Source of the DNA: Hwanghaeella grinnelliae
GTDB lineage: Bacteria > Pseudomonadota > Alphaproteobacteria > UBA8366 > Aestuariispiraceae
Assembly: GCF_004005845.1 (NCBI RefSeq)
Contig: NZ_SADE01000001.1
Coordinates: forward strand, 1-64,000
Reading direction: 5' to 3'
DNA length: 64,000 nt
Shown: positions 1 through 64,000 of the stretch, one piece after another
How the letters are laid out: each line of letters begins with the position of its first letter
Position numbering within the stretch: the first letter of the stretch is position 1
Translations under genes and position numbers: made by a program
The notes under the pieces: generated by a model
What the model saw: only the letters and a program-made list of their open reading frames with translations
Database searches by the model: none
What the model was told of the DNA's origin: nothing

Positions 1-70
<70 letters not shown>

Positions 71-78
71 AACATCAA

Positions 79-103
79 AGCCCCGCGCAATGCGGGGCTT
101 TTG
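79..103 (+). terminator. Rho-independent terminator after tRNA-fMet
   Basis: The stem AGCCCCGC/GCGGGGCT closes a short loop and is followed by TTTTG-CTTTG. It starts eight bases after the CCA end of the tRNA. Confidence 0.85.
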
Positions 104-157
104 CTTTGTACAACACCCACCGATCGCCGGCGGATGCAAATGCATCCTTGCCTCTCA

Positions 158-260
158 GGTAGCTCGTCGTTCCTTTGGGCTGCGAGAGCGCCTGTGCGCT
201 CTCGGTCCCGGCGTCACCATAACCTGAAGGTCACAGGTTCAAATCCTGTCCCCGCAACCA
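158..260 (+). pseudogene. broken initiator-tRNA copy with a hairpin insert
   Basis: The copy keeps a D-arm piece (158-168), anticodon CAT (218-220), the complete anticodon 3' strand, T-arm and CCA (to 260). It has no acceptor 5' strand, and about 44 extra bases separate D-arm from anticodon. The extra segment holds a perfect 9-bp hairpin: CGAGAGCGC at 183-191, loop CTGT, GCGCTCTCG at 196-204. It cannot fold as a normal tRNA, so it is called a pseudogene; whether the transcript does anything is unknown. Confidence 0.75.
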
Positions 261-268
261 AACATCAA

Positions 269-293
269 AACCCCGCGCAATGCGGGGCTTTTG
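269..293 (+). terminator. second copy of the tRNA terminator
   Basis: This is the repeated stem-loop CCCCGCGCAATGCGGGG followed by CTTTTG, identical to the terminator at 79-103 except for the first base of the stem flank. It would end any transcript of the tRNA remnant. Confidence 0.75.
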
Positions 294-434
294 CTTTGTC
301 GGCATACGCGATCGGATCGGAAAATGAGCCCGCTACACCGTGAAGGAACGGGAACTGCATTTGACGCGCATCAACGACATCGCCCCCGAAATGTCACAGA
401 GTTTTCGAAATTCAGACAGAAAGGGAATCCAAAG

Positions 435-668
435 ATGACGCATACACCACATGATATCGCTGAAGAGTTTCCTGAGCATGCGGATCGTATTCACGCCCTA
501 AAAGCGTCGAACGCGCATTTTGCCAAGCTTTGCGACAATCACCATCGCATCAATCGGGAAATTCATCGCGGCGAGGAAAACGTCGAACCGATGGACGACG
601 CTCATCTTGAAGATCTCAAGAAACAGCGTCTCGCCCTTCTAGATGAGATCGTCGCTTTTCTAAAGTGA
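435..668 (+). CDS. DUF465/YdcH-family small protein
   Basis: A 77-residue, highly charged, probably all-helical protein. It has the DUF465 (YdcH) pattern of two helices with a conserved central segment (KLCDNHHRINREIHRGEEN) and a C-terminal KKQRLALLDEIVAFLK-like helix. ATG 435 is chosen over longer in-frame extensions because AAAGGGAAT precedes it and the homologous region starts there. The molecular role of DUF465 proteins is not established. It stands alone between the tRNA region and a convergent gene. Confidence 0.85.
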   Translation: MTHTPHDIAEEFPEHADRIHALKASNAHFAKLCDNHHRINREIHRGEENVEPMDDAHLEDLKKQRLALLDEIVAFLK

Positions 669-770
669 GGCCCCGGTCAAAGGCATGAAGCCCGTGTGGC
701 CTCGGTAGCAAATAAAAGTGTGTGTTTGGTGGTTTCCCGCCACCGATCGGGGCCATGGGCATTTAAGCCA

Positions 771-1658
771 TCAAACGTCTTGGGTCCCATCGGCCAATGA
801 CATCCAAGCGTCCAGGTCGACGGCTTTAGCGTAGTCTTTGTAGCCATCGATGGGCAGCGGGGGGACGGTGAGGGAACCGTGTTCGGCCAAGTGCCGGACC
901 GCTTCCTTTACGGCCCGCATCGCCGCGAAGAGCGGCAGATGCCAGTATACGACCATCTTCACGCCCATGGATTTCCAGTCATCGCGCGAATAGTCGGGCT
1001 GTATTGCGTAGTTGTCCTTGTCGACGGCACACGCGATCAAGGGAACTTGTACCGCTTTGGCGATTTTTTCGTATTCCTTGGCGGTATAGAAATCGCCCAG
1101 CATGACCGCATCGGCGCCTGCATCTATGTACCGGCGCAATCGGTCGATGACCCCGTCCACACCGTCCGTCCCTTTCGCGTCGCTTCGGGCTATAATCCCC
1201 AGCGTCTCGCCGGCGCGGTTGTCGCATGCATTCCGGATGACGCTGGCGAATCCTTCCGGGCTGACTACTTCCTTGCCAGCCAAGACACCGCAGCGTTTGG
1301 AGAAGACTTGGTCCTCGAGATGGATGGCACTGACACCCGCGGCTTCGAATTCCCGCACGGTCCGGGCGACATTGACGGGGCCGCCGAAACCGGTATCAGC
1401 GTCGCAGATGACGGGCTTCTGGACGACCCGTGTAATGGTGCCCGCGCGGCGTACGATTTCCGCGGCAGTGGTGAAGCCCAGATCCGGATAACCTAAATCG
1501 CTTGCCTCATTCGCGAGGCCGGATAAGTACACGACCGGACAGCCGCTTTGCTCAATCAAACGGGCGGACATGACATCATAGGCGCCGGGCGCCAAAACAA
1601 TGTCCTGTTCGTTCAATACCGCCAGAAGCGTCTTTCGTTTTCGTGTGTCTTTCGCCAT
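771..1658 (-). CDS. isocitrate lyase/PEP mutase superfamily enzyme
   Basis: The 295-residue TIM-barrel protein has CDADTGFGG at 85-93, EDQ at 115-117 and a KRCG catalytic-loop motif at 121-124, the loop that carries the active-site cysteine in lyases of this family. Members cleave or decarboxylate 2-oxo or hydroxy acids such as 2-methylisocitrate or oxaloacetate; the exact substrate cannot be read here. The start at 1658 is preceded by AAACGGC and fits the family N-terminus, so the longer upstream frame is not used. It lies 88 bp downstream of a TetR regulator on the same strand and may be cotranscribed with it. Confidence 0.85.
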   Translation of the reverse strand: MAKDTRKRKTLLAVLNEQDIVLAPGAYDVMSARLIEQSGCPVVYLSGLANEASDLGYPDLGFTTAAEIVRRAGTITRVVQKPVICDADTGFGGPVNVARTVREFEAAGVSAIHLEDQVFSKRCGVLAGKEVVSPEGFASVIRNACDNRAGETLGIIARSDAKGTDGVDGVIDRLRRYIDAGADAVMLGDFYTAKEYEKIAKAVQVPLIACAVDKDNYAIQPDYSRDDWKSMGVKMVVYWHLPLFAAMRAVKEAVRHLAEHGSLTVPPLPIDGYKDYAKAVDLDAWMSLADGTQDV

Positions 1659-1746
1659 TGCCGTTTCCCATCGCTTGGTTGCCGTCGGTGTGTTGTTCTT
1701 GTCGACACGGTAGCGGCGGCGGTCAGGTCCATCCACATGGCTTCGG

Positions 1747-2322
1747 TCACTGCGTTTGTGATGCGGCGTATTGCATCACCATCGCGTGGGCCTTTTCGGC
1801 AGGGAGTTCGGCGCCTATCTGCGCCTTTTCGATCCATAACCCGTCCACCATGGCGACGGTTTGACGTGCAATATCCAGGGCCTGTTCCGGTGGCCGTAAT
1901 TTCCGGATTTCGTGCAGAAGGTTGTTGCGGAACCGCATACGGTTGACCCTCTCCAGCCGCGCGAGTGTCGGATCATGCGGCGCCTGGGCCCAGAAATGAA
2001 GCCATGTGATGCAGATTTCCGGCCGGAAAATTTCGGGGTGAAAGTTGCTTCCCAGAATAGCATCGAGCCGGGAAACAGGGTCGGTGGAGGCGTTCAGACT
2101 TGCGACCATTTTTCCGCGGATGGTGCGCAGCAGGCTGCGCATCGCTTCTTCCAGAAGGTTCTGTTTGCCGCCGAAATAGTAGTGGACGTTGCCAGTGGAC
2201 AGGCCGGCTTCGTCGCAGATCCGCGCCACCGTTGTCTCCTGAAACCCGAACCGGTGGATACAGGTCAGCGTGGCGTCGACTATTTTCTGGCGCCGATCGG
2301 CGTCGATTGGTTTTCGTCCCAT
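1747..2322 (-). CDS. TetR-family regulator, BetI-like
   Basis: A 191-residue protein. The N-terminal TetR helix-turn-helix lies at about residues 10-57 (QKIVDATL, TTVARICDEAGLSTGNVHYYF) and is followed by a ligand domain resembling BetI, with a W-L-x-F-W segment near residue 115 and VDGLW near 162. BetI controls choline/glycine-betaine genes, but no bet genes are present, so the effector is unknown. It is divergent from the dehydrogenase at 2489 and upstream of the lyase-family gene at 771, both likely targets through the palindrome at 2407. Confidence 0.85.
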   Translation of the reverse strand: MGRKPIDADRRQKIVDATLTCIHRFGFQETTVARICDEAGLSTGNVHYYFGGKQNLLEEAMRSLLRTIRGKMVASLNASTDPVSRLDAILGSNFHPEIFRPEICITWLHFWAQAPHDPTLARLERVNRMRFRNNLLHEIRKLRPPEQALDIARQTVAMVDGLWIEKAQIGAELPAEKAHAMVMQYAASQTQ

Positions 2323-2406
2323 CCATGCCTCCGATACTGATCAGCCTTGAGTCAGGTGTTTCACATGCACCGCATTAAGCTGTTCCAAAGACAGCAACAA
2401 TTTTAT

Positions 2407-2422
2407 TTGCACGAATGTGCAA
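2407..2422. promoter_or_regulatory. candidate TetR operator palindrome
   Basis: TTGCAC-GAAT-GTGCAA is a perfect 6-bp inverted repeat with a 4-bp centre, set in an AT-rich stretch midway between the divergent TetR gene (start 2322) and dehydrogenase gene (start 2489). Size, symmetry and position suit a TetR dimer site; binding is inferred. Confidence 0.5.
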
Positions 2423-2488
2423 TAAAGATATTGTCGCCCGATACGCATTGCAGTCAAGCAAGCGCGGATCGGATCAAGGGGGTGCCGC

Positions 2489-3400
2489 ATGCGGATCGCG
2501 TTTATCGGACTGGGGACGATGGGGGGCGCGGCCTCGCTGAACCTGATCAAGGGTGGGCACGACCTGACCGTTTGCGATTTGGACCGCAGTCGGGCCGAGG
2601 ACCACTTGGGACTTGGCGCTACCTGGGCGGCGACCCCGGCCGAAGCGGTTAAGGGTGTGGATGTGGTCTACACAATGGTCTTCGGCCCTAAACAGATCGA
2701 AGCCGTGATGCGCGGAGACAAAGGCGTGCTATCGGCCATTGGATCCGGCCAGGTGTGGATCGATATGACCACGAATGAGCCGGAGTTGGCCCGCGCGCTT
2801 GCTCAAGATGTTGCGGCAAAAGAGGCTGTGGCGATCGACGCGCCTGTCACCGGTGCCGTCGACGGTGCGCGAAACGGGAACATGACGCAGTTCGCCGGCG
2901 GTGATGAGGCGACGGTCGAGCGGCTTAGGCCAATGATGGAGCTTATGGGACCGGTCCATTATATGGGCGGCAACGGGACCGGGGCGATCACCAAGCTGGC
3001 CAGTAATCAGCTCTGGGCCATTCACGCCACGGCCATGGGTGAGGCGCTTGTGATGGCGGTGAAATCGGGGGTCGACTTGTCGCGGGCCTGGGGTGCCTTG
3101 AAAATTGGCGCTTCCGAGAGTTGGTGCATGCATCACGATGCGCCATCTGTTTTCCAAGGCCATTACGATCCATCTTTTACGCTGGACCTTTGCATGAAGG
3201 ATCTGGGGCTGATCGTCGGCGCCTGCGATACGGCTGGAACGGAATCGCCCGTGACCCGGTTGGTGCATGACAGGTTCGGGCTGGCCCACCGCACCTATGG
3301 CGGCGACAAGGGCGAACTGCATGTGGTAAAACTGGAGGAAGATGCCGCAGGCATATCTCTTCAGATGCAGGGCGATTGGGTGCCCCATTGGGAAAAATGA
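2489..3400 (+). CDS. 3-hydroxyisobutyrate dehydrogenase-family NAD(P)-dependent oxidoreductase
   Basis: A 303-residue beta-hydroxyacid dehydrogenase. The dinucleotide-binding motif GLGTMG is at 7-12, the substrate motif DAPVTGAVDGARNG at 117-130, and the catalytic lysine signature GNGTGAITKLASN puts the lysine at K169 and the asparagine at N173. The family oxidises beta-hydroxyacids to semialdehydes or keto acids, or works in reverse. The substrate is not deducible, though the divergent partner at 771 suggests a short organic-acid pathway. ATG 2489 begins immediately before the Rossmann strand. Confidence 0.87.
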   Translation: MRIAFIGLGTMGGAASLNLIKGGHDLTVCDLDRSRAEDHLGLGATWAATPAEAVKGVDVVYTMVFGPKQIEAVMRGDKGVLSAIGSGQVWIDMTTNEPELARALAQDVAAKEAVAIDAPVTGAVDGARNGNMTQFAGGDEATVERLRPMMELMGPVHYMGGNGTGAITKLASNQLWAIHATAMGEALVMAVKSGVDLSRAWGALKIGASESWCMHHDAPSVFQGHYDPSFTLDLCMKDLGLIVGACDTAGTESPVTRLVHDRFGLAHRTYGGDKGELHVVKLEEDAAGISLQMQGDWVPHWEK

Positions 3401-3418
3401 CGCCGGAACTCCGATGGG

Positions 3419-4297
3419 CTAGGGCAGCGGGATGACGTCGACGGCTTGACTGCTGGTTTGGTCGCCCGATGTACGCATCGCGCCGTTGACCGGGTTGACG
3501 TCCGAGTAGTCGCGCCCACGGGCGACGACGATGTGGTCGGACCCGACGACAATCGCGTTTGTCGGGTCGAATTCAAGCCAGCCGAATTCCTTGCCGCACC
3601 ATGCTCGAACCCAGGCATGCATCGCGTCCGATCCTTCCAGGCGCGGGCCGTTTTCCGGCGGCAGGGTCCTCAGGAAACCGCTGACATAGCCCGCCGGTAC
3701 GGAAATCCCGCGTAGGCAGGCAATCATTATATGGGTGAAGTCCTGGCACACACCGCGCCTGCGCTCAAAAGCCTCCGCGGCAGGGGTATCTGCCGTGGTC
3801 GCGATCGGATCGAATTCCATGTCGTTGAAGAGCGCCGTTCCGATCGAGCAAACCGCCTCCATGGTGGTCATTCCTGGTAAAATGTTGTTTCGGGCATAGG
3901 CCGTCATTGTGGGGTCGAGCGCAATGCGCGGCGACTCCCCCAGGAAATGCGCGGGTGCGTTGGGCGCGAGGCTCGACACGCTGTTTGCTTCTTCCGCGAT
4001 CCGGGAAATCGGAGTTGAGATATCGAAACTTGGTGGGGTTTGTATCCGGTCGACCCTGGCGCGAACCGAACAGCTCATATCGAAATGGCTGCCCGCGAAG
4101 GAAACCTCCACCACAGGGTTCCCGAAAAAATCGAAACGGTCAGACCGCTCTGTCGGGACCGGTTCGACGGTCAGGACGCTGGACACGACGCGCTGCTCGC
4201 CGTCGAGATTGAGCGGTTGCAGCCGAAGAAGGTGCCGTCCGGCATCCGCGAGCCTTTCGTAGTCGTAGGATATCGTAAGTTTGATGTCATAGAGCAT
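3419..4297 (-). CDS. transglutaminase-like protein
   Basis: A 292-residue protein with the bacterial transglutaminase N-terminal beta domain (about 1-90) followed by a transglutaminase-like cysteine protease fold. The triad is readable as C184 (RGVCQDFTHI), H227 (DAMHAW) and D244 (LEFDPTN), and the conserved G-R-D-Y-S-D-V-x-P tail follows. It is the last gene of the operon with the ATP-grasp/alpha-E and DUF2126 proteins, 6 bp after the former. The family may hydrolyse or transfer peptides at amide bonds; the partner substrate is not known. Confidence 0.88.
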   Translation of the reverse strand: MLYDIKLTISYDYERLADAGRHLLRLQPLNLDGEQRVVSSVLTVEPVPTERSDRFDFFGNPVVEVSFAGSHFDMSCSVRARVDRIQTPPSFDISTPISRIAEEANSVSSLAPNAPAHFLGESPRIALDPTMTAYARNNILPGMTTMEAVCSIGTALFNDMEFDPIATTADTPAAEAFERRRGVCQDFTHIMIACLRGISVPAGYVSGFLRTLPPENGPRLEGSDAMHAWVRAWCGKEFGWLEFDPTNAIVVGSDHIVVARGRDYSDVNPVNGAMRTSGDQTSSQAVDVIPLP

Positions 4298-4303
4298 GAT
4301 GCG

Positions 4304-6712
4304 TTACCGGAAGTAATGCTGTGAGATAAGCTCGGACAAATCGGAAATTTGACCCGCATGCTGACTGGCTTGGGCCGATGAGAGGCGGTCGGCGGTTTCG
4401 ACGGCTAATGCTGTGTGGGCCTTCAGGATCGATTTGGACAATTCGGACATTTGCCCGTTCGTATTCGCCCCGGGTAGGTAGTCCACCTGCCGTTTGACCT
4501 CTGTGAGGTGATAGAATGCGGAGCGCGGATTCATTTCGTCGAGTGCCAAAAGGTCGACAACGGATTCATGTGTTGAGGTGATGGCGTAGCGGCGGCGATG
4601 CGTCATGACGCTGTCCCCGATTTCAATGGCCAGGTCGAGCGCGCCTTCCGGCGCATTCTCGTCCGCCAGTATCGCCACCATTGCCAGGATGCCATAGGCC
4701 CGTTCCAACGACCGGCCGATCGTCAGGAAACGCCAACCGGCGAAACGGTACATGTTCTCGTGCACCAGCCCTGAAAACCCGCTCAGCTTGCGCAACAGAA
4801 CGCCCATCTGGTTGGCCGTTTCCATCCCCGGCGGAAATCCGTCATAGGCCGTATTGGCAACATCGTGCAACGCGGCCCAGCCGTCGGTCGAAAAACGGTC
4901 CCGGATCTTTCCGGCGGCACTCATCGCATTGTTGAGAATTTCCCCTAGCCCGGCCGTTCCACTTGAAATGGGCCCATTTAAAGTGGGATCCACACCGTAG
5001 GATTGAAGGAAGCCGCTGAGGGATTGGAGCAACGCGGAATTCGTATCGGATGTTTCCGCCAGCCTGACATGATAGGCGCGTAGCATCCGGATGACGAATT
5101 CAGCCCTTTCGACGTATCGGCCAAGCCAAAAAAGGTTGTCGGCAGCACGGCTCGGCAGCAAACCGGGTTGGGCGCGCAGATAAGGCTTTTGTTTTCCGTC
5201 AAGCACGCCTTCCTTTGAAACCGGATGATCCCGCATCACCCAAACGTCGGAAACGGACCCGCCGTGTTGCATGGTCAGCGCCGTCGGGTCGTCGGTACGG
5301 CCGATCCGGGCGTAACCGCCCGGCATCACCTGCCAGCCATTGCCGGTCCGCAGCATGAACACGCGAAGGCTCATTGGCCGGGCGACGATCTGGCCATCGA
5401 CGAAGGCCGGGGAGGTCGATAACTTGACCGCTTCCTGCCCGACAAGATCAGGGCCACGCGCATTGATCCAGTCCTCGACCGGCATGTCCGAACCATTGGT
5501 GAATCGGCCGGCAATCGCGGTTTCGCCGTCTACTTCAAAAGGTAGGCTGATCGACCGCGCCCAGCTGACCATCATCCGGTCATAGTTTTGCAGGACATGC
5601 GCGTGTTCAGTCGGCTGACCGCACCACCATGTGGCGACGTTGGGGATCTTTAGGCTCTCGCCGCGCAGGTGTTCGCAGATCCGCGGCATGAATGCCAGAA
5701 AGGCCCGCATTTCCAGGACACCGGCGCCAAGCGCATTGATCATGGAGACATTGCCATTGCGGATCGCGTTTACCAGGCCGGGTGTCCCCAATCGGGACTT
5801 TTCCTCAAGCTCAAGCGGATCCGCGAACGCGGCATCAAGGCGTCGCCATATTACGCTGATCGGTTTCGGTCCCTCCACCGTACGCATCATCACCTGTCCG
5901 CCCTCGACAACCAGGTCTTCCCCTTCCAAAAGGTTCATCCCCAAATATCGTGCGATATAGGTGTGCTCGAAATAAGTGTCGTTCATCGGACCCGGCGTCA
6001 TTATGGTCGCCTGGTCGAATGCATCGTCGCTCAATTCCCTCAACGTCCGGCGGAACTGACGGAAGAAGCCGGCGAAGCGTTCGATATTCGCTTCCCTGAA
6101 ATAGTCAGCGAAGGCCAGCGATGTCGCCACTCTGTTTTCCAGTGCGAATCCCGCGCCCGACGGGGCCTGGGTCCGGTCACCCAGAACCCACCAGGTGCCG
6201 TCCGGACCGCGGCCGATCTCGAAGGCAAGGAAGTGTAGGAAATTGCCGGATCTTGGCGTCACGCCCACCATCGGGCGCAGCCATTCGCGACTGGAGGCTA
6301 TGAGGGAAGCGGGCAGGTGCCCGTCGGCGACCAGTCTGTTCGCGCCATAAAGGTCGGCGCAGACCTCCTCAAGCAGGTCCGCTCGTTGGACCAGTCCTTC
6401 GGATATCCATTGCCATTCGTCCCCATCGATTAGGACCGGTATGTGGCTCAACGGCCAGGTACGCTCGATGGATTCGTCCGCTCCGTATTGCCGATAGAAA
6501 ACACCCGCGTCGCGCAGGTATTGGTCGCCCCGCCCGAAACGGTTCAGAATTTCGTCCGTCGATTGACCGGAGACATGGTTGAGGAAATTCCGCCAGACCG
6601 GGCGGACGCGGCCATCGGGAAAATACAGTTCGTCCGCGACCCCGTCCGGCGGTTGATAGTTGGCGAGAAGTTGGTCAAGCGGGTCGATCATGGGCGGTGC
6701 GTTCGGGGGCAT
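4304..6712 (-). CDS. circularly permuted ATP-grasp / alpha-E domain fusion
   Basis: An 802-residue fusion. Residues about 60-480 are a circularly permuted ATP-grasp ligase (DUF404/DUF407 type; GDRTQAPSGAGFALENR near 178-194, RTVEGPKPISVIWRRLD near 277-293). Residues about 518-802 are an alpha-E domain (DUF403) that begins with the typical SRAADNLFWLGRYVERAE. In many genomes these are two adjacent genes; here they are one chain. A role in ATP-dependent peptide-bond formation, with alpha-E as helical partner, is a published family prediction, not shown here. An in-frame ATG at 6691 is an alternative start. Confidence 0.88.
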   Translation of the reverse strand: MPPNAPPMIDPLDQLLANYQPPDGVADELYFPDGRVRPVWRNFLNHVSGQSTDEILNRFGRGDQYLRDAGVFYRQYGADESIERTWPLSHIPVLIDGDEWQWISEGLVQRADLLEEVCADLYGANRLVADGHLPASLIASSREWLRPMVGVTPRSGNFLHFLAFEIGRGPDGTWWVLGDRTQAPSGAGFALENRVATSLAFADYFREANIERFAGFFRQFRRTLRELSDDAFDQATIMTPGPMNDTYFEHTYIARYLGMNLLEGEDLVVEGGQVMMRTVEGPKPISVIWRRLDAAFADPLELEEKSRLGTPGLVNAIRNGNVSMINALGAGVLEMRAFLAFMPRICEHLRGESLKIPNVATWWCGQPTEHAHVLQNYDRMMVSWARSISLPFEVDGETAIAGRFTNGSDMPVEDWINARGPDLVGQEAVKLSTSPAFVDGQIVARPMSLRVFMLRTGNGWQVMPGGYARIGRTDDPTALTMQHGGSVSDVWVMRDHPVSKEGVLDGKQKPYLRAQPGLLPSRAADNLFWLGRYVERAEFVIRMLRAYHVRLAETSDTNSALLQSLSGFLQSYGVDPTLNGPISSGTAGLGEILNNAMSAAGKIRDRFSTDGWAALHDVANTAYDGFPPGMETANQMGVLLRKLSGFSGLVHENMYRFAGWRFLTIGRSLERAYGILAMVAILADENAPEGALDLAIEIGDSVMTHRRRYAITSTHESVVDLLALDEMNPRSAFYHLTEVKRQVDYLPGANTNGQMSELSKSILKAHTALAVETADRLSSAQASQHAGQISDLSELISQHYFR

Positions 6713-6715
6713 CGT

Positions 6716-9700
6716 CTAAAGACCCGGTCGTCGTCTGAGGTCGAGTGTCGACGGAAATTCAGGATGCGGCTTTTCCGGGACCGGTTCGTAAAACCCGGGG
6801 GTGTGGCCGTGCGGTTCAAACCGCGCCAGCCGACGCGCATCCGCCTCATTCGTGTTGACCGGGAATGTCTCGTAGTTCCTGCCGCCGGGATGGGCCACAT
6901 GATAGGTGCAGCCGCCGATCGCCCGGCCGGTCCAGGTGTCGAAGATGTCGAAGGTAAGCGGCGCATCGACAGGAAGGACAGGGTGCAGCGCCTTTGCGGG
7001 CTGCCAGGCCTTGAACCGGACGGCGCCGACCGCAACACCGGCCGTTTCCGTTTTCTGCAGCGGCACGCGGCGTTTGTTACAGGTGATGATGTAACGATCC
7101 ACATCGGTCGTGGTCATCTTTACCTGAAGTCGCTCGACGGAACTGTCGGTATAGCGCACCGTGCCGCCGATTGCGCCGGTTTCACCGAGTACGTGCCACG
7201 GCTCCAGGGCCTGCCGAAGTTCCATTTCGACGCCTTCATACTCGACCGCGCCGCAGAAGGGGAAACGAAATTCAGCTTGTGCTTCATACCATTCCGACCT
7301 GACGGGAAAACCGTGATCGGCAAGGTCGCGCAGGACTTCCAGGAAATCGGTCCAAACAAAATGCGGAAGCATGAAACGGTCGTGCAGAATGGTGCCCCAA
7401 CGGGTGAGCTTCCCCGTCAAAGGTTCCTGCCAGAGGCGTGCGACCAAGGCACGGATCAAGACCTGCTGGGCCAGGCTCATGCGCGGGTCCGGCGGCATTT
7501 CGAAGCCACGGAATTCGACAAGGCCGAGGCGGCCGGTCGGTCCGTCGGGTGAGTACAGTTTGTCGATGCAGATCTCAGACCGGTGCGTATTACCGGTCAC
7601 GTCGATCAGGGAATTTCGGAGCAGACGGTCCACCAACCAAGGGGGCGGCGCATCGCCTTGGCCGGGCGGTGGGATCTGGTCCAGAGCCATTTCCAACTCA
7701 TACAGACTGTCGTGGCGTGCCTCGTCAATGCGTGGCGCCTGACTGGTCGGGCCGATGAACAGGCCGGAAAAAAGATAGGACAGGCTGGGATGTCGCTGCC
7801 AATGCAGGATCATGCTGCGCAGCAAGTCCGGTCGGCGCAGGAATGGGCTGTCCAGTGTCGTCGCACCGCCGACCACCACATGGTTTCCGCCACCGGTGCC
7901 GGTATGGCGGCCATCGATCATGAACTTGTCGGCGCCCAGGCGCGTCTGTCGCGCTTCCTCGTAGACCGTTTCCGTTATGTTGACGCATTCCTGCCAAGTC
8001 GAGGCAGGGTGAATATTCACCTCGATGACACCTGGGTCCGGGGCGACGCGGATGACGTTCATCCGCGGGTCGTTCGGCGGTGTGTAGCCTTCGATATGGA
8101 CCGGCAGACCAAGTTCCTTGGCCGAACTTTCCGCGACCGAGATAAGCTCCAGGTAATCCTCCAGCCGTTCCACGGGCGGCATGAAGACGCAGAGCCGGCC
8201 GTCTCGGGGTTCCACCGACAAGGCGGTGCGAACGGCGTCGCTGTCTTTGTCCAATTGCTGGTCGACACGTTCTTGTCCCGGCTCCGCGGCGGTGAAGCTG
8301 GCACGGGCCTGATCGATTTCGTCAAACTCGGGAAGCTCGCCCCTCGGTTCGGTCGGATCCGCGGGATGGATATACGGGTATTGCGCTTCGGACAGGTGCG
8401 GCAAGGCTTCCAGCGGCAGGCGGAAACCGACCGGGCTGTCACCCGGCACCAAGTACAAATGCCCGCGGCGCAGTTTCCACTTTTCAGACCGCCAGCGCGG
8501 GCCCTTGCTTTTCGCCTGCCAACGCTGAATCGGCAGGACATAGCCGGACGGGTCGGTCAAACCGTGGTCGAAGACCTTGGCGATACGATGGCGGGCCTCA
8601 GGGTCCTTCAGCTCAGAATTCTGCGGCGTCACGTTTTCAGGCAGGTTGCCTTCCTTGATGATCCATTCGGCCGGATCCTCATAGGCCGCTACGACCAAAT
8701 CGCTGTCGAGGTCCAGGCGCTTGGCGATTCCGTTCAGCAGTTGCTGTGCCGCTTCGGGCGTCGCGCCGGTATCCGCGTCTTCCTCCGCGACAAGATCCGC
8801 GTTTTGCCAGATCGGCTTGCTGTCGCGCCGCCAATAGAGGGAGAAGGTCCAACGCGGCAGGCTTTCACCCGGATACCATTTGCCCTGCCCGTAATGCAGG
8901 AAGCCGCCGGGGGCGAAACGGTCGCGCAACCGCCGGATCAGGGTGTCCGCCAAGGCGCGCTTCGTCGGTCCGACCGCCTCGGTGTTCCACTCCTTGGCTT
9001 CGAAATCGTCAATCGACACGAAGGTGGGTTCACCGCCCATTGTCAGGCGCACGTCGTTCGCCGTCAGGGTCTCGTCGACCTGTTCACCCAGCGCGTTCAG
9101 GGCCTGCCAAGCGTCATCGGAAAACGGCTTAGTGATGCGCGGGTGCTCGGCGACCCTCTTGATCTGCATATCAAAGTCAAAATCGACAACCGCCGAACTT
9201 GCCGTGCCTGAGATTGGCGCGGCATTGCGGAAATGCGGTGTGGCCGCCAGCGGGATGTGACTTTCCCCGGTCAGCAGGCCGGAGGTCGGGTCTAGACCGA
9301 TCCAGCCGGCACCTGGCATGAAAACCTCCGCCCAGGCGTGCAGATCCGTGAAGTCGTGGTCCGTGCCGCTGGGACCATCCAGGGCCTGTAGGTCCGGCTT
9401 CAATTGGATCAGGTAACCGGAAACGAAACGCGCCGCGAAGCCCAGGTTTCGAAGCACCTGAACCAGAAGCCAGCTGGAATCGCGGCATGACGCCTTGCCG
9501 ATTTCCAAGGTTTCTTCCGGCGTTTGTACGCCCGGCTCCATGCGGATGACGTAATCAATTTCATTCGAAATGCGCGCGTTCAGATTAACGAAGAAATCGA
9601 CGCAGCGCTGCTCGGACCGATCGATGCTGTCCATAAAGGTCTGCAGCCTGGGGCCGACCGGTTCCGGCGTGCGGTAGATCTGCAGGTCGGACAGATAATC

Positions 9701-10024
9701 TTCACTGTATTCGAAGGGCCAAGTTTCCGCTGACTCCTCGACGAAGAAATCGAAGGGATTATAGACCGTCATGTCTGCGGTCAGGTCGACTTCGATCATC
9801 AGTTCCATGACAGGTTCCGGAAATACGAAACGCGTCAGCCAGTTACCGTACGGGTCCTGCTGATGGTTCACGAAGTGGTTTTCCGGCGACACTTTCAGGG
9901 AATGCGAGATAACCCTGGTCTTGGAGTGAGGCGCAGGTCTCAACCGGATTATTTGCGGGCCCAGCGAGACCGGGCGGTCATACCGATAGTGGGTCTTGTG
10001 GTAGATGCTGGCTTTAATCGACAC
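6716..10024 (-). CDS. transglutaminase-DUF2126 (putative amidoligase) protein
   Basis: A 1102-residue two-part protein. Residues about 1-290 are a transglutaminase with N-terminal beta domain and triad C180 (KASCRDSSW), H229 (DLHAW), D245 (GLDPTSG). The remainder matches DUF2126, which Pfam describes as a putative amidoligase. GTG 10024 is chosen because the family sequence ([17 protein letters not shown]) begins there; ATG 10075 and a longer open frame to 10321 are in frame but do not look like family sequence. It is the first gene of the operon, 3 bp before the ATP-grasp fusion. The HslV-like peptidase Anbu, often found beside such genes, is absent here. Confidence 0.85.
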
Positions 10025-10405
10025 GATTGAGAATCCGCATTTGTTTGCAACGCAAAAAGCACTCAAACATTTCATATATGGCAGGCTTTTCCAAAGGTAT
10101 TCGTGTGTTTCGCGCGTTGGGAGGCCGGTGCTGAATGCTTCGTTGTTCGAAAAGTACCGGAAAAACTCATCGCGCCTGAACATCAGCGCGATTTCCCGGT
10201 CGGACAGGCGGCAGAAATTTTTTGGATCTTGAGGAACAGTTGTGCGACCCCTGCAAACCTGCGCGATAGCGATATATCGCACATGCGAACAAAAATGCTG
10301 CAGTTGCGAAATAAAGCGCATCGATTATACTGGGCTGTGGAATAAACAACGTTCAGGTGACGTTATCTTAGTATTTCGCAGACGAAATGGAGGTGAGCCC
10401 ACCTC
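10025..10405. other. divergent promoter region, DUF2126 operon / MFS operon
   Basis: About 380 bp without a convincing gene. It holds a 12-bp perfect palindrome GCGATATATCGC at 10267-10278 and an AT-rich stretch before the MFS gene. The two operons it separates diverge, so both promoters should lie here. The leftward open frame covering 10025-10321 has no family resemblance. Confidence 0.5.
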
Positions 10406-10408
10406 ATG
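10389..10408 (+). promoter_or_regulatory. hairpin that can hide the ribosome binding site of the MFS gene
   Basis: The Shine-Dalgarno GGAGG (10389-10393) lies in GAGGTG (10390-10395), which pairs perfectly with CACCTC (10400-10405) across an AGCC loop. The start ATG at 10406 follows with no gap. In this fold the ribosome binding site is closed. It also sits about 12 bases from the ATG, longer than usual. Regulation through it is inferred. Confidence 0.45.
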
Positions 10409-11719
10409 CTAGCAACATTGGTACGTATAACTCCCTTCACGATGCTGCTGTTGAGCGTTGCTTTGCTGATGTTGGGCATCGGGCTTCAGAACACTCTACT
10501 TGGCGTGCGCGCCGGCCTTGAGAGCTTTTCCAGTATCGAAGTCGGCAGCCTGATGGGCTTCTACTTTTTCGGCTTCCTGGCGGGATCGCTTCTGTCGCCG
10601 GTTTATGTTTCCAGGGTCGGCCATATCCGGACTTTTGCCGGTTTGGCGTCGCTCGCTTCCTGCGCTGCACTCTTGCATCTGGTCTTGATCGATCCGGTTT
10701 CCTGGAGCGTCTTCCGCTTCGTTACGGGGTTCTGCATCGCCGGTCTCTACCTAGTGGTGGAAAGTTGGCTAAACGGCCGTGCGGAGAGGGATTTCCGCGG
10801 CGTTCTGCTGTCGGCCTATTTCTTCGTCAATTTGGGCGCTGTCGCCTTTGGACAGTTGTTGTTGCAGGCGGATGATCCGGAAAGCTACGAGCTTTTCATC
10901 TACGCCTCGGTTCTCGTCTCCCTTGCGATTTTACCGGTCGGCCTTACCCGGACGGAAGCGCCCGCAGCAACCCGGACGGCCAAATTCAGTTTCGCGCTGT
11001 TGTCGCGGATTTCTCCGTTTGCCCTGGTTGGAACTGCTATGGCGGGCATCGCAAACGGTGCGTTTTGGGGGCTGGCGCCGCTCTATGGCGTTCAGACAGG
11101 CGCATCGTCGGACGATATTGCGATTGCCATGACCGTGACGATCATTGGCGGGGCTGCCCTGCAGTTGCCGCTTGGGCGTCTCTCGGATCTCGTCGATCGT
11201 CGGATCGTTATCAGCTTTGCGAATGTCGTCCTGGGCCTTCTGGCGGTGGTGATCGCATTGGAACTGTTTTCCGGCACGACATTGATGCTTGCCTTGGCCT
11301 TTCTGTTTGGCGGCTTGTTGTTGACCCAATACGGGTTGTGCATCGCGCATGCGAACGACTTTGTCGCGGACGGTAATTTTGTCGAACTCGCCAGTGCATT
11401 GCTGCTGGTCTTCGGTGGTTGCGCGGCGATCGGCCCGATCATCGGGTCTGTCTTCATGACGATCTTCGGCCCCTATGCTTTGTTCTGGTTGATATCGGCC
11501 TGTGCGCTTTCCAGCACCGGATATGCATTGTGGCGCATGACGCGTCGTGAAGCTGGGGACTCACGCAGCGCTCAGGCTTTCGCGCCGACCTCGGCGGGGC
11601 TGTCCGGTGCCATCCTGGCCCCGACCGAAGCTGAATACGAAGGCACCGATGACGATGTGCCGATGGAACCTTTCGCAATCGATGAGACGGAAACCGAAGC
11701 TGCAACCAAAGAAGGGTAA
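10406..11719 (+). CDS. MFS transporter, YcaD-like
   Basis: A 437-residue integral membrane protein with about twelve hydrophobic segments and a soluble, acidic C-terminal tail (about 385-437). The segments GVRAGLESF, VGSLMGFYFFGFLAGS and FRFVTGFCIAGLYLVVESWLNG resemble the YcaD branch of the major facilitator family. The substrate is unknown. Its stop lies 4 bp before the GTG of gpsA, so it is the first gene of the predicted glucosylglycerol operon and may move that solute or a precursor, an inference from position only. Confidence 0.83.
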   Translation: MLATLVRITPFTMLLLSVALLMLGIGLQNTLLGVRAGLESFSSIEVGSLMGFYFFGFLAGSLLSPVYVSRVGHIRTFAGLASLASCAALLHLVLIDPVSWSVFRFVTGFCIAGLYLVVESWLNGRAERDFRGVLLSAYFFVNLGAVAFGQLLLQADDPESYELFIYASVLVSLAILPVGLTRTEAPAATRTAKFSFALLSRISPFALVGTAMAGIANGAFWGLAPLYGVQTGASSDDIAIAMTVTIIGGAALQLPLGRLSDLVDRRIVISFANVVLGLLAVVIALELFSGTTLMLALAFLFGGLLLTQYGLCIAHANDFVADGNFVELASALLLVFGGCAAIGPIIGSVFMTIFGPYALFWLISACALSSTGYALWRMTRREAGDSRSAQAFAPTSAGLSGAILAPTEAEYEGTDDDVPMEPFAIDETETEAATKEG

Positions 11720-11723
11720 GCCT

Positions 11724-12851
11724 GTGAACGCTATTGACCAATGGACGACGCCACCTCGCAAATTCGAGACGATCGCCATTATTGGCGCTGGTGCTTATGG
11801 CACGGCCCTGGCCTCCGTCGCGGCGCGGGCCGGGCGTCGGGTTCGGATTTTCGGCCGACGTGCGGAAACGGTGAACGATATCAACAAAAACCGCCGCAAC
11901 AGCGCCTATCTGGGCGATGAACCGCTTCCCGAAGGTATCGAGGCTTTCACGGATTTGAAGGCCGCCTTGTTGGGGGCGGATGCCGCGCTTCTCGTCGTTC
12001 CCTCGGCCGGGATTCGCGAGATGTCGTGTGCCATGCGGCCGCACTCAAGCAGGTCAATGCCCGTCGTGATCTGTGCCAAGGGGATTGAGCCGAACTCGGG
12101 GCTTCTTCTCAGCGATGTGGTGCGGGAGGAAATGCCCGGCCAGCCGGTCGCTGCGTTGTCCGGACCGACATTTGCCGACGAAGTCGTCGCCGACATGCCG
12201 ACCACCGTCACAATTGCGGCGGAGCTTGCGCCGGGCGAAACGCTCGAAGACGGATTGGCCGCCCGGCTGGCACTATCCTTAAGCGCGGGTTCGTTCCGGG
12301 CTTATGTTTCCGACGATCTCATTGGTGTCGAAACTGGCGGCGCGATGAAGAACGTGATCGCTATCGCCTGCGGCATTTCCCGGGGCGCCGGGTTTCGTGC
12401 CAATATGACGGCGGCGCTCATCACCCGTGGTCTTGCTGAAATGACTCAACTGGCGACGAAACTCGGGGGTAGCGCCGATACCATAAGCGGGCTTTCCGGG
12501 CTTGGTGATTTGACGTTGACGTGTTCGAGCGAACAGTCGCGGAACCTGCGATTTGGGCTGCAGCTCGGCGCCGGTGCCAAACGCGAACAAACCTTCGATG
12601 GCGCGCCGGTCATTGTCGAGGGCGTGCGCAATTCCGTTTCCGTCACCGACCTTGCCCGCAAGCTTGGGCTTACCTTGCCGATCTGCGAGGCCGTGCGCGC
12701 GATCGTTCACGACAACGCGGACATCGTCACCACGCTCGGCATGCTTTGGTCCCGCCCGTTGGAGGCGGAATCGCACGAGATCGACGTGACGATCGGTCAC
12801 CCGAACGCGTCCGAAGCGCGCGAGAAAATAGAAGGGCTGATTGGATGTTGA
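11724..12851 (+). CDS. gpsA: NAD(P)H-dependent glycerol-3-phosphate dehydrogenase
   Basis: A 375-residue cytoplasmic enzyme reducing dihydroxyacetone phosphate to sn-glycerol 3-phosphate. Visible motifs are the Rossmann GAGAYG at 21-26, CAKGIEP, LSGPTFADEV and ETGGAMKNVIAIACG with the catalytic lysine, then SGLGDLTLTC and R-N-x-x-x-G. The GTG start at 11724 has GAAGGG upstream and lies just after the MFS stop. It is longer than the usual ~330 residues because of an N-terminal extension. Beside a GT20 synthase its product is a likely acceptor for glucosylglycerol phosphate, so it may be a dedicated copy rather than the housekeeping phospholipid enzyme. Confidence 0.9.
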   Translation: MNAIDQWTTPPRKFETIAIIGAGAYGTALASVAARAGRRVRIFGRRAETVNDINKNRRNSAYLGDEPLPEGIEAFTDLKAALLGADAALLVVPSAGIREMSCAMRPHSSRSMPVVICAKGIEPNSGLLLSDVVREEMPGQPVAALSGPTFADEVVADMPTTVTIAAELAPGETLEDGLAARLALSLSAGSFRAYVSDDLIGVETGGAMKNVIAIACGISRGAGFRANMTAALITRGLAEMTQLATKLGGSADTISGLSGLGDLTLTCSSEQSRNLRFGLQLGAGAKREQTFDGAPVIVEGVRNSVSVTDLARKLGLTLPICEAVRAIVHDNADIVTTLGMLWSRPLEAESHEIDVTIGHPNASEAREKIEGLIGC

Positions 12852-13645
12852 TACGGCGACAAAACATGGACCCGGTTTTCACACTAGCAACGGATCTCGA
12901 TGGGACTTTCCTCGGCGGGTCCGAAATGGAGCGCCAATCCCTCTACAATTGGATCGAAATGCACCGATCCGTCGTGGAGCTCATTTTCGTAACCGGCAGG
13001 GACCTGCCCTTCATCGAAGGGGCCTGTGCGGAAGGTATCATGCCCTGGCCGGATTTCGTCGTGGGCGATGTCGGAACGACAATCGCGGTCCATGACTGGA
13101 ACACCAACCGGCTTACTCCGGATGATGCGCTGGAAGCGCCGATTGCCGCCTTGTGGGGTGACGGAGTCGCGGACATTCAGGACCACCTGGACGCGGCCCC
13201 GGGGGTTGAGCCGCAGGACGTCGTTTTCCGACACAGAATGAGTTACCACTACGATCCCGAACATTTCGATCCCGCGACCCAGAAGGTGATCGAGGCGGCT
13301 GGCTTCGACTGTCTGATCTCGGACAATCGTTTCCTCGATATCTTGCCGAAGGGCGTCAGCAAGGGCCCCTCTCTGCTGCGCCTGCTTGAGGCGCGCGGCC
13401 GGGCACGCGACGCCGTGCTTGTCGCCGGCGATACATTGAACGACTTGTCGCTTTTCGAAACCGGGCTGAAGGGCGTTGCCGTGGGCAACAGCGAGCGTGG
13501 TTTGTTGGAAAAGATTGCGGGTCGGGAAAATGTGCATGTGGCGCAGTACCACGGTGCGGGGGGCGTGCTGGAGGCGATCGACTCATTTGGGTTTGCCGAC
13601 ACAGTGGCACGTGCAATCGAAACTGAAATGGAGGTGCCGGCATGA
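12845..13645 (+). CDS. HAD-IIB phosphatase, probable glucosylglycerol-phosphate phosphatase
   Basis: A 266-residue HAD-superfamily protein with motif I DLDGTFLGG (nucleophile Asp and Asp+2), a TGRD motif near residue 50 and motif IV AGDTLNDLSLF, with the cap layout of sugar-phosphate phosphatases (HAD-IIB). It overlaps gpsA by 7 bp at ATG 12845; ATG 12866 is also possible but has no ribosome site. It overlaps the synthase by ATGA. Position between gpsA and the GT20 synthase makes it the likely enzyme that removes phosphate from glucosylglycerol phosphate; the assignment is inferred from context. Confidence 0.8.
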   Translation: MLIRRQNMDPVFTLATDLDGTFLGGSEMERQSLYNWIEMHRSVVELIFVTGRDLPFIEGACAEGIMPWPDFVVGDVGTTIAVHDWNTNRLTPDDALEAPIAALWGDGVADIQDHLDAAPGVEPQDVVFRHRMSYHYDPEHFDPATQKVIEAAGFDCLISDNRFLDILPKGVSKGPSLLRLLEARGRARDAVLVAGDTLNDLSLFETGLKGVAVGNSERGLLEKIAGRENVHVAQYHGAGGVLEAIDSFGFADTVARAIETEMEVPA

Positions 13646-15162
13646 GTGAAAAGAAATCCGATCTTGTTATCGTCTATCATCGTCAACCCTATGAGGAAGT
13701 TGTCGAAGACGGTGTGCTGGTGCGGCGGGAAAACAAAAGCCCCAACGGCATCGTTCCGACATTGAAAAGCTTCTTCGGTCATGTGGACCAGGGTTCCTGG
13801 ATCGCCTGGAAAGAGGCGTCCGATCCCAGCCAGCCCGATTTCGAGCGGGTCGTGGAAATTTCAGATGCCTATGGCGACTATCGCGTGGCGCGCCTAGCGC
13901 TGTCGCCGGAGCAGGTTCGCAGTTTCTACCATGTTACGTCCAAGGAAGCTCTTTGGCCGGTGCTGCATGCCTTCCGGGAACGCTATAACTACGACCCTGT
14001 CGATTGGCCGACATTTCGTGAAGTGAATTATGCCTTTGCCCAGGCGGCGGCGCAGGAAGCTAGCGATGATGCGACCATATGGGTGCATGACTACAATCTG
14101 TGGCTCGTGCCCGAATATCTCCGCCAGATGAAGCCGAACGCGAAAATCGGGTTTTATCACCATACGCCGTTTCCGGGGCCGGATATTTTCAACGTTCTGC
14201 CCTGGCGGCGGGAAATCGTCAGTTCCCTGCTTAAATGCGATGTCGTCGGTTTCCATATCGCGCGCTACGCACAGAATTTCGCGGCTGTTTGCGAAAGCCT
14301 TGTTGAGATCGACGCGGTGGAACGCGCGCATGTCGACAATGTGGACGATGAACTGCGTGGCGCGCTTTCTGAATTGAAAACACCGGTCGCGCTGACCTAC
14401 GAGGGGCGCCGTGTCCGGGTCGTCGCGACGCCTGTCGGCATCGATGTGGGGTTTGTCGAGGACCGGGCGGAACAGGCCGAGACGTCGGAATTGGAAAACC
14501 GGATCGAGGAGGAATTGGGCGGCAAACGCCTGCTGCTCTCTGTCTCGCGGACGGACTATACCAAGGGCGGCGTCGAGTTGTTGAATGCCTATGAACGCCT
14601 GCTGGAACGCCGTCCGGAACTGCATGGCAAGGTCAGGCTGTTGCTTGTTTCGGTTGCCGCGAGCAACGGAATGGCGGTCTACGAACAGGTGCAGCAGGAA
14701 CTTGAGGGGCTGGCGGGGCGGATCAATGCTCGGCACGCCCAGTTCGATTGGCAGCCCGTGCATCTGATGTCGACGCCGATCCCGTTTCACGAACTGGCAG
14801 CCTTCTACCGGCAGGCGGATGTCTGTTGGATCACGCCGCTGGCCGATGGCCTGAATCTGGTGGCCAAGGAATTCGTTGCATCGCGGACGGATGGTGGCGG
14901 CGCGCTCGTGCTGTCGGAATTTGCCGGTGTATCCGTCGAATTGCCGCATGCCGTGCTCTGCAATCCGTTCTCCACCCGGTCCATGGATCATGCCATCGAC
15001 CAAGCGCTCGACATGCCTGAGGAAGAACGGCGCCAGCGAATGAAGGAAATGCGGTCGGTGGTGAGCAACCATACGATCGGCGATTGGGCGGATGATCTGC
15101 GCACGGCAATCGCCCAACCGAAGTTGCATTCCTTGAGTTTCGATGACAAAAAAATCGCCTGA
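13642..15162 (+). CDS. ggpS: glucosylglycerol-phosphate synthase (GT20 family)
   Basis: A 506-residue glycosyltransferase of the trehalose-phosphate-synthase family. Instead of the trehalose-synthase N-terminus it has YHRQPYEEV near 12 and KSPNGIVPTLKSFF near 31, then FYHVTSKEALWPVLH, HDYNLWLVPEYLRQ, HHTPFP, GLNLVAKEF and LSEFAG. From memory these match cyanobacterial GgpS, which joins a nucleotide-activated glucose to glycerol 3-phosphate. The gpsA and phosphatase genes directly upstream fit that reaction better than trehalose synthesis. The product would be an osmoprotectant. A strong terminator ends the operon 12 bp downstream. Confidence 0.85.
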   Translation: MSEKKSDLVIVYHRQPYEEVVEDGVLVRRENKSPNGIVPTLKSFFGHVDQGSWIAWKEASDPSQPDFERVVEISDAYGDYRVARLALSPEQVRSFYHVTSKEALWPVLHAFRERYNYDPVDWPTFREVNYAFAQAAAQEASDDATIWVHDYNLWLVPEYLRQMKPNAKIGFYHHTPFPGPDIFNVLPWRREIVSSLLKCDVVGFHIARYAQNFAAVCESLVEIDAVERAHVDNVDDELRGALSELKTPVALTYEGRRVRVVATPVGIDVGFVEDRAEQAETSELENRIEEELGGKRLLLSVSRTDYTKGGVELLNAYERLLERRPELHGKVRLLLVSVAASNGMAVYEQVQQELEGLAGRINARHAQFDWQPVHLMSTPIPFHELAAFYRQADVCWITPLADGLNLVAKEFVASRTDGGGALVLSEFAGVSVELPHAVLCNPFSTRSMDHAIDQALDMPEEERRQRMKEMRSVVSNHTIGDWADDLRTAIAQPKLHSLSFDDKKIA

Positions 15163-15173
15163 AAGACATAACC

Positions 15174-15201
15174 AAAAAGCCCGGTTCGCCGGGCTTTTTT
15201 T
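15174..15201 (+). terminator. Rho-independent terminator of the ggpS operon
   Basis: AAAAAGCCCGG-TTCG-CCGGGCTTTTTTT: a GC stem with a TTCG tetraloop, A tract before and T tract after. The flanking A and T tracts make it potentially bidirectional. Confidence 0.93.
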
Positions 15202-15323
15202 GTTCTTTGTGTGACGGAAAACAGGACGGACTAGCCTGATCTCAAAACCTTGCATAAAATAGGGTTAATCGGGGACGACAATGGATCGGACCCGGAAAAC
15301 GGCTTCGATAGAAAGGCCAACCT

Positions 15324-16130
15324 ATGCAAGTGGAGAGGGAACAAGGGAACGGGCCGGTCCCCGTGCATCAGCCGATCCGGCTGGATGTCAGACCGGCAAC
15401 GTTCGACGATGTGAAAACTGCATTCAGTGCCGGGCTGCGTGACTTCACGCGGCGGCCTATGCTCAGCCTGTTCTTCGGGCTGGTTTATGCGCTGTTCGGG
15501 GCGGTCTTGATCGCCGGATTGGCCATTTCCGACCAATTCTGGTTGGTGGTGGCGGCGGGTGTCGGTTTCCCGCTTGTCGCGCCTTTCTTGGCGGCCGGAC
15601 TGTATGACATGTCCCGCCGCATGATGGGAAAAGAGCCCTTTTCGGCAAGGGATGTCTTTCTGATTATTTTCCAGCAGCAACGGCGCGAATTCGGTTGGAT
15701 GGCTTTCGTGGTCCTGTTCGTGTTCTGGATCTGGGCTTATCAGGTTCGTCTCATCTTTGCGATCACGCTTAGTTTTCAGGGGTTCCGATCTATGGATCAC
15801 CTGTTGGAGAACTTGCTGACAACCGCTGACGGGATAACCTTCCTGTTCGTCGGCACCGCGGTGGGGGCGGTTCTGTCGACGATCCTTTTCTCGATCACCG
15901 TGATCGCAATGCCGTTGCTATTGGACAAAAATGTGGACTTCGTCACAGCGATGATCACCAGCGTGAAATCGGTGCTGGCCAGCCCGGTCGTCATGTTGTG
16001 CTGGGGGGCGGCGGTCGGCGCGTTGGCGCTGCTTGCGATTGCGCCGGTCTTCGCTGGTGTGATCGTTATTTTCCCAATCCTCGGCCATGCGTCCTGGCAT
16101 CTGTATGAGCGCCTGATCTCGGAGAAGTGA
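15324..16130 (+). CDS. DUF2189 membrane protein
   Basis: A 268-residue inner-membrane protein of the DUF2189 family with about six hydrophobic segments (roughly 48-70, 75-95, 130-155, 175-200, 210-235, 235-258). The soluble N-terminal leader contains VRPATFDDVKTAFSAGLRDF, the family's usual entry, and the end is PILGHASWHLYERLI. Function of the family is unknown; members are often found near respiratory-chain genes, which are not present here. It is monocistronic between the ggpS terminator and a GntR gene. Confidence 0.82.
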   Translation: MQVEREQGNGPVPVHQPIRLDVRPATFDDVKTAFSAGLRDFTRRPMLSLFFGLVYALFGAVLIAGLAISDQFWLVVAAGVGFPLVAPFLAAGLYDMSRRMMGKEPFSARDVFLIIFQQQRREFGWMAFVVLFVFWIWAYQVRLIFAITLSFQGFRSMDHLLENLLTTADGITFLFVGTAVGAVLSTILFSITVIAMPLLLDKNVDFVTAMITSVKSVLASPVVMLCWGAAVGALALLAIAPVFAGVIVIFPILGHASWHLYERLISEK

Positions 16131-16251
16131 GGGGAAAGACCGGCGCCGGTTTGTGCGGAAGCCAGCACCGTCTTTCGGTGTTTTCTCGGCGGTGCTGATC
16201 ATCGATAATGCGGCTCGACATTGTATTGAAACGTCGGAAAGCGGGCCGGAA

Positions 16252-16989
16252 ATGAAAACAAACCAAAAAAGTGGCGGTGCGAGCAAACCGGGCCCCCGTG
16301 CATCGGATGATGGGGAGACCGGGTCGGCTTCCTTGACGGGGCGGACCGACGGCCTTTCCGGCAATGTCTATCAACAGATCCGAAATGCAATTGTATCCGG
16401 TGAACTGGTGCCGGGGCAGCGCGTTACGGAGACCAAGCTGGCGGAGTCCTTGAACGTTAGCCGGACCCCCATTCGTGAAGCTGTCCAGCGGCTCGAAACC
16501 GAAGGGGTTCTGCGCCATTCACCCCGGCAGGGGTTGATTGTTCGGCAATTGGAATACCAGGAGGTTGTAGAGCTCTACGCCATGCGGCTTGTCCTGGAGA
16601 GCACCGCGGCGGGGTTATCGGCCCAGCAAGCGACCGATCCGGAGATCGAAATTCTGTCCGATATCGTCGACATGGAAGGAACCGTAGAGACCGGGGACGC
16701 CGAACAATCGATCAACTATAACAAGGTGTTCCACGAAACACTCGCGCAGTCGGCGCACAATCGATACCTGATCGACAGCATCCGCTCGCTGGACAATTCG
16801 ATGATTCTGCTGGGCGGTTCCACTTTGGTTTCGGAAGGCCGCCGGAAGCAGGCGGTGCAGGAACACCGGGCGGTTGTAGAGGCGATCAAGCAGCGCGATA
16901 CAGAAGCCGCAAGGGACGCCATGGCGCATCACATCAAGGGGGCGCAACGAAAACGCCTTCAGATCATCATGCGGAGCCGGACGGAATAA
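16252..16989 (+). CDS. GntR-family regulator, FadR/FCD subfamily
   Basis: A 245-residue regulator. After a low-complexity leader (about 1-35) a winged helix (VYQQIRNAIVSGELVPGQRV, ESLNVSRTPIREAVQRLE, EGVLRHSPRQGLIV) is followed by an FCD-type helical ligand domain, with VFHETLAQSAHNRYL and a C-terminal EHRAVVEAIKQRD...HH segment that usually binds metal and an organic acid. ATG 16252 is chosen over an upstream alternative because the leader is already unconserved. It converges on the aminotransferase gene at 17079, so the target is uncertain. Confidence 0.83.
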   Translation: MKTNQKSGGASKPGPRASDDGETGSASLTGRTDGLSGNVYQQIRNAIVSGELVPGQRVTETKLAESLNVSRTPIREAVQRLETEGVLRHSPRQGLIVRQLEYQEVVELYAMRLVLESTAAGLSAQQATDPEIEILSDIVDMEGTVETGDAEQSINYNKVFHETLAQSAHNRYLIDSIRSLDNSMILLGGSTLVSEGRRKQAVQEHRAVVEAIKQRDTEAARDAMAHHIKGAQRKRLQIIMRSRTE

Positions 16990-17078
16990 ACGGAGGACAG
17001 GGGCATGGCCCGACCGATCGGGGCCGGAACCATGCCCGGGGTATAAGATTTTCCAGGGAACTAGAGTTTCCCAGAGCC

Positions 17079-18443
17079 CTAGAGTTTCGACGCCACGTCC
17101 GCGATGCTCTCCCGTAGGATTTCAGCGATCTGGTGGATCTGTTCTTCCGACAGGATCAAGGTTGGCGACAGGATCAGGATGTTGCCCAGCGGACGGGCGA
17201 TCAAACCGCGCGCCTGGCAGGCTTGGGCGACCTTCAGGCCGATGGCCTCATGCTCTTCGAATTCCTTCTTGGTGGCTTTGTCTTTCACGAATTCGATGCC
17301 CATCATGAAGTGACTGCCGCGGACCTCTCCGACAATCTCCATGTCCGAAAGCCCGCGTAGGGCGTTTTCAAAGATCTTTCCGGTGGTGCGGACGCGTTCC
17401 GGAATCTGCTCGCTCTCAAGCAATGCGATATTGGCGAGCGCGGCTGCCGACGCGGCGGGATGCCCGGAATAGGTCATGCCATGCAGGAACTTCTCGCCCG
17501 GTTCCGAAATTACCTCATGGATCTCGTCGGAGATGATGGTCGCCGACATCGGTTGATAACCGGATGTCAAACCCTTGGCAGTGGTGATGATATCCGGCGT
17601 GACATCGAAGACGTCCTTCGACGCGAAGTAATGGCCAAGACGCCCGAAGGCGGTCACGACTTCGTCGGAGATGTATTTGATCTCGTTATCGGCACAGACT
17701 GCCGCCATGCGGGCATGATATCCTTCCGGCGCGACGATGATCCCACCGGCGCCCATGATCGGCTCGGCAATGAAGGCGCAGATATTCTCTGCACCAATGG
17801 TTTCGATTGACGAGCGCAGGTCTTCGATCAGGGCATCGAGGAATTCTTCCTCCGACATGCCCTCGCCATTCCGCCAATAGTGCGGGGAGCGCAAGTGATG
17901 AACCAAGTCATCCGCACTGTCCCAGCCTTTGGAATAAGCGGGTGTGGTCATTGCGATCGCCAGATGGGTCGAGCCGTGATAGGCGCCGATGCGGCTCAGC
18001 ACCTTTTTCTTATTCGGCCGGCCAAGGCGATTGTTGTAGTGGTGCAGCATGCGCACCGCGCTATCGTTCGCGACCGAACCTGAATTGCCGAAATGGACCT
18101 TGTTCAAGCGTCCCGGCGCGAGGCTGGCGATCTTCTCAGAAAGGGCCGCAGCGGTCGGGTGTGTGAAATTGTAGAAGGTGGAGTAGAAATCCAGCTGGTT
18201 CAGCTGGTCGGTGATCGCGTCGATGATCTCCTTCCGGCGGTGGCCAACATTGACACACCACAGGCCGCCAATTCCATCGATCAGGTCGTTGCCCTCGCTA
18301 TCGCGAACCATGGTGCCGTCTGCGCCGACAATGACGGTGCGCGCACCATCCTGCTTCAGCGCGTGGAGGTCGGCGAAGGATTGAATCAAATGTGTGTCCG
18401 CGGTCAACACCCCATCGGTGCTGGTATCCAGATCAAGTGTCAT
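17079..18443 (-). CDS. class III aminotransferase, probable polyamine (putrescine-pyruvate type)
   Basis: A 454-residue PLP enzyme of the omega-aminotransferase class. The PLP lysine is K290 in TTAKGLTSGYQPMSA. The G-N-S-G-S-V phosphate site is at 119-124, YHGST at 155-159, and SDEVVTAFGR at 259-268 carries the PLP-pyridine Asp. Similar enzymes (SpuC) move the amino group of putrescine to pyruvate. It is the distal gene of an operon with a putrescine-type importer and an amidase, which supports a polyamine substrate. The start overlaps the amidase stop by 11 bp; GGGAAAACTG precedes it. Confidence 0.85.
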   Translation of the reverse strand: MTLDLDTSTDGVLTADTHLIQSFADLHALKQDGARTVIVGADGTMVRDSEGNDLIDGIGGLWCVNVGHRRKEIIDAITDQLNQLDFYSTFYNFTHPTAAALSEKIASLAPGRLNKVHFGNSGSVANDSAVRMLHHYNNRLGRPNKKKVLSRIGAYHGSTHLAIAMTTPAYSKGWDSADDLVHHLRSPHYWRNGEGMSEEEFLDALIEDLRSSIETIGAENICAFIAEPIMGAGGIIVAPEGYHARMAAVCADNEIKYISDEVVTAFGRLGHYFASKDVFDVTPDIITTAKGLTSGYQPMSATIISDEIHEVISEPGEKFLHGMTYSGHPAASAAALANIALLESEQIPERVRTTGKIFENALRGLSDMEIVGEVRGSHFMMGIEFVKDKATKKEFEEHEAIGLKVAQACQARGLIARPLGNILILSPTLILSEEQIHQIAEILRESIADVASKL

Positions 18444-19230
18444 CAGTTTTCCCAACTCTCCTGTAATCGGCTTGTTGTTGTGAAAGTATGGTCCCGTCAA
18501 TCCGGTCGAGTGCCGACAGATCCGTTACCAGAAGTGTTTCGCCGACCCCGGCCGATGCCAAAGGCTTCGCGTCGGGCCCGACAATGACGGAGTGTCCGCC
18601 GAATGTGATATCGCCCTCAGACCCGCAAAAATTCGCATAGGCGATGGTCAGGCGCATTTCCGCCGCACGGGCGGGAATAAGCGCTTCCGATACATATTCA
18701 AAGCCGCGCGGGTTTGCCGTCGGCACCAGGATCAGGGAAACCCCCTGTTTCGCCAATGCTATGCAGTGCTGCGGAAATTCCACGTCATAGCAGATCAGTA
18801 GGGCAGCCTTGCGACCCCATAGATCGAAGACCGTATAGCTGTCACCGAACTCGAAGCTTTCCTGCTCCCGGGGTCCATAGAGCTGAATTTTACGATAATG
18901 GGCGATTTGCGCGCCCGTCTCGTCGAAGCAGGTGGCGGCGTTATAGACCTTGCCGCCATCCGCTTCGGCCCAGCCGATCGTGATGCCACAGCCGGTTTGT
19001 TTGGCGAGCGCGGATAGCCGTCTCGTCCATTCCCCGCCGAGAGGCTGGGCTAGGGAGTGGTGGAGGTCCGGCCGGTTATAGCCCGGCAGAAAGACTTCCG
19101 GAAAAACGGCCATCCGTGCGCCCGCCAAGGCGGCGGCCGACAGCTGCCGTTCGATGCGGATGAAGCCCGCTTCGATATCGCCGTCGATCGCCGGTCCCTG
19201 GTACAGCGCGAGTTTCACCGATTCGCTCAT
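18433..19230 (-). CDS. nitrilase-superfamily amidase
   Basis: A 265-residue carbon-nitrogen hydrolase with a complete Glu-Lys-Cys triad: E45 (VFPEVFLPGY), K114 (HYRKIQLYG) and C147 (LICYDVEFP). The family hydrolyses amides, nitriles or carbamoyl compounds. In this operon it may act on N-carbamoylputrescine or on the omega-amide made after transamination; neither is proven. It lies 14 bp after the binding-protein gene and overlaps the aminotransferase gene. Confidence 0.85.
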   Translation of the reverse strand: MSESVKLALYQGPAIDGDIEAGFIRIERQLSAAALAGARMAVFPEVFLPGYNRPDLHHSLAQPLGGEWTRRLSALAKQTGCGITIGWAEADGGKVYNAATCFDETGAQIAHYRKIQLYGPREQESFEFGDSYTVFDLWGRKAALLICYDVEFPQHCIALAKQGVSLILVPTANPRGFEYVSEALIPARAAEMRLTIAYANFCGSEGDITFGGHSVIVGPDAKPLASAGVGETLLVTDLSALDRIDGTILSQQQADYRRVGKTDDT

Positions 19231-19244
19231 CGATCGCCCCGCAT

Positions 19245-20273
19245 TTATTTCTTAAGGTTCGTCCAGATGGCGTCGTAGAGAACCTGAACCTCTTGCGGGC
19301 AGGCTTCGACGAACACGCCTTTCTGGCCTGCCGGCGGGTTGGATTCCGGGGAATTCGCGACCGCCGGTTCCAGGAAGGGGGCGACGCCCTTAACACCCGC
19401 CGTGTACTGGGCATAGTTGGTAACCGCCGCGGCGTTTTCCGGCTCCAGCAAGAAGTTCATGAACTTCAAAGCGTTCTCGCGGTTCGGTGCGTCTTTCAAC
19501 AGGACGACATTGTCCATCCAGACGATGTAACCTTCCTTCGGGAAGGCATATTCGATATTGGCGCCTTCAGAACGGGCCTTTGCCGAGAAACCGGACCAGA
19601 TCATGCCAACGGCGGCGTCACCCGAAACGAGTACGTCCTTGGCGATATCGGAACCGAAAGAAGCCCAATGCTGCTTCGCGCCTTGAACCAGCGCGTTCAA
19701 CGCCTTCAACTGTGCCTTGTCGGGTGTGCATTGAGGAATGCCCAGATAGAGCGATGCCAGCGTCAATGTCTCGCCCGACGTGTCGAGGACGTTGATCTTG
19801 CCCTTCAGTTCTTCCGGCGGGTCGAAGACGATCGCCAGGCTGTCGATCGGCCCCGAGAAGACATCCCGGTTGACCGAAAACGAGGTGGATCCCCACTGGT
19901 AGGGAATGGAGCTTTTGCGGCCCGGGTCGAAGGAGACATCGGCCCATTGGTCTTCGATATTGCCGAAATTGGACAGTTCGGACGGCTCGAAGGTATCGAG
20001 CATCCCTTCGTTGTTCAGGATCTTCACCATGTAGTCGCCCGGAACCGCGACGTCGTAGGAGCCGAGCTTGCCGGCCTTCAGCGACGCGAGAAGTGACTCG
20101 TTGCTGTCATAGGTGTCCATGGTCACCTCGACATCGTATTCCTTTGCGAATTTATCCAGCAGTTCCTGCGGGATGTATTCGAACCAATGATAGATCGACA
20201 GTTTCCCTTCGGCCTGGGCCGCGCCGGTCAGCGCGAAGAAGGCCAATGATGCGGTCATAAGAAGTTTCTTCAT
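19245..20273 (-). CDS. potF: putrescine/spermidine-type ABC substrate-binding protein (PotF-like)
   Basis: A 342-residue periplasmic binding protein. A signal peptide (MKKLL...TGAAQA) is cut after about A21, followed by LSIYHWFEYIPQELLDKFAKEYDVEV, the opening of PotD/PotF proteins, then SNESLLASLKAGK and YDVAVPGDYMV. ATG 20273 is used; an open frame continues upstream but lies within the permease gene. It is the fourth gene of a four-gene polyamine importer and should select the substrate. Confidence 0.9.
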   Translation of the reverse strand: MKKLLMTASLAFFALTGAAQAEGKLSIYHWFEYIPQELLDKFAKEYDVEVTMDTYDSNESLLASLKAGKLGSYDVAVPGDYMVKILNNEGMLDTFEPSELSNFGNIEDQWADVSFDPGRKSSIPYQWGSTSFSVNRDVFSGPIDSLAIVFDPPEELKGKINVLDTSGETLTLASLYLGIPQCTPDKAQLKALNALVQGAKQHWASFGSDIAKDVLVSGDAAVGMIWSGFSAKARSEGANIEYAFPKEGYIVWMDNVVLLKDAPNRENALKFMNFLLEPENAAAVTNYAQYTAGVKGVAPFLEPAVANSPESNPPAGQKGVFVEACPQEVQVLYDAIWTNLKK

Positions 20274-20290
20274 GTGAAGCTCCACTCTGT

Positions 20291-21109
20291 TTAGGTTTTT
20301 TGGTTTTTGTCTTGCCCGGTTCGGCCGATCAGCCAGGACAGGGAAACGAAGATCACCGACACGATGAGCATCAATGTTGAGATCGCCATAATGTTGGGCT
20401 TTATGCCCTGTTTGACCGACCCGAAGATCGCGGTCGGCAGGGTCTCGACACCCGCTCCCTTGACGAAGTTGGTGATCAGGAAATCGTCCAGGGAAATAAT
20501 GAACGCCAACAGAAAGCCGGACAGGATGCCGGGCGTCATCAGCGGAAGCAGGACCAGTTTGAAGGCTTCCCGGGGCGTTGCATAAAGATCCATCGCCGCC
20601 TGCTCGTACAGGTCCGGGATGCTTTGCATCCGCGCGGAAATCGGCAGATAGGCGAAAGGAATGCAGAACACGATATGGGCGATGAGGATTGTGGTTAGCC
20701 CGGATGTGAAGCCGATGGCGGTGAAGAAGACCAAGCTTGCCACGGCCGTCACCACTTCCGGCACCATCAGGGGCAGGCTGATCAGCGCGAAGCTCAATGT
20801 CTTTCCGCGAAACCGGCCTGCCCGCGTCATCGCGACGGAGGCAAGTGTCGCGATGATGGTCGCCGCAATGGCGGCCGTTATTGCGATAACCAACGAATTG
20901 ATCGCCGCTTGCTGGAACTTCGGCGCTTCCGGCCCGGTGAAGACATCGACATACCAGGCCAGCGAGGTGCCGCCCCATTTGGTGATCGAGGTGGAGGCGT
21001 TGAAGGAATAAACCGCGACCACGATCAGCGGCGCATAGAGCACCACGAGGCATACGATCGTGACGGTCAGAAACCCGGGGAAACGGCGAAGGTCCGTCTT
21101 TGACGCCAT
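20291..21109 (-). CDS. potI: polyamine ABC transporter permease PotI
   Basis: A 272-residue inner-membrane permease with six hydrophobic segments and the binding-protein-dependent EAA loop ([21 protein letters not shown], near 180). [14 protein letters not shown] is typical of the PotC/PotI side. It overlaps the upstream permease stop by one base (ATGA) and is followed after 17 bp by the binding protein. Confidence 0.9.
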
Positions 21110-22032
21110 CAGCGCTCGCTCCCCTTGTTCTGGTTGCGGGCATAGATCAGCAGGACTGCCATCACGATGCTGAGCAGGATGGTGGACGCCGCCGCGCCGA
21201 AGGGCCAGTTGCCGGCGCTGCCTTTGAACTGTTCTTCGATCAGCGACCCGATCATGAAGGTCTTCGCGCCGCCAAGCAGATCCGGCGCCAGGAACGCGCC
21301 GAGCGACGGCACGAAGACCAGGATGCAGCCGGCAACGATCCCCGGCTTCACTACCGGCAGAATGACCAGCCACAGTGTGGTCCAGATGCTGGAATAAAGA
21401 TCCGCCGCCGCTTCCGAAAGTGAGAAATCATAGCGTTCGACCGATGCGTAGATCGGCAAGACCATGAAAGGCAGATAACTGTAAAACAGGCCGAGTTGGA
21501 CCGCGAAATTTGTATTGATAAGGCCGAGCGGTTCACTGACCGCGCCTGTCCAAAGAAGGAATTCGTTCAGCGGCCCGGTGTCGCGGATAAGGAACTTCAT
21601 TGACACGGTCCGGATCAGCAGGTTGACCCAATAGGGGATCGTGATCATGAACAGCCATGCCGAACGCGTGGAAGGTCTTCGCGTCGCAATGAACCAGGCG
21701 GTGGGAAACCCGATCAACAGACAGGCAATGGTCGCCACCCCGGCTTGCCAGATCGAACGCCAGAAAATGCCGATATAGGTCCATTCGATGCTTGGCGGTT
21801 CGTCGCCGAACAGGCCGCGGTCGAAAAAGAACTGGTCATAGGCCGCCAGCGTGAATTCCCAGATCACGCCGCCGCGGAATTCCTTGGTCAGAAACGAATA
21901 GACGATCATCATGCCGACGGGGGCGAGCAGGAAGAACCCGATCATGGCCCAGGCGGGGAACATCAGCTTGGCGCTGTTGCCTTTGTATATGTTTGAGACG
22001 GTCCCGCCGCTCGTTGTCGCCCCGGCCGCCAT
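21109..22032 (-). CDS. potH: polyamine ABC transporter permease PotH
   Basis: A 307-residue permease with an N-terminal cytoplasmic stretch, six membrane segments and an EAA-loop motif ([26 protein letters not shown], near 200-225). [17 protein letters not shown] is the usual PotB/PotH signature. Start and stop both overlap neighbours by ATGA, so translation is probably coupled with potG and potI. Confidence 0.9.
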
Positions 22033-23105
22033 CAGTCCGCAAGAAGGCGCGCCGCGCCAACCTCCAGCTTCAGGCCGACGGCGGAACCTTCCTCGGGTAC
22101 AATTGTCGTTTCCGAATTCTGCAGCCGCACGGTCATCGCTTCATCGTCGGCCAATCGGACGTGCAGTTGAATATCGGTTCCCAGATAGACCCGGCCGGTG
22201 ACGGTCGCATCCAGGTCGCCGGCCCCCTCCGCGCATAGGGCAATCCGCTCCGGCCGAACCGAAAGGTGACCTTTGCCGGCCCCGCGCATGGCCGCCGCCG
22301 GACAGGTGAAGCCGTGACCGCCGGGCAGCGACAGTGTTGCCATGCCGTCGGAAACGGAATGGACATCAACGTCAAGAAGGTTCGTTTCCCCGATAAAATC
22401 AGCGACGAAACGGTTAACCGGGCTCTCGTAAATGTCCGGTGGAGCCCCAATCTGCTGAACCTCTCCATTCGACATGACCGCGATCCGGTCCGACATCGTC
22501 AGCGCCTCTTCCTGGTCATGCGTGACGAAGATGAAGGCAATGCCGGTTTCCCGCTGTAGGGATTTGAGTTCCACGCGAACGGCCTGCCGCAATTTCAGGT
22601 CTAAGGCGGATAGCGGTTCGTCCAGCAGCAATACGGCCGGGCGCGGGGCCAGGGCGCGGGCAAGGGCCACCCGTTGTTGCTGGCCGCCCGACAGTTGCGC
22701 GGGCTTGCGCGCGGCAAAACCGCCAAGCTGGACCATCTCCAGCACCTGGTTCGCACGTTGCGCCGCATCCGTTTTGGACCAACCGCTGCGTAACATCCCG
22801 AACATGACGTTGTCCGTCACGGTCATATGGGGGAACAGCGCGTATTGCTGGAACACTGTGTTGACCGGTCGCTTGTGGGGAGGAAGGCCCGTAATGTCCT
22901 CGCCCTTCAACCGGATGGTGCCGCTGCTGACCTCTTCGAAGCCGGCGATCGACCGCAGCAGGGTCGTCTTGCCGCAACCCGACGGCCCCAGCAGCGTAAA
23001 GAACTCATTCTCGCAAATGCTGAGCGAGACACCGTGCAAGGCCGTAAACGAACCGTACCGTTTGACGACGTTCTCGATATCGACCGCAATCTCCGCGCTG
23101 GTCAT
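22032..23105 (-). CDS. potG: polyamine ABC transporter ATP-binding protein PotG
   Basis: A 357-residue ATPase with Walker A GPSGCGKTT (near 38), Q-loop VFQQYALFPHMTV, signature LSGGQQQR, Walker B VLLLDEPLSALD and switch His in FVTHDQEEA. A C-terminal TOBE domain (about 260-355) begins near the LSVRPERIAL segment. It is the first gene of the importer operon, reading away from the LuxR-type regulator at 23196. Confidence 0.92.
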   Translation of the reverse strand: MTSAEIAVDIENVVKRYGSFTALHGVSLSICENEFFTLLGPSGCGKTTLLRSIAGFEEVSSGTIRLKGEDITGLPPHKRPVNTVFQQYALFPHMTVTDNVMFGMLRSGWSKTDAAQRANQVLEMVQLGGFAARKPAQLSGGQQQRVALARALAPRPAVLLLDEPLSALDLKLRQAVRVELKSLQRETGIAFIFVTHDQEEALTMSDRIAVMSNGEVQQIGAPPDIYESPVNRFVADFIGETNLLDVDVHSVSDGMATLSLPGGHGFTCPAAAMRGAGKGHLSVRPERIALCAEGAGDLDATVTGRVYLGTDIQLHVRLADDEAMTVRLQNSETTIVPEEGSAVGLKLEVGAARLLAD

Positions 23106-23164
23106 GAACTACTCTTCTTTGATACCCCTAAATCCCAGGGTAAAACGGTAAAACGGTCTGTGGA

Positions 23165-23180
23165 GGGGGTATATACCCCC
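23165..23180. promoter_or_regulatory. perfect 16-bp palindrome, candidate operator of the LuxR-type regulator
   Basis: GGGGGTATATACCCCC is perfectly self-complementary and lies 15 bp before the regulator start, in the 90-bp gap shared with potG. A weaker TACCC-N10-GGGTA pair sits at 23123-23142 nearer potG, and between them the 8-bp unit GGTAAAAC is repeated (23139-23157). Dimeric HTH regulators of the LuxR type use symmetric sites of about this size, so autoregulation and control of the polyamine operon are plausible. Confidence 0.55.
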
Positions 23181-23195
23181 AAAGAGGTATGCGCG

Positions 23196-23996
23196 ATGGA
23201 ACTGCCGAATTCAGCGGAGAAGCATCTAGGGCGGGCCATTGCGGCCTTGGCGTCCGATCGGTTCGAACATGCTCTCTTCGAATGGCTGCACCGTTGTTTC
23301 GAAATCGACAACACAACAATGCTGGCTTATTTCCAGAACCGCGTGCCGGAAATCATGTTCACGCATGCAATTGAACGGAAAGTTCATGAAAAGCTTTTCA
23401 GCGACTATGTGCCGGGCGCTTATCTGCTGGACCCGTTCCATGCGCTGCATGTGGAAAACGCGCCTCCCGGTCTCTACCGATTGAAGGACATTGCGCCTGA
23501 TCAGTTTCAGCGCAATGAGTACTATGCCGCCTACTATCAACGCACCACGCTGGTCGATGAGATGGCCTATGTCGCTTATCCGGCCGAAGGGGTGTCGGTG
23601 CAGATATGCCTGGGCCGGGACAAGTCTTCCGGCCAGCGCTTTTCCGCACGCGACGTGCAGAAGGCCGAGAGGATCGCACCCATCGTCTGCGGTTTGATCG
23701 AACAGCAATGGTCAGGCCTGCAATCGACAGGCGACTATAGGAATGAGGACCTTGCGGGCCATCTCATCACGGCGTTGGAGCAAGAGCATGGCATCGCGCT
23801 CAGTCCGCGCCAGGCGGAAGTCGCGCTCTTGATTTTGCGCGGGCATTCTTCCGTCTCGATCGGTCTGCGCCTCGGTATCAGTCCGCAGACGGTTAAGGTT
23901 TTTCGCAAGCAGCTGTATCGGCGCTGCGGAATATCCTCACAAGCGGAGCTGTTTTCTCTGCTGATACCCCTGCTCTCGATACCGGACACCGTGTGA
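23196..23996 (+). CDS. LuxR-type HTH regulator of the polyamine locus
   Basis: A 266-residue protein with a GerE/LuxR-type helix-turn-helix at about 198-258 (LSPRQAEVALLILRGHSSVSIGLRLGISPQTVKVFRKQLYRRC, key core only). The N-terminal ~190 residues resemble no classic autoinducer or receiver domain that I recognise; they contain many aromatic residues and may bind a small ligand. The start at ATG 23196 has AAAGAGG upstream. It diverges from the potGHI-potF operon, so a polyamine-responsive role is likely but unproven. Confidence 0.78.
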   Translation: MELPNSAEKHLGRAIAALASDRFEHALFEWLHRCFEIDNTTMLAYFQNRVPEIMFTHAIERKVHEKLFSDYVPGAYLLDPFHALHVENAPPGLYRLKDIAPDQFQRNEYYAAYYQRTTLVDEMAYVAYPAEGVSVQICLGRDKSSGQRFSARDVQKAERIAPIVCGLIEQQWSGLQSTGDYRNEDLAGHLITALEQEHGIALSPRQAEVALLILRGHSSVSIGLRLGISPQTVKVFRKQLYRRCGISSQAELFSLLIPLLSIPDTV

Positions 23997-26461
<2,465 letters not shown>

Positions 26462-26492
26462 AACCCCGCGTTTAAAGCGTAACGGAAACAGG

Positions 26493-26519
26493 AAAGCCCG
26501 CCGGCAACGGCGGGCTTTT
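26493..26519 (+). terminator. Rho-independent terminator of katG
   Basis: AAAGCCCGCC-GGCAAC-GGCGGGCTTTT, a perfect GC stem flanked by A and T tracts. It may serve both katG and the convergent HAD gene, which ends at 26540. Confidence 0.92.
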
Positions 26520-26539
26520 CATTTGTTCGTTCGTCCGGC

Positions 26540-27454
26540 CTAAGGCGTCGGGATGATGTAGTCCGGGGAAATTTTCGCCAGGTCTATTCCCGCCTCGAAA
26601 TCCGCATTGGCGAAGAAACCGTGATCGGTCACCAGGATGGTGCCGATCCCGGCCGCCAACCCGCCCAACACATCGGTTTGCAGCGTATCCCCGACCATGG
26701 CGATGCGGTCGCGGTCTACAATTTCGGGAATACGCGCCAAGACGGCTTCGAAGGCAGCCTTGAAAGGCTTGCCGAAGAATTCGGGTTCGACGCCGCTGGC
26801 ATCGGCCATGTTATGGGCATAGTGGCCGGGTTCCCACGACATGCCGCCTTCCACAGGGGCAACGATATCGGGATTGCCGACCAGGATGGGGCGCGGCCGG
26901 GCCTGCAAAGCCTGCTCGATCAGGCGCTGCCGTTCCGGCGTCCATTCGCTGCTGCCGAACAGGATGAACGCATCGACTTCCGCATATGGGCCGGGGTCGT
27001 CGCCCAGGAAGGCAATATCGTGGTCTTCCAGTTCTTCCGTGCCGAATTTGGTCGCCGCCATGGCACCCCATTTGTGCTTCGGGTATTGGGCAAGCGCATG
27101 CAGCATGACCTCGCGGCTTGAAACCGCATTTGCGGGGTCGAAGCTGAAGCCCAGGCGGCTATAGCGCTGCATCAGTAACCGTTTGGGATAGCCGGCGGCG
27201 TTCGTCAGTACGATGACGGTCTTGCCCATCCGCTGCAGTTCCGTCACTGCGTCGACGGCACCGGGAATGGCGCCTTCGCCGACATTGAGGACCCCGAAAC
27301 CGTCCAGAACGAAGGCGTCGAAACGATCCGCCAAGGCAAGCAAACCTGCCGCCCGTTCCGCGGACCCCTGCCGCGGCGGGGTGGGTAGGCGATGTCTGAC
27401 CGCCTCATAGGCTTTGAACGCCTTGAGGGTCGCTTCGGGCGCACGCAATTCCAT
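26540..27454 (-). CDS. HAD-IIA (NagD-like) hydrolase of the phn operon
   Basis: A 304-residue HAD protein of the TIGR01459/NagD-like class. Motif I is LDGFGVLNVG with presumed nucleophile D51; the residue two positions on is F53, not the usual acid-base Asp, as in other members of this class. Motif II is VLTNAAG, then KPFKAAFEAV carries the motif III lysine, and motif IV is MVGDTLQTDVLGG. It overlaps the phnE stop by ATGA, so it belongs to the transporter operon and may dephosphorylate an imported compound; the substrate is unknown. Confidence 0.82.
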   Translation of the reverse strand: MELRAPEATLKAFKAYEAVRHRLPTPPRQGSAERAAGLLALADRFDAFVLDGFGVLNVGEGAIPGAVDAVTELQRMGKTVIVLTNAAGYPKRLLMQRYSRLGFSFDPANAVSSREVMLHALAQYPKHKWGAMAATKFGTEELEDHDIAFLGDDPGPYAEVDAFILFGSSEWTPERQRLIEQALQARPRPILVGNPDIVAPVEGGMSWEPGHYAHNMADASGVEPEFFGKPFKAAFEAVLARIPEIVDRDRIAMVGDTLQTDVLGGLAAGIGTILVTDHGFFANADFEAGIDLAKISPDYIIPTP

Positions 27455-28272
27455 CAGATTATCGCGCCCCGCACTTTCGCCGAGACCCATTCGCTGAGGA
27501 CGACCGCGAACAGGATGACGATCAGGATCAGTGAAACCTGCGGCCAGGCGAGAACATTGAGCGAGGAGGAGAGCTGCAGGCCGATCCCGCCCGCACCGAC
27601 AAGGCCCAAAACGGTCGACTCGCGGATGTTGATGTCCCACCGGAAGACGGCGACGCCGGCAAAGGCGGGCATGATCTGCGGCACGATCCCATAGGCCATG
27701 ACCTGCCAGCGCGACGCGCCGGTGGCGGTGATCGCTTCAACCTGCTTGTGGTCGATCTCTTCAATCGCTTCGTAGAGCAATTTGGCGCAGAAACCGATTG
27801 AGCGGATTGCGATGGCCAGAATGCCGGCAAAGACGCCGGGGCCGATAATTGCGATCAACAGCAAGGCCCAGATCAGCGAATTGATGGACCGAGTCGATAC
27901 GATGATCAGCAAGGCGAGTGGTCGGATGAACGTTTTGCTGGGTGTTGTATTTCGCGCGGCGAGGAAGGCCGTCGGCACGGCCAGGAAAAGCGCCAGCAAT
28001 GTCCCGAGTGTCGCAATATTAAGTGTATCCCAGATCGGCTCACCCAATTGCGTGATGTATTCCCATTTCGGTGGGGTCGCGCGGGTCAGGATGTCGCCGG
28101 CGATGCGCGGCGCGTCCCAAACGAAGAACCAGGTCGTCGATTCCGAAATCTGCTGCCAGCAGACAACAAAGACGGCGACCCCGATGAACCAGGACGCCCA
28201 ATGGGTGAACTGCTCGCGGCGGTTTCGCTTCTGCCAGACTTTCAGCCCATCCGCATTCTGTTCAATCGGCAT
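27454..28272 (-). CDS. phnE: phosphonate-type ABC permease PhnE (second copy)
   Basis: A 272-residue membrane permease with six hydrophobic segments, the EAA-type loop EAITATGASRWQVMAYGIVPQIMP and the family signature [15 protein letters not shown] near 230. Its start overlaps the neighbouring permease stop by one base. The two permeases are probably a heterodimer in one importer. Confidence 0.9.
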   Translation of the reverse strand: MPIEQNADGLKVWQKRNRREQFTHWASWFIGVAVFVVCWQQISESTTWFFVWDAPRIAGDILTRATPPKWEYITQLGEPIWDTLNIATLGTLLALFLAVPTAFLAARNTTPSKTFIRPLALLIIVSTRSINSLIWALLLIAIIGPGVFAGILAIAIRSIGFCAKLLYEAIEEIDHKQVEAITATGASRWQVMAYGIVPQIMPAFAGVAVFRWDINIRESTVLGLVGAGGIGLQLSSSLNVLAWPQVSLILIVILFAVVLSEWVSAKVRGAII

Positions 28273-29084
28273 TACTGCACCCGTGCCCGAATAACACCGG
28301 AAAGGTATTCCAGCATCATGACAATTCCGATGATGATCATAAGGATCGCCGCAGCGGTATCGAACTCATACCGGTCGAAGGCGGTGTTCAATGTGGCCCC
28401 GATCCCGCCCGCGCCGACAAGGCCCAGAATCGCGGATTCGCGGAAATTGATATCCACCCGATACATTGAAAGTCCGATCAACCGTGGCATTACCTGTGGC
28501 TGAACGCCGTAGTTGATCCATTGCATCCAACCCGCGCCGGTTGCACGGATGGCTTCCGCCTGAACGCGGTCCATGGATTCGATATCTTCGGCCAAAAGCT
28601 TGGAAAGGAAACCGATGGTCGCGAAGGATAGCGTCAGGAAACCAGCCAACGGTCCGAACCCGAAAATCGCTACCAGCAGGATCGCGACGATAATTTCCTG
28701 CAGGGCGCGGGAAAGCGCGACGATTGACCGGCAGACAAGATAAACCGGCAAGGGAGCGATATTGCGGGCCGCACCGAGGCCGATTGGGATCGAGATTAGG
28801 ATGCCGACCACCGATGCCGCGACGGTCATGATCAGGCTTTCCAGCATGCCGTCCCAGATGTCGCTTGCCCGCGATACGAAATCCGGCCGGGTGAAGGACA
28901 TGATAAAAGCCGCGCCGCGGTCCAGACCTTCATAGACGCGAGACCAGTTCACCTCGATCGAGGATATGGCTGCGATCAGGTACAGAACACCGCTGACGCC
29001 GAGCGCCCAACGCAGCCATGCCCGCTTGATGAAGGACGGCTTACGCCAAGGCTGTCCTATTTTGGTGTTCAGTGCGGTCGTCAT
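28272..29084 (-). CDS. phnE: phosphonate-type ABC permease PhnE (first copy)
   Basis: A 270-residue permease related to its neighbour, with [24 protein letters not shown] and [15 protein letters not shown]. It overlaps both phnC and the second phnE by ATGA. Two adjacent phnE genes are common in alphaproteobacterial phosphonate or phosphite importers. Confidence 0.9.
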
Positions 29085-29875
29085 GCAACGGCTGCCTCTG
29101 TGTCTTCGTCTTCATCCTTGCGGATCGTTGCCTGCCAATCTTCTTCGCCGTAGATTTCCGTCAAGACGTCGGGTGAAAGCCCGTCCGGTGGCCCGTCAAA
29201 GCGGATCGCGCCGGATTGCAGGCCGATGACACGTTGCACAAACATTTGTGCCAAGGCGACGTCGTGGATGTTGATGATCGCGGCAAGCCCGCGTTCCTGA
29301 CAAAGCTCGCAGATCAGCCGCATGATTTGGCGGGATGTTTTCGGGTCCAGCGACGCGGTAGGTTCATCGACCAGAAGCAGGGCCGGGTTTTGGATCAAGG
29401 CCCTGCAAATGCCGACGCGTTGACGCTGACCACCGGATAATTCGTCGGCGCGTTTATCGGCCATGGCCAACAAACCGACACGATCCAATAGGCGGAATGC
29501 TTCGTCTATATCGGATTGTGGGTATTTGCGCAGGAAACTGCGCCAGAATCCCACATATCCAAGGCGTCCGGACAATACGTTTTCCATCACCGTCAGGCGT
29601 TCGACCAGGGCGTATTCTTGGAAGATCATGCCCATGCGGCGGCGCTCGCGGCGCAGGCCGGACGAACTCAATGCGGTGACGTCGACATCGTCCAACAAAA
29701 CTTGGCCGCTGGTCGGTTCGACCAATCGGTTGATACAGCGGATCAAGGTAGATTTGCCGGCGCCAGACGGGCCGATCAGGGCGACAACCTGGCCGTTGGG
29801 TATATCGATATCGACCGACACCAGGGCCTTGTCCCCCGTACGGTAGGTCTTTGTCAGCGATTTAAGGCTTAGCAA
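29081..29875 (-). CDS. phnC: phosphonate-type ABC ATP-binding protein PhnC
   Basis: A 264-residue ATPase with Walker [11 protein letters not shown]-loop [13 protein letters not shown], signature [10 protein letters not shown] and Walker [14 protein letters not shown], and the PhnC-type NIHDVALA switch. TTG 29875 is the only initiation codon between the upstream in-frame stop (29897-29899) and the conserved start of the fold, so a TTG start is supported. It lies after the hairpin that follows phnD. Confidence 0.9.
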
Positions 29876-29924
29876 AAGCGGATACTCGTTCGGTTGTCAC
29901 TGATGTTGACGTTGCGAAAAGAAA

Positions 29925-29954
29925 ACCGGCGATGCCAAATTCGGCATCGCCGGT
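29925..29954 (-). terminator. hairpin between phnD and phnC
   Basis: On the minus strand a 12-bp perfect stem (ACCGGCGATGCC with its complement) closes a 6-base loop 9 bp after the phnD stop, followed by TTTCTTTTCGC. It can act as a terminator or, as often after binding-protein genes, as a partial terminator or mRNA stabiliser that raises phnD output over phnCEE. Confidence 0.8.
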
Positions 29955-29963
29955 CAAACCTTC

Positions 29964-30941
29964 TTATTCGCAGGCGTAGGATACGCCGTTGGCCGTGTCG
30001 ATCTTGCGGATGACTTCCCAGAATTCCTTATAGGTCATTTCCAGGAACTGGCCTTCGTTCGACTTTTCGAATTCTTTCTGCAGGCTGCTGCCGTCCCATT
30101 CGAAGGAGAAGAACGCGTCACGGATCTTTTCCTGCAATTCCGGCTTCAGGTTATAGACAACGCCGAAGCCCGTCGTCGGGAAGGTTTGCGATTTATAGAT
30201 CGAGATGACTTGTTCGGGCTTCAGCACATCGCGCTGGATCATCCGGGACAGGACAGAATTCGCGATGGAAGCCGCGGGGTAATCCTTGTTGGCGACACCC
30301 AGGATGGAGTTGTCGTGCTTGCCGGAAAAGACCGGTTCGAAGTCGCGTTCGGCGATCATGCCGAAATCGGCTTTCAGGATCGCGGAGGGCGCCTTGAAAC
30401 CGGAATTGGAAGTCGGCGAGGTAAACGCAAGCTGCTTGCCCTTGATGTCCTCGACCTTTTCGATTCCGGAACCCGGATAGGTCAGGATTTCCATCTCGTA
30501 ACCGAAATTGCCGTCCTTGGACGCCATGATCGTGAAAGGATGGAATCCGGCGCAATTCACGGCCAACGGATTGGATCCGGTGTTGAACCCTGCGATATGG
30601 AGGCGTCCGGACCGCATCGCTTCGATCTGCGCGGCGTTGGACTGAACCGGGAAGAAAACGACGGATTTTCCGGTCTTCTCCTCCAGGTATTCCAGGAAGT
30701 CGGACCAGGCCTCCTTGTAGACGGCGGGGTCTTCGACCGGCGTGTACGCGAAGATCAGTGTATCCGGGTCCAGTTGCTGGGAAGGGTCGGTCGGGGTGTC
30801 GGCGATCAGGTCGCCGTCACGGTCGCAATAGCGCTGGTCCAAATCGCCGCGCGGGCAATTTTCCTGGGCGGATGCACTTGAAGCGGAAAACGCCAACGCG
30901 GCCATGACCGCACCGGCAAGCAGAATGTTCTTTTTGATCAC
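29964..30941 (-). CDS. phnD: phosphonate-type ABC substrate-binding protein PhnD
   Basis: A 325-residue periplasmic protein with a signal peptide cut near A25 (ASSASAQ). The PhnD/phosphite-binding domain is marked by FAYTPVEDP, YLEEKTGKSVVFFPVQSNAAQIEAM, ITxK-like EDIKGKQLAFTSPTSNSGFKAP and the H-D-N-S segment. GTG 30941 is the start, with GGGGAGG 6-12 bp upstream. The mature N-terminus has an unusual Cys/Asp-rich insert (CPRGDLDQRYCDRDGD) before the family domain begins. Confidence 0.9.
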   Translation of the reverse strand: MIKKNILLAGAVMAALAFSASSASAQENCPRGDLDQRYCDRDGDLIADTPTDPSQQLDPDTLIFAYTPVEDPAVYKEAWSDFLEYLEEKTGKSVVFFPVQSNAAQIEAMRSGRLHIAGFNTGSNPLAVNCAGFHPFTIMASKDGNFGYEMEILTYPGSGIEKVEDIKGKQLAFTSPTSNSGFKAPSAILKADFGMIAERDFEPVFSGKHDNSILGVANKDYPAASIANSVLSRMIQRDVLKPEQVISIYKSQTFPTTGFGVVYNLKPELQEKIRDAFFSFEWDGSSLQKEFEKSNEGQFLEMTYKEFWEVIRKIDTANGVSYACE

Positions 30942-30995
30942 GTTGAACCTCCCCTTGGGTTACCTTTTTTGCCCCGGTCGCACGGACCGGAATTT

Positions 30996-31013
30996 ATTGC
31001 AGTTTTGTTACAT
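30996..31013 (-). promoter_or_regulatory. candidate Pho box upstream of phnD
   Basis: On the minus strand ATGTAACAAAACTGCAAT matches the E. coli Pho-box consensus CTGTCATAAAACTGTCAT at 13 of 18 positions by my count, including the central AAAACTG. It ends 55 bp before the phnD start. PhoB control is therefore plausible but the match is imperfect. Confidence 0.35.
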
Positions 31014-31136
31014 AGCACCGAAGCGCTGGGGGGGAAATATCGTTTTCGGACCGACAGGAAAAGGCTGCGGCGGACGGCCGAATCCGTCGCTCGGTTCGTT
31101 GCCGCCGCTCACCATGTTTGCGTAGGCTGATATTTT

Positions 31137-32660
31137 TTAGCCGAGCGCGCCGATCGGCCAAGGGATGAATTCATCCTCGCCGACACCCAGTTCCTCGCTT
31201 TTCGATTTCACGCCGGACGCGATGTCCAGAAAGCGTTGGAATATCTCTTCGCCCATTTCGTCCAGCGTGGCGTCTCCGTCGATCACCGTGCCGCAATTGA
31301 TGTCCATGTCACCCCGCATGCGTTGGAACATAGGGGTGTTGCTGGCCAGTTTGATGGTGGGGGCCGGGTAGGATCCGAAGCATGACCCGCGCCCCGTGGT
31401 GAAGCAGATCAGATTTGCGCCGCCCGCGATCTGGCCGGTCGCGGATACAGGGTCGTATCCGGGGGTATCCATGATGACGAGGCCGTGCTCCTTCACAGGT
31501 TCGGCGTATAGATAGACTTCGTTGACGCTGGAAGACCCACCCTTCTTTGCGCCGCCAAGCGCCTTTTCGATGATATTCGCAATGCCGCCGGCGTTGTTGC
31601 CGGGGCTGACCTTGCCGTTGATCTGGGTGTCTTTACCCTTGTTGTATTCCAGCCACCAGGTGAACCGGTCGACGAATTTCTGACCTATTTCGGGTGAACG
31701 GGCCCGCGCTGTCAGCGTGTGTTCGACGCCATAGAGTTCCGGGGTTTCGGACAAAATGGCGGTGCCGCCGTTGCGCACCAGAATGTCGACGGCCTTGCCA
31801 AGCGCCGGATTGGCGGACAGCCCGGAAAAGCCGTCCGACCCGCCGCATTGCAGGCCGACCATGATGTGCTCGGCGGAACACGGTTCGCGCGTCACTGCGT
31901 TCGCCTCGTCGAGCATCTCGCGGATCGCTTGTTTGCCGGCTTCGATCGCGGCGGCCGTGCCACCGGTTTCCTGCATTGTGATCGTGCGGATGGATTTCCC
32001 GGTTTCCAGCCCTTCGGTTTCGAAGAACCGTTGAAGGTTGTTCCTCTCGCAGCCAAGCGAGCATACCAGCGCGCCGGCGATATTCGGGTGACGGATATAG
32101 CCGGAGAGGGTACGGCGGAGCAGGTCCATCGGTTCGCCCGTCATTTCCATGCCGCAGCCCTGTTCGTGAACGAATGGCACGACGGCATCGACGTTGGGAT
32201 AGTCGGCCAGACGTTCTTCATCAAAATAGTTTGCGATCCGCCGGGCGACCGTCGCCGAGCAATTGACGGTGATGAAAATGCCGATGCAATTGCGGGTGCC
32301 GACACGGCCGTCGGCCCTGCGGATTCCCATGAAACTTGCTCGCTCATCGGGCGGCAGGATCTCGGTGGGGCGATAGTCCTGGCCGTGCCGGTAGTCCTTG
32401 GCGAAGGAATCCATCAATACGTTGTGGGAGTGCATCCAGGTTCCGGGCTCTATGTCCTCACCTGCGAAGCCGATGATGGTGTCGTATTTCAGAACGGGGT
32501 CGCCCTTCTTGATCGGCCGCGTGGCCAGCTTATGGCCGAGGGGAATGTCCTGCAGGCTTGTGATTCCTTCGGCCTCGATTTGGGCCCCTTTGGGGATTTC
32601 TTCCCTGGCGACGACAACATTGTCGTTTGCATCGAGACGAATTGTCGGATTTTTCACCAT
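31137..32660 (-). CDS. altronate/galactarate dehydratase-family protein (UxaA-like)
   Basis: A 507-residue protein. An N-terminal SAF domain (about 10-85, VVVAREEIPKGAQIEAEGI) is followed by the UxaA/GarD catalytic region with GIRRADGRVGTRN, EQGCGM, GCERNN, LQCGGSDGFSG and FTTGRGSCFG. The conserved cysteines are those that bind iron in altronate dehydratases. The reaction should be dehydration of a hexonate-type sugar acid. ATG 32660 has CTAGGAAC upstream. It lies beside the phn importer, but a 195-bp gap with a Pho-box-like site separates them. Confidence 0.87.
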   Translation of the reverse strand: MVKNPTIRLDANDNVVVAREEIPKGAQIEAEGITSLQDIPLGHKLATRPIKKGDPVLKYDTIIGFAGEDIEPGTWMHSHNVLMDSFAKDYRHGQDYRPTEILPPDERASFMGIRRADGRVGTRNCIGIFITVNCSATVARRIANYFDEERLADYPNVDAVVPFVHEQGCGMEMTGEPMDLLRRTLSGYIRHPNIAGALVCSLGCERNNLQRFFETEGLETGKSIRTITMQETGGTAAAIEAGKQAIREMLDEANAVTREPCSAEHIMVGLQCGGSDGFSGLSANPALGKAVDILVRNGGTAILSETPELYGVEHTLTARARSPEIGQKFVDRFTWWLEYNKGKDTQINGKVSPGNNAGGIANIIEKALGGAKKGGSSSVNEVYLYAEPVKEHGLVIMDTPGYDPVSATGQIAGGANLICFTTGRGSCFGSYPAPTIKLASNTPMFQRMRGDMDINCGTVIDGDATLDEMGEEIFQRFLDIASGVKSKSEELGVGEDEFIPWPIGALG

Positions 32661-33246
32661 GTTCCTAGCCCCTGATCGTAGCCGTTGTTCTTGGTTCAAG
32701 CCGGCATGCGTATTGTTGGATTATCGAATGGCGCCAGCGTTGTCTCGCACGTGCAAATTACGATTATCACGCTCTATCGTTCGATGGTATTCGCGCCGAC
32801 GGAACAACATTTTCCCCCCATGATAGGCCGTATTAAAATTTACCTCGGCATACAGGTGTATGAATCGGTTCGATTGAGGCGGTAACAGGCTCAAGCGGCG
32901 GTTCCACGCTGGCCAATTCGCAATGTATGGAAGTTGGCTCATAAACTCTGGTGTAGGTGGAAAAGAGTGTTGGTTGTGGGAATTCAGGACCAATTAATCT
33001 GCAAAGTTAAGAAAGCGCACTAATTTTACCCCCGATTTACAGTCGGTTATTGGCACTGGTGTGCTCTATCGTGTTGTCGTAGCGCTTAGTTTGTTCTGTA
33101 CTTGGAAGACGGCTCACCGAACGGTGCGAATTGATGTCGTAAAGAACGCCGCATGCTTGATGGCAATCGAAATATCCGGCCTGACCGGCTTGCCGTTGTT
33201 CCCGGGTGCTGCGGTTTACGACGCTAAGCATAGCGAAGATACAATG
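32661..33246. other. 586-bp AT-richer gap without a recognised gene
   Basis: The stretch is lower in GC than its neighbours. No open frame in it has codon use or sequence like a real protein; the longest rightward frame (from 33061) runs into the antisense of the LysR gene. I see no tRNA, terminator or insertion-sequence ends. It should contain the promoter of the UxaA-like gene and may be a decayed gene. Confidence 0.45.
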
Positions 33247-34167
33247 TCAGGCCGAGCCGCCGTCTTCATTCGCCAAGACTGGATGCCGTCGCAAGTGCTG
33301 AACCAAATGGTCGATCACTGCGCGCACACGGGCGGAAGTATGGCCGGATTCCTTGTGAACGACATGCACCGGAACGACAGGTGGTTCGAATTCCGGCAAT
33401 AGTATTTCAAGAGACCCTGCCTCCACTTGTGGCGCGATCATGTATGACAAGACGCGTGTTATTCCCCTGCCTCGTTCGGCCGCGTTGATCGCTGCGGCCG
33501 CTGTGTTCACGACCAGACGCGATGACGGCCGGTGCCGAATTTCCATTCCGTCATTCTCGAAGACCCATTCGCGGGCAGGTGCCATACTCGCAAAATGAAT
33601 TATTTCGTGGTTTTCGAGGCCATTCGGCGAAGTCGGTCTGCCATGCCTTTCCAGGTAGTCAGGCGATGCACACAGGACGCGGCGGACACTGCCGACGCGG
33701 ATGGCCGTCAGGCTTGAATCCGGAAGGTCGGCAATCCGCACAGCGACGTCGATTCCTTCATCCACCACATGGACAATCCGATCTACGAATAACGTGGATA
33801 CGGTCAGTTCGGGATATCGGTCGAGCAGGTCGAGTATGATGGGGGTCACGATGATACTGCCAAACATGGCGGATCCGGTTACTGAAACCATCCCCCGCGG
33901 TTCGGCATGTATGCCGGCGGCTTGCCGGTCGGCTGCGTCTATTTCCGCGAGTATTCGGCGGCAGTCCCCAAGATAACGTTCACCTGCCTCGGTCAAATGA
34001 ACCGAGCGGGTCGTTCTGTGAAACAGGCGACAACCGAGTCTCGCCTCCAGTTCCGAAATCGCCCTTGTGACCGAGGGAGGAGACATGCCAAGCCGGCGCG
34101 CCGCTGGAGAGAACCCGCCTTCCTCAGCAACGCCGACGAAAGCTGACATGGTTTGAAGACGATCCAT
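33247..34167 (-). CDS. LysR-family regulator
   Basis: A 306-residue LTTR. The N-terminal winged helix (MDRLQTMSAFVGVAEEGGFSPAARRLGMSPPSVTRAISELEARLG in outline, residues 1-45) precedes the periplasmic-binding-like effector domain. ATG 34167 is chosen because family members begin MDRLxxMxxF; the upstream frame adds unrelated residues. It is divergent from the SnoaL-like/VOC/FMN gene set at 34310 across a 142-bp AT-rich gap, the usual arrangement for an LTTR and its target. Confidence 0.88.
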   Translation of the reverse strand: MDRLQTMSAFVGVAEEGGFSPAARRLGMSPPSVTRAISELEARLGCRLFHRTTRSVHLTEAGERYLGDCRRILAEIDAADRQAAGIHAEPRGMVSVTGSAMFGSIIVTPIILDLLDRYPELTVSTLFVDRIVHVVDEGIDVAVRIADLPDSSLTAIRVGSVRRVLCASPDYLERHGRPTSPNGLENHEIIHFASMAPAREWVFENDGMEIRHRPSSRLVVNTAAAAINAAERGRGITRVLSYMIAPQVEAGSLEILLPEFEPPVVPVHVVHKESGHTSARVRAVIDHLVQHLRRHPVLANEDGGSA

Positions 34168-34309
34168 AATAATTCCGAAAACTGAAATAGTTAAATTCAT
34201 AATAGCATCATTAATACTGATATAGGAACTTCATATATCCCATCCCAACGAAACTGCAGGCGGCTGATGCAGAAACTGTAATGCCGTCCCTTTGTCCTTG
34301 GAGAAGAAA

Positions 34310-34774
34310 ATGTCCCGTCCCCCTTTGCCGCCATTCAGCGCGGAAACCGCCGCCGAAAAAGTACGATTGGCGGAGGATGCCTGGAACAGCCGTGACCCGC
34401 AGCGTGTTGCGCAGGCCTATACGATCGATAGTGACTGGCGAAACCGCGCTGAGTTTCCGCAAGGCCGCGATGAGATTGAAGAATTTCTCACACGCAAATG
34501 GGCCGGTGAGTCCGATTATCGTTTGATCAAAGAGTTGTGGGCTTTTCGCGAGAACCGTATCGCGGTGCGGTTTGCATATGAATGGCGCGATCGTGACGGC
34601 CAATGGTTCCGGTCTTACGGGAACGAAAATTGGGAATTCGACGAAGAAGGCCTGATGCGCCGGCGGTTCGCCAGTATCAACGACTTGCCGATTGATGAGG
34701 AAGACCGAAAGTTCCATTGGGCCTTGGGCCGTCGGCCCGATGACCATCCCGGACTCTCTGCGCTGGGGCTTTAA
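34310..34774 (+). CDS. DUF1348 (SnoaL/NTF2-like) protein
   Basis: A 154-residue single-domain protein of the DUF1348 group in the NTF2-like superfamily. It is recognised by [43 protein letters not shown] and the E-N-W-E-F-D segment. GGAGAAGAAA precedes ATG 34310. The family's reaction is unknown. It is first of three rightward genes next to the LysR regulator. Confidence 0.85.
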
Positions 34775-34836
34775 AACCCAATCCAGACCAAGTTCCACAT
34801 AAAAGCCGGATGTGCCGGCATGAAAGGAAAAGTGAC

Positions 34837-35247
34837 ATGTCCGAACGTGCAGTAACCAGCGGTGCCCATCACATTGGTCTGACCGTGCCGAATCTTACGG
34901 AAACGAAAGCCTTCTTCATCGATACCCTTGGTTTTAAACAAGTTGGGGAAAAACCCGACTACCCGGCAGCCTTCGTCTCCGACGGTACTGTGATGATCAC
35001 GCTGTGGCAGGCGAAGGACCCCGCAAGTGCCGTGCCGTTCGACAGAAAAAACGCCATAGGCCTGCATCATTTCGCCTTGAAGGTCGACGGGCAGGATCAA
35101 CTGGATGCATTGCACGCGACCTTGGCCAATACGGACGGAGTCGAGATTGAATTCGCCCCGGAACCGCTTGGCGGTGGAGCAGTGAGGCACATGATGTGCA
35201 CAATCCCCGGGGGCATTCGGATGGAATTCATCGCGTTGCCCTCCTAA
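34837..35247 (+). CDS. VOC-family (glyoxalase/dioxygenase-like) protein
   Basis: A 136-residue vicinal-oxygen-chelate protein with two beta-alpha-beta-beta-beta repeats: HHIGLTVPNLTETKAFFIDTLGF opens the first and GLHHFALKVDG the second, and MEFIAL near the end supplies the usual metal-binding Glu. The histidines and that glutamate suggest an intact metal site. Substrate unknown. ATG 34837 has AAAGGAAAAG upstream. It lies 62 bp after the DUF1348 gene. Confidence 0.83.
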   Translation: MSERAVTSGAHHIGLTVPNLTETKAFFIDTLGFKQVGEKPDYPAAFVSDGTVMITLWQAKDPASAVPFDRKNAIGLHHFALKVDGQDQLDALHATLANTDGVEIEFAPEPLGGGAVRHMMCTIPGGIRMEFIALPS

Positions 35248-35281
35248 GGGTGGCGAGGGTTGTCGGTGTAGGAGGCAAATC

Positions 35282-36292
35282 GTGGCAATTGAGCAAGTAC
35301 AGACAGATGGTCCATTTCACCGCGGTGAATTGGATGTTCAAGAACGTCTTGGCGTACGCACTGAAGTCGACCTTTTCGCCCGTCGTGCAATTCGTGATTA
35401 TCTACCGGATCAGCACAGGGCTTTCTACGCCAACCTTCCCTTCCTTCTGCTCGGGGCCGTCGACCGGGACGGCAGGCCATGGGCCTCGATGATCGCTGGA
35501 GAGCCGGGCTTTGTGACCAGCCCGGACCAAAGAAAGTTGGCCATCGCGGCGCGGCCCTTGTTCGGCGATCCCATCTTGAACGAAATTCAAGTCGGTGCGG
35601 ATGTGGGCGTTCTCGGGTTGGACCCCGCAACCCGCAGACGGAATCGCATCACGGGACGGATTGGTCGGAACGATTCTTCAGGCTTCTCGATCCTCGTGGA
35701 TCAAAGCTTTGGGAACTGCCCACAATACATACAGGAACGGCAGGTCCAAATCTTGGCCGGCGACGGGGATGGGCACGCGCAGGGTGACCCACGTCGTGAG
35801 GTGTTTCGCTCCGACCGGTTCGACGAATCCATAGAGAAGCTGTTGCAGACTGCGGATACACTGTTCATCGCAACCGCTTTCCGGCAAAAGGACGATGCGC
35901 CAAACCAAGGTGCAGATGTTTCCCATCGGGGTGGAAGGCCCGGCTTCATCCGGATAGAGGATGACCGAACGTTTATCTTTCCGGACTTTGCAGGAAATCG
36001 GTATTTCAATACGTTGGGCAATATCGCGGTGAACCCTAGTGCGGGTTTTCTCTTTCCAGACTTCCAGACAGGGAACTTGGTCTACATGACCGGCCAAGCT
36101 GATGTTGTTTGGGACGGTCCATCGGTCCGAAACTACAATGGTGCGGAAAGATTCGTTCGTTTCCGCGCTGCGGAAGTCCTAAGGGTGGAGAAAAGCATGC
36201 CGTTCCGCTTCACTTTCGGCAGTTATTCACCGGCCTTGGTTCGGACTGGAAACTGGCTCGAAACGACAGGGAAAATTACCGCGGACTCCTAA
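35282..36292 (+). CDS. pyridoxamine 5'-phosphate oxidase-like FMN-binding protein
   Basis: A 336-residue protein with two split-barrel FMN-binding halves: the first has FLLLGAVDRDGRPWASMIAGEPGF (around 55-78), the second GFIRIEDDRTFIFPDFAGNRYFNTLGNIAVNP, and GQADVVWD near the end. GTG 35282 is the start, with a perfect GTAGGAGG upstream. Some relatives carry a ferredoxin domain; this one ends before it. It closes the LysR-linked gene set, which suggests detoxification of a reactive compound, an inference from partner types. Confidence 0.82.
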   Translation: MAIEQVQTDGPFHRGELDVQERLGVRTEVDLFARRAIRDYLPDQHRAFYANLPFLLLGAVDRDGRPWASMIAGEPGFVTSPDQRKLAIAARPLFGDPILNEIQVGADVGVLGLDPATRRRNRITGRIGRNDSSGFSILVDQSFGNCPQYIQERQVQILAGDGDGHAQGDPRREVFRSDRFDESIEKLLQTADTLFIATAFRQKDDAPNQGADVSHRGGRPGFIRIEDDRTFIFPDFAGNRYFNTLGNIAVNPSAGFLFPDFQTGNLVYMTGQADVVWDGPSVRNYNGAERFVRFRAAEVLRVEKSMPFRFTFGSYSPALVRTGNWLETTGKITADS

Positions 36293-36377
36293 AAAGATAG
36301 CGATTGTTTAGTGTCACATTGTATTCGTGAGTGCTAAGATACGGACAGGCAAACAATGCTCGGGCAACGTCTGTATC

Positions 36378-39300
36378 ATGGTAAGGTTCCTGTCCCTTCT
36401 TGTGTCTCTGTCAGTTGCCATTGGGCTGGTGTGGGCGACGTATCTTTACGAACGCTCACTGGCCGTCGACAGAACAAACTTGGCGGCGAAGACTGTTTCG
36501 GCCGATTTAAATCGGCTTGCAGGCAGCCTCGAGCAGATCCTGAATCATCACCTCAATCTGACACGTGCATTGGCGGCATTTGTCAGGACGAATCCCGAAA
36601 TTACTGAAGACCAATTTAACGCTTATGCGGATGAACTGGTTCGGGGTGAGGTTGGTATACGGAGCCTGCAACTCGCGCCCGACGGTGTCGTCACATATGT
36701 CACCAATATAGAGGAGAATGCGCGGGCACTTGGGCACGACCTGTTGGCAGACCCCAATCGCCGAGACCTGGTTTTGAAATCGATCCAGAACAAAGAGTTC
36801 GTAATCGCCGGTCCGATTGATTTGATTCAAGGGGGCAAAGCGGTCATCGCGCGCCAGCCGATCTTTTTGAAGTCAACGGATAAGAATGACGAATTCTGGG
36901 GATTTGCGACTGTCCTAATTGACCCGATCGTGCTGTTTCGTGAGTCAGGGATCGCAGACGGTTTGCCTGGGTTGCGCCTGGCAATTCGCGGGAAAGACGG
37001 TTTGGGGGCACAAGGGGATACTTTTTATGGCGATCCGAAAGTGTTTTCCAGCGTCGCGGCGGAAGTTCCGGTCCACTTGGCCGTTGGCTCTTGGCGCCTT
37101 GCTGCGTCATGGACGCCTAGCAAGCAGAATGAATTAGACGAACCGGCGCCATTTGTGTGGGGGGCTGGACTGGCCATCGCCGTTTTAGCGGCGCTGTTCC
37201 TGTTTACGCTTCTGACGCGTCCCGAGCAATTGCGCAAAGAAGTCCAGCAAGCAACCGAGGCATCGAAACTCAGCGAAGAACGGTTCGCCGACTTTGCGAA
37301 TGCGGCGTCTGATTGGCTTTGGGAGATGGGCCGTGACTTTCGTGTGACCTATGTGTCTGACCGAGCGGAGGAGGTCGTCGGTGTTCCGGCAGAAGTTCAA
37401 GTCGGGCGATCGTTGTCGGAGTTAATCGGTCCGGACTATTTTACCGAGAAATGGTCGGAGGCTAGAAAAACCCTCAAAGAAAGAAGAGCCCTTCGAAACT
37501 TTGTCTACACCCGGCGACACAAAGACGGCTACCTCCAATATCTTTCAGTGTCAGGTGTGCCTATCTTCGACAGTGACGGAGAGTTTTCCGGATACAGGGG
37601 GACCGGCGCCGATATTACCGACCAGGTGGTAGCGTACGAGCGGGCTCAAATAGCGGAACAACACCTTCGTACAGCGATCGAATCGCTCGAAGACGGGTTT
37701 GTCTTGTACGATGCAGACGACCGCCTTTCCTTGTGCAACGAACGTTACAAGGAAATCTATGCTGAATCTGCCGACCTGATTGTCGAAGGCCAAACCTTCG
37801 AAGAAATCATACGGATCGGCGCTGAACGCGGACAATATCCGGAAGCGATCGGACGAGAGGCTGAATTCGTGGCCGAACGCCTGCGCGCACACAAGAAATC
37901 GAACACATTAATCGAGCAGGAGTTGCCGAACGGTCGGTGGTTGAGAATTGCGGAGCGAAGGACGCCGGATGGCGGTATCGTCGGATTTCGGGTCGATATC
38001 ACCCAGCTAAAAAGGGCACAGGAAGCGGCCGTCGCGGCAAGTGAGGCAAAATCGCAATTCCTGGCCAATATGAGCCATGAAATTCGGACACCGTTGAACG
38101 CGATTATTGGATTGTCGACATTGACGCTGAAGACGGAGATGAATGCTCAGCAGTCCGAATACGTTCAGACGATCCATTCAGCATCGAAAACCTTGCTAGG
38201 CATCGTTAATGACATATTGGATTTTTCGAAGATCGAAGCAGGAAGAATGGAGCTTGAAGAGGCCGATCTGGACCTGGAAAAAATCCTAAAGGACCTTTCA
38301 TTCATCATGGTCGGCCGGGCTTCCGGCAAGCCGATAGAACTGATTATCGATGCGCCTGCGATGCTTCCCGCAAATCTGCAAGGCGACGCAATGCGCCTGG
38401 GCCAAATTCTCAGTAATCTCGCCACGAACGCGATCAAGTTTACAGAAGAGGGAGAGGTTGTCGTTTCCCTGGAGTTTTCTAAGCGTAACGAAACGGAGAT
38501 GGATATACGTTTCGAGATCCGAGACACAGGCATCGGCATTTCCGAAAACCTACATGATGGTCTGTTCGAGCCCTTCGCGCAGGCCGACGTTTCAACGACA
38601 CGGAAGTATGGCGGCACCGGGCTTGGTTTGCCAATTGCTCAACAGCTTGTCGAACTAATGGGGGGAGAGATCGGCGTATACAGTGGCGAGGAAGGCGGTA
38701 GTACCTTTTGGTTCACTGCTGTTGTCGGCCTGTCCAAAACGTCGGTTGTTGGTGACGACACTTCTAGCCGCGCGGCGGCGCTCAAGTCGATGGGCGTCTT
38801 GTTGGTGATCCCCAACTCCGCTTTAAGAGAATCAGTTCGTGGGATGTTGGGGCCCCTCTTCGGACGTATCGCATGTGTCAGCAATACGAAGGACGCGCTC
38901 GCCGCGCTGATGCGCGGTGCGATGGAGACCGGCGGTACGCCATACGATCTTGTCATCTTCGACTGCGATGTTGAACAGGATGGCCCTCTCAACGCCGCAC
39001 GGAAGATCCAATCCGCGGTTACCAACGACGATCCGCCCAATTTGTTCCTGCTTGTTCGGCACGGACACGAATTGAACCTTTCCGAGGTTACCGACCTTGG
39101 CGCGGTAGAGGTTATCGCCAAACCGGTCATTCCGCCCGATTTGGTTCGCAAGATTGAAGCGGCCTTTTCGGGGGAAACTCGCGACGCCGATGAGCCGCCG
39201 CTAGCCGGACGAGGGGCGAATGATGACGAGCATGTCCCACCTGAAGTGCAGATTGGTGGGATGAAAGTACTGTTGGTCGAAGACAACGACATCAACCGGC

Positions 39301-40046
39301 GCATTGCGACAGGCCTTCTCGAGAGGCATGGGGTCGATGTCGATTTCGCTGAGAACGGAAGGATCGGTGTTGAGAAAGCCCTGGCCGGTGACTACGAGGC
39401 CGTTTTGATGGATGTGCAAATGCCTGTGATGGACGGGATCGAAGCTGCGGGTGAAATCCGCAAACACCCCGACATGGCAGACCTTCCAATCATAGCTTTG
39501 ACCGCGCATGCGATGGCATCAGCACGCGATGGCTGCTTTGAGGCCGGCATGAATGATCATGTGGCAAAACCGATTGAACCCGGTGTGCTGTTCGAGACGT
39601 TGGCGCGATGGCGGACGACAAAGAACACGACAGCTATCGAAAATGTGGCGTCCGATGCTGGGGATTTGGCCGAGATGTCCAAGGGAATCTCGCCAAGCTC
39701 CTTGAACGATTTCACTGGTATCGACATGACGGGGTTGAAAGTCATAACCGGTGGCGACGAACAGACAGCCCTTAGCTTGTTGCGCGACTTTTGCGAAGAA
39801 TATGCGCAGGAAAGCGAAAAGATTCGCGCGGCATGGGAGGCCGGTGCGGTGAACGATGCGGTTGAACGGGCACATTCCCTAAAAGGGGTTAGCGGGAATA
39901 TCCGTGCTGTCCACGTCCATGATGTCGTGACGAAGTTGGAAGGCGCGTTGAAGCAGAATGTGGCTGACGAGAAGGTGCCGATGCTGCTCGACGATCTATT
40001 CAAAGCCATGTCCGAAATAAATGAGATGGTAGCGGCGCAGGCATAA
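36378..40046 (+). CDS. CHASE-PAS-PAS hybrid histidine kinase with two receivers and Hpt
   Basis: About 1222 residues. A membrane segment at the N-terminus and another near 245-265 flank a periplasmic CHASE domain (ITEDQFNAYADEL, APDGVVTYVTN). Two PAS domains follow (WLWEMGRDFRVTYVS; then a PAS_7-type GFVLYDADDRLSLCN). The kinase core has H in MSHEIRTPLN and N/G boxes. The first receiver is degenerate (VLLVIPNS in place of the acidic pair), the second is canonical (VEDND, LMDVQMPVMDG). The Hpt histidine is in AHSLKGVSGN. ATG 36378 or GTG 36327 may start it. It ends convergent with cheD. Confidence 0.87.
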   Translation: MVRFLSLLVSLSVAIGLVWATYLYERSLAVDRTNLAAKTVSADLNRLAGSLEQILNHHLNLTRALAAFVRTNPEITEDQFNAYADELVRGEVGIRSLQLAPDGVVTYVTNIEENARALGHDLLADPNRRDLVLKSIQNKEFVIAGPIDLIQGGKAVIARQPIFLKSTDKNDEFWGFATVLIDPIVLFRESGIADGLPGLRLAIRGKDGLGAQGDTFYGDPKVFSSVAAEVPVHLAVGSWRLAASWTPSKQNELDEPAPFVWGAGLAIAVLAALFLFTLLTRPEQLRKEVQQATEASKLSEERFADFANAASDWLWEMGRDFRVTYVSDRAEEVVGVPAEVQVGRSLSELIGPDYFTEKWSEARKTLKERRALRNFVYTRRHKDGYLQYLSVSGVPIFDSDGEFSGYRGTGADITDQVVAYERAQIAEQHLRTAIESLEDGFVLYDADDRLSLCNERYKEIYAESADLIVEGQTFEEIIRIGAERGQYPEAIGREAEFVAERLRAHKKSNTLIEQELPNGRWLRIAERRTPDGGIVGFRVDITQLKRAQEAAVAASEAKSQFLANMSHEIRTPLNAIIGLSTLTLKTEMNAQQSEYVQTIHSASKTLLGIVNDILDFSKIEAGRMELEEADLDLEKILKDLSFIMVGRASGKPIELIIDAPAMLPANLQGDAMRLGQILSNLATNAIKFTEEGEVVVSLEFSKRNETEMDIRFEIRDTGIGISENLHDGLFEPFAQADVSTTRKYGGTGLGLPIAQQLVELMGGEIGVYSGEEGGSTFWFTAVVGLSKTSVVGDDTSSRAAALKSMGVLLVIPNSALRESVRGMLGPLFGRIACVSNTKDALAALMRGAMETGGTPYDLVIFDCDVEQDGPLNAARKIQSAVTNDDPPNLFLLVRHGHELNLSEVTDLGAVEVIAKPVIPPDLVRKIEAAFSGETRDADEPPLAGRGANDDEHVPPEVQIGGMKVLLVEDNDINRRIATGLLERHGVDVDFAENGRIGVEKALAGDYEAVLMDVQMPVMDGIEAAGEIRKHPDMADLPIIALTAHAMASARDGCFEAGMNDHVAKPIEPGVLFETLARWRTTKNTTAIENVASDAGDLAEMSKGISPSSLNDFTGIDMTGLKVITGGDEQTALSLLRDFCEEYAQESEKIRAAWEAGAVNDAVERAHSLKGVSGNIRAVHVHDVVTKLEGALKQNVADEKVPMLLDDLFKAMSEINEMVAAQA

Positions 40047-40074
40047 CCAACCTATTTCCGGGCGGACCATTCGA

Positions 40075-40743
40075 CTAGTCGAACAATTCGATATCGCCTT
40101 CGGGTTGTTTTTCGGCTATCCGGATACGCTTCTTGTATTCTTGCTGGGCGATGGTTTGCGCGCGTGTCGGGTCGACCGTGCGGACCATTACTTTGCCGCT
40201 CTCAGGGAAGTAGCGGATCATGCGTGGATGAACGCCGCGAAGGCTCTTGGAGACGACCTTGAGGCCTTCGTTTGACAGATAGTCTTCAATGAAATCCGCG
40301 TTCTTATGGCCGATATCCATTCCCCCGGCTAACACGTTCCCGCCGCCAAAGACTTTAACTTCCAACCGTTTTCGGTCGCCGCCGCGCTTCAGGATTTCGT
40401 TGATCAGCTGCTCCATTGCAAAGTTCCCGTATCGTGTCGGCAATCCGGCATCGCGGGTCTTCTTGGCGCTGTCCTGTTCCATGTCCCCATAGGGCAGCAG
40501 GAAATGATTTATGCCGCCAACCTTTGTTAGCGGATCCCTGATGCAGGCGGATATGCACGACCCGAGGATCGTTGAAATGATCTCGTCGATACAAGAGACG
40601 TACCATTCCCCTTGGAACACCTTGACGATGCGGCGTCCCGTCTCCCGGTCCTGGAAGAAACGCTTGGTACCGTCGTCGTCAATGTTTCCGAACCACGTAT
40701 TTCCTTTGCCGGAATCGGTGGTCGCTGTGTTTGGATTTCTCAC
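40075..40743 (-). CDS. cheD: chemoreceptor glutamine deamidase CheD (first)
   Basis: A 222-residue CheD with catalytic T58, C63 (ILGSCISACIRD) and H80 (GGINHFLLP), and KVFGGGNV near 150. An N-terminal extension of about 45 residues precedes the family domain. GTG 40743 is chosen: GGCGGGG lies 8 bp upstream and it falls 16 bp after the pentapeptide gene. The C-terminus is EGDIELFD, a tail shared with two other proteins of this island. It should deamidate receptor glutamines. Confidence 0.87.
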   Translation of the reverse strand: MRNPNTATTDSGKGNTWFGNIDDDGTKRFFQDRETGRRIVKVFQGEWYVSCIDEIISTILGSCISACIRDPLTKVGGINHFLLPYGDMEQDSAKKTRDAGLPTRYGNFAMEQLINEILKRGGDRKRLEVKVFGGGNVLAGGMDIGHKNADFIEDYLSNEGLKVVSKSLRGVHPRMIRYFPESGKVMVRTVDPTRAQTIAQQEYKKRIRIAEKQPEGDIELFD

Positions 40744-40759
40744 CAGTGCAACCCCGCCT

Positions 40760-41896
40760 TCAACTCTGTTCCAAGGCCCGGATGGATGTATCCAAGGATG
40801 GGGATTGAGTGCGTTGGTCTTGATCGACGATGGTTTCAACGAGGACCGCGTCGGTAAAGTCCGCTGCTTTAACGCTTGATCCGGAAAGACGGACCGGTTT
40901 TGCTTTCCCGATCACGGCGCCGGTCGCGGATACAATTGTTCTTGGCGAAAGATCGGCGGCCGAGAAATTCGCGGTATCGAGATTGCAGTCAAGGAAGTCG
41001 GCGCCCTGGGCTGATGCTTTCGTGAAGTTGCAGCCCGAAAGATCGCAGTTCCGGAACGAAGCCAGCGTTAGCTCAGCGCCGGAAAAATCCGAGCCGGACA
41101 TGTCTGCGCCATCGATTTGCGCGCCGCTCAATTTCCGTCCTGTGAACGTCTCACCTGCAAGGGGATGTCGACCCTCCATGGAAGCCAGAAGGATCAACCG
41201 TTCGCCATCCCCGGTTTTGATCCAGGATTCGTGGCGATCGAGCATTTCAAGAAAGTCTTCGCGGGCGTAGGGTTCAACAATGGCGCCGGCAAGAACGGCG
41301 CCGTCCAATATCGCGCCTTTCAAATCCGCACCTCTTAGGTCCGAACCGGATAAATCTGCCTTGTTGAAATCAGCGCCGGTCAGGGTGGCGCTCGCCAAGG
41401 AAGCGTTGGATAGATCAGCCCCGCTGAAATTCGTATTCAGGCAAATTGAATCGTCCAACAAAGCGTTTGCCAGATTGGCGCCGCTGAAGGAGGCGCCGGA
41501 CATATCGGCGCCTTGCGCCCGGATCCCATCCAGTTTGGCACCATCCAATATTGCGGATCTGATTTTGTGGTGAATGACCGTCGGTGTATCGGCGTTGGCA
41601 GCAAATGAGAGGCCACGCTTCATGTTCGACTCTGTCATATTGGCGTCCGTGAAGTCGCAACGATCCAGGCACGCGCCGCGGAAATCCACTTCTATGAGGC
41701 TGGCGCGGCGAAAGGTTGCCTGTAAGAGATTCGCCTTGAAGAAATCGGCCCCGTCCAGGATCGCGTCGGAAAAGTCGCAACCCTCAAGGTCGCACTCTTT
41801 GAATACCGCTCCGCGCAGATCCTGGCCTACAAAGGACGTAGATCGCAGATCTTGGCCAGCGTAGTTTTGGCGTGAGGTTGGCATGTCGTCGGTCAT
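40760..41896 (-). CDS. pentapeptide-repeat protein next to cheD
   Basis: A 378-residue protein made mostly of A-(D/N)-(L/F)-x-x repeats, expected to form a right-handed quadrilateral beta-helix. Two repeat blocks are separated by a non-repeat segment of about 50 residues containing EDFLEMLDRHESWIKTGDG. Early lines include GADFFKANLLQA and GADLSNASL. ATG 41896 is used; an upstream TTG is less likely. It is 16 bp upstream of cheD on the same strand and probably cotranscribed, so a scaffolding role in signalling is possible. Confidence 0.87.
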   Translation of the reverse strand: MTDDMPTSRQNYAGQDLRSTSFVGQDLRGAVFKECDLEGCDFSDAILDGADFFKANLLQATFRRASLIEVDFRGACLDRCDFTDANMTESNMKRGLSFAANADTPTVIHHKIRSAILDGAKLDGIRAQGADMSGASFSGANLANALLDDSICLNTNFSGADLSNASLASATLTGADFNKADLSGSDLRGADLKGAILDGAVLAGAIVEPYAREDFLEMLDRHESWIKTGDGERLILLASMEGRHPLAGETFTGRKLSGAQIDGADMSGSDFSGAELTLASFRNCDLSGCNFTKASAQGADFLDCNLDTANFSAADLSPRTIVSATGAVIGKAKPVRLSGSSVKAADFTDAVLVETIVDQDQRTQSPSLDTSIRALEQS

Positions 41897-42178
41897 GTCG
41901 CCGCTGCGTGGATTTATAAGGCCAGTGGTCGTTTGAATACTAGAAATCAAATGTTAAGAAGTTCATAATATAAGATGTTGATGATTTTCGCTGCTAGCTT
42001 GAGGCGCTATCGACGAGTCGTACAAGTTCGAGTGAAATTTGCTTGAGAAGATCGCGAGAATGGCACCCTCCAGCACTTCACATATGTCAGGGAACGAAAA
42101 AATTGGCTTAGGTTTCAGCGCTTAGAGGTTCGCTGAGGCCGTGCCTTTGAAAAGAATGACCGGAACGAGTGGAGGAAC

Positions 42179-43075
42179 ATGCTAAAATTTCTTGAACCTT
42201 CCAGCATTGCCATCTTTTCCGATCGGTCCATCGAACCTGCCATCGTTGACGCACTGATGGATGCTTCCATGTCCGTCACGCAGCGGGAACTGTCGGATGC
42301 CGATTTCACAGACCCTTCGCTTGCGGATGTGAATGTCGTCGTGATCGCCTCGGAATCCGAAGAAATGGCCGATCAAGCAGTATCCACGATCAGTACAATC
42401 AGGAAGACCGAAGCGCTTAAAGCAACACCGATCGTATGTTTGGGATTTTCACCACGATTGACCAGCGCCGGCGAAACTAAGTCGCTCGGTCTGCTATTTT
42501 CCGTGAAGGACACCACGTCTATAGAGGACAAATTGCTGACGATACGGTCCGCGGTCGGCAGCGCGAATCAATTCCGAAGTCTCTTGCGGGAAGCCTCTGT
42601 CCGTGAGTCGGCGATCGGCCTGATCCGGTCCGGCGTGTTTGAGTTGGAAACCCTGCAGGAAGCGGAGCACCTAGCCACCATGCTATCAAAGGCCTGCCCG
42701 GACCCTTCGGTGGCAGCCTTTGTTCTGATGGAAATCATGGTCAACGGGATCGAGCACGGCAATCTTGGAATCTCCAATGAGGAGAAAAGCCAACTCTTGG
42801 AAGCAGGGACCCTTCAGGAGGAGATAGCACGCCGCGCCGCATTGCCGGAGAATCTCGGCAAGGCCGTTTCGGTGGAATTCGTTAGGTATCGTGATCGCGC
42901 GGAATTCGTGATCAAGGACAGTGGTGAGGGCTTCGATTGGCGCCGGTATCTACAGGACGTGACACAGGACTCTGAGAAGCTGAATGGGCGAGGGCTCCGG
43001 CTTGCTTTCGCGTTGGAAAGCGTCACCCTTCGGTATTCGGGAAACGGCAATACGGCGACCTTGGTCCTTACCTGA
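42179..43075 (+). CDS. RsbW-like ATPase with pseudo-receiver N-terminus
   Basis: A 298-residue protein. Residues about 8-130 have the secondary-structure order of a receiver (AIFSDR, VNVVVIASE, TPIVCLGF, LLFSVKD) but lack the phospho-acceptor Asp. Residues about 160-298 form a GHKL ATPase of the anti-sigma RsbW type: N-box E185, N189, H193 (MEIMVNGIEHGN), G1 DSGEGFDW and G2 NGRGLRLA. GGAGGA precedes ATG 42179. It converges with the STAS gene at 43091, which is a plausible partner-switching antagonist. Confidence 0.8.
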   Translation: MLKFLEPSSIAIFSDRSIEPAIVDALMDASMSVTQRELSDADFTDPSLADVNVVVIASESEEMADQAVSTISTIRKTEALKATPIVCLGFSPRLTSAGETKSLGLLFSVKDTTSIEDKLLTIRSAVGSANQFRSLLREASVRESAIGLIRSGVFELETLQEAEHLATMLSKACPDPSVAAFVLMEIMVNGIEHGNLGISNEEKSQLLEAGTLQEEIARRAALPENLGKAVSVEFVRYRDRAEFVIKDSGEGFDWRRYLQDVTQDSEKLNGRGLRLAFALESVTLRYSGNGNTATLVLT

Positions 43076-43090
43076 CGGGCAGACAGCAGC

Positions 43091-43399
43091 TTAGGTGTAG
43101 GAAACATCCAACATTTGATCCAGCTTCGCCAACTCAATCATTTTCTGAACCTGACCGGTCGGGTTCTGGATACGTAATGACCAAGTGGCGGACTGTGCCG
43201 CCTTGGAAGCGAATAGCAACATCCCCATGCCCGCAGAATCGATGAACTCGATTTTCTCCATGTTCAGAATAATCAAATTCTTTCCGGTACACTCATCCGA
43301 CTGAATCATGCTTCGGAATTTCGAGTGGTCGTTTACGGTCAATGTACCCGACATATCGATCCGAAGTGTCGATCCATCACTTACTGTGACATTTTCCAT
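43091..43399 (-). CDS. STAS-domain anti-sigma-factor antagonist
   Basis: A 102-residue single STAS domain. The phospho-acceptor region reads NMEKIEFIDSAGMGML, with Ser in the usual D-S-A-G position. It lies 33 bp downstream of the MCP/CheZ-like gene and is the last gene of the chemosensory operon, facing the RsbW-like ATPase gene. Such proteins bind and are phosphorylated by RsbW-type kinases; here a signalling role with the convergent ATPase and the PP2C phosphatase at 53628 is inferred. Confidence 0.86.
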   Translation of the reverse strand: MENVTVSDGSTLRIDMSGTLTVNDHSKFRSMIQSDECTGKNLIILNMEKIEFIDSAGMGMLLFASKAAQSATWSLRIQNPTGQVQKMIELAKLDQMLDVSYT

Positions 43400-43432
43400 G
43401 ATTGGCGCTCCTGGTTGAATAGGAAGATATGG

Positions 43433-44542
43433 TCAGAACAATTCGATATCGTCTGAAGCCTCGCTGTGGTCGGCACCGTCGGTAGAGTCTTCTTCAACGC
43501 CATCAAGATTCGTTTCATTGCCTTCCAGGGCATTCTTGATGAAACGCTCCCGCATTTCCCCCAAATGCAGTTGCGACACGGCCTGCAAAATACGTTCGGC
43601 ATCCACCTCCGCTTCCCCGAGGTCCGGGTACAACTCCCGGGTTCGCGCTTCCTGTTCCGAGGTCAGGTCGGAAAGGAACTTCAAGGTTTCTTTGATCAAC
43701 TCCAGCCTTTGCGCTGTGCGGTCCTGGAATTGCATCCCCGTAATCATTGCACCAATCGTGCTGGTCATTTCCTGTGATTGGCTGGCGGTGTTCTGGATCG
43801 TCCTCCCAAAATCATTGCTCTGGCGGACGACGGATTCCATGAGTTGTTCGATCCGTTCTTTGGCCAGAATGTTTTCGGACATGTCCATCGTCGCAACGTC
43901 CTGAAGCGTTTGATAGCCGCGCTCCACCCCTTGCGATACGGCCGTCATCTGTTCGTTAATCCGTTCGGACACCGATGCGATACTGCCGGACAAGGTTCGA
44001 ACCTCATCGGCCACGACGGAAAAACCAGCGCCGGCCGATCCCGCCCTGGCCGACTCAATCTTCGCGTTCAAGGCAAGCATGTTTGTCCGATTGGTTAGGT
44101 CCCGGATCTCCTTGACGCAGGATTCCGCCAACTTGACGTTCCCCTGTAGATCCTCCAGCGCGTACATCATCGTCACGGCTTGCTCGGACACGATGACGAT
44201 CTTGTTCACTAAGTCGCTCAGGTTTTCCTGTAGGTCATCGAAGACGTCGGCTAGGTCCAGTTCCTCGCCATTGACGTCCACACGACTTCCCTTGGTGAGA
44301 ATTGATTCAAGTTGTCGCGACTGTTCGGCGGCGAACCCGACCAGTTCTTTAAATTGGGCCGCAAGTTTGTCCGTACTGACCTCGACAAGGGACGAGGCCG
44401 TATCGATTTCCGTGGCCAACGCAGTGAAGCTGCGCCGCTGCGTTTCGGACAAAGATATCCATTGCAGGAACGCCTTTGCGACCGCCTCGTCAGGTAAGTC
44501 CCCTGAAGCATCTGTTTTCTTATTCTTGGCCAATACGTTCAC
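43433..44542 (-). CDS. cytosolic MCP-like protein with CheZ-type motif
   Basis: A 369-residue protein without signal peptide or membrane segment. Residues about 100-260 are an MCP signalling hairpin, tip near EIRDLTNRTNMLALNAKIESARAGSAG (145-171). Then GMQFQDRTAQRLE (269-281) places D274 and Q278 exactly as the D-x-x-x-Q catalytic pair of CheZ phosphatases, and the last residues are SDDIELF, like the acidic-hydrophobic CheY-binding end of CheZ. It could join receptor-like coiled coil with CheY-P phosphatase activity. GTG 44542 starts it, 52 bp after cheB. The function assignment is inference. Confidence 0.75.
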   Translation of the reverse strand: MNVLAKNKKTDASGDLPDEAVAKAFLQWISLSETQRRSFTALATEIDTASSLVEVSTDKLAAQFKELVGFAAEQSRQLESILTKGSRVDVNGEELDLADVFDDLQENLSDLVNKIVIVSEQAVTMMYALEDLQGNVKLAESCVKEIRDLTNRTNMLALNAKIESARAGSAGAGFSVVADEVRTLSGSIASVSERINEQMTAVSQGVERGYQTLQDVATMDMSENILAKERIEQLMESVVRQSNDFGRTIQNTASQSQEMTSTIGAMITGMQFQDRTAQRLELIKETLKFLSDLTSEQEARTRELYPDLGEAEVDAERILQAVSQLHLGEMRERFIKNALEGNETNLDGVEEDSTDGADHSEASDDIELF

Positions 44543-44594
44543 CTCAATCCGGCTAGTGCAATCTGATGGAATAACTCGGTCCGTTCAGATGCGG

Positions 44595-45671
44595 TTAAAT
44601 CCGCATTTGTTGTTTCTGGGGCCCAGCGGTCACGGCGTTGGTGATTTCTGCGGCGATCCTTGCCAGCGGTAATTGCCGAATGACGGCGCCAATTTCATAG
44701 GCGACACGCGGCATCCCGTAGACCACGGATGTGGCCTCGTCCTGACCGATGGTAAATGCACCGGCCTCTCTAAGGCGGAGCAATCCTGCCGCGCCGTCGC
44801 GACCCATTCCGGTGAGAATGACACCAATGGAGTCTTTGCCGGCAACATCGGCAACCGAGTCGAACAATACGTCGCAGGACGGTTTGTGCCCGTTGACAAG
44901 GTCGGTATCCAGTAGCCGGCAGACGAAATTGGCCCCGGATCGAACCAAGGCCAGATGTTTGCCGCCGGGTGCTATATAGACGTGGCCGCGCAGGACGCGT
45001 TGCCCGTCCGATGCCTCACTGACATTCAAGCTCGTCGTCCTATCCAGACGATCCGCAAAGGATTTCGTGAAGCCGCCCGGCATATGCTGTGTGACCAAGA
45101 CGGCGGGCCCATCGGAAGGAAGTTCGGATACGACTTGTCGGACAGACTCGACACCGCCGGTCGAGGATCCGATTGCGACGATCTTCTCTGATGAGGAATA
45201 GGCACGCGCTGGGGCCTTGACCACTTGCTCGGTGCTGGCCCGCCTATTTTTGTCCAGCGGTTTGACCCGGGCCGTCGCCGCGCATTTGATAATGGACTGA
45301 AGTTCCGAGCTTCGGCCCTTGAGCGATCTTTCTATGTCTGAGGTCGGTTTGCCGACGACATCGATTGCACCCAATTCCAACGCGCGGAAAGTGGCGTCGG
45401 CGCCCTTTTGCGTGAGGGAAGAAACCATTACCACCGGCATTGGCCGCAAGGTCATGATTTTTTCAAGGAAGTCGAGGCCGTCCATCTTGGGCATTTCGAT
45501 GTCCAGCGTGACGACGTCTGGCAGCAGCTGCTTTATCTTGGCACGTGCTTCGTAGGGGTCGGCCGCCGTGCCGATGACTTCAATCTCGGAATCCGCGGAT
45601 AGGACCGCCGTCAAAATCTGGCGCATCAGGGCCGAGTCGTCGACGATCAGAACGCGAACCTTTTTTCCCAT
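44595..45671 (-). CDS. cheB: chemotaxis methylesterase CheB
   Basis: A 358-residue enzyme: receiver domain (VLIVDDSALMR; acceptor in TLDIEMPKMDG), linker, and the methylesterase domain with Ser in AIGSSTGG, His in TQHMPGG and Asp in GMGRDGA. It removes receptor methyl groups and deamidates glutamines when phosphorylated by CheA. ATG 45671 has AGGGGGG upstream and is 10 bp after cheD. Confidence 0.94.
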   Translation of the reverse strand: MGKKVRVLIVDDSALMRQILTAVLSADSEIEVIGTAADPYEARAKIKQLLPDVVTLDIEMPKMDGLDFLEKIMTLRPMPVVMVSSLTQKGADATFRALELGAIDVVGKPTSDIERSLKGRSSELQSIIKCAATARVKPLDKNRRASTEQVVKAPARAYSSSEKIVAIGSSTGGVESVRQVVSELPSDGPAVLVTQHMPGGFTKSFADRLDRTTSLNVSEASDGQRVLRGHVYIAPGGKHLALVRSGANFVCRLLDTDLVNGHKPSCDVLFDSVADVAGKDSIGVILTGMGRDGAAGLLRLREAGAFTIGQDEATSVVYGMPRVAYEIGAVIRQLPLARIAAEITNAVTAGPQKQQMRI

Positions 45672-45681
45672 CTCATCCCCC

Positions 45682-46326
45682 CTAAAAAAGCTCGGCGTCG
45701 CCACCAACGGCGACACGGTCCATCCCGTCGGCCAACTGGCGTTCTTCCCGCACCAGTTCGACGGCGTTCGCGTCCGCGATGACTTTCATTTTCACCGTTC
45801 CGGTCGTCGGGAAAAAATGGACGCGACGGGCATGCATGCCGCCGACATGACGGGCATCGACCGCGAAGTGTTCGAGGGCAAGAAAGCGTTCGACAAAGTC
45901 CACATTGCGTTGACCGATCGATCCCGTGGATCCGATCATTTTGGCCCCTCCGAAAACTTTGAACTCAAGACGGTTTTTGGCTGCCCCTCGCTTGAGCATT
46001 TCGTTGATCAATTTCTCCATTGCGTAGGCGCCATAGCGCATCATGTCTCCGTCAATCTTATCGCCGCCCTTGTCCGGCAGCATGAAGTGATTGAGCCCGC
46101 CGATACCCGAATGCCGGTCATGGATGCAGGCAGCGACGCAGGACCCCAACAATGTGACAATCATTTCGTTCGGTGCCGCGGACACATAAACTTCGCCCGC
46201 ACCGACATGTACGGCGTGACGATTGAACCGGTGATCGAAGTACCGCTTTGCCGACGGTTGCCCCATGGGCGGCACGGGCAGCCCGCGCGGCGCCTGCGCG
46301 ACGGAAAGGGTTGCCGGCCGGCTCAT
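45682..46326 (-). CDS. cheD: chemoreceptor glutamine deamidase CheD (second)
   Basis: A 214-residue CheD with T58, C63 (LLGSCVAACIHD) and H80 (GGLNHFMLPD), and KVFGGA. A Pro-rich N-terminal extension (PRGLPVPPMGQP) precedes the domain. It ends in GGDAELF, related to the ELF tails of the first CheD and of the MCP/CheZ-like protein. It overlaps cheR by ATGA, so it is the operonic CheD, while the copy at 40075 is separate. Confidence 0.92.
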   Translation of the reverse strand: MSRPATLSVAQAPRGLPVPPMGQPSAKRYFDHRFNRHAVHVGAGEVYVSAAPNEMIVTLLGSCVAACIHDRHSGIGGLNHFMLPDKGGDKIDGDMMRYGAYAMEKLINEMLKRGAAKNRLEFKVFGGAKMIGSTGSIGQRNVDFVERFLALEHFAVDARHVGGMHARRVHFFPTTGTVKMKVIADANAVELVREERQLADGMDRVAVGGDAELF

Positions 46327-47180
46327 TTGTCTATCTTCCGGTATATCGTCCGACCCAGCATTTCGAAGCTGTCCCGCGCGAAGGTTAGGGTTTCGGAATG
46401 ACCTACATAAAGCCATCCCCCTTTTCGGAGCAGGGCCGCGAACTGCTCGACCAGTTTCTGCTTTGTCGGATTGTCAAAGTAGATCATGACATTTCGGCAG
46501 AAGATCGCGTCAAAAGGGCCATGCATTGGCCACTTTTCGAGCAGGTTTAAATGCTTGAAGGCGATTAGCTTTCGCAAGTCCTTTGACATCACTGCGAGGC
46601 CTTCGGATTCCCGTGACTTCAGGTCGACATACTTGCGTTGGTATTCTGCCGGGATACCTTTTGCGTCTTCGGCGGAATAGAGTCCGTTCCGTCCCCGGTC
46701 CAACATGTTCGTGTCCAGGTCCGTCGCCAGAATTTTTGCATCGTATTTCTCGATCCCCGGTAATCGACCCCGTACCGTCATGGCGATGGTATAGGGCTCT
46801 TCCCCCGAAGAGCAGCCGGCGGACCATATCCGCATCTTGTTTTTGCCGATGCCTTGGCCTTTGGACACTTCGGACATGACGGTGCTGCCCAAATGATCGA
46901 AGTGATGTCCTTCGCGAAAGAACTTCGTCAGGTTGGTCGTGATCGCGTTGATCAGGAAGACGATTTCCTCCGGTCCTTCCCGTCCTTCCAGACGCTTTCG
47001 GTAGTCCGCGAAACTGCGCAACCCCAAGGTCCTAAGGCGCCTGGCAAGACGGCTATAGACCATGTTCCGTTTGTGATCCTGCAGGACAATACCTGTCCGC
47101 TCGCGCACCAAGGTGCGCAGATCCTCGAAGTCCGCCTTGCTAAAGGCAAACTCCCGGCTTGGCTCATCAAGTTTCGTCAT
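46323..47180 (-). CDS. cheR: chemotaxis methyltransferase CheR
   Basis: A 285-residue SAM-dependent methyltransferase with the CheR N-terminal helical domain (FEDLRTLVRERTGI) and catalytic domain (RIWSAGCSSGEEPYTIAM; DAIFCRNVMIYFD). It adds methyl groups to receptor glutamates. A GWEEF pentapeptide at the end of the adjacent MCP is a probable docking site for its beta-subdomain. Confidence 0.95.
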   Translation of the reverse strand: MTKLDEPSREFAFSKADFEDLRTLVRERTGIVLQDHKRNMVYSRLARRLRTLGLRSFADYRKRLEGREGPEEIVFLINAITTNLTKFFREGHHFDHLGSTVMSEVSKGQGIGKNKMRIWSAGCSSGEEPYTIAMTVRGRLPGIEKYDAKILATDLDTNMLDRGRNGLYSAEDAKGIPAEYQRKYVDLKSRESEGLAVMSKDLRKLIAFKHLNLLEKWPMHGPFDAIFCRNVMIYFDNPTKQKLVEQFAALLRKGGWLYVGHSETLTFARDSFEMLGRTIYRKIDK

Positions 47181-47231
47181 CGTTGCACCAAGGGCATCGC
47201 CGAGCGGGGGGAAGGGCCGGAACCACCGGCC

Positions 47232-49841
47232 CTAGAATTCCTCCCAACCGTCGTCTTGATGGCCGCCACCTGTCTTGGTGGGGGCTGATGGGGCCGGTTT
47301 TTGAGCCGGCTTGGAAGCGGGTCGTGCCTGCGCCGCAGGTGCGGGGCCGGAAGACCGGTTTTCAGTCTTGGCTGCGCCGCCACCCGATCCGCCTTCGCCG
47401 ATGTCGAAAACGGAGACCAGTTTCATCAAGGATTCGGCCTGGTCTTCCAGGGAACGAGCAGAGGCATTGCTTTCTTCCACCAATGCCGCGTTCTGTTGGG
47501 TCATTTCGTCCATCTGCGTGACCGCGGCATTGATTTCATCGACGCCGCTTGCCTGCTCGCGGCTCGCTGCTGCGATTTCGGAGACGAAATCGGCGACCTT
47601 CTTGATCGATTCGACAATTTCCGAAAGTTGCCCGCCGGCACCCTGGACGAGGTCGACCCCTTCCTTCACCTGCGCATTACTGTCGCTGATCAAGGATTTG
47701 ATGTCTCGAGCAGCTTCGCTAGACCGCTGCGCCAAGGTCCGAACCTCGGACGCGACGACCGCGAAACCCTTGCCAGCTTCACCTGCCCGGGCGGCTTCCA
47801 CCGCGGCATTCAGCGCAAGCAGGTTCGTCTGGAAAGCGATCTCATCGATCACGCCGATGATGTCGGAAACCTTTTGGGCTGACTCCTCAATCCGGTTCAT
47901 GCTGTCAACGGCCCGACCGACGATTTGGCCGCCGGACTCGGCAACACTGCGCGCGGTAACCGCCAATTGGTTGGCTTGTTGGGCGTTGTCGGCGTTCTGA
48001 CGAACGGTTGTCGACATTTCCTCCATAGATGCAGCGGTTTCTTCCAGGTTCGACGCCTGAGTCTCGGTCCGTGCTGAGAGGTCGTTGCTGCCCGACGCAA
48101 TCTCGGACGACGCGCTGGCAATGTCGTTGGCGGAGACCATGATCTCCGAAACGACCGAAGCCAGTCGCTCAGAGGTTTGGTTTACGTCCTGTTTGATCGT
48201 GTCATAGGTGCCTTGGTATTCGCTCGTGATGCGGTGGGTCAGGCGACCTTGCGACAACGCGGAGAGGGAGGCCGCGACATCGTCGAAGACGCCTCGGATA
48301 TTGTCGTTGATTTGGTTGATTGAGCGGGAGAGGTTTTCCATGAAGCCGCTCTTCCCTTCCAGAGATACGTTCTGGGAGAGATCGCCGGCGACGATCGCAT
48401 CGACAATGGAAGCGATTTCCCGTTCCACAGCCAACTCTTCCGTCTGATCCCGCCACTCGACGACGGTTCCCAGGCGCTCGCCCTCGTCATTGACGATGGC
48501 TGTGGCAACAAGAGCGAAATCCAAACCACCAACGGTAATGTTGGTATGGTACGACCCTTTCAAGTTCTCCAACATGCCGCGTTGATGTGACGGATTCTTA
48601 TGGAAAGAGTCGATATTGGTACCGATAAGTTTGCTGGTGTCGAAACCGGGCAAGGTCTTGCGGATATCTGCTTCACGGCCGCGCAGCATCTCCAAGACGG
48701 CCTGGTTCATGTAGACGATCTCATAATTGTTGTCTGCGACCATGACGTTCGCGGTACAATTGTCGAGCGCCACGCGCACCCGTTTGTTCTCGGCTGCTAC
48801 CTGCTGCGCCGCTTGTTCGACGACCAGTTTTTCAGTGATATCCGACCATTCCACGACGGTGCCGAGACGGTCGCCGCCGTCGCTTATGATTGGGCTGGCT
48901 ATCAGGTCGAACGTCCGCCCGCCGACTTTAATCGTGGTGGCGAGTGTCTGGGTCAATCCCTTGATGATTCCCCGCTGATGCGCCGGATTCTTGTGGAAGA
49001 CGTCGACATTTTGACCGAGGAGGCTGTTGGTATCCAACGCCGGCAGATCCTTTTTCAGGTCGGCTTCGGCATTCTTCATCATTTGCACCATCGTCGTGTT
49101 CATATAGACGATGTTCATGTCGTTGTCGGCGACCATGACATTGGCGTTGCAGTTATCCAGTGCCGAACGGATGCGGGCTTCGCGGGCTTCACGGGCGCGC
49201 TCCTCCGTCACATCGGCCCATTCTACGACGGTGCCGAGACGTTCGCCGTTGGTGCCGCGGATCGGGTTTGCGATCAAATCGAAGATCCGGCCGCCGACAT
49301 GAATTGTTGTCGTAAGGGTCTGCGAAAGGCCTTGGATCAGGCCGCGTTGATGTGCGGGATTTTTGTGGAAGACATCGACGTTCTGGCCGATGAGATTGCG
49401 GGCATCCAGCATCGGCAGATCCTTCCTCAGGTCTGCTTCCGCATTCTGCATCATCTGCATCATCGTCGCGTTCATATAAACGATGTTCAAATCGCTGTCG
49501 GCCACCATGACATTCGCGTTGCAGTTCTCGAGGGCGACGCGCAGGCGTTCCGTTTCGGGATCATAGGCTGGGATTCCCGGCTCCGCGCCGTTTAATCCAC
49601 TTGCCGCGCGATAGGAAACAAACCCAAGGGCGCCCGACGCGGCCACCCCACCGACCAGGAAGAACCAAAGTACCGCGACCATGGAATTTCCGGGCGGCAC
49701 TTGCTGAATCGCTATACCCAATCCTACAGCCAGGATAAGGGCCAATATTGCGTGAGAAACAAGGATAAGGGTCCTTGCGTTCCATCCCAAAGGTGCGGTT
49801 CCCATTGTGGGGTTAGCCGTCGTCATGTGTCCCATTGCCAT
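47232..49841 (-). CDS. methyl-accepting chemotaxis protein with three PAS domains
   Basis: An 869-residue receptor. Two membrane helices (about 24-45 and 53-78) are joined by only about 8 residues, so there is no periplasmic sensor; sensing must be by three tandem cytoplasmic PAS domains starting near 100, 224 and 355, each with N-C-x-A-N-V-M-V-A-D and V-F-H-K-N-P or S-F-H-K-N-P. A HAMP-like segment is near 480-535, then the signalling hairpin ([26 protein letters not shown]). A Gly/Pro/Ala-rich linker ends in GWEEF, the type of tail that tethers CheR. GGAGGA precedes ATG 49841. Confidence 0.92.
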
Positions 49842-49855
49842 GTCGTCCTCCGTCC

Positions 49856-50425
49856 TCAGGCTTCGGCCTGTTGCAATAGCGGCGTGTTGCTGCCGGCCAG
49901 GATGCCGTTCTCCACGTCACGCATGCTGAAAAGTTTCTCCGCGTCCAAAAGAGCGACCATGCGGTCCTTGACCGTGGCAAGGCCGCTTAAATATTCGGTG
50001 TCGATTTGACGGTCCATTTTCGGGACCGATTTGAAATCGTCCCGTCCGATGCTGATGATGTCCGAAACGGCATCGACCAGCATGCCCGCCAAACGGTCGG
50101 CGATCGCGATGATCACGATCACGTGGATGTTTGTTGCTTCAGTGCGCCCTTGATCGAAACGGCACCGAAGGTCGAAGATCGGAACGATTTCACCGCGCAG
50201 GTTCAGCACACCCCTCATGTGAGCGGGGGTGTTCGGCAAGACAGTGGGTTCCGACCACCCTTTGATTTCACGGACGGCCATGATGTCGACACCGTACTCT
50301 TCATCGCCGATGGTGAAGGTGATGTATTGAAACGTCTCGGCTGAACGCGAATCTTCATTGACGGCGTCCTGGTCGGGCGTCTTCATCATGTTACCCGCAG
50401 ATGCGGATGCTGCTTCAGGCGCCAT
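49856..50425 (-). CDS. cheW: chemotaxis coupling protein CheW
   Basis: A 189-residue CheW domain ([53 protein letters not shown]) with about 30 unconserved N-terminal residues. It links the receptor to CheA. ATG 50425 overlaps the cheA stop by 11 bp. Confidence 0.94.
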
Positions 50426-52649
50426 CTTTCACCTCCATATTTCCGTGGTCGGTAGGCTTTTCGGCCCCGGCAATCGCAAGCGCCGGCGGTGCGATCGCCA
50501 GCGTCTGGTTGGTGTTGCGGCTGCCATTGTTTTTGGATTGAGCCATCATGTTCAGGCCGTCGATGTCCAGGATCAGAGCGACGCGCCCATTTCCAAGGAT
50601 TGTGGCGGCGGAAATACCGGAAACCGGGTCGTAGTTGTGCTCCAGGCTTTTGATCACGACTTGCTGTTGTCCCAACAGGTCGTCAACAAGAACACCAACC
50701 AATTCCCCGCCTTCGATTTCGACGATGACGACAATGCCTTTGTCCGGCTCCTGGGTTGCCTGTGGTATTCCAAACAAGTGGTATAGCCGAATGAGGCGTA
50801 TATAGTTTCCGCGAACGGAAACGACGTCCGCGCCGTTTGACAATCTGTTCAATTGTTTCTTCGACGGCCGGATGCTCTCGACGATCGATGTCAACGGGAT
50901 GATGTATTTTTCATCCGCTACGGCGACGACCATGCCGTCCAGAACTGCCAGAGTAAGCGGCAGGGACAGCGTGAATTGTGTGCCGCGGTCTGGCTCGGAC
51001 CGCACGGAAATGCGGCCGCCAAGGCCGATGATGTTTCGCCGTACGACATCCATGCCCACGCCGCGGCCCGACACATCTGTTACGGCATCCGCGGTGGAGA
51101 AGCCCGGCGCGAAGATCAGCTCGTCAATCTGTTCGTCGGTCAGGTTGTCATCGCGGCTGATAACGCCTTTCTCGATGGCCTTTTCCTGGACACGCTGTCT
51201 GTTGATGCCACGACCATCGTCGCTGACCCGAATTTCGATCCTGCCGCCGCGATGTTCGGCGATCAGGTGAATGGTCGCCGTTTCCGGTTTTCCGCTGTCC
51301 GTCCGTTCCGCTGCGGTCTCAATGCCATGGTCCAAGGAATTGCGGATCATATGGGTAAGCGGATCGGCCAGTTGCTCGATAACGGTTTTGTCCACCTCGG
51401 TCATTTCGCCGGTCATGACGAGCTGGACCTTCTTGTCCAACTTCGCAGCCAGATCACGAACCAACCGCGGCATGCGGGCGAACACGGAATTCACCGGCTG
51501 CATCCGCACCGCCATGACGCTTTCCTGAAGCTCGCGGGTATGCATCACCAGATCATCAAAGCCTTGGCTGAGGCCAGTCGACATATCTGCCGGCAGTTCG
51601 CCAATACGCTGCTTCAGCATCGCCTGGGTGATCACAAGCTCGCCCACCATGTTGACCAGACGGTCCACACGGTCCAGTTCGACGCGAATGGATCCGACCG
51701 TACCGGATTGAGCGCCTCCGCCACCGGGCTTTGCCTGAACCGGCTTGTTCCCGGCAGGTGCCGTGGCGGCAGCGGCGGCCACGGCCGGGGTGGGAACGTT
51801 TTGTTGGGCAGGTTCTTTGCCCGTGTCGCTTTCGTCCGGTGGTGTCGGTTCGGAAGCCGGGGGCTCTTCAGGGGCGTCTTCGGCCTGGGCCGCGGCAGCA
51901 TCGCCCACTTCGTCCAGGGCAATTGTCAGATCGCAATCATCCTCGACGAACTCAAAGACCTCCCGGATGTCATCCTCCGAACAATCCGCAAGCAGGTTGA
52001 TTGTCCATGACAGATAAGAAAGGTCCGGATCAAGCGCTTCAATCGTCGGGAGCTTCGAGGTGTCGACAACGATTTCCGCCGTGCCCAACCCGGCTAACTC
52101 TCTAAGCAGAAGCAAGGGTTCGTTAGCATATTTGAACAGTTCCGGGTGGGGTATGAAGGATATCTTATAGCGCCGGTTCCCGTGAGGGGGGACTGGCAGT
52201 TCAACCCCTTCCGACACGTGTTCGTGCAGGTTTTCCGCCGCGGCGGGTTGTCCCCCGTCGATTAGGGCGTTGAGAGCTGCCTTCAGCCGCTGTGTTACGG
52301 CGTCATCCGTAACCGTCTCGTCGCGGGCCGCGTCGACCAGGGATATCAGGTGGTCGTTGCACGCGATCATCGTGTCGATCACATGCTCGGTTGTCTCCGC
52401 TTCATGGTTTCGCAGTTTGTCGAGAACTGTCTCGAATACATGCGCGAAACCGATCAAATCCGTGAACTCGAACGCTCCCGCGCCACCCTTCACAGAATGG
52501 ATGGCACGGAAGATTGCGTTCAGGTCCTCGATATCGACAGGGCCGTCCGAGAGACGAATTCCACCGAGTCGAGACTCGGAATCCGCAAGAAGCTCCGAAC
52601 ACTCCTCGAAGAACGTGGCCTTGAATTGCTCGAGTGGATCTCCAGACAC
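50415..52649 (-). CDS. cheA: chemotaxis histidine kinase CheA
   Basis: A 744-residue kinase in the order Hpt (phospho-acceptor H51 in AIHSVKGGAGAF), P2-like region with FIPHPELFKYANEP, Pro/Ala-rich linker (about 260-315), dimerisation helices, GHKL ATPase (LTHMIRNSLDHGIE, GRGVGMDVV) and CheW-like P5. GTG 52649 starts it. One CheA for this whole set implies that both receptor-like proteins feed the same kinase. Confidence 0.95.
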   Translation of the reverse strand: MSGDPLEQFKATFFEECSELLADSESRLGGIRLSDGPVDIEDLNAIFRAIHSVKGGAGAFEFTDLIGFAHVFETVLDKLRNHEAETTEHVIDTMIACNDHLISLVDAARDETVTDDAVTQRLKAALNALIDGGQPAAAENLHEHVSEGVELPVPPHGNRRYKISFIPHPELFKYANEPLLLLRELAGLGTAEIVVDTSKLPTIEALDPDLSYLSWTINLLADCSEDDIREVFEFVEDDCDLTIALDEVGDAAAAQAEDAPEEPPASEPTPPDESDTGKEPAQQNVPTPAVAAAAATAPAGNKPVQAKPGGGGAQSGTVGSIRVELDRVDRLVNMVGELVITQAMLKQRIGELPADMSTGLSQGFDDLVMHTRELQESVMAVRMQPVNSVFARMPRLVRDLAAKLDKKVQLVMTGEMTEVDKTVIEQLADPLTHMIRNSLDHGIETAAERTDSGKPETATIHLIAEHRGGRIEIRVSDDGRGINRQRVQEKAIEKGVISRDDNLTDEQIDELIFAPGFSTADAVTDVSGRGVGMDVVRRNIIGLGGRISVRSEPDRGTQFTLSLPLTLAVLDGMVVAVADEKYIIPLTSIVESIRPSKKQLNRLSNGADVVSVRGNYIRLIRLYHLFGIPQATQEPDKGIVVIVEIEGGELVGVLVDDLLGQQQVVIKSLEHNYDPVSGISAATILGNGRVALILDIDGLNMMAQSKNNGSRNTNQTLAIAPPALAIAGAEKPTDHGNMEVKDGA

Positions 52650-52676
52650 AGTTCTTAACCCGCTGGTTAGGTATTT

Positions 52677-53045
52677 TTAAGAAGGACAGACTTTCTGAAC
52701 GACCTGTAGAAGCTTTTCGGGGTTGAACGGTTTAACGATCCATCCTGTCGCGCCTGCTTCTCGGCCTTCCGTTTTTTTCGCACCGTCGGCTTCCGTCGTT
52801 AGAACGAGTATCGGAGTGCTGCGAAAATTCGGTTTTTGCCGTAGGTTCTTGATCAAGGTCAGTCCATCCATGCGGGGCATATTCACGTCCGTGATGACCA
52901 AGTCGAACCGTCCCGATTGCGACTTACCCAAAGCATCTTCACCATCCACCGCTTCCGTTACCGAATAGCCGGCTTGTCCGAGGGTAAAACTCAGCATGTC
53001 GCGCATGGTTTTCGAGTCGTCGACAGCCAGAATCTGCAAGCTCAT
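52677..53045 (-). CDS. cheY: response regulator CheY
   Basis: A 122-residue single receiver with acidic pair D9-D10, acceptor D53 (VITDVNMPRMDG), switch T near 83 and K near 104 (WIVKPF). It overlaps the STAS gene by ATGA and lies 27 bp before cheA. Its target could be the flagellar motor, but the partner-switching neighbours leave an alternative output possible. Confidence 0.93.
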   Translation of the reverse strand: MSLQILAVDDSKTMRDMLSFTLGQAGYSVTEAVDGEDALGKSQSGRFDLVITDVNMPRMDGLTLIKNLRQKPNFRSTPILVLTTEADGAKKTEGREAGATGWIVKPFNPEKLLQVVQKVCPS

Positions 53046-53377
53046 TTATCGGGGCTCCATTTTTCCATAAGTTGACCTAGACCCAACTCCGTCATGGCGC
53101 TTTGCATGACGGTTGACGCACCGGTCATGCGCACGCGGTGTCCTCGTTCCTCCACATCACGATCGGCGGCGATCAGAACTTGGGCACAAGCGGCTGACAT
53201 CCGTTCGACGTCGCTTGCGTCCAGATTCAGGTCACGATCGGAATCCACTGCAAGCATCAGGGCCTTCTTAAGTCCGACCGCTTCGGAGATGTCCATTGTC
53301 ACAGGCAAAAGTAGTTCAGCCGCCGCCTCGCTGGATTTGCTCTTCTTGTTCGATTTTTGGGCGACGCTCACCACCAC
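53042..53377 (-). CDS. STAS-domain protein at the head of the che operon
   Basis: A 111-residue STAS domain with NLDASDVERMSAACAQVLIAA, the form common in chemotaxis loci of alphaproteobacteria. A serine lies in the acceptor region but the usual D-S-A-G is changed to M-S-A-A. Three successive GTG codons (53377, 53374, 53371) could initiate; the first is best placed after AGGGGATCT. It overlaps cheY. Confidence 0.85.
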   Translation of the reverse strand: MVVSVAQKSNKKSKSSEAAAELLLPVTMDISEAVGLKKALMLAVDSDRDLNLDASDVERMSAACAQVLIAADRDVEERGHRVRMTGASTVMQSAMTELGLGQLMEKWSPDK

Positions 53378-53627
53378 AGATCCCCTCAGAACATGGACAA
53401 ACGGCCAAAATATCGCCGATAATCCGAATACGGTAATATACTTATATAAGGAGAACGTAAATGATCTGTTAATTGCTGTGCGGGGTTTCCTGTAATTTAT
53501 ATCTAGGAAGCATAATAAAACGTACGGTTATGGAAGAGTTTCGCCGGTTTACTATACAATGGTGGCGCCCGCTTGAAGTATGCGATGGGGTGAGCCGTAC
53601 TTTTGTTCCTTTTGGGCTGCGCGCTGG

Positions 53628-54818
53628 TCAGCCCGGCCGGGAAACCAGGACGACTGTCAAATCGTCAGGAAGGGGCGTTGCGATGTTCGGGTAGAAATGC
53701 TTCCGCAGCATGGGGCCGGCTTCTCGGCCGCCGTCAAGGATCGCCGCGGCCAGAAAAGGCGGTGCGTCGTCCATCCCTATGGATTCGCCTTTGAGTCGCG
53801 GCGTTTCAATCAACGCGTCGCTGTAAAGGCAAAGATATTCATTCGGTTTGAAATGTGCGTGCATATCGGCATAGGCCGCCCCTTCCAGAGCACCCAATAA
53901 AAAGCCTTTGGATTCAAGCGCATTGGATTTTGGCTCGGATAGAAGACCAATTACAGGTGGGGGGGAGGCGGCGCTGGCGAAGTAGACACTGTCTTCGCAA
54001 GGGGTCACATAGGCGAGGAACATAGTTGCGAACTGATCGATAGGAAGATCGCGAACCAGTTTGGTGTTCAAATCGGCCAGAACTTCGCTAGGCTTCATGT
54101 TCGGCATGTCGATATTGTCCATCACCGCCTGAAAGCGGAACGTGTTCAGCGCCGACCCAACACCATGACCGGAGAAGTCCACAATATATACGGCGAAGGT
54201 GGTGTCGCTGATTTCTTTGACACCCCAGAAATCCCCGCCGAGTTCCGACGACATCTCGTGGTGTTCTGAGATTTCCACGCCGTATTTAAGCCCTATTCGC
54301 TGCAGTACGTCCGGCGAGGGCAGCAGGTCCTCCTGCATCGTTCGCGCCAGGCTCAGTTCCGCTTCCATGCGCTGTCGGTAGCTTCGCAATTCGGCGAGGT
54401 AGACTTGTCGCTCTATCACGCCCTGCACGCGTTCGGCCAGAAGGGTCGAATCCAGCGGTTTGGATAATATGATCGTTGCGCCGGCACGCATCATTTCATT
54501 GCGGTCGTCATTGGATGTCCGGGCGGAAGAAACCAGGATCGGCAAATCCTCGTCTTGCCGATCTATCCTCACTGAGCGGAGAACGCCAAAGCCGTCCAAT
54601 ACCGGCATGCTGATATCCAGAATGACGCAGTCCGGCGACAGTCTGTCTATCTTTTCAAGGGCTTCGACACCGTCCTCTGCATAGTGAAGCGTGGAAAAGC
54701 CGTGTTTCGTCAACGTCGAACCGATCAGGCGCCGTGTAATATGGTCATCGTCCACAATCAGAATGGATTTAGACGAGATGTCGATTTCCGTCGGCGGTTT
54801 AATAGAGGCTTGGGGCAT
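53628..54818 (-). CDS. receiver-PP2C (RsbU/SpoIIE-like) phosphatase
   Basis: A 396-residue protein. Residues about 18-135 are a receiver with acidic triplet VDDDH and acceptor D68 (VILDISMPVLDG). A coiled linker (RQRMEAELSLARTMQEDLLP) leads to a SpoIIE-type PP2C domain with metal-binding Asp in GGDFWGV and VDFSGHGVGSAL. RsbU-like enzymes dephosphorylate STAS proteins. Two STAS genes (43091, 53042) and an RsbW-like ATPase (42179) lie in the same island. It is 250 bp upstream of the che operon, same strand. Confidence 0.88.
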   Translation of the reverse strand: MPQASIKPPTEIDISSKSILIVDDDHITRRLIGSTLTKHGFSTLHYAEDGVEALEKIDRLSPDCVILDISMPVLDGFGVLRSVRIDRQDEDLPILVSSARTSNDDRNEMMRAGATIILSKPLDSTLLAERVQGVIERQVYLAELRSYRQRMEAELSLARTMQEDLLPSPDVLQRIGLKYGVEISEHHEMSSELGGDFWGVKEISDTTFAVYIVDFSGHGVGSALNTFRFQAVMDNIDMPNMKPSEVLADLNTKLVRDLPIDQFATMFLAYVTPCEDSVYFASAASPPPVIGLLSEPKSNALESKGFLLGALEGAAYADMHAHFKPNEYLCLYSDALIETPRLKGESIGMDDAPPFLAAAILDGGREAGPMLRKHFYPNIATPLPDDLTVVLVSRPG

Positions 54819-54847
54819 CTACCTATTCCTATTCTGATTCAGTGCGG

Positions 54848-57619
54848 CTAGGCCGTCACTGATCCGTGTATTGAATCGACAATTCGGTTGTGGATTGCCC
54901 CCAAAGTATCCAAGGCTTCATACAACTCATCGGAATGCTGCGGGTTCGATGACAACCGCGCTTCCAACCGCATTGCCGCATCGTGCAGGTCGATCAGACG
55001 AAGATTTCCGGAAACGCCTTTCAGGCGGTGGGCGAAGTCCTTCGCGGCCGTGACCTCGTCAGCGTCCAGATAGGATCGAAGCTGGGCGGCCGCGTTCCCA
55101 TAGGTTTCCGCGAACTCGCCAAGAAGTTCCCTCGCCAATTCTTCGTCGTCGATCGCGTCTGCCAATTGATGCACGAGAGCGACATAGACCGAGGCGGCTG
55201 AGGCTTCGGCCGGTTGCAGCGGTTCCGGTTTGACATCAAGATTTGTCCCGTCGCTGTGTTCACACTGGCCTGGGCTGATGGATGCGCCTTCCCTGCGACC
55301 TGATGTCCATCGTGCCAGCGTGTCGAATAATTGGACTGGGTCAACCGGCTTTTCCAAGTGGTCACACATGCCTGCCGCAATGCATTTGCGCCGTTCCGAT
55401 TCCATCGTATGGGCGGTAAGCGCGATGATAGGGGGGACGTTTCCCTTTGCGGTGGCCAGTATTGCCCTTGTGGCGGTAAGCCCGTCCATCTTCGGCATCT
55501 GGATGTCCATCAGGATTGCATCGAAGAAGTGGGCTTCGGACGACAGAGCGATGTTGACGGCTTCTTCCCCGTCGACCGCCTCGTAAACCGAACAACCGGC
55601 CCTGGTCAGAACGGATCTCAGAACTTGTCGATTCAAAGATTGATCGTCGACAACGAGAATCTTTGCGCCGGATAGCCCCCTCGCTGTCGGCGGTGGCGAT
55701 TCTCCAAGCCCAACGGTGGAGTGGATGGGAAGCCGGACACGTAACGTCACCGTCGTGCCGGTTCCGATCACACTATCGATTTCAATTGACCCACCCATAA
55801 GATCGGCGAGTTTCTTGGAAATACTGAGTCCTAGTCCCGCCCCGCCGAATTCACGTGTGGAAGACCCATCGCCTTGAAAGAAAGGTGTGAAGACTTCCCG
55901 GGTCACGTCGTCGGCAATTCCGATGCCGGTATCCGACACTTCAAGAAAGATGGTTGCCGTTTCATCGTTGGTCGGGATGACGCCGCCTTCGGCCCGCGCC
56001 GATATCCTTATGCCGCCTTTATGGGTGAACTTCACTGCATTGTCGGCGAAGCTGAGCAGTATTTGTCGGATGCGCATTCTGTCGCCGCAGACGACGGCCG
56101 GAAATTCATCTGCGACATCCGTTTCGAACGTCAATCCCTTAATGCTGGCGACCGGTTCTAGGATACGGGCAACCTCATCAAGGACATCTGGAATCGAGAA
56201 TTCCGAGTTCGTGACGTGAAGTTCGCCGGCCTCGGCAAGGGAAAGGTCCAGTAGGTCGTTCACCAGGGAAACCAGCATATCCGTCGATGAGGATATTCGG
56301 GAGACAAGCTGCTGTTCCTGTTCACCAAGATCGCGTTCCGCGAGAAGGTGCACGAAGCCGCCGATAGAGTTCAGTGGCGTGCGAAGTTCGTGGCTGATAT
56401 TGGCCAGGAAGCCCGATTTCAACTGGCTGGCTCTTTCGGCCTCCTTCCGGCCATGTTCCAATTCCGCCTGTTGCGCTTTCAACTCAGATATATCGGTCCA
56501 GATGCCGACGACACCGCCATCGCTGGTTCCAACCTCACGGGCCATAAACCAACGACCATCGCCGATCTGCCTTTCTGTCCTGATATTGGATTGCCTGTGC
56601 GATTCCAGGCGCCTCCGTCGGAATTCCTCTTCCCGTCCTTCGATGCCCGCTATTTGTCCACGTTCGATCAAGGCGTCCAACAGGTATTCGAAGGGCGCCC
56701 CCTCCGTGAGGAGGTCGCTGATTTTGATGTTCATTTCTGTGAAGGCGTCATTCCAGTTCTGGAGTCTATCCTCGGCATCATAATAGGCAAACGGTGTGTC
56801 GAGTGCGTTCAGTGCCTCGGTCAGTTTGCGCCGGGCGATTTGAGCCTCGTCCTGGGCACTTAGGATGTCTGTAAGCTCCATGGAAAGGGTAACGGTTTCA
56901 CCGCTGCTCAGCGGTCGTTTTTCGATGCGGAATGTCCGTCCGTTCTGAAGACGAACAGTGGCTGTATCTTGTTGCGTTCGCTGTCCTTCAATGCGCGCAC
57001 TTATCCACTCTTCGCATTCTCTATCGTTCTTCCACGCCAGCCTGGTTTCGGCCAATTGGCGGATAAAGGTTTCATAACCTATGCCGATCTCTACCGGGAT
57101 AGGCAGGTCCGCGAAGCTATTCTGGAATGGTTTGTTAAACCACAGCAGCTTGTCGTCCTCCCCCCAAATGCAGATGGGGGACGGGAATTGATCGACCGCG
57201 GCGGCAAGCATAGCCACGCGATTCTCGTTGCTGACTTGATCAGTGATGTCCCTTGCAATGCCGCGGTAACCCAGAAACCGCCCTGCCTTGCTGAACACAG
57301 GGGTGCCGTCCACACGGATCCATCGTTCACCCTTAGGTCCTTGGAACTTGTATGTGAAGTTGTGGATGGCGCGTTTTTCGCTGAGGTCCTGGATGTGTTT
57401 TTCCCAAACCTCGGCGTCTACGCTGCTGGCGATGCTGTATTCCTTGCGGGACCGCCCGATGAAGAATGAAGGAGGAGATCCGACTATGTCTTCGACACCT
57501 TGCGAGACATAGGTGATCTTATGCTCTTCGTCCGATTCCCAGAACCAACCGTCGGTCAACGCGGCATATTGCTCGATCGCATCGCGCAATTCACGTCCGT
57601 CTGGTTGGTCCGATTCCAT
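54848..57619 (-). CDS. three-PAS hybrid histidine kinase with receiver and Hpt
   Basis: A 923-residue soluble kinase: three PAS domains (WFWESDEEHKITYVSQG; PICIWGEDDKLLWFNKPF; a PAS_7-type PFAYYDAEDRLQNWND), HisKA H in ISHELRTPLN, GHKL ATPase, canonical receiver (VVDDQSLNRQ; LMDIQMPKMDG) and an Hpt with H in FAHRLKGVSGNLR. The last domains resemble those of the kinase at 36378. ATG 57619 is used; a TTG three codons upstream is possible. It is 29 bp upstream of the PP2C gene and probably the sensor that controls it. Confidence 0.87.
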   Translation of the reverse strand: MESDQPDGRELRDAIEQYAALTDGWFWESDEEHKITYVSQGVEDIVGSPPSFFIGRSRKEYSIASSVDAEVWEKHIQDLSEKRAIHNFTYKFQGPKGERWIRVDGTPVFSKAGRFLGYRGIARDITDQVSNENRVAMLAAAVDQFPSPICIWGEDDKLLWFNKPFQNSFADLPIPVEIGIGYETFIRQLAETRLAWKNDRECEEWISARIEGQRTQQDTATVRLQNGRTFRIEKRPLSSGETVTLSMELTDILSAQDEAQIARRKLTEALNALDTPFAYYDAEDRLQNWNDAFTEMNIKISDLLTEGAPFEYLLDALIERGQIAGIEGREEEFRRRRLESHRQSNIRTERQIGDGRWFMAREVGTSDGGVVGIWTDISELKAQQAELEHGRKEAERASQLKSGFLANISHELRTPLNSIGGFVHLLAERDLGEQEQQLVSRISSSTDMLVSLVNDLLDLSLAEAGELHVTNSEFSIPDVLDEVARILEPVASIKGLTFETDVADEFPAVVCGDRMRIRQILLSFADNAVKFTHKGGIRISARAEGGVIPTNDETATIFLEVSDTGIGIADDVTREVFTPFFQGDGSSTREFGGAGLGLSISKKLADLMGGSIEIDSVIGTGTTVTLRVRLPIHSTVGLGESPPPTARGLSGAKILVVDDQSLNRQVLRSVLTRAGCSVYEAVDGEEAVNIALSSEAHFFDAILMDIQMPKMDGLTATRAILATAKGNVPPIIALTAHTMESERRKCIAAGMCDHLEKPVDPVQLFDTLARWTSGRREGASISPGQCEHSDGTNLDVKPEPLQPAEASAASVYVALVHQLADAIDDEELARELLGEFAETYGNAAAQLRSYLDADEVTAAKDFAHRLKGVSGNLRLIDLHDAAMRLEARLSSNPQHSDELYEALDTLGAIHNRIVDSIHGSVTA

Positions 57620-57998
57620 TTCGGGCAAATGATGATCCGATCACTTCAAATCGTGCCGTATCCCTGAAACCCTAGATACACAGCGTTCGGGAACACACGA
57701 ACCATAGCTTCGATATCAATCATATAATCTAAGTAATTTCTAATATGTTAATGGTGTGGGTCGGCCTGGCAAAAAAACAGCAGTCACCCAAGGTCCAGGG
57801 CTACTTGCCGCCCTTCACTGTTTCAGAACGTAAGAACGCCTGTGTTCGCTATATTACCGCGTAGGGTTAGGCGGAGATTGGTGTGCGTGAATTATTGCTT
57901 ACGAATGGATACGTCTGTATACATTGCCCGATAAGCAAACGTTTGGGTTAATGGCGGCAAGGGCGTTCCAACAAGTCGTTCATGTGGGTGGAGTAAGA
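57620..57998. other. divergent promoter region, kinase / tcuA
   Basis: About 380 bp with no convincing gene, AT-rich near 57720-57760. GTTCG-N8-CGAAC at 57685-57702 is a weak inverted repeat. Promoters for both divergent genes should be here; no clear operator or RNA structure was seen. Confidence 0.4.
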
Positions 57999-59399
57999 AT
58001 GAGTAGTATCGGTCCCGATGGGATCCAATGGGATTTGGTCGTCGTCGGGGGTGGCAATGCCGCGCTTTGCGCGGCGATCACGGCGGCGGAGGCTGGGGCG
58101 CGGGTGGTTGTGCTGGAAAGCGCCCCGAAGACCTATCGCGGCGGCAACAGCCGGCATACCAGGAATTTTCGATGCATGCATCGGGGGCCGCTGTCGGTCC
58201 TGACCGATGAATATTCCGAAGACGAGTATTTCGAAGACCTGTTGCGCGTAACCAAGGGCAAGACGGATGAAAATCTGGCGCGGTTGGTCATCCGCACGTC
58301 CGAGGAATGCCTGCCCTGGATGGAAGATCATGGTGTCCGTTTTCAGCCATCGCTGTCGGGCACCCTGTCACTGTCGCGGACGAACGCCTTTTTTCTCGGT
58401 GGTGGGAAAGCGCTTGTGAATGCTTATTACAACACGGCGGAAGACCTTGGCGTGCAGGTCCATTATGACGCGGATGTTCGTCACGTTGGTATCGATGCGA
58501 ACCGGTTTACCCATGTGGAGGTAAATCTGGAAGGGAAAACAACCCGAGTCGCCGGCAAGGCTGTCGTCCTGTCGTCGGGCGGTTTTCAGGGCGATATCGA
58601 CTGGTTGGCGGATGCCTGGGGCCCAGCCGCGCGAAACTTTCTGATCCGTGGTACGCCTTACAACAAGGGTGTGGTGCTGCGCGACATGTTGGACCAAGGC
58701 GCAAACAGCGTCGGGGATCCGACCCAATGCCACGCCGTGGCGATCGACGGCCGCGCCCCTAAATTCGACGGCGGCATCGTTACTCGATTGGACTGCGTCC
58801 CGTTTTCCATCGTGGTGAATCAAGACGGCGCACGCTTCTATGATGAAGGCGAGGATGTCTGGCCTAAGCGCTACGCGATCTGGGGCCGTCTTGTGGCGGC
58901 CCAGCCGGAACAGGTGGCTTATTCGGTCATTGATAGCAAAAGCTTCGACCTCTTTATGCCGTCGGTCTTCCGGCCGGAAAAAGCAGAGACGCTGGAAGAA
59001 CTGGCGGGTATCCTGAACCTACCAAAGGATGCCTTTCTTCAGACCGTGGACGACTTCAACAAGGGCTGCCGGGACGGTGATTTTCATCCGACCGAGTTGG
59101 ACGGGCTGGCGACAACGAATGTGGAGCCAGCCAAGACAAATTGGGCTAGGCCGATCGATGCGCCGCCATACTACGCATATCAATTGAGGCCCGGCGTGAC
59201 CTTTACCTATTTGGGGCTTCAGGTCGACGAAACGGCGCGTGTATCTCATTCAGACGGTCAATATGAAAACGTTTGGGCGGCCGGTGAAATAATGGCCGGC
59301 AGCATTCTGGGCGAAGGATATTTGGCTGGCTTTGGGATGACGATCGGGACGGTCTTTGGCCGCATTGCCGGAAAGGAGGCCGCAGCCCATGTCGGTTAA
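57999..59399 (+). CDS. tcuA: FAD-dependent tricarballylate dehydrogenase TcuA
   Basis: A 466-residue flavoprotein of the fumarate-reductase/succinate-dehydrogenase flavoprotein class. The FAD motif is VVVGGGNAALCAAITAAEAG near 14-33, then a conserved GGNSRHTRNFR, SSGGFQGDIDWL and C-terminal GEIMAGSILGEGYLAGFGMTIG. In Salmonella TcuA oxidises tricarballylate to cis-aconitate and TcuB accepts the electrons. ATG 57999 has GGTGGAG upstream; the in-frame extension to 57924 is not family-like. It overlaps tcuB by 11 bp. Confidence 0.9.
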   Translation: MSSIGPDGIQWDLVVVGGGNAALCAAITAAEAGARVVVLESAPKTYRGGNSRHTRNFRCMHRGPLSVLTDEYSEDEYFEDLLRVTKGKTDENLARLVIRTSEECLPWMEDHGVRFQPSLSGTLSLSRTNAFFLGGGKALVNAYYNTAEDLGVQVHYDADVRHVGIDANRFTHVEVNLEGKTTRVAGKAVVLSSGGFQGDIDWLADAWGPAARNFLIRGTPYNKGVVLRDMLDQGANSVGDPTQCHAVAIDGRAPKFDGGIVTRLDCVPFSIVVNQDGARFYDEGEDVWPKRYAIWGRLVAAQPEQVAYSVIDSKSFDLFMPSVFRPEKAETLEELAGILNLPKDAFLQTVDDFNKGCRDGDFHPTELDGLATTNVEPAKTNWARPIDAPPYYAYQLRPGVTFTYLGLQVDETARVSHSDGQYENVWAAGEIMAGSILGEGYLAGFGMTIGTVFGRIAGKEAAAHVG

Positions 59400-60480
59400 T
59401 ACAGACAGTTCTAACGCACGTCCTTTGGATGCTATTGCCGAGGCACGCCGGCAGTTGGAAGTCTGCAACGCCTGCCGTTATTGCGAAGGGTTCTGTTCCG
59501 TCTTCCCGGCGATGACGCGCCAGAAGGCATTTGCGGATGGTGACATCACTCATCTCGCGAACCTATGCCATAATTGCCGCGGCTGTTTCTATTCTTGCCA
59601 GTACACGCCGCCGCACGAGTTCGACCTGAACATTCCGGCCGCCTTGGGCAATGCGCGACAGGAAAGCTGGTCGCGCTTTGCCTTTCCATCCGCCTTTGGC
59701 AAGCTGTTTCATGAACGCGGGGTTGCGGTTTTGGCGGCGGTCATCGTTGTCACTATTCTGGCCATATGGCTGGTGCAATCCTTCCCGCTGGGCGGTGGTG
59801 AGGGGTTTTATGCCTTTATCTCTCACAATGTGATGATATCGATTTTCATCCCGGCCTTTGTGTTTCCTTTCTTCGCAATCGCAGTGGGCCTCCGGCGATA
59901 CTGGCGGGAAACAGGTGGGAAATCGGTCGGCGTGTCGCATCTGATAATCGCCTTCAAGGACGCGGCAACCCTGCGCAATCTGGATGGCGGCCAGGGACAA
60001 GGCTGCAATTTTGAAAAGACGGACCGCTACAGTGACACCCGGCGCTATGCGCATCAGGCGACGATGTACGGGTTCCTGCTGTGTTTCGCGGCAACCACTG
60101 TCGCGACCTTGATGCACTATATCCTCGATATGCCTGCACCGTACTCATTGCTCAGCCTGCCGAAGATTTTGGGCCTGACGGGCGGGGTTCTGTTGTGCCT
60201 GGGGACGGCGAAACTGGCCTATCTGAAAACCAAGGCGGATGCGACGCTTGGCCCGTCCCGTGTGTGGGGCGGGGAGATGGCGTTCATCCTCTTGTTGTTT
60301 TTTGTCAGCGCGACCGGCTTGGTTTTGTATTTTGTAACGGGGACGACGTTGGTCGAATGGATGCTGCCGCTGCACCTGGCATCTGTCTTCACCTTCTTTC
60401 TGCTGACCCCCTATTCCAAGATGGCGCACGGTTTCTACAGGCTGGCCGCCCTTGTCCGTGAGGCGCAGTTGAAGCGCTGA
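59389..60480 (+). CDS. tcuB: tricarballylate utilisation electron-transfer protein TcuB
   Basis: A 363-residue membrane protein. Near the N-terminus are two 4Fe-4S type Cys clusters (CNACRYCEGFC and CHNCRGCFYSC), then five or six hydrophobic segments with histidines that could hold haem (HQATMYGFLLCF, LPLHLASVF). TcuB reoxidises the FADH2 of TcuA. The start has GAAAGGAGG upstream within tcuA. It ends 50 bp before a convergent acetyltransferase gene. Confidence 0.9.
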   Translation: MSVNTDSSNARPLDAIAEARRQLEVCNACRYCEGFCSVFPAMTRQKAFADGDITHLANLCHNCRGCFYSCQYTPPHEFDLNIPAALGNARQESWSRFAFPSAFGKLFHERGVAVLAAVIVVTILAIWLVQSFPLGGGEGFYAFISHNVMISIFIPAFVFPFFAIAVGLRRYWRETGGKSVGVSHLIIAFKDAATLRNLDGGQGQGCNFEKTDRYSDTRRYAHQATMYGFLLCFAATTVATLMHYILDMPAPYSLLSLPKILGLTGGVLLCLGTAKLAYLKTKADATLGPSRVWGGEMAFILLLFFVSATGLVLYFVTGTTLVEWMLPLHLASVFTFFLLTPYSKMAHGFYRLAALVREAQLKR

Positions 60481-60530
60481 TGTACTGGAACCAAAAATCG
60501 GTGGGCGGGAAACACGACGAGCGAGCCCAT

Positions 60531-61064
60531 TCAGATTTCCTTGTACATGATCGTCGTCGGATCCAGACGGTTCGCGTCCACCGTGTCCCGGCAGAAATTC
60601 GGTATGACTCCAACAGTTCGATACCCGAGTGCCGTGTAGAGCGGTTCGGCGGTGTCCCCGGTTCGCGTGTCCAGCGTGATCAGGCTGCGGCCCATTGCCT
60701 TTGCTTTCCGTTCCAACGCTGTCATCAGCGTTTTCGCGATACCCCTGCGTCGGTAGGATGGGTGGACCATCAGTTTGTTTACATCGGCACGGTGAGGCTG
60801 GTTTGCCGGCGTGCCGTGGAAAAGCTGGACGGATCCCGCGATCCGGTTTCCGGTCCACGCCACGAACAAGTCACGCGTGCCCCCGGCAAGGTCGGGCCTG
60901 ACTCGTTCGGTCCAGAATTGTCGAGCGTCCGTCTCGCTGAACGGCAGAACAAAACCGATGCTGGCGCCGTCATGGACGACGGCATGCAATAGCGCGCCGA
61001 ATTCACTTAACTCCCGGTCGATGTCCTCGGCGGTCATCAGTTCTATCGTCAGCGTCTCGTCCAT
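60531..61064 (-). CDS. GNAT-family N-acetyltransferase
   Basis: A 177-residue acetyltransferase with the acetyl-CoA loop YRRRGIAKTLM and motif A strand DVNKLMVHPS, and EPLYTALGYRTVG near the end. Substrate unknown. ATG 61064 lies 8 bp after the XRE-cupin stop, and the two are probably cotranscribed. Similar pairs control and modify an amine or amino acid. Confidence 0.85.
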   Translation of the reverse strand: MDETLTIELMTAEDIDRELSEFGALLHAVVHDGASIGFVLPFSETDARQFWTERVRPDLAGGTRDLFVAWTGNRIAGSVQLFHGTPANQPHRADVNKLMVHPSYRRRGIAKTLMTALERKAKAMGRSLITLDTRTGDTAEPLYTALGYRTVGVIPNFCRDTVDANRLDPTTIMYKEI

Positions 61065-61072
61065 AGTCGCCC

Positions 61073-61645
61073 TCACAGGATGAATAACAAATATTGCGCG
61101 CTGGACTCGGGTGGTGTCTCGAACGTACTTGCCCCGTCCAACCGGTACCGCAAGCAATCACCCGCAGACAGATGATGCGCGGCACCTTCCACCGTGACGG
61201 TCAACCGCCCCGTTATCATGATCAGATGGTGTTCCATCCCGGGCCGGGGGGAGGCGTCATAGGCGATGGTTCGCCCTGGTTCCAACCGGCATTCAAGGGC
61301 TTCACCGGTGAGGGCCTCTGATGGTGGCGAAACGATACGCCGTGTGAATCCGGTTTCATTGTCTGTCCATTCGGTTTGGTCGGCCCGCCGGACGAGTGGT
61401 GCGAAGTCCTGCTCTACCAGATGCATCAAACGCGATAAGGTGAGCCCATGCACCGCGCAGAGCTTTCCAAGTACCATGGCGGTCGCACTAACCGCCGCGT
61501 TTTCCAGACGGGACAATGTTGCGCGGCTTATCCCGCTGCGCGTGGCAAGGTCGTCCAGCGACCAACCACGTTCCAGACGCAGACCGCGAAGCCTTTCGGC
61601 AAGACGTCGGTCGATGTCGGTATCGTCAAAGGCTTGTTGTTCCAT
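61073..61645 (-). CDS. XRE-type HTH plus cupin regulator
   Basis: A 190-residue regulator: an XRE helix-turn-helix at about 15-70 (LRLERGWSLDDLATRSGISRATLSRLEN, core only) followed by a cupin at about 105-188 with the MEHHLIMITGRLTV metal-type strand. Regulators of this shape usually sense a small acid or amine bound in the cupin. It is divergent from the DMSP-lyase-like gene at 61747, with an inverted repeat between them. Confidence 0.86.
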   Translation of the reverse strand: MEQQAFDDTDIDRRLAERLRGLRLERGWSLDDLATRSGISRATLSRLENAAVSATAMVLGKLCAVHGLTLSRLMHLVEQDFAPLVRRADQTEWTDNETGFTRRIVSPPSEALTGEALECRLEPGRTIAYDASPRPGMEHHLIMITGRLTVTVEGAAHHLSAGDCLRYRLDGASTFETPPESSAQYLLFIL

Positions 61646-61655
61646 ATATGAAAGA

Positions 61656-61675
61656 TTTTCTCGTTATAGAGAAAA
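61656..61675. promoter_or_regulatory. inverted repeat between XRE-cupin and cupin-lyase genes
   Basis: TTTTCTC-GTTATA-GAGAAAA, a perfect 7-bp inverted repeat with a 6-bp centre, 10 bp upstream of the XRE start. It is a likely operator for the divergent pair. Confidence 0.5.
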
Positions 61676-61746
61676 ATCAAGAGGCTTGTGCGAGGAAAGA
61701 ACCGGCTTGAGGATTACCGGAAGAAATGAGCCTTGGAGGAACGCGC

Positions 61747-62358
61747 GTGAATGCTGAACTCGAAACCATCCTCAATGAGTCCTGGCGCGCGGTGGAGGCG
61801 CGTACCGATGCGATCTCGGGCACGGGAATCCAGCGGCCGGTTGCGATCCCGAAGGACAAACCTTTGCGGACTGGCAGGATAGGGTCGGATTTCCCGGTGC
61901 TTGGTCATCTGCCTAACGCCCTGGACGTTGCAGCCTCCCATGCCCTGGCCGACTTGGCGCGTCGCTTCGGTGTGTTGTCGGGAAAGATGGAATGGTCCCA
62001 GAACGCGGGATATACGCCTGAGAACAGCAGCCGATCCTTTCTTGACGGATATGCCTATGCGTCACTCTCAGGGCCGGATGGTCCGATCCTCTGCGAAGCG
62101 CCCATGGCGGGCTATATGCTCCTGGGTCCGGATGTGCATTATCCTGACCACCGTCATGAACCGCGGGAAGTCTATCTGGTCCTGACGCCTGGCGCTCAAT
62201 GGAGTCTCGATTCAGGCGATTGGTTCGATGTGGCCCCCGGGACCATGATCATTCATAACAGTTGGCAGAAACATGCTATCCGAACCGGCGATACACCCTT
62301 CCTGGCGTTTGCCGCATGGTTGGAAGCGGGGCCCCGATCCGGAATTAGCTGGGCCTAG
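61747..62358 (+). CDS. DMSP-lyase-family cupin
   Basis: A 203-residue single cupin. H135, H137, E141 and Y143 (DHRHEPREVYLVL) form the H-x-H-x3-E-x-Y metal motif of DddQ/DddW/DddL-type dimethylsulfoniopropionate lyases, with H176 (SWQKHAIRT) as the distal ligand candidate and W182-type GDTPFLAFAAWLE after it. These enzymes release dimethyl sulfide and acrylate. The substrate is not proven, and no acrylate pathway is in the window. GTG 61747 has an ideal GGAGGA; ATG 61726, in frame, is an alternative. It is divergent from the XRE-cupin gene. Confidence 0.65.
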   Translation: MNAELETILNESWRAVEARTDAISGTGIQRPVAIPKDKPLRTGRIGSDFPVLGHLPNALDVAASHALADLARRFGVLSGKMEWSQNAGYTPENSSRSFLDGYAYASLSGPDGPILCEAPMAGYMLLGPDVHYPDHRHEPREVYLVLTPGAQWSLDSGDWFDVAPGTMIIHNSWQKHAIRTGDTPFLAFAAWLEAGPRSGISWA

Positions 62359-62361
62359 TCG

Positions 62362-62383
62362 GACGCCTCCGCGTGGAGGTGTC
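62362..62383. terminator. hairpin between convergent genes
   Basis: GACGCCTCC-GCGT-GGAGGTGTC pairs at 8 of 9 positions just after the cupin stop and abuts the stop of the convergent XRE-cupin gene. It lacks a T tract, so termination is uncertain. Confidence 0.35.
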
Positions 62384-63013
62384 TCAAGGGGTAAGGGCGC
62401 GTTGTTTGGCCCTTAGGCCCGCATCGCTGCAGACAACGAGGATTCGAGCATTCTCAGGTCCGGCCGAGGCATAGAGATGCCCGCGCCTGCTATCGAAATA
62501 CAAGCTTTCGCCCGCTTGCAATTGTACTGGCGCCTTGCCGTCCAGATAGACCATGACGCTACCCTCCAAGACATAGAGGAACTCTTCGCCCGGATGATCC
62601 ACGAAGCGTTCGAAATGCATTTGTTCGTACGGACGTAAGGTCCCGAACATGGGGGTCATCGTCTTGTTCCACAATTCGGGAAACAGCATTTCGTAGGTGT
62701 AGTTTTCGGTTTCGTGAAGCAGGAATTCCCCTTTCCTGGCGACCGCGATACCGCCGCTTTGGAAGGGGTCGCCATGTTCCGAAAATAAGGCGGCTATATC
62801 GATCTCCAAACCGTCCGCAAGTTGATTGAAGCGGTCGTAGGTCAATGCCATCAAGCCCCGTTCAACTTTTGAAACCGTGGATACGGCAAGGCCCGACCGT
62901 GCGGCGACATCCGCCAAAGTCAGTCCCAATTGGGTGCGAATTTCCCGCAAGCGTTCCCCCATGCGGATACGCTGGTCCTGACGTGGTGAGGATAATTTGG
63001 CTTCGGTGGTCAT
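62384..63013 (-). CDS. second XRE-type HTH plus cupin regulator
   Basis: A 209-residue regulator with an XRE helix-turn-helix at about 20-75 (LREIRTQLGLTLADVAARSGLAVSTVSKVERG, core only) and a C-terminal cupin at about 130-205 (HPGEEFLYVLEGSVMVYLDG, LYFDSRRGHLY). ATG 63013 is used since the longer frame upstream covers the operator region. It is divergent from the TctC-type gene at 63305 and likely regulates it through the tandem palindromes at 63056-63089. Confidence 0.86.
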   Translation of the reverse strand: MTTEAKLSSPRQDQRIRMGERLREIRTQLGLTLADVAARSGLAVSTVSKVERGLMALTYDRFNQLADGLEIDIAALFSEHGDPFQSGGIAVARKGEFLLHETENYTYEMLFPELWNKTMTPMFGTLRPYEQMHFERFVDHPGEEFLYVLEGSVMVYLDGKAPVQLQAGESLYFDSRRGHLYASAGPENARILVVCSDAGLRAKQRALTP

Positions 63014-63055
63014 TGTTGGGACGGTAGAGAAGGTCGCCCGTATCGTCCATCGAAT

Positions 63056-63089
63056 TTTCTGATAGGAAAATCCACTTTCCTTTAGGAAA
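63056..63089. promoter_or_regulatory. tandem operator-like palindromes, two sites 20 bp apart
   Basis: TTTCTGATAGGAAA (63056-63069) and TTTCCTTTAGGAAA (63076-63089) share TTTCNNNTAGGAAA, each with a nearly or fully symmetric TTTC(C/T)...AGGAAA. Starts are 20 bp apart, about two helical turns, so two dimers would lie on one face. They are 43-76 bp upstream of the XRE-cupin start. Confidence 0.6.
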
Positions 63090-63304
63090 TATTGTGCTAG
63101 CGTTACCCCGGTAATGGGGACGAAGGCCGGGTTCGGGCAATTACGCGGACTGGTCGCGCGGGTGTGGCGACCTCGAAAAACTGCATCCGGCAAAAAACAA
63201 CGAGAAACAACCAGGTGAGTCCCGACCATTGAGGCATGCCGGTGTCCCGGTCGAACGTGGTTGGTAATTTTCGCTTGGTACAGGGCGTCATAAGGGAGTG
63301 CACG

Positions 63305-64000
63305 ATGAAATTCTTAGGCATTTTGTGTGGGGCCGCGGCCATACTGTTTGGCGTCAACGCTGTCGCGGCGGATTGGACCCCGTCCGGGCCCGTGACGTTG
63401 CAGATCGGTTTCGATGCGGGAGGTGAAACGGATACGCTTGGTCGCGTTATTGCCAAGCAAATGGAAAGCCAGACCGGCTGGGACATGGTGGTCGAGAACA
63501 AGCCTGGCGGCGGCGGTGTCGCAATGTTCACCGGTCTTTCCGTGGCCGAACCGGACGGATTGACATTGGGCATGGGTGTCAGCATGCCGGTGCTGGTTAA
63601 CTTGGTGCTGCGCGGCGACAAATTGCCGTTTAATCTGGACAGCTTCGACTATCTGGCGACCGTAGCGACCGCACAGGTCGCGATCATTGCCCGTAAGGAT
63701 GCGCCGTTCGATGACCTGGCCGGCCTGATTGCCTATTCCAAGCAGAATGACGGCGCGCTCGTGGCCTTCGACGCGAAGCCGCAAGAACTGCTGATGAAAT
63801 ACGTCGCGAAAGGGGCGGATGCGGACTTCCGCCTCGTCTCGACGAAGAGCAGCGCCGAAATGGTGCAGCAACTGCTCGGCGGGCATGTGATCGCCTCCTT
63901 CGCAGCGGGTGCGCATATCCCGTATCTGGAAAGCGGGGATGTAAAGATGATCGCCAGTGCGAATGCGACTCGCCACGGTTATTCGCCCGAAACGCCGACC
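63305..64000 (+). CDS. tripartite tricarboxylate transporter substrate-binding protein (TctC-like), 3' end off window
   Basis: The first 232 residues are present; the frame is open at the right edge. A signal peptide (MKFLGILCGAAAILFGVNAVAA) precedes WTPSGPVTLQIGFDAGGETDTLGR and VENKPGGGG, hallmarks of TctC/Bug periplasmic proteins. These collect carboxylates for a TctAB permease, expected just beyond the window. GGGAG lies upstream of ATG 63305. With tcuAB nearby the substrate could be a tricarboxylate. Confidence 0.87.
   Translation, partial: MKFLGILCGAAAILFGVNAVAADWTPSGPVTLQIGFDAGGETDTLGRVIAKQMESQTGWDMVVENKPGGGGVAMFTGLSVAEPDGLTLGMGVSMPVLVNLVLRGDKLPFNLDSFDYLATVATAQVAIIARKDAPFDDLAGLIAYSKQNDGALVAFDAKPQELLMKYVAKGADADFRLVSTKSSAEMVQQLLGGHVIASFAAGAHIPYLESGDVKMIASANATRHGYSPETPT

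Follow-up and report, generated by a model that had tools for sequence, protein, structure and literature searches.

The window analysed here is a stretch of 64,000 nucleotides from the alphaproteobacterium Hwanghaeella grinnelliae, and it holds a chemotaxis gene cluster on the minus strand. In the order of transcription, the genes encode an RssB-like regulator, a STAS-domain protein, CheY, CheA, CheW, a PAS-containing methyl-accepting chemotaxis protein (MCP), CheR, CheD, CheB, the protein called P0001 here, and another STAS-domain protein. The features are as follows.

53628..54818, minus strand: receiver and SpoIIE-type serine phosphatase regulator, RssB-like (PF00072 and PF07228; NF045505 below cut-off)
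53042..53377, minus strand: STAS-domain protein (PF13466)
52677..53045, minus strand: CheY, single domain, proposed substrate (PF00072)
50415..52649, minus strand: CheA, one of two in the genome
49856..50425, minus strand: CheW (PF01584)
47232..49841, minus strand: PAS-repeat, HAMP, MCP protein, ending in DGWEEF
46323..47180, minus strand: CheR (PF01739, E 6.7e-64)
45682..46416, minus strand: CheD, tail GDAELF (PF03975)
44595..45716, minus strand: CheB (PF01339 and PF00072)
43433..44542, minus strand: P0001, McpA-like/CheZ-like protein, 369 aa, GTG start
44288..44488, minus strand: P0001 residues 19-85, N-terminal helix of the proposed CheZ-like hairpin (AlphaFold; kept in hairpin-less relatives)
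43889..44254, minus strand: P0001 residues 97-218, MCP signalling hairpin, proposed insertion (AlphaFold, PF00015, tip conserved)
43631..43879, minus strand: P0001 residues 222-304, C-terminal helix with D274 and Q278 (AlphaFold)
43709..43732, minus strand: QFQDRTAQ, residues 271-278 of P0001 (codons by arithmetic)
43721-43723 and 43709-43711, minus strand: codons of D274 and Q278 of P0001 (by arithmetic)
43436..43453, minus strand: C-terminal tail DDIELF of P0001
43091..43399, minus strand: STAS-domain protein (PF01740/PF13466)

The MCP encoded at 47232-49841 has three alike N-terminal PAS repeats, a HAMP domain, and the pentapeptide GWEEF; by analogy with the published Aer2-like role, it is likely to be the array-forming receptor. 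Downstream of the cluster lies a second cheD gene, at 40075-40839 (PF03975; NF010013 at 220.4 bits against a cut-off of 223). Facing the STAS gene that follows P0001, on the plus strand at 42179-43075, is a HATPase_c_2 protein that falls just under the Pfam cut-off and has weak RsbW matches. Taken with the STAS proteins and the SpoIIE-type regulator, it suggests that the cluster has a partner-switching branch. Among the scanned window proteins there is neither a CheZ nor a CheC, as the original prediction had it. Genome-wide, CheC (PF04509) is absent too, so that CheC as the phosphatase of the locus is rejected, but there are three CheZ genes, all outside the locus; two CheA and 31 MCP genes are counted in the genome as a whole. 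The statement that cheZ is missing therefore holds for the locus only.

The open reading frame of P0001 contains QFQDRTAQ at residues 271 to 278, with D274 and Q278 four residues apart, just as predicted from the sequence. Its position after the hairpin tip of an MCP-like protein is likewise borne out, residues 125-267 being an MCP signalling domain (PF00015, E 9e-21). No membrane-spanning segment is seen (Kyte–Doolittle maximum 1.24 over 19 residues), and the protein is apparently cytosolic. It shows a single match to the methylation site pattern, near residue 253, and none to PF04509; its C-terminus reads ...SDDIELF, without the pentapeptide aromatic.

Is the motif more than a coincidence of spacing? 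Two of the 30 other MCP loci of the same genome could not be read; of the 28 that could, 12 carry a bare D-x-x-x-Q more than 60 residues past the hairpin, and thus the bare motif is uninformative alone. The pattern QFxDxxxQ, however, is found in none of the 28. Since searches based on the motif see what the motif selects, about 76 N-terminal residues of P0001 served as the sole query against 385 alphaproteobacterial genomes. This motif-blind search retrieved 21 relatives in 19 of the genomes, and all 21 keep D-x-x-x-Q, 20 as QFxDxxxQ and one as QYQDRTSQ. On these two results, a chance motif is rejected. In an alignment of 21 C-termini, whose other rows are 24-43% identical to the window protein, six columns are invariant, namely, Q271, F272, Q273, D274, Q278, and the final F369; the claim of a conserved CheZ-type site in a receptor-like coiled coil is supported.

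Profile searches with C-termini in the alphaproteobacterial and phylum sets gave 52 loci, from which four true CheZ (L065-L068) and a mis-extracted locus (L077, a CheB) are subtracted; both D and Q are present in all of the remaining 47. Members among these that the extraction pattern had missed, with QVQDRAKQ and QFADIIVQ, still have both residues. The 30 best-scoring loci of a second class of the phylum, that of genome G466 and presumably the Gammaproteobacteria, also keep D and Q without exception; for three of them (L237, L252, and L250), the motif was read individually after the ORF script had given no frame or a spurious one. In a set of 63 loci, and hence in the alignments A6 and A8, conservation of the motif is partly by construction, since QFQDR was one of the search patterns. 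The frame was found there by the motif pattern in 61 cases, and L178 and L184 were read by hand. The latter, at a contig end, has QFQDRTKQ. The former deviates, its motif reading QFQDRVQE, with D present and E replacing Q; this frame (7377-8315) lies on a contig binned as Pelagibacter, is without the ELF tail, and is possibly decayed. A further deviation is the 696-aa protein of L036 (7098-9188, genome G052), a tandem duplication of the whole protein with QFQDRNSQ in the first half and no motif in the second.

Nor is the motif confined to H. grinnelliae, a possibility that is rejected by family matches across the Alphaproteobacteria and the phylum. Of 385 alphaproteobacterial genomes, 30 match a family profile made from four C-termini, four of them through a true CheZ; in the search across the phylum, 34 of 398 genomes match. 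Within the G466 class, a profile built on more distant members matches 96 of 321 genomes, short forms included. The nearest named relatives are plasmid copies in Pseudomonas sp. HR96 and Aeromonas sp. BC14, whose genes immediately precede that of a response regulator occupying the place of cheY and whose tails read D[IV]TFF; the four plasmid records found are annotated as methyl-accepting chemotaxis proteins. The short forms of the G466 class include ten open frames of 156-234 aa (L262-L271) without an MCP hairpin, all with QF[AEY]DxxxQ and an ELF-like tail (VTLF, IELF, VELF, or IEFF). The three that were scanned have no Pfam family above cut-off. Those of L265 (836-1441), L269, and L271 (735-1316) stand directly before cheR-cheD, and that of L263 (784-1458) has a gene of the CheW-receiver (CheV-like) type nearby. 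All ten have the look of stand-alone relatives of the DxxxQ/ELF kind.

Five relatives of 207-293 aa in the 63-locus set occupy the same slot after cheB and have no MCP hairpin. They come from Curvivirga aplysinae, Terasakiella pusilla, two Methylocystaceae bins, and one Rhodospirillales bin, and they retain QFQDRTSQ or QFQDRTAQ and a C-terminus of the form I[ED]LF. In a tree of 58 rows built without the hairpin region, at least two changes are needed to account for the absence of the hairpin, as forced by the starred branches; one of the five rows, L163, is a long branch. We read these absences as losses. With motif and tail kept where the hairpin is gone, and at least two changes in the tree, the conserved features are independent of the hairpin. 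The underlying alignment, A6, comprises 57 of the 61 frames (L138, L150, L177, and L183 were left out) and the window protein, while A8 has 48 rows. Where the hairpin is present, its tip is retained, with N159 in 53, E163 in 52, and F174 in 53 of the 53 hairpin-bearing rows. Tip and motif lie 117 or 118 residues apart in 35 of 61 members, these being the members with a tip recognised by pattern.

CheZ is a helical hairpin that carries its motif on the second helix and forms a four-helix bundle as a dimer. The Pfam model of CheZ, PF04344, gives no match to P0001 at E up to 1. Tested on eight relatives, it finds two below cut-off (E 0.0005 and 0.0017; 20.3 and 18.7 bits against 30.7) and has no match at E up to 10 in the other six, among them all five hairpin-less proteins; for the hairpin-less forms, Pfam and NCBIfam (five and four scanned) give nothing above cut-off. 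A search of PDB sequences with the C-terminal profile returned nothing below E 0.056. Profile-profile comparison does detect a likeness. Aligned by hhalign with eight CheZs, the five hairpin-less proteins give a 118-column match that brings the motifs into register (probability 87%, E 3.7e-6), and the score of 45.9 compares with at most 21.1 in 100 column shuffles and 17.0 for the reversed profile. With the motif masked, the score over the same range is 23.7 versus a shuffle maximum of 21.1, a narrow margin. Other family alignments are weaker against CheZ (37 to 79%), with the 21-row C-terminal alignment at 37% and E 0.00036. The profile from four C-termini also retrieved four true CheZs, confirmed by PF04344, at E 3e-6 to 8e-6. 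Around the motif, the hydrophobic register matches that of CheZ at zero offset (r 0.59), compared with at most 0.23 at 14 other offsets. Judged by the heptad register, D274 and Q278 would occupy b and f positions, outside the core, and both probably face outward, as had been anticipated.

The AlphaFold monomer model of P0001 (58 rows, mean pLDDT 81) has a helix at 19-85, a small beta turn at 87-96, hairpin helices at 97-167 and 172-218, a break, a motif-bearing helix at 222-304, and, beyond two short helices, a disordered tail. The monomer model of the hairpin-less Terasakiella protein has two helices, 6-94 and 100-174, the second of which carries the motif (D145 and Q149). Structure searches do not discriminate: the P0001 model finds receptors, and with the hairpin-less model, Foldseek and VIA-align find unspecific long helices (FtsX/EnvC, Smc, and PI3K iSH2). 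CheZ, for which a query with the E. coli protein finds 1kmi as the sole PDB sequence, is not among the 50 matches listed. Taken together, AlphaFold, profile-profile comparison, and heptad register point to a helical hairpin of the CheZ kind whose tip accommodates an inserted MCP hairpin. Probably the N- and C-terminal helices jointly make up the CheZ-like part, and the MCP hairpin is a dispensable insertion, as opposed to a receptor bundle that acquired a phosphatase site.

The tail bears on the question of partners. A terminus of the form hydrophobic-x-[LMF]-F ends all 61 frames of the 63-locus set, 29 of them with D[IV]ELF, and the family protein of L061 is without it. The acidic ELF end of P0001 had been compared to the CheY-binding tail of CheZ; the ELF end itself is there, as DDIELF, but the three CheZs of the same genome end in QxxIDALFD or QxxIDAMFD, and so the likeness to CheZ fails. 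It is CheD, in the window (45682-46416 and 40075-40839) and in the loci L126-L188, that has an ELF-type tail, with 34 of 46 CheD matches ending in this way. The tail shared by CheD and the P0001 family is a good lead and would point to a shared docking partner. The aromatic pentapeptide is present in 46 of 51 other MCP matches of these family loci. To read the P0001 tail as an aromatic CheR pentapeptide is rejected, both on the sequences and on the reported behaviour of the tail of P. aeruginosa McpA, in which valine replaces the aromatic and which binds none of four CheR proteins (cited in Ortega 2020, PMC7184735, as far as its accessible text goes).

The cluster has a counterpart in the literature. 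In the accessible text of Ortega 2020 (PMC7184735), F7 clusters of stage 1 are given nearly the same gene order, with an "mcpA-like chemoreceptor" in the slot of P0001; they differ in having two cheW-like genes and the serine phosphatase at the other end, and stage 1 is also reported to have two anti-sigma antagonists. There, F7 and F6 systems both have cheY in stages 1 and 2, and cheZ belongs to the F6 systems only; at stage 3, the mcpA-like gene is lost, and the F6 cheY/cheZ pair is kept in all species. The same text describes McpA-like proteins as unassignable to a heptad class and not needed for the array, which is unaffected by their deletion, and as having a strikingly conserved C-terminus that has no aromatic CheR pentapeptide and whose role is called unclear. 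Other accessible texts place VCA1088 in class 24H (PMC7534058) and, in an older paper, count CttP among the pentapeptide-bearing MCPs (PMC3062574). P0001 is no one-off: in the Alphaproteobacteria and beyond, its family takes the place that F7 clusters give to the "McpA-like receptor". In keeping with the original prediction of a new architecture, no description of a CheZ-type site in an McpA-like, receptor-like protein was found in a literature search covering the main texts of openly accessible papers. The prediction is amended in that the architecture belongs to a family and, by sequence and model, is probably a CheZ-like hairpin with an insertion rather than a receptor that gained a site.

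We propose that P0001 is a response-regulator phosphatase with the mechanism of CheZ, anchored at the array by its inserted MCP hairpin, and we regard this as probable. Helices 19-85 and 222-304 would form a CheZ-like helical hairpin, in which D274 and Q278, on the second helix, would position a water molecule to hydrolyse the aspartyl phosphate of CheY (52677-53045) in the manner of CheZ. With its receptor tip kept, the inserted MCP hairpin (97-218) would join the CheA/CheW array and so set the phosphatase beside the kinase, and the flexible tail ending in DDIELF would serve as a docking peptide. The CheY of the operon would be the most likely substrate. The analysis shows that the motif is conserved, that the hairpin can be lost, that the syntenic position is kept, and that the profile resembles that of CheZ; catalysis, the choice of substrate, binding to the array, and the partner of the tail are points that we infer. 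Members of the P0001 family, in the slot of the "McpA-like receptor", would then be the phosphatases that F7 systems lack. No ORF near the 63 loci and 18 further ones, many of them cut by contig ends, has the CheZ pattern F[QED][DE][LIVM]TG[QE]. A CheZ-type site in an McpA-like protein thus offers one answer to two puzzles, the F7 CheY without a cheZ of its own and the role of the McpA-like proteins. A phosphatase would also fit the report that arrays form without the McpA-like protein (accessible text of PMC7184735). If true, this would be a phosphatase plugged into a receptor array via a receptor hairpin, and it could be the off-switch that a large class of bacterial signalling systems is missing.

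The proposal has to be set against the simpler view that P0001 is an ordinary cytosolic chemoreceptor, with QFQDxxxQ serving the structure or regulation of the signalling bundle and no catalysis. The PF00015 match at E 9e-21, the tip kept in 53 hairpin-bearing rows, the annotation as an MCP in the four plasmid records, and the treatment of PA0180 and VCA1088 as receptors in the accessible literature (PMC7184735, PMC7534058) all speak for it. Against it, the motif is kept in five members that have no hairpin, and none of the 28 other MCPs read has QFxDxxxQ. Of 113 tail rows, which include four CheZ and one mis-extracted CheB, just one has an aromatic CheR pentapeptide (DSFELF, a loose match), and deletion of the McpA-like protein left the array unaffected, according to the accessible text of PMC7184735. 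We consider an ordinary receptor unlikely. Conversely, PA0180 is described as a trichloroethylene receptor associated with the F6 array (PMC7534058 and PMC7184735, in their accessible parts), and a role specific to F7 would sit badly with that.

Granted a DxxxQ phosphatase, its main substrate might be something other than CheY, either CheB or the SpoIIE-type RssB-like regulator, in a partner-switching branch with STAS. A relative of the STAS gene that follows P0001 occurs in 35 of 63 loci, many of which are cut by contig ends; STAS and RssB-like matches are both found in L193-L197, L199, L200, L205, L206, and L208 of 18 further loci, and a serine phosphatase with two anti-sigma antagonists is part of stage 1 in the accessible text of PMC7184735. 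Against this, the gene lies directly next to cheY in several family loci, and L169, L175-L177, and L181 are beside cheY without STAS or RssB-like matches, which makes a substrate other than CheY improbable to us. It could also be argued that P0001 is a catalytically dead relative of CheZ, a scaffold or sink that captures CheY-P and keeps it at the array, since similarity of profiles to CheZ is no proof of catalysis. D and Q, though, are among the best conserved positions, and a pure scaffold would have no need of them; we give this idea very little weight.

Returning to the array-anchored phosphatase, it is tempting to go further, although what follows is offered tentatively, as a conjecture that may well prove wrong. 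The McpA-like proteins would be receptor-gated phosphatases, with a CheZ-type domain interrupted by the hairpin, and together with the hairpin-less DxxxQ and ELF forms, they would be the general signal terminators of the ancestral F7 systems in the Proteobacteria and would have been displaced as CheZ came in together with the flagellar CheY. The receptor hairpin may even have a common origin with CheZ. Were the receptor gating true, the signalling state of the array would act on both the kinase and the phosphatase.

Among known systems, CheC and CheX would fill the same role as P0001. Their fold is different from the CheZ-like one. The motif of CheX is given as ExxN in the accessible text of PMC3510030, which also describes HisKA_3 kinases such as NarX, where DxxxQ is likewise needed for phosphatase activity toward the receiver. 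Unlike P0001, NarX is a histidine kinase and has no MCP hairpin. Closer to home is CheT of Sinorhizobium meliloti, likewise a DXXXQ phosphatase in an alphaproteobacterium and, in the review text available (PMC12654446), a protein without significant homology to known chemotaxis proteins and with a CheZ-like predicted structure; the comparison is by description only, and that text mentions no receptor hairpin for CheT. With the McpA-like F7 receptors (CttP/PA0180, VCA1088), P0001 shares the operon slot between cheB and STAS, the MCPsignal domain, and the conserved non-aromatic C-terminus. These proteins are published as having a predicted transmembrane region, whereas P0001 has none (Kyte–Doolittle maximum 1.24); in several more distant family members, the maximum exceeds 2. 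They are also published as receptors of unclear role, and the accessible text of PMC7184735 mentions no CheZ-type site in them.

CheZ itself requires DxxxQ for dephosphorylation, according to the accessible texts of PMC3510030 and PMC7750401. Like the CheZ of E. coli (PDB 1kmi) and that of Azorhizobium, P0001 has FQDxxxQ on the second helix in the same hydrophobic register and can be aligned with CheZ by profile; unlike them, it has an inserted MCP hairpin, belongs to a family with an [IV]ELF tail, and is not matched by the Pfam CheZ model. Because it falls short of the Pfam cut-off and lacks the CheZ tail, we do not file P0001 as a CheZ; we see in it a probable case of CheZ-type chemistry, housed in what is regarded as a receptor protein. 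A widespread family filed as chemoreceptors is apparently built as a signal-ending enzyme into which a receptor hairpin has been inserted.
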